From: Gemmatimonas sp.
Lineage (GTDB): Bacteria; Gemmatimonadota; Gemmatimonadetes; Gemmatimonadales; Gemmatimonadaceae
NCBI GenBank assembly: GCA_013822425.1
Contig: PNKL01000026.1
Location: 1 to 34,183, forward strand
DNA length: 34,183 nucleotides
Direction: 5' to 3'
Part shown: piece by piece, positions 1 through 34,183 of the stretch
How positions within the stretch are numbered: the first letter of the stretch is position 1
How the letters are laid out: each line of letters opens with the position of its first letter
Notes under the pieces: model-generated
What the model saw: only the letters and a program-made list of their open reading frames with translations
What the model was told of the DNA's origin: nothing
Database searches by the model: none
Made by a program: the position numbers and the translations under genes

Positions 1-498
1 ATCACGATGGCGTACCACCGCACGCACGCCGTGGACACGCGCATCGTCCGGATCTTCAACACCTACGGCCCGCGCATGCGTCCGCGCGACGGGCGCGTGG
101 TGTCGAACTTCATCGTGCAGGCGCTCAACGGCGAACCGATCACCATCTACGGCGACGGCTCGCAGACGCGATCGTTCTGCTACGTGGACGACGAGGTGGA
201 GGGGCTGTACCAGCTCTTCCTCAAGGGCGACGCGAACCCATGCAACATCGGCAATCCCGATGAATACACGGTGAAGCAACTGGCCGAGATCGTCATTGAA
301 CTCACCGGATCGAAGGCGCCCATCACCTTCGAGCCGCTGCCCGAGGACGACCCCAAGGTGCGCAAGCCCGACATCACGCGCGCGAAGGCCCTGCTCGGCT
401 GGACGCCACAGGTGGATGTCCGCACCGGGGTCCGGCGCACCATTGACTACTTCCGCACGCTCACGGGGACGCCGCGCATGGCCCCGCGCGGCCGCTGA
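1..498 (+). CDS. UDP-glucuronate decarboxylase / NAD-dependent sugar epimerase, 5'-truncated by window edge
   Basis: This is the C-terminal half of an extended short-chain dehydrogenase acting on a nucleotide sugar, most like UDP-glucuronate decarboxylase (UDP-xylose synthase). The frame is open from base 1, so the N-terminal Rossmann glycine motif and the YxxxK catalytic pair lie upstream of the window. Visible family landmarks are the [10 protein letters not shown] segment, the [14 protein letters not shown] segment that contacts the sugar nucleotide, and a C-terminal [18 protein letters not shown] helix typical of the end of these enzymes. It would act in the cytosol making precursors for cell-surface polysaccharide. 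The decarboxylase call rests on the [11 protein letters not shown] stretch typical of UXS proteins; a dTDP-glucose dehydratase-like enzyme is the main alternative. Confidence 0.85.
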
Positions 499-538
499 AC
501 CGCAAAACCACCGCCCCCTTGCCGGGTATTCCTCCTTC

Positions 539-1324
539 GTGACTCATCGTTCCCGCCTCCTCGTCCTCCTGTTCGTCGCGCTCGCAGCGTGCCGGCCGGC
601 GTTCAGTCCCCGGAAGTTCCCGACCAACGAGGCGCTGTATCGGGCCTCGCTCGAGCGTCTGCAGAAGAGGAAGTGGTCGGACGCCGTGACGGGCTTCGAG
701 AAGCTGACCCTCGACCTGCCGGCCCGCGACACGCTGCTCCCGACTGCGAATTGGTATCTGGCCAAGGCGCGCACCGGCCTCGCCGAGCACTTGCTTGCCG
801 CCCAGGAGTACACCAAGCTCGCCGAGAACTTTGCGGACGACTCGCTGGCCGACGATGCGCTCTATCAGTCCGGGCGCAGCTACGCGCGCCTCTGGCGCCG
901 CCCGTCGCTGGATCCGCAATACGGCCAGCTCGCGCAGGTGCAGTACCGCCTCATGGTGACGCTCTACCCCGACTCGCCGCTGCGGAAAGACGCGGAGGCG
1001 GAACTGCGGCGCCTCGACGAGTGGTTCGCCACCAAGGACTTCGACACGGGCGACGGCTACTTTCGCCGCAAGGCCTACGACTCGGCCATCATCTACTTCC
1101 GAGACGTGGTCAAGAACTATCCCAACACTGACCGTGCGCGGCAGGCCATGATCAAGATGGTGCAGGCGTATCGCTCGCCCCTCATGAACTACCGTGAGGA
1201 CGCCCGCGAGGTGTGCGCCACGCTCTACGCCCTCTATCCGACCGATCCGGGCGTGGTGAAGGCGTGCGAGGGAATGAAACCCCCCGCCGATTCGACCGCG
1301 GTGCCGGCCAAGCCGGCACCGTAG
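539..1324 (+). CDS. bamD: Outer membrane protein assembly lipoprotein BamD
   Basis: This is a lipoprotein of the BAM complex, which inserts beta-barrel proteins into the outer membrane. I chose the GTG at 539 because it gives a short signal peptide (MTHRSRLLVLLFVALAAC) with a lipobox LAAC, so Cys18 would be lipidated; the open frame extends further upstream but without signal-like sequence. The 261-residue product then shows BamD-type TPR helices: an opening NEALYRASLERLQKRKW repeat, FADDSLADDALYQSGRSY, and further YPDSPLRKDAEAELRRLD and YPNTDRARQAM repeats, matching BamD's five-TPR layout and length. The tail is Pro/Ala-rich. nadD starts three bases after the stop, so the two are probably co-transcribed. 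No clear ribosome-binding site is seen. Another TPR lipoprotein such as a CpoB paralogue is possible but less likely. Confidence 0.85.
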   Translation: MTHRSRLLVLLFVALAACRPAFSPRKFPTNEALYRASLERLQKRKWSDAVTGFEKLTLDLPARDTLLPTANWYLAKARTGLAEHLLAAQEYTKLAENFADDSLADDALYQSGRSYARLWRRPSLDPQYGQLAQVQYRLMVTLYPDSPLRKDAEAELRRLDEWFATKDFDTGDGYFRRKAYDSAIIYFRDVVKNYPNTDRARQAMIKMVQAYRSPLMNYREDAREVCATLYALYPTDPGVVKACEGMKPPADSTAVPAKPAP

Positions 1325-1327
1325 CAC

Positions 1328-1900
1328 GTGCGCATCGGCATATTCGGCGGGACGTTCGACCCGCCGCATCTTGGGCACTGGCTCGCGGCAGTGGATGCCG
1401 CGGAGGCGCTGGCGCTGGACGAGGTGATCTGGGTGCCGGCGGCGCAGCAGCCGCTGAAGACCGGGGTCTCCTCGGCCGAGGCGGTGCATCGCCTGGCGAT
1501 GACCCGCCTCGGCGTGCAGGGGGATGGGCGGTTTCGGGTGGATGCGGTGGAAACGGAGCGAGGCGGGCTGTCGTTCACCGTGGACACGCTCCGGCTGTTT
1601 CGGGAACGATACCCGGACGCGGTACTGTTCCTGCTGTTAGGAAGGGATGCGGCGGCGCTCCTGCCGAAGTGGCGGGAACCGGAGACCATCCGGGCGATGG
1701 CGGAGATTGTGGTGCTCACGCGAAGCGGGGAGGGCGGTGAACTCCCGGATGGCGTGCGACGGCTGCCCACGCGGTGCGTGGACCTGTCGTCGTCTGAAAT
1801 CCGCGAACGGGTGGCGGCAGGGCGCTCTATCCGTGGCTTCGTGCCGGACGCCGTGGCCGCGTATATCGCGGCGCACGGCCTGTACCATAGAGGACACTGA
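1328..1900 (+). CDS. nadD: Nicotinate-nucleotide adenylyltransferase NadD
   Basis: This cytosolic enzyme transfers AMP from ATP to nicotinate mononucleotide, making deamido-NAD in NAD biosynthesis. The 190-residue product opens with GIFGGTFDPPHLGH, the nucleotidyltransferase signature containing the HxGH motif (His14 and His17), and carries the second ATP-binding motif near the end as LSSSEIR (Ser154 to Arg159), the family's ISSTxIR equivalent. Length is close to the usual 190 to 215. The start is a GTG three bases after the bamD stop, and its TGA is followed with no gap by the secA ATG at 1901. This suggests a bamD-nadD-secA transcript. A pantetheine-phosphate adenylyltransferase is excluded by length and by the second motif. 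Confidence 0.95.
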   Translation: MRIGIFGGTFDPPHLGHWLAAVDAAEALALDEVIWVPAAQQPLKTGVSSAEAVHRLAMTRLGVQGDGRFRVDAVETERGGLSFTVDTLRLFRERYPDAVLFLLLGRDAAALLPKWREPETIRAMAEIVVLTRSGEGGELPDGVRRLPTRCVDLSSSEIRERVAAGRSIRGFVPDAVAAYIAAHGLYHRGH

Positions 1901-5137
<3,237 letters not shown>

Positions 5138-5198
5138 CGTGACGCGGTACGGGCGCGCCGGGTGGCCGCGGGGCCGTCGGGCGCGCAGGCGGGGCGGA

Positions 5199-5236
5199 CC
5201 CGGTGCGCAACAGCGCGTACCGGGCCGTTTGCTTTT
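5199..5236 (+). terminator. Rho-independent terminator after secA
   Basis: CCCGGT (5199-5204) pairs with ACCGGG (5219-5224), extended by GCGC/GCGC around an AACA loop with a two-base bulge. The stem is followed by a U-rich tail (CCGTTTGCTTTT, 5225-5236). Its position between secA and radC supports an operon end. Confidence 0.6.
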
Positions 5237-5263
5237 GATGACGACGGTCCGGACGCGCGCTGC

Positions 5264-5277
5264 TAGCCTGCGGCATG
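5264..5277 (+). promoter_or_regulatory. Leaderless-type promoter at radC start
   Basis: A TAnnnT box (TAGCCT, 5264-5269) ends six bases before the radC ATG (5275), the distance at which transcription would begin at the start codon itself. There is no Shine-Dalgarno sequence between the terminator tail and the ATG. No good -35 hexamer is seen at the standard spacing, so the call rests on the box, its placement, and two similar cases in the window. Confidence 0.4.
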
Positions 5278-5967
5278 ACGGTGCTCTCCCTCGCCCCGCA
5301 GGGGCTCTCGCCCACCGACCGGCCGCGCGAACGGTTGCGTGCGCTCGGCGCGCGCGCACTCTCCGCGCCTGAACTGCTCGCGCTGGTCATCGGCGCCGGG
5401 ACGCGGGGCCGCCCCGCGCTGGCGCTCGCCCACGATGTGCTCAGCCGCGCCGACGGCTCGCTGCGCCGCCTGGGTGACCGGCCCGTCGCCGCCCTCGCCG
5501 CCGTCCCGGGACTTGGCGCGACGCGCGCCGTGGCTATCCACGCCGCGCTCGAGCTCGGGCGCCGGCTCTCCGGCGAGGCGTCGGCGGAAGCGCTGCCGCT
5601 GCGCGCGCCCCGCGATGTCTGGCGCGCCTTTGCGCCCTCGCTCGAAGACATGCCCGTCGAGGAGTTCCACGTGGCGATCCTCGACGCGCAGCACCGGCTG
5701 GAGCGGGACGTCTGCGTCACGCGAGGTATCCTGAACTCCTCGCTGGTGCATCCGCGCGAGGTCTTTCGCGAGGCCATCGCCGAGCGCGCCGCGGCCATCA
5801 TCCTGGTGCACAACCATCCGAGCGGCGACCCGACGCCGAGCGCCGATGATCGGGCCGTGACAGAGCAGTTGGTGGCGGCTGGGCGGCTGCTGGACATCCC
5901 GGTGCACGATCATGTGATCATCGGGCGGGGGAGATACCTCAGTTTTGCGGAGATGGGAATGCTATAG
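5275..5967 (+). CDS. radC: RadC-family JAB/MPN-domain protein
   Basis: The 230-residue product has the RadC architecture: an N-terminal helix-hairpin-helix region (about 65-95, RPVAALAAVPGLGATRAVAI) and a C-terminal JAB/MPN metalloprotease-like domain. The JAMM zinc motif H-x-H-x7-S-x2-D is complete: His179, His181, Ser189, Asp192 in LVHNHPSGDPTPSADD. The family was once tied to DNA repair, but its cellular role is not firmly established; the motif predicts zinc binding and possibly isopeptidase activity. The ATG at 5275 is preceded by a TAGCCT box and no ribosome-binding site. The gene stands alone between the secA terminator and a G-rich spacer, so it is probably monocistronic. Confidence 0.93.
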   Translation: MTVLSLAPQGLSPTDRPRERLRALGARALSAPELLALVIGAGTRGRPALALAHDVLSRADGSLRRLGDRPVAALAAVPGLGATRAVAIHAALELGRRLSGEASAEALPLRAPRDVWRAFAPSLEDMPVEEFHVAILDAQHRLERDVCVTRGILNSSLVHPREVFREAIAERAAAIILVHNHPSGDPTPSADDRAVTEQLVAAGRLLDIPVHDHVIIGRGRYLSFAEMGML

Positions 5968-5974
5968 GTGCAGA

Positions 5975-6037
5975 GGGCGGGGTACAGGGTGTGTGGTGCG
6001 GGGGGCGGGGAACAGGGGGTGGCGGGGGGCGGAGGGC
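5975..6037. repeat. G-rich tract with an 18-bp direct repeat; G-quadruplex potential
   Basis: The spacer after radC carries many runs of three to six G on the + strand. Two 18-bp copies are recognisable, GGGCGGGGTACAGGGTGT (5975-5992) and GGGCGGGGAACAGGGGGT (6003-6020), differing at two positions and offset by 28 bp. The rest of 5968-6168 holds only a weak promoter-like TTGACG (6040-6045) with no convincing -10. Confidence 0.6.
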
Positions 6038-6168
6038 GATTGACGCTCGGCTGACGTCATGCGTGAACAGTCCCGCGTGCCCATGGCTTGCCTCCACATC
6101 TATCGGGCCGCTCGCGCATCGCGTGGGCTGTGCCCCAGATTCTCCGGCGTGCCGCTGACCCACCGATC

Positions 6169-9100
6169 GTGAGTTCCCTCAAGCTGGTGCCTGCCGAGGT
6201 CGCAGCGGCCACCCCGATTCCCGGGCCGACGCTTCACGTCCTCGGCCGATTGGAACTTGTCGCCGCCCACGGCACCGTCCTGCTCGGACCCGGGAAGCCG
6301 CTCGCGCTGCTCGCGTACCTGCGCGCGCAGTCCATGCACTCGGCGACGCGGCCTCACCTCGTGGATCTGCTCTGGTCCGATCTCGAGCCGGAACGGGCGC
6401 GTGCCAACGTCCGGCAGACGCTGCTGGTGCTGCGGCGCCTGCTCCCGGGTGACACGATTGTCTCGGATGGCGATCAGGTGGTGCTGCGCGGGGAGCTCGC
6501 GTTCGATCGCGACGCGTTTGTGGCTGCGGTAGATCGCAATGACCTGCCGGCGGCGATCACGCTCTATCGCGGCGACTTCATTCCCGACCTCGCGGTCCCC
6601 GGCGGCGCGGAATTCGAGCTCTGGTGCGACATCGAGCGGCGGCACCTCGGCGCACTCTTCTCCCGCGTGCTCGAGACGGCGGCGCGGGCCGAGCTGGCCG
6701 CCGGCCGCGCCGCGGCGGCGTTGGAGCACGCACGCCGGCTGCGCGACCTCGATCCGTCACGCGAGCGGTCGTGGCGGCTGCTGATCGAGGCAGAGATCTC
6801 CGCCCTGGGCGTCGCGTCGGCTCGGCTCGAAGCCGACCGGCTCGCGGAGCAGCTGCGCGCGGAGAGCCGTCCTCCGGAACCGGCGACGGCGCAGTTGTTT
6901 CAGCGGGTGCGTGAGGTGGCGCGGCCGACGCTGGTGCCGAGCGGCCCGCTGGCAGCGCCGGAATTCGTTGGTCGCGAGACGCAGTTGTCTCGCGTGCTGA
7001 TGTCGTGGGGCATGGTCAAGCGCGGGCGCTGGCAGCACCTGCACGTGGAGGCGCTCGCCGGCACCGGCAAGACCCGCCTGCTCGAAGAGTCATGCGCGCG
7101 CCTGCAGGCCGCGGGCGCCCGCGTGGTGCGCGTCGGCGCGCGGCGCGACGAGCGCGACGTGCCATTCGCGCTCGCGGCGAGTCTCGTGACGGCGCTGGCG
7201 CGGCTTCCGGGCGGCATCGCGGTCGCTCCCGGCTCGATGGCGGCGCTCGTGGCGATGGCGCCCGATGCGTCGGCGGTCTTCACGGCGCATGCCGACCCGT
7301 CCACCGGCGACGAGGCGATGCGCCGGCGCGCGGTGGCGCTCGCTGACCTCCTTGGCGCGGTGGCGAACGAGGCGCCCGTGACGCTGGCGCTCGATGATAC
7401 CCACTGGGCCGACCGTGTCTCGCTGAATATCCTGGCGCTCGCGATGGGTCGCGTCTCCGACGATACTCGGGTGCTGCTGCTCACCGCGGGCCGCGAAGCG
7501 CTTCCGGGCGACACCGGCGTCGAGCACGTCTCGCTGCCGCCCCTGAGCGCGCCACAGGTGGATGCGATGCTCCAGTCCATCGGAGGCGCCGGCGATGCGG
7601 CCTGGTGGGAGACGTTCATCGCGGCGCTGTGCGATGCGGCGCGCGGCGTCCCCTTCCAGGTCTTGCAGCTGTTGCATGCCGTGGTGGAAAAACAGCTGCT
7701 GGTCATCGAGGCGGAAACGTGGACGGCGCCCAATGCTCCCGCGCTGCTCGCGGCGCTCGACGCGCGGGAGGCCGCGACACTTCGCATCGCGCAGCTCTCG
7801 GTGAGCGCGCGCGCCGCGCTGCGCGTGCTCTGCTACGGCACGGTGCCCGACGCCGCGGTCGTCGCGGTCGCAGTCGCCGCCGAGCCTGCAGTAGTGGCCG
7901 CGGACCTGGCGATGTTGGAGGTGCGCGGGTACGCCCGGCGCACGGGGGACGGCGGCTGGGAGGCTGCGCACGACGAGATCTGCGAGTTGGTGCTGGCGCA
8001 GAGCGACGCGGTGTCCATGCGTGCCGCGCAGCGCGGGTTGGCGCTGGCGCTCGCCGCGATCGGCGGCACGACGATGGCGGGGATGCGACGCATCGTGGCG
8101 CTGCTCGTGGAGGCCGAGGCGGACGGAGAGGTCGAGGGCGTGGTGCGGGCATGGGTCCGGAGCGGCGACTGTCCGCCGGTTGGCGTGCAATCGGCCGACC
8201 TGCTTCCGCCCGGCCTGCCGGAAGTTCGGGCTGCGTCGCTGCGGCGCGCGCTGTCCCAATCGCTGCCACGTGCGCGGCGTTCGCATCGAGGACATATCCT
8301 GGCGCTGGCGAGCGTTGTGCTGCTGCTGGTACTGGCGCGGTACGTCACCAAGCCCGCGTCCCTCGTCTTCGTTCAAACGCCGATCGCCACGAACGCCTTC
8401 GACGTTACTGATCGCGCGCCGATTCTCGGTGTGGAGGATCGTCTCGGGCGCCGCCTGCGCGTGTCCGGCGTCCTCGTTCGCGTGCGCGGAACGAAGATTC
8501 CGGGCCCATCCGGGCGATTGTCATCGACGACCCGGGATGGTATCGCCCGGTTCGATTCACTGCTGGTTGGCGGCTCGCCCAGCGAAGTGGGAACGCTTCA
8601 TTTCGAGGCGCACGGACTGTCGTCGGCAATCTGGACCCCTCCGGACGTTGACTCGCCGAGGCTTCAGGTGCGGTCCGGCGTCATGAATGGACAGCCGCTG
8701 CGTGGGGACCTGCCGCGGCTTCACGTGTCGCCTGGGGATCGAATCGAAGGACGCGTCCTGCTCACGTACCACACCGCATGGACCAGTGCGACCGTCTTCC
8801 TCGGAGAGGTGGCTACCTGGGAGCGCCGCGAATCGGACACGGCATCGATACGCTCGCTGGTGACGCCGCTCGACGCGGGCGTGGCACAGGCCATCGTCGG
8901 CCGCGTGGCGCCCTCTCGCCCCGGCCGGTACTTCCTGTTGTGGGCGATGGGGGCTGAAACGCGCGCCGCCTTCCTGTTCTCGCAGACGAACTGGACCTGC
9001 GGCGAGCCGATCTGGCGTGATGGCAACGACCTTCAGGACCTGCCGACGGACTCGATTCTGGCGATTGCGCGCCGCGGGACGTACTCGGGCGTGGGAGTGC

Positions 9101-9192
9101 GATGCCACGAGTTTCGTTCGTATAAGCCGCCGCACGCGGGGCCCACATCGATGGGTATCGCGGCGGTGGAGGTGATCGTCGAGTCGCGGTAG
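6169..9192 (+). CDS. Membrane-tethered SARP/BTAD-NTPase regulator with extracytoplasmic C-terminal domain
   Basis: This appears to be a one-component signalling protein of about 1007 residues. Residues 21-105 resemble the winged-helix DNA-binding domain and 112-255 the BTAD helices of SARP/AfsR regulators (HLVDLLWSDLEPERARANVRQTL, then LYRGDFIPDL). A STAND/AAA-like NTPase follows, with Walker A ALAGTGKT (Lys301, Thr302) and Walker B TLALDDTHW (Asp409, Asp410). At 709-726 lies a single hydrophobic helix preceded by RARRSHR, so by the positive-inside rule the N-terminus is cytoplasmic. The last 280 residues would then be outside the cytoplasm; they are beta-rich-looking and contain only two cysteines (944, 979). 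I do not recognise this domain. The start is uncertain: I chose GTG 6169; GTG 6130 and TTG 6088 are in frame, and none has a ribosome-binding site. The gene stands alone, and its targets cannot be inferred. Confidence 0.85.
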   Translation: MSSLKLVPAEVAAATPIPGPTLHVLGRLELVAAHGTVLLGPGKPLALLAYLRAQSMHSATRPHLVDLLWSDLEPERARANVRQTLLVLRRLLPGDTIVSDGDQVVLRGELAFDRDAFVAAVDRNDLPAAITLYRGDFIPDLAVPGGAEFELWCDIERRHLGALFSRVLETAARAELAAGRAAAALEHARRLRDLDPSRERSWRLLIEAEISALGVASARLEADRLAEQLRAESRPPEPATAQLFQRVREVARPTLVPSGPLAAPEFVGRETQLSRVLMSWGMVKRGRWQHLHVEALAGTGKTRLLEESCARLQAAGARVVRVGARRDERDVPFALAASLVTALARLPGGIAVAPGSMAALVAMAPDASAVFTAHADPSTGDEAMRRRAVALADLLGAVANEAPVTLALDDTHWADRVSLNILALAMGRVSDDTRVLLLTAGREALPGDTGVEHVSLPPLSAPQVDAMLQSIGGAGDAAWWETFIAALCDAARGVPFQVLQLLHAVVEKQLLVIEAETWTAPNAPALLAALDAREAATLRIAQLSVSARAALRVLCYGTVPDAAVVAVAVAAEPAVVAADLAMLEVRGYARRTGDGGWEAAHDEICELVLAQSDAVSMRAAQRGLALALAAIGGTTMAGMRRIVALLVEAEADGEVEGVVRAWVRSGDCPPVGVQSADLLPPGLPEVRAASLRRALSQSLPRARRSHRGHILALASVVLLLVLARYVTKPASLVFVQTPIATNAFDVTDRAPILGVEDRLGRRLRVSGVLVRVRGTKIPGPSGRLSSTTRDGIARFDSLLVGGSPSEVGTLHFEAHGLSSAIWTPPDVDSPRLQVRSGVMNGQPLRGDLPRLHVSPGDRIEGRVLLTYHTAWTSATVFLGEVATWERRESDTASIRSLVTPLDAGVAQAIVGRVAPSRPGRYFLLWAMGAETRAAFLFSQTNWTCGEPIWRDGNDLQDLPTDSILAIARRGTYSGVGVRCHEFRSYKPPHAGPTSMGIAAVEVIVESR

Positions 9193-9254
9193 TCGCAGGT
9201 TGTCCCCTTGACACTGATGTTCATCGCGTCAGTTTGAGGGAAGAACCATCAGCC

Positions 9255-9297
9255 AACGGGGTCCCGCCGCACTCCCGGCGGACCCCGTTGTTGTCGC
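9255..9297 (+). terminator. Hairpin terminator after the BTAD regulator
   Basis: AACGGGGT-CCGCCG pairs with CGGCGG-ACCCCGTT (9255-9289, one bulged C, short CACT-type loop). The tail GTTGTCGC is only weakly U-rich. It lies 62 bases past the regulator's stop and before the repeat array that leads to rel. Confidence 0.55.
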
Positions 9298-9312
9298 ACG
9301 CCGCAGGGATCG

Positions 9313-9370
9313 TCAATCGCAATCCCCAATCGCAATCCGCCGTCGCAATCCTGGGTCCATATCACCAATC
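9313..9370 (+). repeat. Degenerate 13-bp tandem repeats upstream of rel
   Basis: Consecutive 13-base units are TCAATCGCAATCC (9313), CCAATCGCAATCC (9326), GCCGTCGCAATCC (9339), the diverged TGGGTCCATATCA (9352) and a partial CCAATCG (9365). The array ends six bases before the rel GTG. The same unit recurs at 11569-11759 and 24115-24179. Confidence 0.85.
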
Positions 9371-9375
9371 GTAGT

Positions 9376-11565
9376 GTGATCACGCCCGTCCTCACCGACA
9401 TCATCCCCAAGTGGGAACTCAGCGTCGACGCCCATCCGGAGCGCCTCGACGCCGACCTGGTGTCGCGCGCCTACCGGTTCAGCGAAAAGGCGCATGCCGG
9501 GCAGATTCGACGGAACGGGGATCCCTATGTCACGCACTGCGTCGAGGTCGCCAAGATTCTCGCCGAGCTGCAGCTCGACACGGTGACGGTGGCGAGCGCG
9601 CTCGTCCACGACGTCATCGAGGACACCAACGTCACCCGCGAGGACGTCGAGCGCGAGTTCGGGCGCGAGATCGCGCAGATCGTCGACGGCGTCACCAAGA
9701 TCGGCCACCTCCCGGCAAGCTCGCGCGAGGAGCGGCAGGTCGAGAACTACCGCAAGCTCCTGCTCTCCATCGCCAAGGATGCACGCGTCATCCTCATCAA
9801 GCTCGCCGACCGCCTCCACAACATGCGGACGCTCGAGCACCTCCCCGAGGAGAAGCGCCGCCGCATCGCGCTCGAGACGCGCGACCTGTACGCCCCGCTC
9901 GCGCACCGCTTCGGCCTCGCGGCCATGAAGGCCGAACTCGAGGATCTGGCCTTCCGGTACCTCGAGCCCGAGGAGTACCGCACGCTCGCCCGCCTCGTCC
10001 AGCAGAAACGTGCCGACCGCGAGGCGATGATCCAGGAGATGGTCGGTCCGCTCACGCGCCGCCTGCAGGACAGCGGCGTGATCGTGCACGAGGTGAGCGG
10101 GCGCCCGAAGCACCTGTGGTCCATCCACAAGAAGATGATGAAGGGCGACAAGTCGTACGACGACGTCTACGACCTCTACGCCATCCGCGTCCTCGTGGAG
10201 AATGTGCCGGAGTGCTACCACGCGCTCGGCGTCATTCACGGCTCGTGGTCGCCGCTGCAGGAGCGCATCAAGGACTACATCGCCCAGCCGAAGTCCAACG
10301 GCTACCAGTCCCTGCACACGACGGTCTTCGGCCCCAACGGCACGCTGTTCGAGATCCAGATTCGCACGCTCGAGATGCACCGCACCGCCGACTACGGCAT
10401 CGCGGCCCACTGGCGGTACAAGGAAGGCGACCGGCAGCGCGGCGACGACCTCGACCGCGCCCTCCACTGGTTCCGGCAGGTCCTCGAACTGCAGCTCGAC
10501 GCCGAGACGCCCGACCAGTTCCTCGAGTTCCTGAAGCTCGACCTGTACCAGGACGAGATCTTCGTCTTCACGCCGAAGGGCGACGTGATCCAGCTCCCGA
10601 AGGGGGCGACGCCCATCGACTTCGCGTTCGCGGTGCACACGGAGCTGGGCCTGCACGTGCACGGGGCCAAGGTGAACGGGCGCATCGTCCCGCTCTCGCG
10701 CGAACTGCGCAACTCGGAGACGGTGGAGATCTCGCGCTCGGCGCTGGCGCGCCCGAGCCGCGACTGGCTGTCGCACGTGCGCACCGGGCGCGCGCGGCAC
10801 AAGATCCGGCAGTGGCTGCGCGTCGAGGAGCACAAGGCGTCGCGGCAGATCGGCCGCGAGATTCTCGACCGCGAACTGCGCCGCCGCAAGATGTCGAAGC
10901 TGACCGACGACGACCTGTCACGGGCGGCCGAGGCGCTCAAGCTCGCCCACGCCGATCACGTGCTGGCGTCCATTGCCCAGGGCGACATCACCATCACGCA
11001 CGTCCTGAAGGCGCTCTACCCCGACGTGGACGAGAACACCGAGCCGCAGCAGCTCAAGGCGAGCCCGCTCGAGCGGCTGCTCGACCGCATGAAGCGGTCG
11101 GACACCTCGCGCGGCATCCGCGTGCAGGGGGCGGACGGCCTGATGGTCCGCTACGCCCAGTGCTGCCAGCCGGTGCCGGGCGACAAGGTGGTCGGCTACG
11201 TGACGCGCGGGCGCGGCGTGAGCATCCACCGCGCCGACTGCCCCAACCTCCTCTTCCTGGTGAACGAGCCGGAGCGCCGCCTCGAGATCGACTGGAAGGA
11301 GAGCGAGGGCGAGCGCTTCGTCATCCGGCTGCACATCGAGGGCAACGACCGCCGCGGGCTCTACGCCGACCTCGCCGCGGCGGTCAGCGGCACGGGCACC
11401 GACATCAGGACCCTCGAGCTGAAGTCCACCGACGGCCGCGTCACCGGCGCCGCGCTCGTCGAAGTGGAGAACCTCGTGCACCTCGACAAGATCATCCGCG
11501 CGGCGCGGCGGGTGAAAGGAGTCACGGAAGTGTCGCGGCGGGAGAGACTGACCGCCGACGGGTGA
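9376..11565 (+). CDS. rel: Bifunctional (p)ppGpp synthetase/hydrolase Rel
   Basis: This is a long RelA/SpoT homologue controlling the stringent response. Domains in order are: an HD hydrolase with intact HDxxED (His78, Asp79, Glu82, Asp83); a synthetase with the RxKD signature (ERIKD, Arg297 to Asp300) that marks bifunctional enzymes, followed by PKSNGYQSLHT; a TGS domain (DEIFVFTPKGDVIQLPKGAT, about 395-455); a cysteine-containing zinc-finger region (VRYAQCCQPVPGDKVVGY); and a C-terminal ACT domain. At 729 residues it has the usual length. The GTG at 9376 is the only start that keeps the full HD domain without running into the repeat array. The 13-bp repeat array sits directly before it, so any leader RNA would contain it. 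Because both active sites look intact, it may be the only long Rel in the cell. Confidence 0.95.
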   Translation: MITPVLTDIIPKWELSVDAHPERLDADLVSRAYRFSEKAHAGQIRRNGDPYVTHCVEVAKILAELQLDTVTVASALVHDVIEDTNVTREDVEREFGREIAQIVDGVTKIGHLPASSREERQVENYRKLLLSIAKDARVILIKLADRLHNMRTLEHLPEEKRRRIALETRDLYAPLAHRFGLAAMKAELEDLAFRYLEPEEYRTLARLVQQKRADREAMIQEMVGPLTRRLQDSGVIVHEVSGRPKHLWSIHKKMMKGDKSYDDVYDLYAIRVLVENVPECYHALGVIHGSWSPLQERIKDYIAQPKSNGYQSLHTTVFGPNGTLFEIQIRTLEMHRTADYGIAAHWRYKEGDRQRGDDLDRALHWFRQVLELQLDAETPDQFLEFLKLDLYQDEIFVFTPKGDVIQLPKGATPIDFAFAVHTELGLHVHGAKVNGRIVPLSRELRNSETVEISRSALARPSRDWLSHVRTGRARHKIRQWLRVEEHKASRQIGREILDRELRRRKMSKLTDDDLSRAAEALKLAHADHVLASIAQGDITITHVLKALYPDVDENTEPQQLKASPLERLLDRMKRSDTSRGIRVQGADGLMVRYAQCCQPVPGDKVVGYVTRGRGVSIHRADCPNLLFLVNEPERRLEIDWKESEGERFVIRLHIEGNDRRGLYADLAAAVSGTGTDIRTLELKSTDGRVTGAALVEVENLVHLDKIIRAARRVKGVTEVSRRERLTADG

Positions 11566-11568
11566 TAT

Positions 11569-11646
11569 GGATTGCGGAGGGCAATTGAGGATATGGACTC
11601 AGGATTGCGATTGAGGATCACGATGGGTGATTCCGATTGCGACTGA
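11569..11646 (-). repeat. 13-bp repeat array, reverse arm
   Basis: Directly after the rel stop, the 13-bp unit appears in reverse orientation: GGATTGCGGAGGG (11569), GGATATGGACTCA (11589), GGATTGCGATTGA (11602), GGATCACGATGGG (11615) and CGATTGCGACTGA (11634), with short filler of 6 or 7 bases. It forms one arm of an imperfect palindrome with 11689-11759. Confidence 0.8.
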
Positions 11647-11664
11647 GTCTCGGCTGTACGAGAC
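11647..11664. other. Hairpin at the centre of the two-armed repeat
   Basis: GTCTCG (11647-11652) and CGAGAC (11659-11664) pair perfectly around a GCTGTA loop, starting right where the reverse array ends. The stem has no U-tract, so it is not an obvious terminator. Confidence 0.6.
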
Positions 11665-11688
11665 GGAATCCCCCGCCAACCTCCGCGG

Positions 11689-11759
11689 TCAATCGTTATC
11701 GTTATCCTGAGTCGCAATCCTCCATCGAAATCCTCGGTCCAAATCCTCAATCTCCTTGA
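11689..11759 (+). repeat. 13-bp repeat array, forward arm, before the four-helix membrane gene
   Basis: Forward units are TGAGTCGCAATCC (11708), TCCATCGAAATCC (11721), TCGGTCCAAATCC (11734) and the partial TCAATCTCC (11747), preceded by a diverged TCAATCGTTATCG (11689). The array ends about nine bases before the ATG at 11768. Confidence 0.85.
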
Positions 11760-11767
11760 TACCTCCC

Positions 11768-12205
11768 ATGATCCTCGCCCTTCATAACAGCCTCCGCTGG
11801 CTTGTCCTCCTCTTCGCCGTCGTCGCCCTTCTGCGCGCGTTCAAGGGGATCAACGGCGGCGTGGACTACGCCACCGGCGCCAAGCGGGCGCTCTCGATCT
11901 TCGTGATATCCGTGCACCTGCAGCTCATCCTCGGCATCGTGCTCTTCGGCGTGAGTTCGATTACGCGACCGGCGATGGCCGACATGGGGGCGGCGATGCG
12001 GGATCCGGCTGTCCGGTACTTCGTCGTCGAGCATCCCACCCTGATGCTGCTCGCGGTCATCGTCGCCACGGTCACGGGCGTCATTGCCCGCCGCGGGCCC
12101 GACGACACCGTGCGCCACCGCCGCGCTGCCATCGGCATCGCGCTCGCGCTCGGCCTGATGCTCGCCGGCATCCCCTGGCAGCGGCCGCTGCTCCCGCACT
12201 TCTGA
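11768..12205 (+). CDS. Four-helix membrane protein, cytochrome-b-like in appearance
   Basis: The 145-residue product from ATG 11768 (a TTG at 11756 would add four residues) has four hydrophobic segments: about 8-22, 41-60, 91-110 and 120-136. Histidines sit in or beside three of them ([22 protein letters not shown]). The pattern resembles small Bacteroidetes-type membrane proteins loosely annotated as cytochrome b; I recall similar HSxLRW and PWP-like endings there. Haem binding is inference only. No ribosome-binding site is visible, and the leader is the 13-bp repeat array. A strong GC hairpin follows the stop. It has no obvious functional link with rel or uvrB. Confidence 0.7.
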
Positions 12206-12213
12206 GTGCCGGC

Positions 12214-12241
12214 GGGGGGCGCGACGGACGTCGCGCCCCCC
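12214..12241 (+). terminator. Strong GC hairpin after the membrane protein gene
   Basis: GGGGGGCGCGAC (12214-12225) and GTCGCGCCCCCC (12230-12241) form a perfect 12-bp stem with a GGAC loop nine bases after the stop. No T-run follows, so termination without Rho is uncertain. A second small hairpin, CAGGGG-TTGAG-CCCCTG (12255-12271), lies just downstream. Confidence 0.5.
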
Positions 12242-12320
12242 GGATGGCGTAAAACAGGGGTTGAGCCCCTGCCTCGCGGGTCGCCGGCCGGACGATGCTG
12301 CCGAACAAACGCCGAATCGC

Positions 12321-12335
12321 TATATTTTACGGATG
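12321..12335 (+). promoter_or_regulatory. Leaderless-type promoter at uvrB start
   Basis: TATATT (12321-12326) is the best -10 match in the window and ends seven bases before the uvrB ATG (12333). No Shine-Dalgarno sequence fits between them. Transcription would start at or within a base or two of the ATG. No clear -35 is seen 17 bases upstream. Confidence 0.55.
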
Positions 12336-14405
12336 CCCTCCGTCTCCTTCGACCTGCAGGCACCCTTCGAGCCGGCCGGCGACCAGCCCAAGGCGATCGC
12401 CGAGCTGACCGCCGGGATCGCGCGCGGCGACCGCTTCCAGACGCTGCTCGGCGTCACCGGGTCGGGGAAGACGATGACCATCGCCAACGTCATCCGGAAC
12501 GTCGGCAAGCCGACCCTCGTCCTTTCGCACAACAAGACGCTTGCCGCCCAGTTGTACGGCGAGCTCAAGTCGTTCTTCCCGAACAACGCCGTCGAGTACT
12601 TCATCTCGTACTACGACTACTACCAGCCCGAGGCGTACGTCCCGACGAGCGACACGTACATCGAGAAGGACGCGTCCATCAACGAGGACATTGACCGCCT
12701 GCGCCTGCGCGCCACGTCGTCACTGATGGAGCGCGAGGACGTGATCATCGTCGCCACGGTCTCCGCGATCTATGGCCTCGGCGACCCCGTGCAGTACCGC
12801 GAGCAGATGGTGCACCTCAAGGCCGGGCAGACGATCGCGCGAGACGAGATCCTGCGCGGTCTCGTGAAGATCCAGTACGGCCGCAACGACGTCGCGTTCG
12901 AACGGGGCACCTTCCGCGTGCGCGGCGACACGGTGGAGATCTTCCCGGCCTACGAGGAGCAGGCGGTGCGCGTCGAGATGTGGGGCGACGAGATCGAGCG
13001 CATCTCCAAGATCAACCCGATGACGGGCGAGACGGTGACGCCGCTGACGCGCGCGGCGATCTACCCGGCCAAGCACTTCGTCACGTCGCGCGCCACGCTC
13101 GAGCGCGCGATCCGGCTGATCCAGGAGGAGCTGCGCGCGCGGCTCTCGGCGCTGAAGGAGGCGGGCAAGCTGCTCGAGGCGCAGCGCCTCGAGTCGCGGA
13201 CGAACTTCGACATCGAGATGCTCCTCGAGGTCGGCACCTGCGCCGGCATCGAGAACTACTCGCGCCACATCTCGGGACGCGGCGCCGGCGACCGCCCTGC
13301 CGTCCTCTTCGACTACTTCCCCGAGGACTTCCTCGTCGTCGTGGACGAATCGCACGTGACCCTGCCGCAGATCGGCGGCATGTTCAACGGCGACAAGTCG
13401 CGCAAGACGACGCTCGTCGAGTACGGCTTCCGCTTGCCGAGTGCGCTCGACAACCGGCCGCTGATGTTCGACGAGTTCCTGACGCTGACGCCGCGCGCCA
13501 TCTTCGTCTCCGCGACGCCCGCCGACCTCGAGCTGCAGCTCTCGCAGGGCGTCGTCGTCGAGCAGATCATCCGCCCGACCGGGCTCGTGGACCCTGTGCT
13601 CGAGATCCGCCCCGTGCGCGGGCAGGTGGACGACTTGCTCGGCGAGATCCGCATCCGCGAGCGAAAGGGCGAGCGCGTGCTCGTGACCACGCTGACCAAG
13701 CGGATGGCCGAGGACCTCACCGACTACTTCCAGCAGATGGGCGTGCGGGTGCGGTACATGCACGCCGACATCGACGCGATCGAGCGCATGGAGATCGTGC
13801 GCGGGCTGCGCCTCGGCGAGTTCGACGTGTTGATCGGCATCAACCTCCTGCGCGAGGGGCTCGACTTGCCGGAGGTGTCGCTCGTCGCCATCCTCGACGC
13901 CGACCAGGAGGGGTTCCTGCGGTCGGACCGGTCGCTCATCCAGACGGTAGGACGCGCGGCGCGGCACGCCGAGGGGCGCGCGATCCTGTACGCCGACCGC
14001 ATTACCGGGTCCATGCAGCGCGCGATGGACGAGACGCATCGCCGCCGCACCGTGCAGGAGGCGCACAACACGGAGCACGGCATCGTTCCCCGCGGTGTGA
14101 CGAAGAGCACGGAGCAGATCCGCGTGCTCACGCGTGTGGCCGATGCGCGCGAGGAGCGCGAGGGGCGCGAGCGGGAGCGCGCCGGGACGAAGCAGCAGCG
14201 CAAGGTCGCCGAGGCGGCCGCGCACTACGGTGTCGAGGACCTGCCGAAGCTCGTGATCCAGCTCGAGGAGGAGATGAAGGAAGCGGCGAAGGCGCTGGAC
14301 TTCGAGACCGCCGCGCGGCTGCGCGACGAGCTCTTCGAGATCAAGGCGGCGATGGGCGAGCGCAGCGGCACGCGCCGTGCCGCGCCGTGGCGCGGGGGGC
14401 GGTAG
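12333..14405 (+). CDS. uvrB: Excinuclease ABC subunit UvrB
   Basis: UvrB verifies DNA damage in nucleotide excision repair, loaded by UvrA and then joined by UvrC. The 690-residue protein has Walker A GVTGSGKT (Gly40 to Thr47), the beta-hairpin that probes the helix ([12 protein letters not shown]), the DESHVTLPQ helicase motif, the [13 protein letters not shown] segment, the QTVGRAARH motif VI, and a C-terminal UVR domain ([24 protein letters not shown]) that contacts UvrC. The start at ATG 12333 is fixed by the conserved [17 protein letters not shown] beginning; the frame is open further upstream but that stretch is not UvrB-like. The stop is 22 bases before the tsaE ATG, so the repair gene appears to head the tsaE-tsaB-rimI transcript. 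Confidence 0.97.
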
Positions 14406-14427
14406 CGTGGCGTCCACGGTGGACCCG

Positions 14428-14859
14428 ATGAGCACGAGCGGCGAACGCGTGCTGACGCTCGAGGAACTCACGGAGTTCGGGGTCTCGCTGGGGCGCGCGC
14501 TCGCCGCGCGGGGGCCGAACGTCGTCACCCTGAGCGGTGACCTGGGCACGGGCAAGACCACGCTCACGCGCGCCATCGGGCGCGGATTCGGCGTCGTTGA
14601 ACCGGTCACCAGCCCGACTTTCGCGCTCGTGCACGAATACGCGGCGCGCCACGGACGCCGGCTCTTCCACCTCGATCTCTACCGCATCAAGGGGCCGCAC
14701 GAACTGGCCAACATCGGATGGGAGTCGCTGCTCGAGGCGCCCGCGCTGCTCATCATCGAGTGGCCGGACCGCGCCGGCGAGCTGATTCCGCCGAACGCGA
14801 TGGCCATCACGCTCGCCCATGTCGAGGGCGACGAGACGCGGCGGCTGGTGACGTGGTGA
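14428..14859 (+). CDS. tsaE: tRNA t6A biosynthesis ATPase TsaE
   Basis: TsaE is the P-loop ATPase that, with TsaB and TsaD, installs threonylcarbamoyl on A37 of ANN-decoding tRNAs. The 143-residue product from ATG 14428 carries Walker A GDLGTGKTT (Lys43, Thr44), the switch-like VTSPTFALVHEY and the FHLDLYRI segment typical of the family. I chose ATG 14428 because GGTGGA lies about eight bases upstream; GTG 14407, just after the uvrB stop, and GTG 14377 inside uvrB are in frame alternatives. The stop overlaps the tsaB start (GTGA), indicating coupled translation of two proteins of one complex. Confidence 0.93.
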   Translation: MSTSGERVLTLEELTEFGVSLGRALAARGPNVVTLSGDLGTGKTTLTRAIGRGFGVVEPVTSPTFALVHEYAARHGRRLFHLDLYRIKGPHELANIGWESLLEAPALLIIEWPDRAGELIPPNAMAITLAHVEGDETRRLVTW

Positions 14860-15545
14860 GCGCGCCGCGGTCCGGTGGCAATGCCCTGGCGCCGGGGCTG
14901 ACCCTGGCGCTTGACGCCTCGACGTACGTCGGGACGGTGGCGGTCTTGCGCGACGGTGTCGTCGTGGCGGCGCGCGAGGCGTTGATGCGCGGCGAGCACG
15001 AGGAGCGGTTGATGCCCGCAGTGCTCGCGGCCCTCGCCGATGTCGGCGCGGTGCCGCGCGACGTTGCGCGCGTCGTCTGCGGCGCCGGGCCGGGGAGCTT
15101 CACCTCGCTCCGCATCGCGGCGGGGATTGCCAAGGGCGTCGCGCACGGGGCCAACGTGCCCCTCTACGCCGTCTCGTCGCTCGCGCTCGTCGTCGCGGGG
15201 GCCGGTCCCGCGCTCTCGCCGGGCCGCTACATCGCCGCGCTCGACGCGATGCGAGGCGAGCGCTACGCGCAGACGGTGATGGTGTACGACGACGGACGGG
15301 TCGAAGCGAACGGCCCATCGGCGCTCGCAACGGCGGAGCAACTCGCGGCCGAACGCTGCCGCGTCGTGGGTCCGCTCGAAGGCGACGCCCACGCGCCGCA
15401 CGCTCGCGGGGTCGCCGCACTGCTCGATGCCTGCATCGCCGACGGCCCCGTGGACCTCGATGCGTGGGAACCGTCGTACGGCCGGCTCGCCGAGGCGCAG
15501 GTGCGATGGGAGGCGGCGCACGGACGGTCGCTGGCCAGCGGCTAG
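14856..15545 (+). CDS. tsaB: tRNA t6A biosynthesis protein TsaB
   Basis: TsaB is the ASKHA-fold partner that dimerises with the catalytic subunit TsaD. The 229-residue product begins with LALDASTYVGTVAVL, the phosphate-1 strand-turn-strand, and carries GAGPGSFTSLRIAAGIAKGVA, the most conserved TsaB segment. Start is GTG 14856, overlapping the tsaE stop as GTGA; GTG 14853 is equally possible by sequence. The frame is open upstream inside tsaE, but that part is a shadow of tsaE coding. The TAG stop overlaps the rimI GTG. TsaD and TsaC are not in the window. Confidence 0.92.
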   Translation: MSAPRSGGNALAPGLTLALDASTYVGTVAVLRDGVVVAAREALMRGEHEERLMPAVLAALADVGAVPRDVARVVCGAGPGSFTSLRIAAGIAKGVAHGANVPLYAVSSLALVVAGAGPALSPGRYIAALDAMRGERYAQTVMVYDDGRVEANGPSALATAEQLAAERCRVVGPLEGDAHAPHARGVAALLDACIADGPVDLDAWEPSYGRLAEAQVRWEAAHGRSLASG

Positions 15546-15985
15546 TGGCGACCGTCCGTCCCGCCACCGCGGCCGATCTCGCGGCGATCGCCGACATCGA
15601 GCGGGTCTCGTTCAGCGACCCATGGTCGTTGAAGAGCTTCGGCAACTCGCTGGCGCACGATTTCGTGCGGATGTGCGTCGTGGAGGACGACACGGGCGTG
15701 GCCGGCTACTCCGTCGTCTGGGTCTCGGGCGAGGAGTGCGAACTCGCCAACCTTGCCGTCGACCCGGCGCGGCGCCGCTCCGGGCTTGGCGCGCTGCTCC
15801 TCGACGCGCTGCTGGAGCGAGCGCATGAAGAGGCCCTGTTCGTGGTCTTCCTCGAGGTGCGCGCATCGAATGCGGCGGCCCGGGCGCTGTATGCCAGCCG
15901 TGGGTTCCACGAGGTGGGACGGCGGCCGATGTACTACAAGAACCCCGCGGAGGACGCGCTCATCCTGCGGCGGGATCTGAAGTAA
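15545..15985 (+). CDS. rimI: Ribosomal protein S18 alanine N-acetyltransferase RimI
   Basis: This is a GNAT-fold acetyltransferase; RimI acetylates the N-terminal alanine of ribosomal protein S18, and genes of this type commonly sit beside tsaB. The 146-residue product shows VRPATAADLAAIADIE at the start, the acetyl-CoA pyrophosphate loop RRRSGLGALLLDALL in the middle, and the C-terminal LEVRASNAAARALYASRGF and MYYKNP segments typical of RimI. Start is the GTG at 15545, whose first base is the last base of the tsaB stop (TAGTG). Substrate assignment rests on family and neighbours; other GNAT targets cannot be excluded. Confidence 0.88.
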   Translation: MATVRPATAADLAAIADIERVSFSDPWSLKSFGNSLAHDFVRMCVVEDDTGVAGYSVVWVSGEECELANLAVDPARRRSGLGALLLDALLERAHEEALFVVFLEVRASNAAARALYASRGFHEVGRRPMYYKNPAEDALILRRDLK

Positions 15986-16035
15986 GCACCGGTGAGGCCG
16001 AGCGGCTGCACGGCGTCGGAGCGACGGGTGGTCGC

Positions 16036-16090
16036 GCGGCCGGGGCAGGTGCGGGGGCGAACTGCAATGCACCGAGCCTGCCCGCGGCCG
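16036..16090 (+). terminator. Long stem after rimI, abutting the ssb promoter
   Basis: CGGCC-GGGGCAGG on the left (16038-16049) pairs with CCTGCCC-GCGGCCG on the right (16077-16090) across a loop of about 28 bases. No U-tract follows. The right arm ends two bases before the proposed ssb -35, so the structure may end the tsaE-tsaB-rimI transcript or influence ssb expression. Confidence 0.4.
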
Positions 16091-16091
16091 A

Positions 16092-16120
16092 TTGGTGGTG
16101 TACTTCCGGGCAGGTATCTT
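16092..16120 (+). promoter_or_regulatory. Candidate sigma-70-type promoter of ssb
   Basis: TTGGTG (16092-16097) and TATCTT (16115-16120) are separated by 17 bases, the ideal spacing. The resulting leader of about 35-40 bases carries a strong ribosome-binding site. This supports independent transcription of ssb. Confidence 0.5.
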
Positions 16121-16164
16121 TACCGTCAACGGCGACGTACGGACTTCATACGACAGGAGGAGTT

Positions 16165-16659
16165 GTGAGCCGCAGCTTGAACAAGGTGACGCTGATCGGG
16201 AACCTCGGGGCTGACCCCGAAATCCGCACGACGCCGAACGGGAGCAAGGTGGCGCAGTTCTCGCTCGCGACCAGCCGGTCGTGGGGCGGGCAGGGCGGGA
16301 GCGAAAAGCAGGAGAAGACCGAGTGGCACAAGTGCGTGGCCTGGAACGGCAAGGGACCCGGCACCGGGCTGGCCGACATCATCGAGCGCTACTGCAAGAA
16401 GGGCGAGAAGCTCTACGTGGAAGGGCGCATCGAGTACCGGCAGTACACGGACAAGGAAGGCCAGGTGAAGTACATCACGGAGATCAACGTCCGCGAGATC
16501 ATGCTGTTGGGCGGCAAGGGCGGCGGTGACTTTGACGGCGGTGCTCCGCCGCGCGCGCGGTCAGCGTCGCCGGCCAAGGGCGGTGCGGCCGCGGCTCCCT
16601 CGGGTGACTTCGAGGAATTCCCGGGCGGGCTCGAGGCGGACGACGACCTGCCGTTCTGA
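16165..16659 (+). CDS. ssb: Single-stranded DNA-binding protein SSB
   Basis: SSB coats single-stranded DNA during replication, repair and recombination. The 164-residue product begins with the OB-fold sequence LNKVTLIGNLGADPEIRTT, continues with TEWHKCVAWN and the YVEGRIEYRQYTDKEGQVKY strand region, and ends in a glycine/alanine/proline-rich linker and the acidic tip DDDLPF, which recruits partner proteins. The start is the GTG at 16165, fixed by a near-perfect AGGAGG (16155-16160) five bases upstream and by the conserved N-terminus. It stands alone with its own promoter. A chromosomal housekeeping SSB is likely, although rimI and an accessory-looking region surround it. Confidence 0.95.
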   Translation: MSRSLNKVTLIGNLGADPEIRTTPNGSKVAQFSLATSRSWGGQGGSEKQEKTEWHKCVAWNGKGPGTGLADIIERYCKKGEKLYVEGRIEYRQYTDKEGQVKYITEINVREIMLLGGKGGGDFDGGAPPRARSASPAKGGAAAAPSGDFEEFPGGLEADDDLPF

Positions 16660-16732
16660 TACCCCACCTCTTTCCAGTGTTACGTCACGCGGGAGTCGCC
16701 GAGCGTAAATAGGACGAATGCCAGCGTGATCA

Positions 16733-16785
16733 CAGAACGACAGGTGGCCACCTCTATAGGAGTGGACCGTCTGTCGTTCTGTTTT
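16733..16785 (+). terminator. Rho-independent terminator downstream of ssb
   Basis: CAGAACGACAG (16733-16743) pairs perfectly with CTGTCGTTCTG (16771-16781), with a partly self-complementary apical region (CCACCTC-TATA-GGAGTGG), followed by TTTT (16782-16785). It ends transcription from ssb or marks the left edge of the low-GC island. Confidence 0.7.
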
Positions 16786-16937
16786 CGACGAGTTGGCCGG
16801 TCGGGACGGGGGATCACACGAAGGGCTCGCGCCGGGAGAGAGTGGCGTTCGCTTATCACCGGACTCCGGTAGTGTCCTTTGTTCATTAGGTCGCTGTCCG
16901 GTATCACCCGACGGGCAGAGTCCGAAAAACCCTGAAC

Positions 16938-16966
16938 TTACAAAAAGTGACATGGCGTGATAACAA
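16938..16966 (+). promoter_or_regulatory. Candidate promoter of the subtilase operon
   Basis: TTACAA (16938-16943) and TAACAA (16961-16966) have a 17-base spacer in a locally A-rich stretch that stands out from the GC-rich surroundings. This is the best-matching promoter pair in the 499-bp gap; experimental support would be needed. Confidence 0.4.
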
Positions 16967-17158
16967 TCGCACCACGCGAGGCGTACACTGAAGCACCCTC
17001 GTCTCGAATGCTTCCGAAGCCGGAGGCGAACGCGTGCCTGACTCGCCGGGGCTCAACCAACGTGACGCAGAGCAAGCGAGCGCCAGGTCTTCGTGGGAGC
17101 CCCCAACCGATCAGGCCGAGCGCGAGGGCGTCTTCACCTCATAGAGGAGATCCTCCGC

Positions 17159-20100
17159 GTGACACCTCGCCCCGGAATCCGCATGCTGGCCGCAGCCACC
17201 GCCCTTGCACTCCTTGCACTCTTGATCGTCGCATGTCGAGAGATCACGGCGCCCGAAGCAATCCAGAAGCCAAGCGGAGCGAAGGCATCGCTGCTGAACC
17301 CGAGCGGGCTCGTGGTCGTGTACCCCGACAGCATGCGCGGTTGGGTGTTCTACAACGACCAGACGAACGCTGTGTGTCCGACCGGCTCCGCCTGTCGCAT
17401 GGTGCAGGGACCGACGACCCCGCCGCTCGGCTCGGGCAGCGCCGAGTTGTACGACTCGCTTACGACCGACGGAAAGGCGCTCATCCTCGCAGACTACGCC
17501 GGAACCCGGTTCGACCAGCTCACGGACCTCCGGTACTCCACCTATCGCCAGACCGTGAACATCGGCAACAACCTGGCGATTTCGTTGCAATTCAATGTGG
17601 ACTACGATCTGGGCGACGCGGCGACGGGCTACCAGGGACGCCTCGTCTTCGAACCCTACGTTGGGATCGGGGGAAACGTCCCGCAGAATACGTGGCAGAC
17701 GTGGGACGCGAAGGCGGGAAAGTGGTGGGGCACAAGATCCACCGTCACACGGAATGGTGCGTCTGTCGCCAACCCGTGCGTGCAGGCCACGCCGTGTACG
17801 TGGGCGCAGGTGCTCGCCGCATTCCCAAGTGTCGGTGTTCACACACTGTACGGAGCGGTCGTTCTGAAGGCGGGATCGGGCTGGCCAGGGTTCCGAGGGA
17901 ACGTCGACAGTCTGACGATCGCCGTTGCTGGTGTCGCGACGACATTTGATTTCGAGAGTGCCGCACCCGTCACTGTCCCCGCGACGGCTCCGACCCAGCC
18001 ACCGCTCGCCCTGTTGGACCCGGTCAGAATTCTCCAGAATCCGGATTCGCTCGGCGTGGCCGTCTTCGCGGACCTCATCGAGGTGCAGTTTGTAGTCGGG
18101 GCAAGCGTTGCTGAGCGGAGCGCGGCGATTGGGGCTGTTGGTGGCACCGTTGTCGGCGGCGTTGAAACTAACGGACCGGAGGGCGTTTATTCAGTGCAAC
18201 TCCCGTCCGATCCATCTGGAGCGACGATGCTACGCGCCATTCGCGGCCTCCGTTCGCGAGCTTCGGTTGCGATGGCGCGCGTGGAGTGGGCTCTGCAGGA
18301 TGCGCTCGCATACAGGCGCCCGAATGAAGGGCAAGGCCTTTCACAGAGCGACTGGGTGCTCGACCCGAATGCTGCGTTCGCGGCGCCGGATGCGCCGTGG
18401 GCCGCCAGCGCTGCGGCTGCTCCCTTCGCTTGGGGCTGCGCAACCGGAGCAGGCACGACTTCAGCAGTGCTGGACATGGGACTCGCCGCGAATGCAGAGT
18501 TTGCGGGGAGGCTTGACGCTCGCTCAATCCTGACGCCCGCCGAGAACGCGGTCTACCTGCGCCATGGCCAGGCCGTCGCCTCCGTTCTTGGCGCAACCGC
18601 TAACAATGGAGTGGGCGTCGCGGGGATTGCCCATGAGACCAGACTCTTGCTTCTGGACATCGCGGTCACTCATCCGAGTACAGGCCGCATTCGTCCGAAT
18701 GCGACAGGCTTCCCAGTAGCGAGTCCGTTACTCCTAGGTGCGGCATGGAGTCGTCTTGCCAGCGCTCGTCCTCGGGTCATCAACGTGTCCCTCGGCGGTG
18801 CGACCGCTCCCAACCACGCGACAGACTCGACGTATCGCGACTTCGCGAGCCAGATGAAGTTCACGATCGAGTCCGACAGCAGTTGGGATCCGATCTTCGT
18901 CATCGCGGCTGGAAACGCGACGTCAGCGGGACGTCACGATTGGGGCATCTTTGGGGCTTTGCGCGACAGTATGCCGGACCGCGTGCTAGTGGTTGGTGCT
19001 GCCGCCCGAGCGCGTCATCAGCGCGCATCATTCACGAGTTCGGGTGGCATCGTTGATATCTACGCTCCCGGAATGAGTGTCGCCACGTATGATTCGCTTT
19101 CCGGTCGGGGCAGCAGCGAAGGCACGTCCTTCGCCGCACCCTTCGTCGCAGGTGCGGCGGCGCTCCTCCTTTCGTTCGACCCACGCTTGACGTCGTCGCA
19201 AGTGCGTGCAATCCTCCTCTCGGGTGCCGATTCCGCGCGATCAGTGGATGGCCGGCCGTTCGTCGACGCCTACGGCTCATTGCGTGAGGCGAGCCGCCGC
19301 CCTGGCGCTCCTCTCTGTGGAGTGCGGACATGGGTGACGGACGCTGGTGACTTCACAGTCCAGCGCGCGACATCCAACGAGTCGGTCTTCTCCTTGCAGG
19401 TTGGCGACTGGGACGCGACGTACGTGAACGTGCACCACGGGGGCAAGCGTATTGAGACGGCGTTCTATCAGCGGTTCGTTTGGGCGAACGGGTCGTGGTC
19501 GTCCGGCGATTGGCAAGGGGATGCGACGGCGGACTACTCAGGGAGCTTCAAGGGCTCTGGTGCGTACTTCCAGGATCACGACGACACATTCTCGAGCATT
19601 GTCCGGCGGACGTTGGCTCCTTCGGGAATCACGATCCACGCGGAACGCCGCCCACTGAATGGCGGCGGTGCTATCTCAACGCCCGACGTCGAAGTGTCGC
19701 TGACACTCCCTAGCGCACTTGGACTAATCTGCGTTCGTGAGTCGCGAGACACGACGAATGCGGGTTCAGAATATCAATGCGGGCAGCAGAGCGACTCGGG
19801 GCGAGCCACGAACGTCCGCGACATGCCGGGCGGTGGGGTGGACTACAACGCGCTTCACGCACTCGATCCGCGCGGAGCGTTTGTAGTGGTGCCAGTCGTC
19901 TTGCGGAGGGCTGTGCAACTGTACAGCGTCAACTGGCGTCCCTGCACTGGCACTGATAGCCTTCATTTTCCAGGCATCCGGTGTCGAGCGCCAATGGCGG
20001 ACAGCGTTCTGACCACCGAAACGAAACTCGTGATAATCGACCTTGCCACGGGCAGCGCCGCGACTTACTCGTTGCCGGCCTCCGGCGACCTTGCGGTGCC

Positions 20101-20353
20101 ACTTGAAGCCAATTGGCTGGCGATCACAGAGGATGGCAGGGAATTAATCGTCCAAGCCTCGGGGTACAAAAGAATCAGCGGTGCGACTGGGTGCATTGCG
20201 CCGAAGCATCTGTGGTTGCCATTGGGAGGGCCAAGCGGGACTTTGGCTGCGAGTTTCGAAGTGTCGCTGAACTCTGACGCGCTGTGTGTAGGTCTGCTTG
20301 ATGGAGCGGCTTCACTTCGAACGGGCGCGGCTCGAGCTTCGAGGCATCCATAA
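17159..20353 (+). CDS. Secreted lipid-anchored subtilisin-family (S8) serine protease, multidomain
   Basis: The 1064-residue product starts at GTG 17159, with GAGGAG about nine bases upstream. It has a lipoprotein signal ending IVAC (Cys26). Residues 49-265 form a beta-rich domain with a TWQTWDAKAGKWWGT signature that I recall from other secreted proteins but cannot name. Residues 309-378 resemble an I9/fervidolysin-type pro-domain (VEVQFV-like start, VVGG, LR repeats). The catalytic domain (about 430-705) has an intact triad: Asp439 in SAVLDMG, His469 in LRHGQAVASVLGA, Ser657 in GTSFAAPFVAGAAALL, with oxyanion Asn586 in VIAAGN and VINVSLGG before it. About 360 C-terminal residues are unassigned. 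Base composition is lower in GC than the neighbours. Its stop overlaps the next start (TAATG). It is probably active outside the cytoplasm; its substrate is unknown. Confidence 0.88.
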   Translation: MTPRPGIRMLAAATALALLALLIVACREITAPEAIQKPSGAKASLLNPSGLVVVYPDSMRGWVFYNDQTNAVCPTGSACRMVQGPTTPPLGSGSAELYDSLTTDGKALILADYAGTRFDQLTDLRYSTYRQTVNIGNNLAISLQFNVDYDLGDAATGYQGRLVFEPYVGIGGNVPQNTWQTWDAKAGKWWGTRSTVTRNGASVANPCVQATPCTWAQVLAAFPSVGVHTLYGAVVLKAGSGWPGFRGNVDSLTIAVAGVATTFDFESAAPVTVPATAPTQPPLALLDPVRILQNPDSLGVAVFADLIEVQFVVGASVAERSAAIGAVGGTVVGGVETNGPEGVYSVQLPSDPSGATMLRAIRGLRSRASVAMARVEWALQDALAYRRPNEGQGLSQSDWVLDPNAAFAAPDAPWAASAAAAPFAWGCATGAGTTSAVLDMGLAANAEFAGRLDARSILTPAENAVYLRHGQAVASVLGATANNGVGVAGIAHETRLLLLDIAVTHPSTGRIRPNATGFPVASPLLLGAAWSRLASARPRVINVSLGGATAPNHATDSTYRDFASQMKFTIESDSSWDPIFVIAAGNATSAGRHDWGIFGALRDSMPDRVLVVGAAARARHQRASFTSSGGIVDIYAPGMSVATYDSLSGRGSSEGTSFAAPFVAGAAALLLSFDPRLTSSQVRAILLSGADSARSVDGRPFVDAYGSLREASRRPGAPLCGVRTWVTDAGDFTVQRATSNESVFSLQVGDWDATYVNVHHGGKRIETAFYQRFVWANGSWSSGDWQGDATADYSGSFKGSGAYFQDHDDTFSSIVRRTLAPSGITIHAERRPLNGGGAISTPDVEVSLTLPSALGLICVRESRDTTNAGSEYQCGQQSDSGRATNVRDMPGGGVDYNALHALDPRGAFVVVPVVLRRAVQLYSVNWRPCTGTDSLHFPGIRCRAPMADSVLTTETKLVIIDLATGSAATYSLPASGDLAVPLEANWLAITEDGRELIVQASGYKRISGATGCIAPKHLWLPLGGPSGTLAASFEVSLNSDALCVGLLDGAASLRTGAARASRHP

Positions 20354-21057
20354 TGCTCAAACCTATTCGACTATGCTCGTTCATCGGCCTTCTTGCTGTG
20401 ACGTCGACCGCATGCGCGCAGTCCCCGTCGCGGCAGCGCGAAATCGCCATACTGTCGATTCCCTGCGCAGGACGTGTCGTGGTGCGGAATGACACTCGGA
20501 GCGGCGAGTGGGCGGACGTGAAAGTAGCTGGAAAGAGCCAGCGGGTTTACGTAAGCGCTGACACCAGCGGTGTCTCGTACACGGCTACGACGCTTTTCCT
20601 GGGCGACTCCGGCGATACGGTCGAAGTGGTCTGGCGCGGTCGACGAATCTCGTCCGTGGTCCCCGGTATCAGTTGCTTCGACGTGCCACAGGAACCGCCG
20701 TCGAACTACCCGGTCGATCAAGGGGTGCTCGTCGGCAACCTTGCTCGCGGTGTGCCTGATGGCGACGTCGTGCCAGGCCTCTTGCTCGTGCAGTTCGTGC
20801 CGGAGGCGACCTACGAGCAGCGTGCGAACCTAATTCGGTCCGTCCACGCGCAAGTGGTCGGCGGCATACCAGAGCCGACTCCTGGGTACGTGTTGCTTGT
20901 TCCGGACGACTCGCTGGGTACGCGCGTAAAGGCATTGCACGCGGAACTGCGGCACTCGCCCCTGGTTAGACGCGTCAGCCACGATCGGCTACTGCCAAGT
21001 CCCGGAGAGGACTGGCGATCAGGCGCGCGGCGCAGCGACAGAAAACCGACATCGTGA
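20353..21057 (+). CDS. Secreted partner protein carrying a stand-alone subtilase pro-domain (I9-like)
   Basis: This 234-residue protein has a signal peptide (CSFIGLLAVTSTACAQ, cleavage probably after Ala22; lipidation at Cys21 is less likely because the lipobox is poor). Residues 35-115 look like a small beta domain. Residues 146-214 align with the pro-domain of the upstream protease: both read VQFV..A....RA..I..V...VVGG, then G.Y/V...VP-D..G, then an LR-containing helix. The catalytic domain that normally follows such a pro-domain is absent; the protein ends after a charged tail. Its ATG overlaps the protease stop (TAATG), so translation is coupled. By analogy with I9 pro-domains it could inhibit or fold the protease. 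Alternatively it is the remnant of a second, truncated subtilase. Confidence 0.75.
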   Translation: MLKPIRLCSFIGLLAVTSTACAQSPSRQREIAILSIPCAGRVVVRNDTRSGEWADVKVAGKSQRVYVSADTSGVSYTATTLFLGDSGDTVEVVWRGRRISSVVPGISCFDVPQEPPSNYPVDQGVLVGNLARGVPDGDVVPGLLLVQFVPEATYEQRANLIRSVHAQVVGGIPEPTPGYVLLVPDDSLGTRVKALHAELRHSPLVRRVSHDRLLPSPGEDWRSGARRSDRKPTS

Positions 21058-21109
21058 GAGAGAACCCAAGCCATAAACAGCAGTAACGAAGAGAGTTATG
21101 GAATACAGA

Positions 21110-21138
21110 CAGAACGGAAGTAGGATAGTTCCGTTCTG
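21110..21138 (+). terminator. Hairpin after the protease/partner pair
   Basis: CAGAACGGAA (21110-21119) and TTCCGTTCTG (21129-21138) form a perfect 10-bp stem with a nine-base loop, 53 bases after the partner's stop. No U-tract follows. Its outer stem sequence (CAGAACG/CGTTCTG) is the same as that of the terminator at 16733-16785. Confidence 0.5.
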
Positions 21139-21164
21139 AGTCCGACGCTCCACTCTGGGCTTCA

Positions 21165-21324
21165 TTCACCACGGAGCACGGAGCGACCGGAGGGCCACGG
21201 AGTACGGCCAACGCTGGGTGAACCACAGCGCGCCACGCAGATCGTTGCGTGGCGCCCGTTGTTCCTCCCGCAAGTAGCAGTCCTCCGTGGCCCTCCGTCA
21301 GTCCTCCGCGTGCTCCGTGGTGAA
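21165..21324. mobile_element. 160-bp palindromic element with 16-bp perfect terminal inverted repeats (MITE-like)
   Basis: The ends TTCACCACGGAGCACG (21165-21180) and CGTGCTCCGTGGTGAA (21309-21324) are exact reverse complements. Inside are a second perfect 15-bp pair, CGGAGGGCCACGGAG (21188-21202) with CTCCGTGGCCCTCCG (21283-21297), and a 10-bp pair GCGCCACGCA (21230-21239) with TGCGTGGCGC (21246-21255) around a six-base loop. There is no coding capacity and no clear target-site duplication. It may be a non-autonomous transposable element or a REP-like extragenic palindrome. Confidence 0.65.
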
Positions 21325-21439
21325 GAAATCCCGCGCGGCGCCCTCTGTGTCATGGCGTGGTGAATAGGTTTGGCGTCGCGCGCTGTTCCACCGGCCCGAT
21401 CCGTCGTATCCTAGCAGCAGCGATTCCCAGGAGCCCCTC

Positions 21440-21868
21440 ATGAAATCCCTCGCGGTCACCGCGCTGCTGCTGGCCATCGCCTGCTCGTCCAAGGGTTCGA
21501 GCACGGCGCCAGCCGTCGTAAACACGACCACGGTGACGCTCGGGCCAGCGGTTGCCACGGACACGTACCGGCCGAGCGGCCTTCCGGCGACCTGGACGGG
21601 GTTCTGTCCGGTGGCCAGCCCGAGCACGGTGACGCTCACGGCGGGGAATGCCTACCAGATCGTCAATCAGACCGGGCGCTCCCTCGACATCATCACGCTC
21701 CCGAGTCGCGCTGCCATCGAGACCATCGCTGCCGCCGGTACCGGGGTGAAGCACGTTGAGTTCGGGGCCGTGAGCCAGGCGACGTTCACCTTCACGGTGA
21801 CGGTGAACGGCTGCACCGACACCCGGTCGGGGCAGGGGCTGTTCAACGTGACGGTCAACAGCAAGTAG
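21440..21868 (+). CDS. Small secreted lipoprotein of unknown function
   Basis: The 142-residue product begins with a lipoprotein signal MKSLAVTALLLAIAC; lipobox AIAC places the lipidated cysteine at residue 15. After a Ser/Thr-rich linker the mature part looks like a single small beta-sandwich: alternating hydrophobic strands (TVTLTAGNAYQIVNQT, TFTFTVTVNGCTD, GLFNVTVNSK) with two further cysteines (GFCPVAS and NGCTD) that could form a disulfide. I do not recognise a family. AGGAG lies six bases before the ATG and a TATCCT box about 28 bases before it, so it probably has its own promoter. It has no obvious partner among the neighbours. Confidence 0.75.
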   Translation: MKSLAVTALLLAIACSSKGSSTAPAVVNTTTVTLGPAVATDTYRPSGLPATWTGFCPVASPSTVTLTAGNAYQIVNQTGRSLDIITLPSRAAIETIAAAGTGVKHVEFGAVSQATFTFTVTVNGCTDTRSGQGLFNVTVNSK

Positions 21869-21992
21869 CGCCGCCGCGCAACCTTCCACGCCCTCGCTCG
21901 TCCAATTAGCAGTTGGCGTCCGTCCCCGCCTTGAAGGTGGGGGCGGGTTCTGCCATGCTTTTCCACGACTTTACCGTCGACCGGACCCGTCC

Positions 21993-23096
21993 ATGGCCCG
22001 CATTCGCGCTTTGCTGCTCGCCTCTGCCGTAGTTGGTGCCGCCCTGACCCTCCAGGCGCAGCAGCCTGCGGCCGCGCCGGCGGCCATGCCGGCCACGCAC
22101 ACGGTCGTGCGCGGCGAGACGCTGTGGAGCCTCGCCAAGCAGTACCTCGGCGATGCCTACCTCTGGCCCGAGATCTACCGTCTGAACACGGCCGTGATCG
22201 AGGATCCGCACTGGATCTATCCGGGTGAGGTGCTCAAGCTCCCCGCCGGCGTTGCCGAAGCACCGGCCGCCGCCGCGGGTGCCGCCGCCACCGCGGGTCC
22301 AGCCGCGCCGTACGACCCGAATGCCTCGACCATCTTCGATAGCCGCCGTACGCAGGGTCAGCGCCGGGCGCGTCAGTCGGCGGAGTTGATGAAGTCGCGG
22401 CTCGCCGTGCGCCCAGGTGAGTATCTCGCGGCGCCATTCGTCTGGACCGTCGGCGGCCCGGTGAGTGCCGGTCGCGTGCTGAAGTCCGCCAATTCGCAGA
22501 TCATCGCACCGACGCTCGAGCAGCGCGTCTATCAGTCGCAGGAGGCCATCTACATTCGCCTGCCGGGCGGCGCGGACCGCGCCAACGGTACGCGCTTCAT
22601 GACCTTCGAGTTGGGTCCCGTACTTCAGGGACAGGGGCAGGTGGTCGTCCCGACCGGCATCATCGAGCTGCGAGAGGATCCGGCGGCTGGCGATGGCCGC
22701 GCGGTCATCCTCCAGCGCTTCCGCCAGGTCCTCGAGGGGCAGGGCGTGATGCCCATCGACTCGCTGATGCCGCGCCTCGACCAGCATCCATCGGCCGTGG
22801 AGTTTGGCGCGGGAACGAAGCTCTCGTGGGTGCTCAACCAGCCGGTGCTCGCGCAAATCGGGCAGTACATGATCCTGACGGCCACGAGCCGCGATGGCTT
22901 CGTCCCGGGCGATCAGGTGACGCTCATGACGTCCCTGGGGACGGGTGAGCAGGGCGAGCGGCACACCCCGGAAGCGGCGGGCGTGCTGCAGGTCCTGCGC
23001 GTCACTCCCTATGGCTCGTCGGCGATCCTCGTCAACCGTTCGCAGGCTGCAATCACGATCGGCATGGATGGCCGCGTCTCTGCCAAGATGCCCTGA
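21993..23096 (+). CDS. Secreted LysM-domain protein
   Basis: The 367-residue product has a Sec signal peptide (MARIRALLLASAVVGAALTLQAQ, cleavage about residue 23), then a Gln/Ala/Pro linker and one LysM domain at about 35-85 (HTVVRGETLWSLAKQYLGDAYLWPEIYRLN ending IYPGEVLKLP in outline), the usual peptidoglycan-binding module. An Ala-rich spacer (86-105) leads to about 260 residues with no enzymatic motif that I recognise; several strands with hydrophobic-glycine patterns suggest a beta-rich domain. It would act in the periplasm or at the cell wall. ATG 21993 has no good ribosome-binding site. It precedes a sugar epimerase gene by only 39 bases, but that gene has its own leaderless-type promoter. 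Confidence 0.8.
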   Translation: MARIRALLLASAVVGAALTLQAQQPAAAPAAMPATHTVVRGETLWSLAKQYLGDAYLWPEIYRLNTAVIEDPHWIYPGEVLKLPAGVAEAPAAAAGAAATAGPAAPYDPNASTIFDSRRTQGQRRARQSAELMKSRLAVRPGEYLAAPFVWTVGGPVSAGRVLKSANSQIIAPTLEQRVYQSQEAIYIRLPGGADRANGTRFMTFELGPVLQGQGQVVVPTGIIELREDPAAGDGRAVILQRFRQVLEGQGVMPIDSLMPRLDQHPSAVEFGAGTKLSWVLNQPVLAQIGQYMILTATSRDGFVPGDQVTLMTSLGTGEQGERHTPEAAGVLQVLRVTPYGSSAILVNRSQAAITIGMDGRVSAKMP

Positions 23097-23123
23097 ACGG
23101 GGGCGTCGCCGCCCTCTGCGGAT

Positions 23124-23138
23124 TAGCTTTCACGCATG
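23124..23138 (+). promoter_or_regulatory. Leaderless-type promoter at the second epimerase start
   Basis: TAGCTT (23124-23129) ends seven bases before the ATG at 23136, the same arrangement as at uvrB. No Shine-Dalgarno sequence lies between the LysM gene's stop and this ATG. Confidence 0.4.
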
Positions 23139-24089
23139 ACCAGACGCGCGCTCGTCACCGGCGGTGCGGGCTTCATCGGCTCGCACATCGCCGACGCCCT
23201 GCTTGACCGCGGTTTTCAGGTGGTTGTGCTCGATGATCTTTCGACCGGTCGCCGCGAAAACGTGCCGTCGGGCGCGGAGTTCACCCCGTGCGATGTGCGC
23301 GGCGCGGAGGCCGCGCGGGTGGCGCGCGAGGGCGGCTTTGACGTCGTCCTGCACCAGGCCGCGCAGATTGACGTGCGCAAGAGCGTCACCGACCCGGTGC
23401 ACGATGCCTCCATCAATATCCTCGGTGCGCTGAACCTGCTCGAGGCGGTGCGTGCCGCCTCCAGACGCCCGCGGTTCATCTTCGCCTCGACCGGCGGGGC
23501 GATTTACGGCGACTTCGTGACGCCCCCGAACCTCGAGGACTACGCCAAGGACCCCGACTCGCCGTACGGCATCGCCAAGCTCGCGGTGGAGCACTACCTC
23601 GCGTATTACGGGCGCGTGCACGGTGTTGAAGGGGCGGTGCTTCGCTACGCCAACGTGTACGGGCCGCGGCAGGATCCGCACGGCGAGGCGGGCGTCGTCG
23701 CGATCTTCTGCAACCGTCTGCTCGACGGCAAGCCGCTGACCGTTTTTGGCGACGGCACGCAAACGCGCGACTACGTGCACGTGAAGGACGTCGCTGCCGC
23801 CAACGTCGCCGCCGCGACGGTTGCGCTGCCTCCGATCGGCACGCTCGACGCGCGCGCCCTGAACATCGGCACCGGCGTGGAGACGGACGTGCTGACGCTC
23901 GCCGAGACGCTGCGCGCCGTAAGCGGCCGCGACGCCGAGATCGAGTTCGCGCCGGCCCGCCCGGGGGAACAGCTGCGCTCCGCCGTCAGTATCGGGAAGG
24001 TGCGGACGCTCCTCGGCTGGAAACCCGAGCGCTCGCTCGAGGCGGGGCTGAGGGAGACGTTTGAGTTCTTCGCGGCGCAGCGCAGTTGA
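23136..24089 (+). CDS. NAD-dependent nucleotide-sugar epimerase (UDP-glucose 4-epimerase-like)
   Basis: This 317-residue extended SDR enzyme has the N-terminal Rossmann motif GGAGFIG (Gly9, Gly12, Gly15), the FASTGGAIYG strand carrying the catalytic Ser/Thr, the YxxxK pair Tyr144/Lys148 in YGIAK, and the C-terminal RYANVYGPRQDP and FGDGTQTRDYVHVKDVA segments that bind the sugar nucleotide. The overall match is closest to UDP-glucose 4-epimerases of the archaeal/bacterial galE-like type; a UDP-N-acetylglucosamine epimerase is possible. It would supply precursors for cell-surface glycans, fitting the envelope genes that follow. A 13-bp repeat array separates it from tolQ. Confidence 0.88.
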   Translation: MTRRALVTGGAGFIGSHIADALLDRGFQVVVLDDLSTGRRENVPSGAEFTPCDVRGAEAARVAREGGFDVVLHQAAQIDVRKSVTDPVHDASINILGALNLLEAVRAASRRPRFIFASTGGAIYGDFVTPPNLEDYAKDPDSPYGIAKLAVEHYLAYYGRVHGVEGAVLRYANVYGPRQDPHGEAGVVAIFCNRLLDGKPLTVFGDGTQTRDYVHVKDVAAANVAAATVALPPIGTLDARALNIGTGVETDVLTLAETLRAVSGRDAEIEFAPARPGEQLRSAVSIGKVRTLLGWKPERSLEAGLRETFEFFAAQRS

Positions 24090-24114
24090 GCGGACACCGA
24101 CGCAGCCGGAATCG

Positions 24115-24179
24115 CCAATCGCAATCCTTCTTCGAAATCCTGAATCGCCATCCTGAGTCCAAATCCTGAATCAGCCCCA
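24115..24179 (+). repeat. 13-bp repeat array upstream of tolQ
   Basis: Five consecutive units run without interruption: CCAATCGCAATCC (24115), TTCTTCGAAATCC (24128), TGAATCGCCATCC (24141), TGAGTCCAAATCC (24154) and the diverged TGAATCAGCCCCA (24167). The array ends three bases before the tolQ ATG, leaving no room for a ribosome-binding site of normal type. Confidence 0.88.
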
Positions 24180-24182
24180 AGC

Positions 24183-24872
24183 ATGAATTCTGCCATCCCG
24201 ACGACTCCTCTCGAGCTCATCACCAACTCGGTCCTCGCCACCAAGGTCGTCCTGGCGATCCTGCTCGTGCTGTCGTTGTACAGCTGGGGCATCATGCTGG
24301 CGAAGTGGCTCGAGTTCCGGCGAACGAGCCGGGCGTCGCTGGCCTTCATGCGCGAGTTCGCGCGGGCGACGCGGCTCGAGCAGGCGGTGGCGATGGCGCG
24401 CAAGGCGCCGCCCTCACCCTTCAACCGCGTCTTCGCCCGCGCCATCAACTTCCTGCAGGACACAGTCGTCAAGGACGGCGAAGGGAATGCGCGGCCGATC
24501 CGCGAGTCGCAGGTGGAGGCGATGCGCCTCCTGCTCGACGCCGAGGTGACCGCGGAGCGCGACGCCCTCGGGCGCTTCATCCCGTCGCTTGCCGTGATCG
24601 GCTCGGCGAGCCCCCTCATCGGCCTGTTCGGCACGGTGCTCGGCATCATTGACGCCTTCCTCAACGTGGCCATCAAGGGGTCGGGCAACCTCGGCGCGGT
24701 GGCGCCCGGCGTCGCCGAGGCGCTCATTGCCACGGCGGCGGCGCTGGCCGTCGCGATTCCGGCGACCTTTGCGTACAACATCTTCGCCGCGCGGCTGAAC
24801 CGCTTCGATGGTGAACTCGAGGGGTTCGGCTCCGAGGTCATCGCGCTGATGGCGCGCGAGGGGCGCGTCTAG
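24183..24872 (+). CDS. tolQ: Tol-Pal system proton channel subunit TolQ (ExbB family)
   Basis: TolQ forms, with TolR, the inner-membrane proton channel that energises TolA during outer-membrane constriction at division. The 229-residue product has three predicted membrane helices: about 18-40 (VLAILLVLSLYSWGIMLAKW), about 138-160 (SAS-PLIGLFGTVLGIIDAF) and about 178-200 (LIATAAALAVAIPATFAYN). The last two contain the conserved GLFGTVLGI and AxATA(x)GLxVAIPA-type motifs of the MotA/TolQ/ExbB family. The next gene begins one base after its stop, and the whole tol cluster follows in standard order, which distinguishes it from an isolated ExbB. Its leader is occupied by the 13-bp repeat array. 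Confidence 0.95.
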   Translation: MNSAIPTTPLELITNSVLATKVVLAILLVLSLYSWGIMLAKWLEFRRTSRASLAFMREFARATRLEQAVAMARKAPPSPFNRVFARAINFLQDTVVKDGEGNARPIRESQVEAMRLLLDAEVTAERDALGRFIPSLAVIGSASPLIGLFGTVLGIIDAFLNVAIKGSGNLGAVAPGVAEALIATAAALAVAIPATFAYNIFAARLNRFDGELEGFGSEVIALMAREGRV

Positions 24873-25289
24873 GTGCGCCGTCGCACCCACGGTGATCGCA
24901 CGCCGCTCAACGCCGACATCAACGTCGTGTCGCTGATCGACGTGATCCTGCTGCTGCTCGTCATCTTCATGATCACGGCGCCGCTGATGCAGGGCGGGGT
25001 GGACGTGTCGCTCCCCAAGACGGAGTCGCGCGCCCTCGCGCCGAAGGGCGGCATCGTGGTGAGCATCACGGCCACTGGCCGCGTGTACGCGAACGAAACC
25101 GCCATGTCGCTCGCCGAGTTCAAGGCGTCGTTCAAGATGCTGTCGTCGCGGGCGGGGCGAGAGGGTGTGTACGTGCGCGCCGACCAGGGAGCGCCCTACG
25201 GCATTGTCGCGCAGGTGCTCGCGACGATTCAGGCGGCCGGCATCGTCAACGTCGGCCTGGTCACCGCTCCGGAGACCGTGCAGCCATGA
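24873..25289 (+). CDS. tolR: Tol-Pal system protein TolR (ExbD family)
   Basis: The 138-residue partner of TolQ has a single N-terminal membrane helix (VVSLIDVILLLLVIFMITAPLM) with the essential proton-carrying aspartate at position 23, followed by a periplasmic domain beginning GVDVSLPKTES. The start is a GTG immediately after the tolQ TAG, and its TGA overlaps the tolA start (ATGA), indicating coupled translation of the channel and its effector. Length and motif order match TolR/ExbD; the Tol assignment comes from the neighbours. Confidence 0.94.
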   Translation: MRRRTHGDRTPLNADINVVSLIDVILLLLVIFMITAPLMQGGVDVSLPKTESRALAPKGGIVVSITATGRVYANETAMSLAEFKASFKMLSSRAGREGVYVRADQGAPYGIVAQVLATIQAAGIVNVGLVTAPETVQP

Positions 25290-25981
25290 TCCGGGCCGAA
25301 GCTCGCCAGTCGGGGATCGCCGCACCGCTGGTCGCTTCGGCCGTCCTCCACGTGTTGCTGGCGGCGGCCGTCGTCGTCGCGTCGCGCACGGGCGGCAGTG
25401 TCTCGCTGCCTCCGATGTACAAGGTGGAACTGATTGCGGCGCCACCAGGTCCGCCGGCCATCGGCACCGTCGCCGATGCGGCAACTCCGGACGCGGCCAA
25501 GGCGGCGACTCCGCCGAAGCCGGCGCCGAACGCGGTCCCGATCAAGAAACCGACGGCGAGGAACGCGAAGACACCGTCCAAGGCAACGCCGATGCCGGCA
25601 ACCAGGGCTGGCGCCGCCGCGCCACGCGCCGCGGGTGGCGCGGTGGGCGGTGCGGGGGCCGACGTCGCCAACATCCGCACCGAGGGGATCGACTTCCCGT
25701 TTCCGGGGTACCTGCAGAACATCGTCCGGCAGGTGCGACTGAACTTCGCCCCGACGGACAGGGCGCTCCGGACGGCGGAGGTCTTCTTCTTCATCCGGCG
25801 AGACGGTTCGATGGCCGGCTTCCGCTTTCTGCAGCGCAGTGGCTCGTACGCGTTCGACCTGGAATGCGAAGGGGCCGTTGAGGCTGCGGCGGCCACCAGG
25901 GCGTGGGGGCCGCTGCCGGCACAGTTCATGGACGACGTGCTCCCGGTCATCTTTCGTTTCGACCCGAAAACCCTTCGTTGA
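25286..25981 (+). CDS. tolA: TolA-like energy transducer
   Basis: The 231-residue product has one N-terminal membrane helix (PLVASAVLHVLLAAAVVVAS) containing the SxxxH motif (Ser18, His22) that TolA and TonB use to couple to TolQ-TolR. A Pro/Ala/Lys-rich stretch (about 50-125) spans the periplasm and is much shorter than the long helical domain of E. coli TolA. A C-terminal TonB/TolA-like domain (about 140-231: YLQNIVRQVRLNFAP, VFFFIRRDGSMAGFRFLQRSG) follows. It overlaps tolR by four bases and tolB by one. TonB is the alternative name, but the position between tolR and tolB favours TolA. Confidence 0.85.
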   Translation: MIRAEARQSGIAAPLVASAVLHVLLAAAVVVASRTGGSVSLPPMYKVELIAAPPGPPAIGTVADAATPDAAKAATPPKPAPNAVPIKKPTARNAKTPSKATPMPATRAGAAAPRAAGGAVGGAGADVANIRTEGIDFPFPGYLQNIVRQVRLNFAPTDRALRTAEVFFFIRRDGSMAGFRFLQRSGSYAFDLECEGAVEAAAATRAWGPLPAQFMDDVLPVIFRFDPKTLR

Positions 25982-27297
25982 TGCCTTTTCGATCTATCCG
26001 TTGGTACGGAGTTCCGTGCCCCTGCCTCCTCCTGGTCGCGGCCCTCAGCCTGTGCCCCGTGCCGGCGGTCGCGCAGGACACGATTCCCGCAGGCGTGCGC
26101 GTTGGCCTCACCTACGACCCGAGCACCCGGCCCGGCGTCTTCGTGACGGCGGTTGCGGGCGAGCACGGTGATTCGGTGCGAGCCATCCTCGCGCGCGACC
26201 TCGATTTCGGTGACCGGCTCACCGTCATCAGCGCCGAGGCCGGGCCGCCGCCGAGCGGCCGCTTCAACTACGAGTTGTATCTGAAACTCGGCGCGTCCGC
26301 CATCGTGCAGGCCTCGGTGACGCGGCAGGGATCGCTCCACGTGGCCGTGCACGACGTCGCCGCCAAGCGCGTACTCAACGTCGCCGACTTCGCGTTCAAC
26401 GGCTCGGCCCCGCTGTCGGCGGCCTGGCGGATGGCGGTGCACCGTGCCAGCGATGAGGTGGAGCGATGGATCACCTCCACGCGCGGCATCGCCGCTTCAC
26501 GCATTGCCTTCGTGCGGGACCAGCGGCTCTGGTTCGTGGACTCGGACGGCGCCAACCTGACGCCGGTGGGCGTGGGCGGCATCGCGTTGTCGCCCGCCTG
26601 GCATCCCACCGGCCGCTACATCGCCTATGCCTCGATGGCCGACGACGGCACGCATATCAACGTGCGCGACCTCGGCACGGGCCAGACGCGCCGCATTCCC
26701 AGCCTCGGCGGCACCAACATCACCCCCGCGTTCTCGCCGGACGGCAGCACGCTGCTCTTCTCGGCCGGAGACGACGGGACGGACCTGTATGCCGTCGCGC
26801 CCTTTGGGGGGGAAGCGCCACGCCGGGTGACCTTTGGGCGGGGGACGCCGACGTCGTCGCCGACGTTCAGCCCGGACGGCCGCAAGATCGCCTATATCTC
26901 GGGTCGCCTCGGTCATCCTGAGGTGTATATTACCGATGCGGACGGAACGAACGCGGAACTGCTGACCGAATCACCGAGCGGGGACCGGCCGTATCGCGCC
27001 AGTCCCGATTGGTCGCCCGACGGCCGCTCCGTGGCGTTCACGTCGCAGGAAGGACCGAACCTGCAGGTGATGGTGATCAGCATGCGCGACCGCAAGATCA
27101 GGCAGCTGACCGGCGACGCGCGCAATGAAGACCCGTCGTGGGCACCGGATGGTCGGCACGTGGTGTTCACGTCAACGCGTTCGGGCGCCAAGCAACTCTG
27201 GGTGCTCGACACGGAATCGGGGCGCACGCGGCAACTGACGCGGGGTGCCGGTGTCGCCCGAATGGCTGCGTGGTCACCGCGGATGGAACAACCGTAG
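25981..27297 (+). CDS. tolB: Tol-Pal system periplasmic beta-propeller TolB
   Basis: TolB is the periplasmic shuttle that binds Pal and is displaced by TolA. The 438-residue product starts at ATG 25981, overlapping the tolA stop (TGATG), with a signal peptide ending PAVAQD. An N-terminal TolB_N-like domain (about 33-170) precedes a six-bladed propeller with PD40 repeats: AWHPTGRYIAYAS, AFSPDGSTLLFSAGDDG, TFSPDGRKIAYIS, DWSPDGRSVAFTS and SWAPDGRHVVFTS. The longer open frame beginning at 25903 lies within tolA and is discarded. It is 34 bases upstream of pal, the usual order. Confidence 0.95.
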   Translation: MPFRSIRWYGVPCPCLLLVAALSLCPVPAVAQDTIPAGVRVGLTYDPSTRPGVFVTAVAGEHGDSVRAILARDLDFGDRLTVISAEAGPPPSGRFNYELYLKLGASAIVQASVTRQGSLHVAVHDVAAKRVLNVADFAFNGSAPLSAAWRMAVHRASDEVERWITSTRGIAASRIAFVRDQRLWFVDSDGANLTPVGVGGIALSPAWHPTGRYIAYASMADDGTHINVRDLGTGQTRRIPSLGGTNITPAFSPDGSTLLFSAGDDGTDLYAVAPFGGEAPRRVTFGRGTPTSSPTFSPDGRKIAYISGRLGHPEVYITDADGTNAELLTESPSGDRPYRASPDWSPDGRSVAFTSQEGPNLQVMVISMRDRKIRQLTGDARNEDPSWAPDGRHVVFTSTRSGAKQLWVLDTESGRTRQLTRGAGVARMAAWSPRMEQP

Positions 27298-27331
27298 TCG
27301 CCGTCGTCTGACCCCCACTGGAGACCCTGTT

Positions 27332-27946
27332 ATGCACGCTCGCATTCGCTCGCTAGCCCTGGCCGCGCTCGCCGTGTCGGCCATGACCACGACGGCCTGC
27401 AAGAAGAAGCCAGTCGTCGCGCCGGCGCCGACGCCGGTCGTTGCGCCGCCGTTCAACCAGGATTCGGCGAACGCCGCCGAAGCCGCCAGGCGCGCCGCCG
27501 CCGAAACCGCCGCCAAGGCCGCCGCCGACAGGGCCGCCGCCGAAGCCGCTGCCCGGTTGGCCGCCGCCGTCGCCGCCGCCAAGGCCGAGTTCGCGATGCC
27601 GGTCTACTTCGACTACGACATGTCGAACATTCGCGACGACCAGCGCGCGACGCTCGAGGCCAAGCTCCCGATCTTCGCGGCCAACCCGGACATGCGCATT
27701 CGCGTCGCCGGCCACACCGACAACCGCGGTTCCGACGAGTACAACCTCGCACTCGGTCAGCGCCGTGCCGCCGAGGTGAAGCGCTACCTGGTGACGCGTG
27801 GCATCGCCGAGGATCGCATCGACGTCGTGAGCTTCGGCGAGGAGCGCCCGGCCGTGGCGCAGGACAACGAGGACGCGTGGGGCAAGAACCGTCGCGGCGA
27901 GTTTGAGATCATCGCCGGCGCGAACCCGTTCAAGCTTCCCCGGTGA
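27332..27946 (+). CDS. pal: Peptidoglycan-associated lipoprotein Pal
   Basis: Pal anchors the outer membrane to peptidoglycan. The 204-residue product from ATG 27332 (GGAG at 27320-27323) has a lipoprotein signal with Cys23 (TTTAC, then KKK). Residues about 47-88 form a strikingly alanine-rich, charged helical stretch made of AAxRAAAE-type repeats. The C-terminal OmpA-like domain carries the diaminopimelate-binding motif GHTDNRGSDEYNLALGQRRA and the closing FGEERPAV and NRRGEFEI. The lipobox is not ideal (threonines at -3 and -2). The stop overlaps the next gene's start (GTGA). Confidence 0.95.
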   Translation: MHARIRSLALAALAVSAMTTTACKKKPVVAPAPTPVVAPPFNQDSANAAEAARRAAAETAAKAAADRAAAEAAARLAAAVAAAKAEFAMPVYFDYDMSNIRDDQRATLEAKLPIFAANPDMRIRVAGHTDNRGSDEYNLALGQRRAAEVKRYLVTRGIAEDRIDVVSFGEERPAVAQDNEDAWGKNRRGEFEIIAGANPFKLPR

Positions 27947-28764
27947 CCAGTCGCTACGTTCGTGTCTTGATCGCTCCGGCCGTCATCATGGCGGCCGGGG
28001 CGTGCTTCGCCACGCGCAATGACGTGCGTGTCCTGCAGGGCGACATCGCCCGGCTCCAGCTCGCGGCGGCGCAGGCGGCCTCGGCGGACACGGCGCGGGC
28101 TCTGCAGTTGCGCCGCATCATCGCGTCGCTCGGCGCCATCTCCGACTCGCTGCGCGTCGCCGGCACCAACCTGCAGCGCTTTCAGGGCGACGTCTCGATG
28201 TCCATACGCACGGTGCAGGAGCAGCTGCTGACCGTGCAGGAGCTGACCGGACAGAGCCGCAAGCAGGTCGAATCGCTGCGCGCTCAGCTCGAGGCGCGTG
28301 CCGCCGAGCAGGTGCAGGTCGTCCCGCCGCCGGCGCCGACTGGTGACTCCGGTGCGGCACCGCCGACCGCGGCCCCCGGGGCGCCGCCGCCGGGACCATA
28401 CCGGCTGATGGACCTGGGCCGGCAGCAGCTCGCGCGCGGCGCGACGTCGGCCGCCCGAGCGGCCTTCAGCGACCTGCTCACGCAGTACCCAGCCTCCGAC
28501 CTCGTTCCCGAGGCGCAGTACTGGATCGCCGAGGCGTACTCGTCCGCCGGCAACGCGGTGGAAGCCGACTCGGTCTTCGCGCTCGTCGCGGAGAAGTACC
28601 CGACCTCCAGTCGGGCGCCGATCGCCATCTACAAGCGCGCCCTCGCGCTCAAGGTGGCCGGGCAGACGCGGCAGGCGCGCGTGCTCTTCCAGCAGGTCAT
28701 CGACAAGTATCCCAAGTCCGACGAGGCGACGTTGGCCGCCGCGATGCTGCGAGACCTGAAGTAG
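27943..28764 (+). CDS. cpoB: Cell division coordinator CpoB / YbgF-type lipoprotein
   Basis: CpoB coordinates outer-membrane constriction with septal peptidoglycan synthesis through TolA. The 273-residue product starts at GTG 27943, overlapping the pal stop. It has a lipoprotein-like signal ending MAAGAC (Cys21), whereas classical CpoB is soluble. A coiled-coil region (about 28-115: VRVLQGDIARLQLAAAQA, VQEQLLTVQELTGQSRKQVESLRAQLE in outline) leads to a Pro/Ala linker (125-150) and C-terminal TPR repeats (YPASDLVPEAQYWIAEAY, YPTSSRAPIAIYKRALAL, YPKSDEATLAAAMLRDL). Domain order, length and position after pal all fit. Confidence 0.9.
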   Translation: MTSRYVRVLIAPAVIMAAGACFATRNDVRVLQGDIARLQLAAAQAASADTARALQLRRIIASLGAISDSLRVAGTNLQRFQGDVSMSIRTVQEQLLTVQELTGQSRKQVESLRAQLEARAAEQVQVVPPPAPTGDSGAAPPTAAPGAPPPGPYRLMDLGRQQLARGATSAARAAFSDLLTQYPASDLVPEAQYWIAEAYSSAGNAVEADSVFALVAEKYPTSSRAPIAIYKRALALKVAGQTRQARVLFQQVIDKYPKSDEATLAAAMLRDLK

Positions 28765-28777
28765 CACGGAGGCGGGC

Positions 28778-29581
28778 GTGGCCGCGGCGGACGAGCGTGA
28801 CGAACAGGCGGAGATGCCGTTCCTCGATCATCTCGAGGAACTGCGGTGGCGGCTCATCTGGAGCGGAGCCGCCCTCCTCGTCGCGTTCGCCATCTCGTTC
28901 ACCGTCGTCTACCAGTTCGACATCATCGAGATCCTGAAGTATCCGGCCGCCGAGTTCCTGAAGGACGGCAAGCTGATCTACACGCATCCGGCCGATCCCT
29001 TCAATATCCTGATGCAGGTCTCGTTCGGACTCGGGCTCGTCCTCGCGAGCCCGGTGATCGGCTACCAGATATGGGCCTTCCTGTCGCCGGCGCTGCATGC
29101 GCACGAGAAGCGGATCATCATTCCCGTGCTCATCGGCGCCGTGGGGCTCTTCCTGATCGGCTGCACGCTGTCGGTACTGTGGGTGCTCCCCGTTACGCTC
29201 GAGATGCTCGGCGGCATTGCGTCCGCCTCGCTGCAGCAGATGATCTCGGCGTCCGAGTACTTCTCGTTCGCCGTCTCGCTGACGCTCGCATTCGGCGCCG
29301 TCTTCGAGCTGCCCATTCTGGTGGTCGCGCTCACCGGACTCGGCCTGGTGACGCCGCGGACGCTGACGAAGTTCCGGCGCCATGCATTCGTCGGGATGCT
29401 CGTCGTCTCGGCGCTCATCACGCCGGGCGACCTGTTCATCGCGACGGCGATGATGTTCGTGCCGCTGTACGGCCTCTACGAGGCGAGCATCGTGTTGTCG
29501 TGGCTGGTCTATCGGGCCAAGCAGCGGAAGGTTCGCCGCGAGGAGGAGGCGGAGCGCATCGCGGCCGCCTCCAATCGCTGA
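28778..29581 (+). CDS. tatC: Twin-arginine translocase subunit TatC
   Basis: TatC is the inner-membrane receptor for folded proteins with twin-arginine signals. The 267-residue product starts at GTG 28778 with GGAGG (28768-28772) upstream. Near the N-terminus is the signal-binding motif PFLDHLEELRWRL (Glu20, Glu21, Arg23), followed by six predicted membrane helices, including the family-typical FGLGLVLASPVIGYQIWAF and the FGAVFELPILVVALTGLGLVT segment. It ends in a basic cytosolic tail. tatA/tatB are not in the window. Its stop overlaps the lptD start (TGATG), placing it inside the envelope operon. Confidence 0.95.
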   Translation: MAAADERDEQAEMPFLDHLEELRWRLIWSGAALLVAFAISFTVVYQFDIIEILKYPAAEFLKDGKLIYTHPADPFNILMQVSFGLGLVLASPVIGYQIWAFLSPALHAHEKRIIIPVLIGAVGLFLIGCTLSVLWVLPVTLEMLGGIASASLQQMISASEYFSFAVSLTLAFGAVFELPILVVALTGLGLVTPRTLTKFRRHAFVGMLVVSALITPGDLFIATAMMFVPLYGLYEASIVLSWLVYRAKQRKVRREEEAERIAAASNR

Positions 29582-32577
29582 TGCGCCGCGCGCTCGTCGC
29601 GCTGGGGCTGTTCGCCGCGGTGCTCCCGCTCGACGCCGCGGCGCTCGCCGCGGAAGCCGCGGCGCAGGTTCCCGCTGGCCAGCCCGGCAGGCAGCGCCCT
29701 GGCGCTGGCACTACGCAGCCGCGGGCGACACCGACGCGCGAGTCACTGCCGCCGGGGGCCGACAGCACCAGGAAAGACACGGCACTCGTGCATTGGGTGC
29801 CGCCGGATTCGGTCGCCAACGCGCTCATGGACCGCAAGGGCTATGTCGTGGTGCGGTACCAGGCCGACTTCGTGCACTTCGAGGCGCGCGACCGCACCAT
29901 CACGCTCATCGGGCGCCCCGCCGAGCGGGCCGTCGTGGAGCGCGCGCCGACGACGATCGCCGCCGACACCATCCGCTACAGTGACTCGACCAACATGGCC
30001 GTTGCGCTCGGTCCGGCGATCGTCGTGCGCGAGGCCGGGCGCGACGACATCAACGCGAGCGGGCGGACGACGTACGACATCACCGCCAAGCAGGGGATAG
30101 GCACCAACATCCGGACGGTGGAGCAGAGCGGCGAGCGCTGGGTCGTGTCGGCGCACGTCGGCGGATTCGCCGGCGACTCCGCCACCGGGGAGATGACGTA
30201 CGGCCGCGACGGTACCATCACCAGCTGCGGGGACTCGCTGCCGCACTACCACTTCCAGTCGAAGCAGATCAAGCTCGTCAGCAAGAGCATGATGGTGGCG
30301 CGCCCCGCCGTGCTGTACCTGCAGGGTGTCCCCGTCTTCTGGTTGCCGTTCGTCTTCCAGGATATCCGCTCGGGGCGGCGCAGCGGCGTGCTCACGCCGC
30401 GGTTCGGCTTTGCCGAACTCGTCCGCAACAGCCCGACGTACCGCCGCAACATCGAGAACGTCGGCTACTATTTTGCGCTGAGCGATTACACCGATCTCTC
30501 GGTCTCCCTGGACTGGCGCTCCGCCGCGCGCGCCAACGCGGCCGATCCGGGCTGGCTGCGCCTCAACTCCCAGTTCCACTACACCTGGCGCAACCGCTTC
30601 CTCTCGGGCGCCCTCGCCGTGTCGCGCCACACGCTGAGCTCGGGACTCACCAACACCCAGGTCTCCTGGAACCACACGCAGGAGTTCTCGGCCTCCTCCC
30701 GGCTGACGTCCAACCTCAATTACGTCACCAGTACCACTGTGCAGCGACAGACGGCGCTCAATGCGATGTCGGCGCTGGCGACCATCAGCTCGATGCTCAA
30801 CTACTCGCGCGCGGTGGGCCCGTTCTCGGTCTCCGTCGGCGGGACGCGGCGGCAGTATCCCGGGCGCGAGCAGGTGGACCAGGACTTCCCGAGCGTCAAC
30901 GTCTCCTCGAAGGCCATTCATATCGGCCGCTTCGTCGAATGGACGCCAAGCTTCAACTCCTCGACGTCGAGCAGCCGGCGCCTCGACGCGCAGGGCGACT
31001 TCAAATACCGGTATTTCGAGCGCAACGGCGTGCTCGACTCCACGAAGTTCGACCGGTCCACGAGTTCCTCGACTGCGGCCTTCAACTCGCCGTTCAAGAT
31101 CGGGAAGTTCAACCTGCCGCTCTCGTTCAGCTTCAGCGACCGGATGAACGACTTCCCGGAAGTGCGGCTCATCGTGAACCCGGCGGACACGAGCCGCCGC
31201 GAGACGCGCATCTACAGCCGCACCTACCTCACGACACTCGATTGGCGGACCGCGGTGACGCTCCCGACCTTCTTCCAGGGGACGCTGAACCTGGTGCCGT
31301 CGGTCTCCATCGAGAACGTGGACCCGGCCGGGTTCTGGGTGAAGAGCGAGCGCACCGGGAACAACTTCGTCGCGCAGCGCAAGCGCCTCTCGTGGGGCGT
31401 TGGCGTCGCGCCGACCTTCTTCGGCCTGTCGCGCTGGGGCATCGGTCCCGTGGCGCGCTTCCGGCACTCCATCAACCCGACGCTCTCGTGGTCGTTCTCG
31501 CCCAAGGCGAGCGTGAGTAAGGAGTTCCTCGAGGCGCTCGGCAAGACGCGCGCCGGCTACCTCGGCGCCCTCGCGCAGAATCGGCTCTCCCTCGGCTTCA
31601 ACCAGTCGTTCGAGGCCAAGCTCAAGAAGTCGACGTCCGACACGTCGTCGAGCGAAGAAGGGAAGAAAGTGAAGCTGCTCTCGCTGGGCTTCTCACCGCT
31701 TGTCTACGACTTCGAACGGGCCAGGACGACCGGGCGCAGCGGCTTCGCGACGGACCGCATGAACATCAACATGAACTCCGAACTGCTGCCGGGCCTCTCG
31801 TTCGACGTCGGGTACTCGCTCTTTGAGGGATCCGTGCTCAGTGACACGGCCAGGTTCAGCCCGTACCGCGAGTCCATTTCCGCCTCGATGCAGATCAACC
31901 GGCAGACGCCGTTCATCCGCTGGATTGCGCGGCTCTTCGGCGCCGGCAGCGACACGTCGTCCGCGCCCGCGAGCACCGACGTGATGAGCGGCCAGTTCGG
32001 GCAGGGCATGGGGAGCAGCCAGCAGATCGCGGGCGCCGGCATGCGACAGCAGCTGAGCGCAGTTCCGACGGGGCGCGGCTTCGACGCCAGCATCAGTCTC
32101 AGCGCCAACCGCCAGCGCCCGCCGTCCATCAGCACCGATACGAGCCGGGTGAAGCAGGTCGACGCGACGATCCAGTGCGAGGCGTTCAAGGCGAATCCCA
32201 TCCAGTACGACGTCTGCCTGCGAAACGTCCGGGCGACGCCGCCCGTGGACTACACGAAGGCCTCGCCCACCACCGCCGGCGGCTCGTTCTTCCGGGTGCC
32301 GCCGCAGACCAGCATCAACTGGCGCACCAGCTTCGACCTCACGCCCAAGTGGGCGGTGCAGTGGAGCACGAGCTATGACGCGGTGCGCAAGGAGTTCGCG
32401 AGCCATCAGGTGACGCTGCAGCGTGACCTGCACGACTGGCGCGCGATGTTCGGTTTCACGCAGGCGCCCAACGGCAACTTCTCGTTCACGTTCTTCGTGG
32501 CGCTGAAGGCCGAGCCCGACCTCAAATTCAACTACGACCGCGCCAGCTACCGCCAGTCCCTGGTGCCCCTGCCATGA
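29581..32577 (+). CDS. lptD: LptD-like LPS-assembly outer membrane protein
   Basis: LptD inserts lipopolysaccharide into the outer leaflet of the outer membrane. From ATG 29581 (overlapping the tatC stop) the 998-residue product has a signal peptide ending LAAEAAAQ, a Pro/Arg linker, an OstA-like beta-jellyroll (about 90-225) and a barrel region with the conserved entry PVFWLPFVFQDIRSGRRSG. The rest is alternating polar/aromatic strand sequence to the C-terminus, typical of a barrel. Only three cysteines are present: 216 at the end of the jellyroll, and 866 and 879 near the C-terminus. A much longer open frame beginning at 28846 lies inside tatC and is not real. LPS in this lineage is inferred from this gene, not shown. 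Confidence 0.85.
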   Translation: MRRALVALGLFAAVLPLDAAALAAEAAAQVPAGQPGRQRPGAGTTQPRATPTRESLPPGADSTRKDTALVHWVPPDSVANALMDRKGYVVVRYQADFVHFEARDRTITLIGRPAERAVVERAPTTIAADTIRYSDSTNMAVALGPAIVVREAGRDDINASGRTTYDITAKQGIGTNIRTVEQSGERWVVSAHVGGFAGDSATGEMTYGRDGTITSCGDSLPHYHFQSKQIKLVSKSMMVARPAVLYLQGVPVFWLPFVFQDIRSGRRSGVLTPRFGFAELVRNSPTYRRNIENVGYYFALSDYTDLSVSLDWRSAARANAADPGWLRLNSQFHYTWRNRFLSGALAVSRHTLSSGLTNTQVSWNHTQEFSASSRLTSNLNYVTSTTVQRQTALNAMSALATISSMLNYSRAVGPFSVSVGGTRRQYPGREQVDQDFPSVNVSSKAIHIGRFVEWTPSFNSSTSSSRRLDAQGDFKYRYFERNGVLDSTKFDRSTSSSTAAFNSPFKIGKFNLPLSFSFSDRMNDFPEVRLIVNPADTSRRETRIYSRTYLTTLDWRTAVTLPTFFQGTLNLVPSVSIENVDPAGFWVKSERTGNNFVAQRKRLSWGVGVAPTFFGLSRWGIGPVARFRHSINPTLSWSFSPKASVSKEFLEALGKTRAGYLGALAQNRLSLGFNQSFEAKLKKSTSDTSSSEEGKKVKLLSLGFSPLVYDFERARTTGRSGFATDRMNINMNSELLPGLSFDVGYSLFEGSVLSDTARFSPYRESISASMQINRQTPFIRWIARLFGAGSDTSSAPASTDVMSGQFGQGMGSSQQIAGAGMRQQLSAVPTGRGFDASISLSANRQRPPSISTDTSRVKQVDATIQCEAFKANPIQYDVCLRNVRATPPVDYTKASPTTAGGSFFRVPPQTSINWRTSFDLTPKWAVQWSTSYDAVRKEFASHQVTLQRDLHDWRAMFGFTQAPNGNFSFTFFVALKAEPDLKFNYDRASYRQSLVPLP

Positions 32578-34106
32578 CCCAGCCCCCCCCCCTCGCGCTC
32601 GACGGCAACTCGCTCACCCTGGCGGACGTGCGCGATGTCGCCGTCCATCGCCGCCCCGTACAACTCGCCGACGAGGCGCGCACGCGCATGCTGGCGACGC
32701 GCGCCGTCGTGGCCGACATCGTGCAGCGCAACGACGTCGTCTACGGCGTCACCACGGGATTTGGCAAGCTCTCCGATATCGGCATTCCCGCCGACAAGCT
32801 GGCCCAGTTGCAGGTGAATCTCGTCCGCAGTCACGTCGCGGGGGTCGGCCCGGAGCTCTGTGAATCCGAGGCGCGCGCCATGATGCTGCTGCGCGCCAAC
32901 GTGATGGCCAAGGGTTTTTCCGGCGCGCGCCCCGACCTCCCCGATCTCGTCTGCGCGATGCTGAACGCCGACCTCTGGCCCGTCGTGCCGGAGCAGGGCT
33001 CCGTGGGGGCGAGCGGCGACCTCGCGCCGCTGGCGGCGCTCGCCGTGACCCTCATCGGCGAGGGCCATCTCCACACGCCCGATGGGCGCCTGCTGCCGGC
33101 GGCGGAGGCCCTGAAGTCCGCCAAGCTCCATCCCGTCACGCTGGCGCCCAAGGAAGGACTCACGCTCATCAACGGGACGCAGGCCCACACGGCGGTGGCG
33201 GCGCTCGCGGTCACGGAGGCGCGCGCGCTGTGGGAAGCGGCACACGTAGCCGGTGCGATGTCGCTCGAGGCCCTGAAGGGCACCCCCACCGCCTTTGACG
33301 TCCGCATCCACGACGCGCGCGGCCAGGACGGCCAGTCGGTCAGCGCCGCGCTCCTGCGTACCCTGCTCGCGAGCAGTCCGCTCCGCGAATCGCATCGCAA
33401 CGGCGACCCGCGCGTGCAGGACGCGTACGCCCTCCGCTGCATGCCGCAGGTGCACGGCCCGGTGCTCGACGCCATTCGCTTCGCCGAGGGACTGATTGGA
33501 CGCGAACTGAACGCGGCCACCGACAACCCGCTCGTCTTCGCCAACGGCGAACTGCTGAGCGGCGGCAACTTCCACGGCCAGGCGGTGGCGATGGCGCTCG
33601 ACGTCCTCGCCATCGCGATGACGAACCTCGCGACCATTGCCGAGCGCCGCATTGACCGGCTGGTGCACCCCGACCTGAATGAGGGACTGCCTCCCTTTCT
33701 CTCCGCCGGCGCCGGCCTCAACAGCGGCTTCATGATGGCGCAGGTCTCCGCCGCCGCGCTCGCGAGCGAGTGCAAGGTGCTGTCGCATCCGGCAAGCGTG
33801 GACACCATTCCCACCGACGGCAGCAAGGAAGACGTCGTGCCGATGGCGATGGGCGCCGCGTGGAAGCTCCGCCGCATCGTCGGCAACGTGCGGCATGTGC
33901 TGGCCATCGAGCTCATGTGTGCCGCACAGGGGCTCGACTACCGCCGGCCGCTCCGCAGCAGCGTTGCCGTGGAGCGTGCGTACGAGTGCGTGCGGCGCGT
34001 CGTCGCACCGCTCGGCGACGATCGCATGCTCACGTCCGATATCCAGGCGATCGCCGCCGCCATCGGGCGGCGCGAGTTCGCCGCCGCAGAAGGAGTGTCG
34101 TCATGA
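32574..34106 (+). CDS. hutH: Histidine ammonia-lyase HutH
   Basis: HutH converts L-histidine to urocanate and ammonia, the first step of histidine degradation. The 510-residue product has the MIO prosthetic-group triad Ala146-Ser147-Gly148 in GSVGASGDLAPLAALA, the YGVTTGFGKL active-site loop near the N-terminus, NGTQAHTA, and ATDNPLVFANGELLSGGNFHGQ (shown here as ATDNPLVF and GGNFHGQ) of the lyase-1 family. Length is typical. The ATG at 32574 overlaps the lptD stop (ATGA), an unusual coupling to an envelope gene. The stop overlaps the hutU start in the same way. Confidence 0.96.
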   Translation: MTQPPPLALDGNSLTLADVRDVAVHRRPVQLADEARTRMLATRAVVADIVQRNDVVYGVTTGFGKLSDIGIPADKLAQLQVNLVRSHVAGVGPELCESEARAMMLLRANVMAKGFSGARPDLPDLVCAMLNADLWPVVPEQGSVGASGDLAPLAALAVTLIGEGHLHTPDGRLLPAAEALKSAKLHPVTLAPKEGLTLINGTQAHTAVAALAVTEARALWEAAHVAGAMSLEALKGTPTAFDVRIHDARGQDGQSVSAALLRTLLASSPLRESHRNGDPRVQDAYALRCMPQVHGPVLDAIRFAEGLIGRELNAATDNPLVFANGELLSGGNFHGQAVAMALDVLAIAMTNLATIAERRIDRLVHPDLNEGLPPFLSAGAGLNSGFMMAQVSAAALASECKVLSHPASVDTIPTDGSKEDVVPMAMGAAWKLRRIVGNVRHVLAIELMCAAQGLDYRRPLRSSVAVERAYECVRRVVAPLGDDRMLTSDIQAIAAAIGRREFAAAEGVSS

Positions 34107-34183
34107 CCGCCACCGCCCATGAGGTGCGCGCGCCGCGCGGCGCCGCCCTCTCCTGCAAGGGATGGCAGCAGGAAGCCGCCCTG
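34103..34183 (+). CDS. hutU: Urocanate hydratase HutU, 3'-truncated by window edge
   Basis: Only 27 codons are visible. From ATG 34103 (overlapping the hutH stop as ATGA; AAGGAG at 34090-34095) the protein reads with RAPRGAALSCKGWQQEAAL, the nearly invariant N-terminal segment of urocanate hydratase (RAPRGxxLxxKGWxQEAAxR). The enzyme performs step two of histidine degradation, so gene order and sequence agree. No later domain can be checked from this window. Confidence 0.85.
   Translation, partial: MTATAHEVRAPRGAALSCKGWQQEAAL

Follow-up and report, generated by a model that had tools for sequence, protein, structure and literature searches.

Several proteins that resemble protease propeptides, and that are encoded apart from an enzyme, have been described as inhibitors. 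In Streptococcus pyogenes, Spi is a propeptide analogue that inhibits the adjacently encoded, co-transcribed protease SpeB (PMC2873492, citing Kagawa 2005). In Plasmodium, SUB1-ProM is a stand-alone, secreted protein that resembles a subtilisin propeptide, adjoins subtilases and is a potent and selective inhibitor; POIA1 and SPI-1 are experimentally shown stand-alone propeptide-like inhibitors (PMC6993865). The potempin/KLIKK systems of Tannerella and the staphopain/staphostatin systems likewise pair a secreted protease with a cognate inhibitor that is encoded alongside it and is often a lipoprotein (PMC7296668, PMC2873492), the staphostatins being lipocalin-like (PMC2873492).

Here, we analysed a 34,183-nucleotide stretch of Gemmatimonas sp. 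DNA (the window), in which a subtilase gene (P0001) overlaps a gene for a protease-free partner (P0002) that contains a pro-domain module. As in SpeB-Spi, a bacterial secreted protease stands next to a gene for a free-standing propeptide analogue. However, SpeB is a C10 cysteine protease of an unrelated family, whereas the window pairs an S8 subtilase with a Fervidolysin_NPro-like module, and inhibition by P0002 is putative. SUB1-ProM is eukaryotic and belongs to a conserved syntenic locus, unlike the non-conserved bacterial cassette described below, whose partner protein carries an extra N-terminal domain. The stand-alone inhibitors of MEROPS family I9 (POIA1, the yeast peptidase B inhibitor and Arabidopsis SPI-1), as well as TgMIC5, have a propeptide fold, as is predicted for P0002, and like P0002 lack a protease, but P0002 differs from the I9 inhibitors in its lack of a Pfam I9 match, in its additional N-terminal domain and secretion signal, and in having relatives with two to five tandem modules. 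The potempin and staphostatin systems share the adjoining protease and inhibitor genes, the inhibitor role of P0002 being putative, but their inhibitors are not described as pro-domain homologues, as the P0002 module is. The closest Pfam family, PF22148 (Fervidolysin_NPro-like), is known as an enzyme pro-domain and occurs here also in free-standing and tandem form. A preliminary description of this DNA knew of no named system with this arrangement, which was too strong: SUB1-ProM (PMC6993865) and SpeB-Spi (PMC2873492) are precedents. A limited search of the open-access literature gave no example of a bacterial stand-alone propeptide inhibitor of subtilases.

The subtilase gene and its overlapping partner

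The two genes contain the following features, all on the forward strand.

17159–20353, forward: subtilase gene P0001, 1064 aa, with a GTG start at 17159, GAGGAG upstream and a TAA stop
P0001 Cys26, forward: lipobox-type signal, IVAC
P0001 residues about 45–270, forward: N-terminal domain
18053–18292, forward: internal pro-domain of P0001, residues about 299–378
18458–19234, forward: Peptidase S8 catalytic domain of P0001, residues 434–692 (PF00082)
P0001 residues about 750–1050, forward: C-terminal region
20351–20355, forward: TAATG, stop/start codon overlap of P0001 and P0002
20353–21057, forward: partner gene P0002, 234 aa, starting inside the TAA stop of P0001
20449–20691, forward: N-terminal beta-domain of P0002, residues about 33–113, with Cys38 and Cys108 (profile match)
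20761–20994, forward: free-standing pro-domain module of P0002, residues 137–214 (profile match, predicted fold)
20983–21054, forward: C-terminal tail of P0002, DRLLPSPGEDWRSGARRSDRKPTS (tail comparison; structural alignment with POIA1 and the BPN' prosegment)

P0001 is a Peptidase S8 subtilase. Pfam matches PF00082 at residues 434–692 (E 1e-25), the catalytic triad noted previously is complete when checked residue by residue (Asp439 in AVLDMG, His469 in RHGQ and Ser657 in GTSFAAP), and the oxyanion residue Asn586 (AAGN) is also in place. Five further S8 enzymes are encoded in this genome. The pro-domain is followed by QDALAY385/RRPNEG, which by analogy with subtilisin BPN' would be the junction between pro-domain and enzyme and the probable cleavage site. 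The propeptide of BPN' ends in AHAY, of which QDALAY is reminiscent.

The ATG at 20353 overlaps the stop codon of P0001, so that TAATG joins the subtilase to its downstream gene, as had been claimed. This overlap makes translational coupling likely, and we infer that the two genes are co-transcribed. P0002 begins with a hydrophobic signal that ends in ...VTSTACAQ and is apparently secreted. Its frame contains no S8 domain (Pfam), and inspection by eye of the 380 bp downstream revealed no remnant of one. The tail of 20-odd residues, opening SHDRLLPSPGEDWRSG, passes beyond the point where a propeptide enters the active-site cleft and then ends, as judged by tail comparison, and the structural alignment of the predicted fragment with POIA1 and the BPN' prosegment extends into it. 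Pfam and NCBIfam searches of the whole proteins did not find the pro-domain and gave no match of any kind for P0002. Searching PDB sequences with P0002 or the module profile yielded nothing or chance matches only, viral contigs searched with P0002 yielded nothing, and neither Rfam nor a promoter/terminator scan gave anything above chance. No orthologue of P0002 was found in the genomes searched; it occurs in one species only.

Homology, predicted fold and origin of the module

The C-terminal domain of P0002 is homologous to the pro-domains of the subtilase group to which P0001 belongs. To avoid circularity, a profile was built from pro-domain modules taken only from subtilases of other genomes. 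Against this profile P0002 scored 51.3 bits (residues 137–212) and P0001 61.7 bits, whereas the best of 2000 shuffles of P0002 reached 12.4 bits; the alignment of P0002 residues 146–214 to the P0001 pro-domain, on which the preliminary description had been built, is thereby upheld. In a single BLASTP comparison, residues 302–361 of P0001 and 139–195 of P0002 shared 35% identity (E 5e-4). Local alignment of the P0001 pro-domain with P0002 outscored all 5000 of 5000 shuffles, and alignment of the whole proteins 1997 of 2000. The pro-domain was correctly placed inside P0001, but its description as I9-like needs revision: Inhibitor_I9 of Pfam matched neither P0001, P0002 nor any of 35 modules. The module family belongs weakly to PF22148, which 19 of the 35 members match (best 2.7e-6). 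The P0001 module itself lies below the cut-off of 21 (0.031, 15.1 bits), and a scan of its own genome with PF22148 alone gave no match, both window copies falling below the cut-off. By these profile matches, the module is nearer to Fervidolysin_NPro-like than to I9.

A fragment of P0002 (residues 120–220) modelled with AlphaFold, from two sequences only, reached a pLDDT of about 85 in the domain and is predicted to have the strand-helix-strand-strand-helix-strand topology expected of a propeptide-like fold; the full-length model was poor (pLDDT 38). In VIA-align, the top-ranked structure was POIA1 in complex with subtilisin BPN' (Z 7.7 over 70 residues, 2.5 A); pro-subtilisin E, the BPN' prosegment and the PCSK1 prodomain ranked close behind. 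However, the POIA1 score was tied with those of ferredoxin-like proteins of other function, and Foldseek gave no significant E-value for the fragment. The prediction for the partner alone is thus consistent with a propeptide-like, POIA1-like fold but does not prove it.

The module was at first described as a copy of the subtilase's own pro-domain, which does not agree with three observations. The two modules are only about 30% identical. The N-terminal domain of P0001 (about 230 residues) differs from the beta-domain of P0002, which is common to the protease-free proteins L065, L067, L137 and L141 and to the N-terminus of subtilase L049, and which scored 15.4 bits against a profile built without P0002 (best of 2000 shuffles, 7.4). 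In the module tree, the rows nearest to P0002 are the subtilases L066 and L069. A tree constrained to keep P0002 and P0001 together is worse by 24 log units; at an AU p of 0.067, sisterhood of the two modules is disfavoured without being formally rejected, and we reject duplication of the P0001 pro-domain as the likeliest origin.

Comparison with congeners shows that the pair is an insert. Wherever the available sequence covers the locus, congeners keep the order TsaB-RimI-SSB-lipoprotein-LysM, with a few hundred bases or less between SSB and the lipoprotein gene, and neither P0001 nor P0002 is present where the site is intact. In the window, the pair occupies an insert of 4.4 kb that lies immediately past the ssb stop codon and is flanked by a short direct repeat.

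16651–16659, forward: CCGTTCTGA, left copy of the short direct repeat that bounds the insert specific to this species, located at the ssb stop codon
21131–21139, forward: CCGTTCTGA, second copy at the right flank, where the sequence of the sister species resumes

GC3 is 0.69 in P0001 and 0.70 in P0002, compared with 0.82–0.93 in the confidently called neighbours. This suggests that the two genes are one recently inserted cassette, and most likely they arrived together. Conservation of the adjacent pair, proposed as a check, was not observed: congeners have an empty site, and of all the loci inspected in several hundred genomes, this is the only one with a free-standing module gene adjacent to a subtilase.

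Protease-free relatives of the module

With profiles of first 10 (A1) and then 35 modules (A2), 25 of 295 genomes from the class proved to have the domain, as did 27 of 179 from the family and 36 of 370 from the phylum; these samples overlap. The open reading frames around the matches comprise about 20 genes fused to a subtilase and a similar number without a protease. Protease-free proteins that end in this domain occur in about 20 genomes and have one to five modules.

One module: for example L052, L057, L059, L060, L061, L064, L067 and L120
Two modules: L048, L051 and L065
Three, four and five modules: L119, L118 and L117, respectively

Fragments at contig ends (L055, L063, L070 and L140) were not counted as free-standing. 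The match in L131, methyltransferase-like by eye, and the weak matches L128–L130 were regarded as chance or distant and do not enter the counts. L047 is split between frames when compared with L118, and L117 has a possible frameshift at its 5' end.

L048 is 38.6% identical to the pre-catalytic part of P0001 over 389 residues (E 2e-61) and L120 has, by eye, the same N-terminal domain; by these comparisons both are whole subtilase N-terminal parts without the enzyme. In the fused enzymes, about 10–17 residues come after the module, and most then have a junction like Y/W-x-RP-N-D-G-x-GW ahead of the catalytic domain. Many free-standing proteins stop 6–43 residues past the module. Several (L048, L057, L117 and L120) stop soon after the junction motif that the fused enzymes have (Y-x-RP-x-DG), and others stop 6–17 residues past the module. 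These end points mean that the tail that would block an active site is retained.

Estimates of omega between protease-free orthologues (NG86, rough at these distances) were 0.20 (G192/G026), 0.38 (G192/G198), 0.44 (G011/G369), 0.26 (G035/G388) and 0.23 (G030/G368), which places all five sets under purifying selection. Labelling the modules of the tree as alone or fused to S8 requires 11 changes, at least three of them forced by well-supported branches; conversions between fused and free-standing forms therefore happened repeatedly. G179 and G110 have both forms. In G179, a module of the free-standing two-module protein L051 groups with the pro-domain of a subtilase of the same genome, L056 (support 100/95; 69% amino acid identity over 134 residues), which makes it the best candidate for a cognate pair besides the window. 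Where genomes with free-standing genes were screened for PF00082, the subtilases were on contigs other than that of the free-standing gene. Most genomes that have a free-standing module gave no subtilase of this pro-domain type, and none adjoined the module, so that a cognate target is not obvious.

Possible roles of P0002

We propose, at a probability of about 0.5, that P0002 is a secreted, trans-acting, propeptide-like inhibitor of subtilases. It would amount to a secreted pre-pro region whose domains are arranged as in a subtilase as far as the start of the enzyme, which is itself missing. After export, its pro-domain would dock onto the catalytic domain of a mature subtilase and lay the C-terminal tail in the active-site cleft, inhibiting the enzyme in trans. 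As P0002 lies immediately after P0001, overlaps it by its start codon and apparently arrived in the same cassette, P0001 is the first candidate target, which P0002 may inhibit in its mature form, after the cis pro-domain has been cleaved and broken down. This could serve self-protection at the cell surface or delay activity. The most economical reading is that a pre-pro region made alone is kept because it binds subtilase domains, as do POIA1, SPI-1 and SUB1-ProM, with Spi as the parallel in another protease class, and tandem amplification to two to five modules would suit a multi-headed binder. Several points speak against inhibition: P0001 is itself equipped with a cis pro-domain, the P0002 module appears closer to those of other subtilases than to that of P0001, ferredoxin-like folds of the predicted kind are common, and, with no orthologue of P0002 found, the evidence of selection is that of its relatives. 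Of the self-contained protease-inhibitor pair first envisaged, what stands is an intact, apparently secreted pro-domain homologue beside the protease; it is probably not a copy of the protease's own pro-domain, and the pair is not conserved. As P0002 is intact, homologous to pro-domains and predicted to share their fold, it is reasonable to read the pair as a protease with a pro-domain that is made separately.

It is somewhat unlikely, in our view, that P0002 is instead the relic of a second subtilase that lost its catalytic and C-terminal domains and travels in the cassette as a functionless passenger. P0002 does resemble the pre-catalytic region of subtilases such as L049, ends near the expected start of the enzyme and is confined to one species, and some free-standing relatives are clearly broken (L047, possibly L117). 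Yet its frame, signal and coupled start are intact, its GC3 matches that of its neighbour, and an S8 remnant was not recognised downstream. An unconserved pair together with a partner decaying in relatives had been named as the sign of a truncated subtilase; the pair is indeed unconserved, but most free-standing relatives are intact, and protease-free proteins are maintained across species under purifying selection and amplified in tandem.

Recruitment of the module for generic surface binding, or for the inhibition of foreign proteases from competitors or predators, in either case unrelated to P0001, is unlikely. It would accommodate the tandem arrays in which as many as five modules occur away from any subtilase, the fusions to unrelated N-terminal parts, for example in the 572-aa and 845-aa open frames of G208 and G247, and the genomes that have free-standing modules without a fused subtilase, but it sits poorly with the conserved junction tail, the subtilase adjoining P0002 and the presence of both forms in G179 and G110. 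Subtilase pro-domains are intramolecular chaperones that can also act in trans, as established for subtilisins E and BPN', and P0002 could thus be a foldase for P0001 or other subtilases rather than an inhibitor. Coupling directly after the enzyme gene would fit such a role, but P0001 has a complete pro-domain of its own and the genomes of free-standing relatives mostly have no subtilase of this type, which makes a foldase very unlikely.

A wider proposal, possible rather than probable, concerns the free-standing, often tandem pro-domain proteins as a whole. These may form a bacterial family of secreted subtilase inhibitors that has gone unrecognised and that originated several times through loss of the enzyme; the window would then hold a protease/protection cassette in which one member travels together with a subtilase that is apparently active. 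Stand-alone propeptide inhibitors of subtilases have so far been described in eukaryotes, and P0002 would be a bacterial variant of such propeptide-like proteins. The window and G179 offer natural pairs in which trans inhibition and its specificity can be studied directly. The family behind P0002 is of more interest than the single pair: its members have one to five modules, are under purifying selection and repeatedly gained or lost the enzyme, and it would illustrate the path from an intramolecular chaperone to a free inhibitor.

Relatives of P0001 and of its parts

L054 (genome G245, contig C5), 4533-10691: tandem pair of subtilases of the same group as P0001, the window subtilase
L014 (JAIFWO010000014.1), 5962-7488: protein with an N-terminal domain like that of P0001
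L010 (G005, C21), 1246-2028: congener ORF of 260 aa, a relative of the P0001 C-terminal region

The two L054 subtilases are 59% identical to one another and carry one pro-domain apiece. Residues 21-266 of P0001 share 62% identity with the N-terminal domain of the L014 protein, whose contig is labelled Candidatus Parcubacteria and is possibly misbinned. As the L010 ORF, which matches P0001 residues 894-1045 at 34%, contains neither protease nor pro-domain, the C-terminal part of P0001 stands alone as well.

Protease-free proteins with pro-domain modules

L117 (G012, C58), 6568-8448: 627-aa open frame, five tandem modules
L118 (G388, C495), 4931-8527: four modules
L047 (G035, C12), 7408-9262: relative of L118 in a second species, two frames, three modules
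L137 (G208, C1), 7042-10308: two proteins, modules C-terminal in both

The L117 signal peptide is apparently encoded upstream in a different frame, which makes a 5' frameshift or assembly error possible. The split of L047 over two frames, with three modules versus four in L118, marks it as a copy that is either decaying or misassembled. The L137 open frames (572 and 193 aa) lie on the same strand, about 1 kb apart, and the larger contains a two-Cys domain of the type seen in P0002, the apparently secreted partner of P0001.

Other features of the window

6088-9192: large protein resembling a regulator (BTAD and AAA_16 domains), secA upstream
16732-16782: hairpin 3' of ssb, 23-nt arms, then T-rich sequence
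21157-21332: imperfect palindrome of about 170 bases after P0002

The hairpin, which could be the ssb terminator, falls within the species-specific stretch. The palindrome (CACCACGGAGCACGG ... CGTGCTCCGTGGTG) is possibly a REP/MITE-like element; akin palindromes occupy the gap between ssb and the lipoprotein gene in two congeners (L132 and L133).
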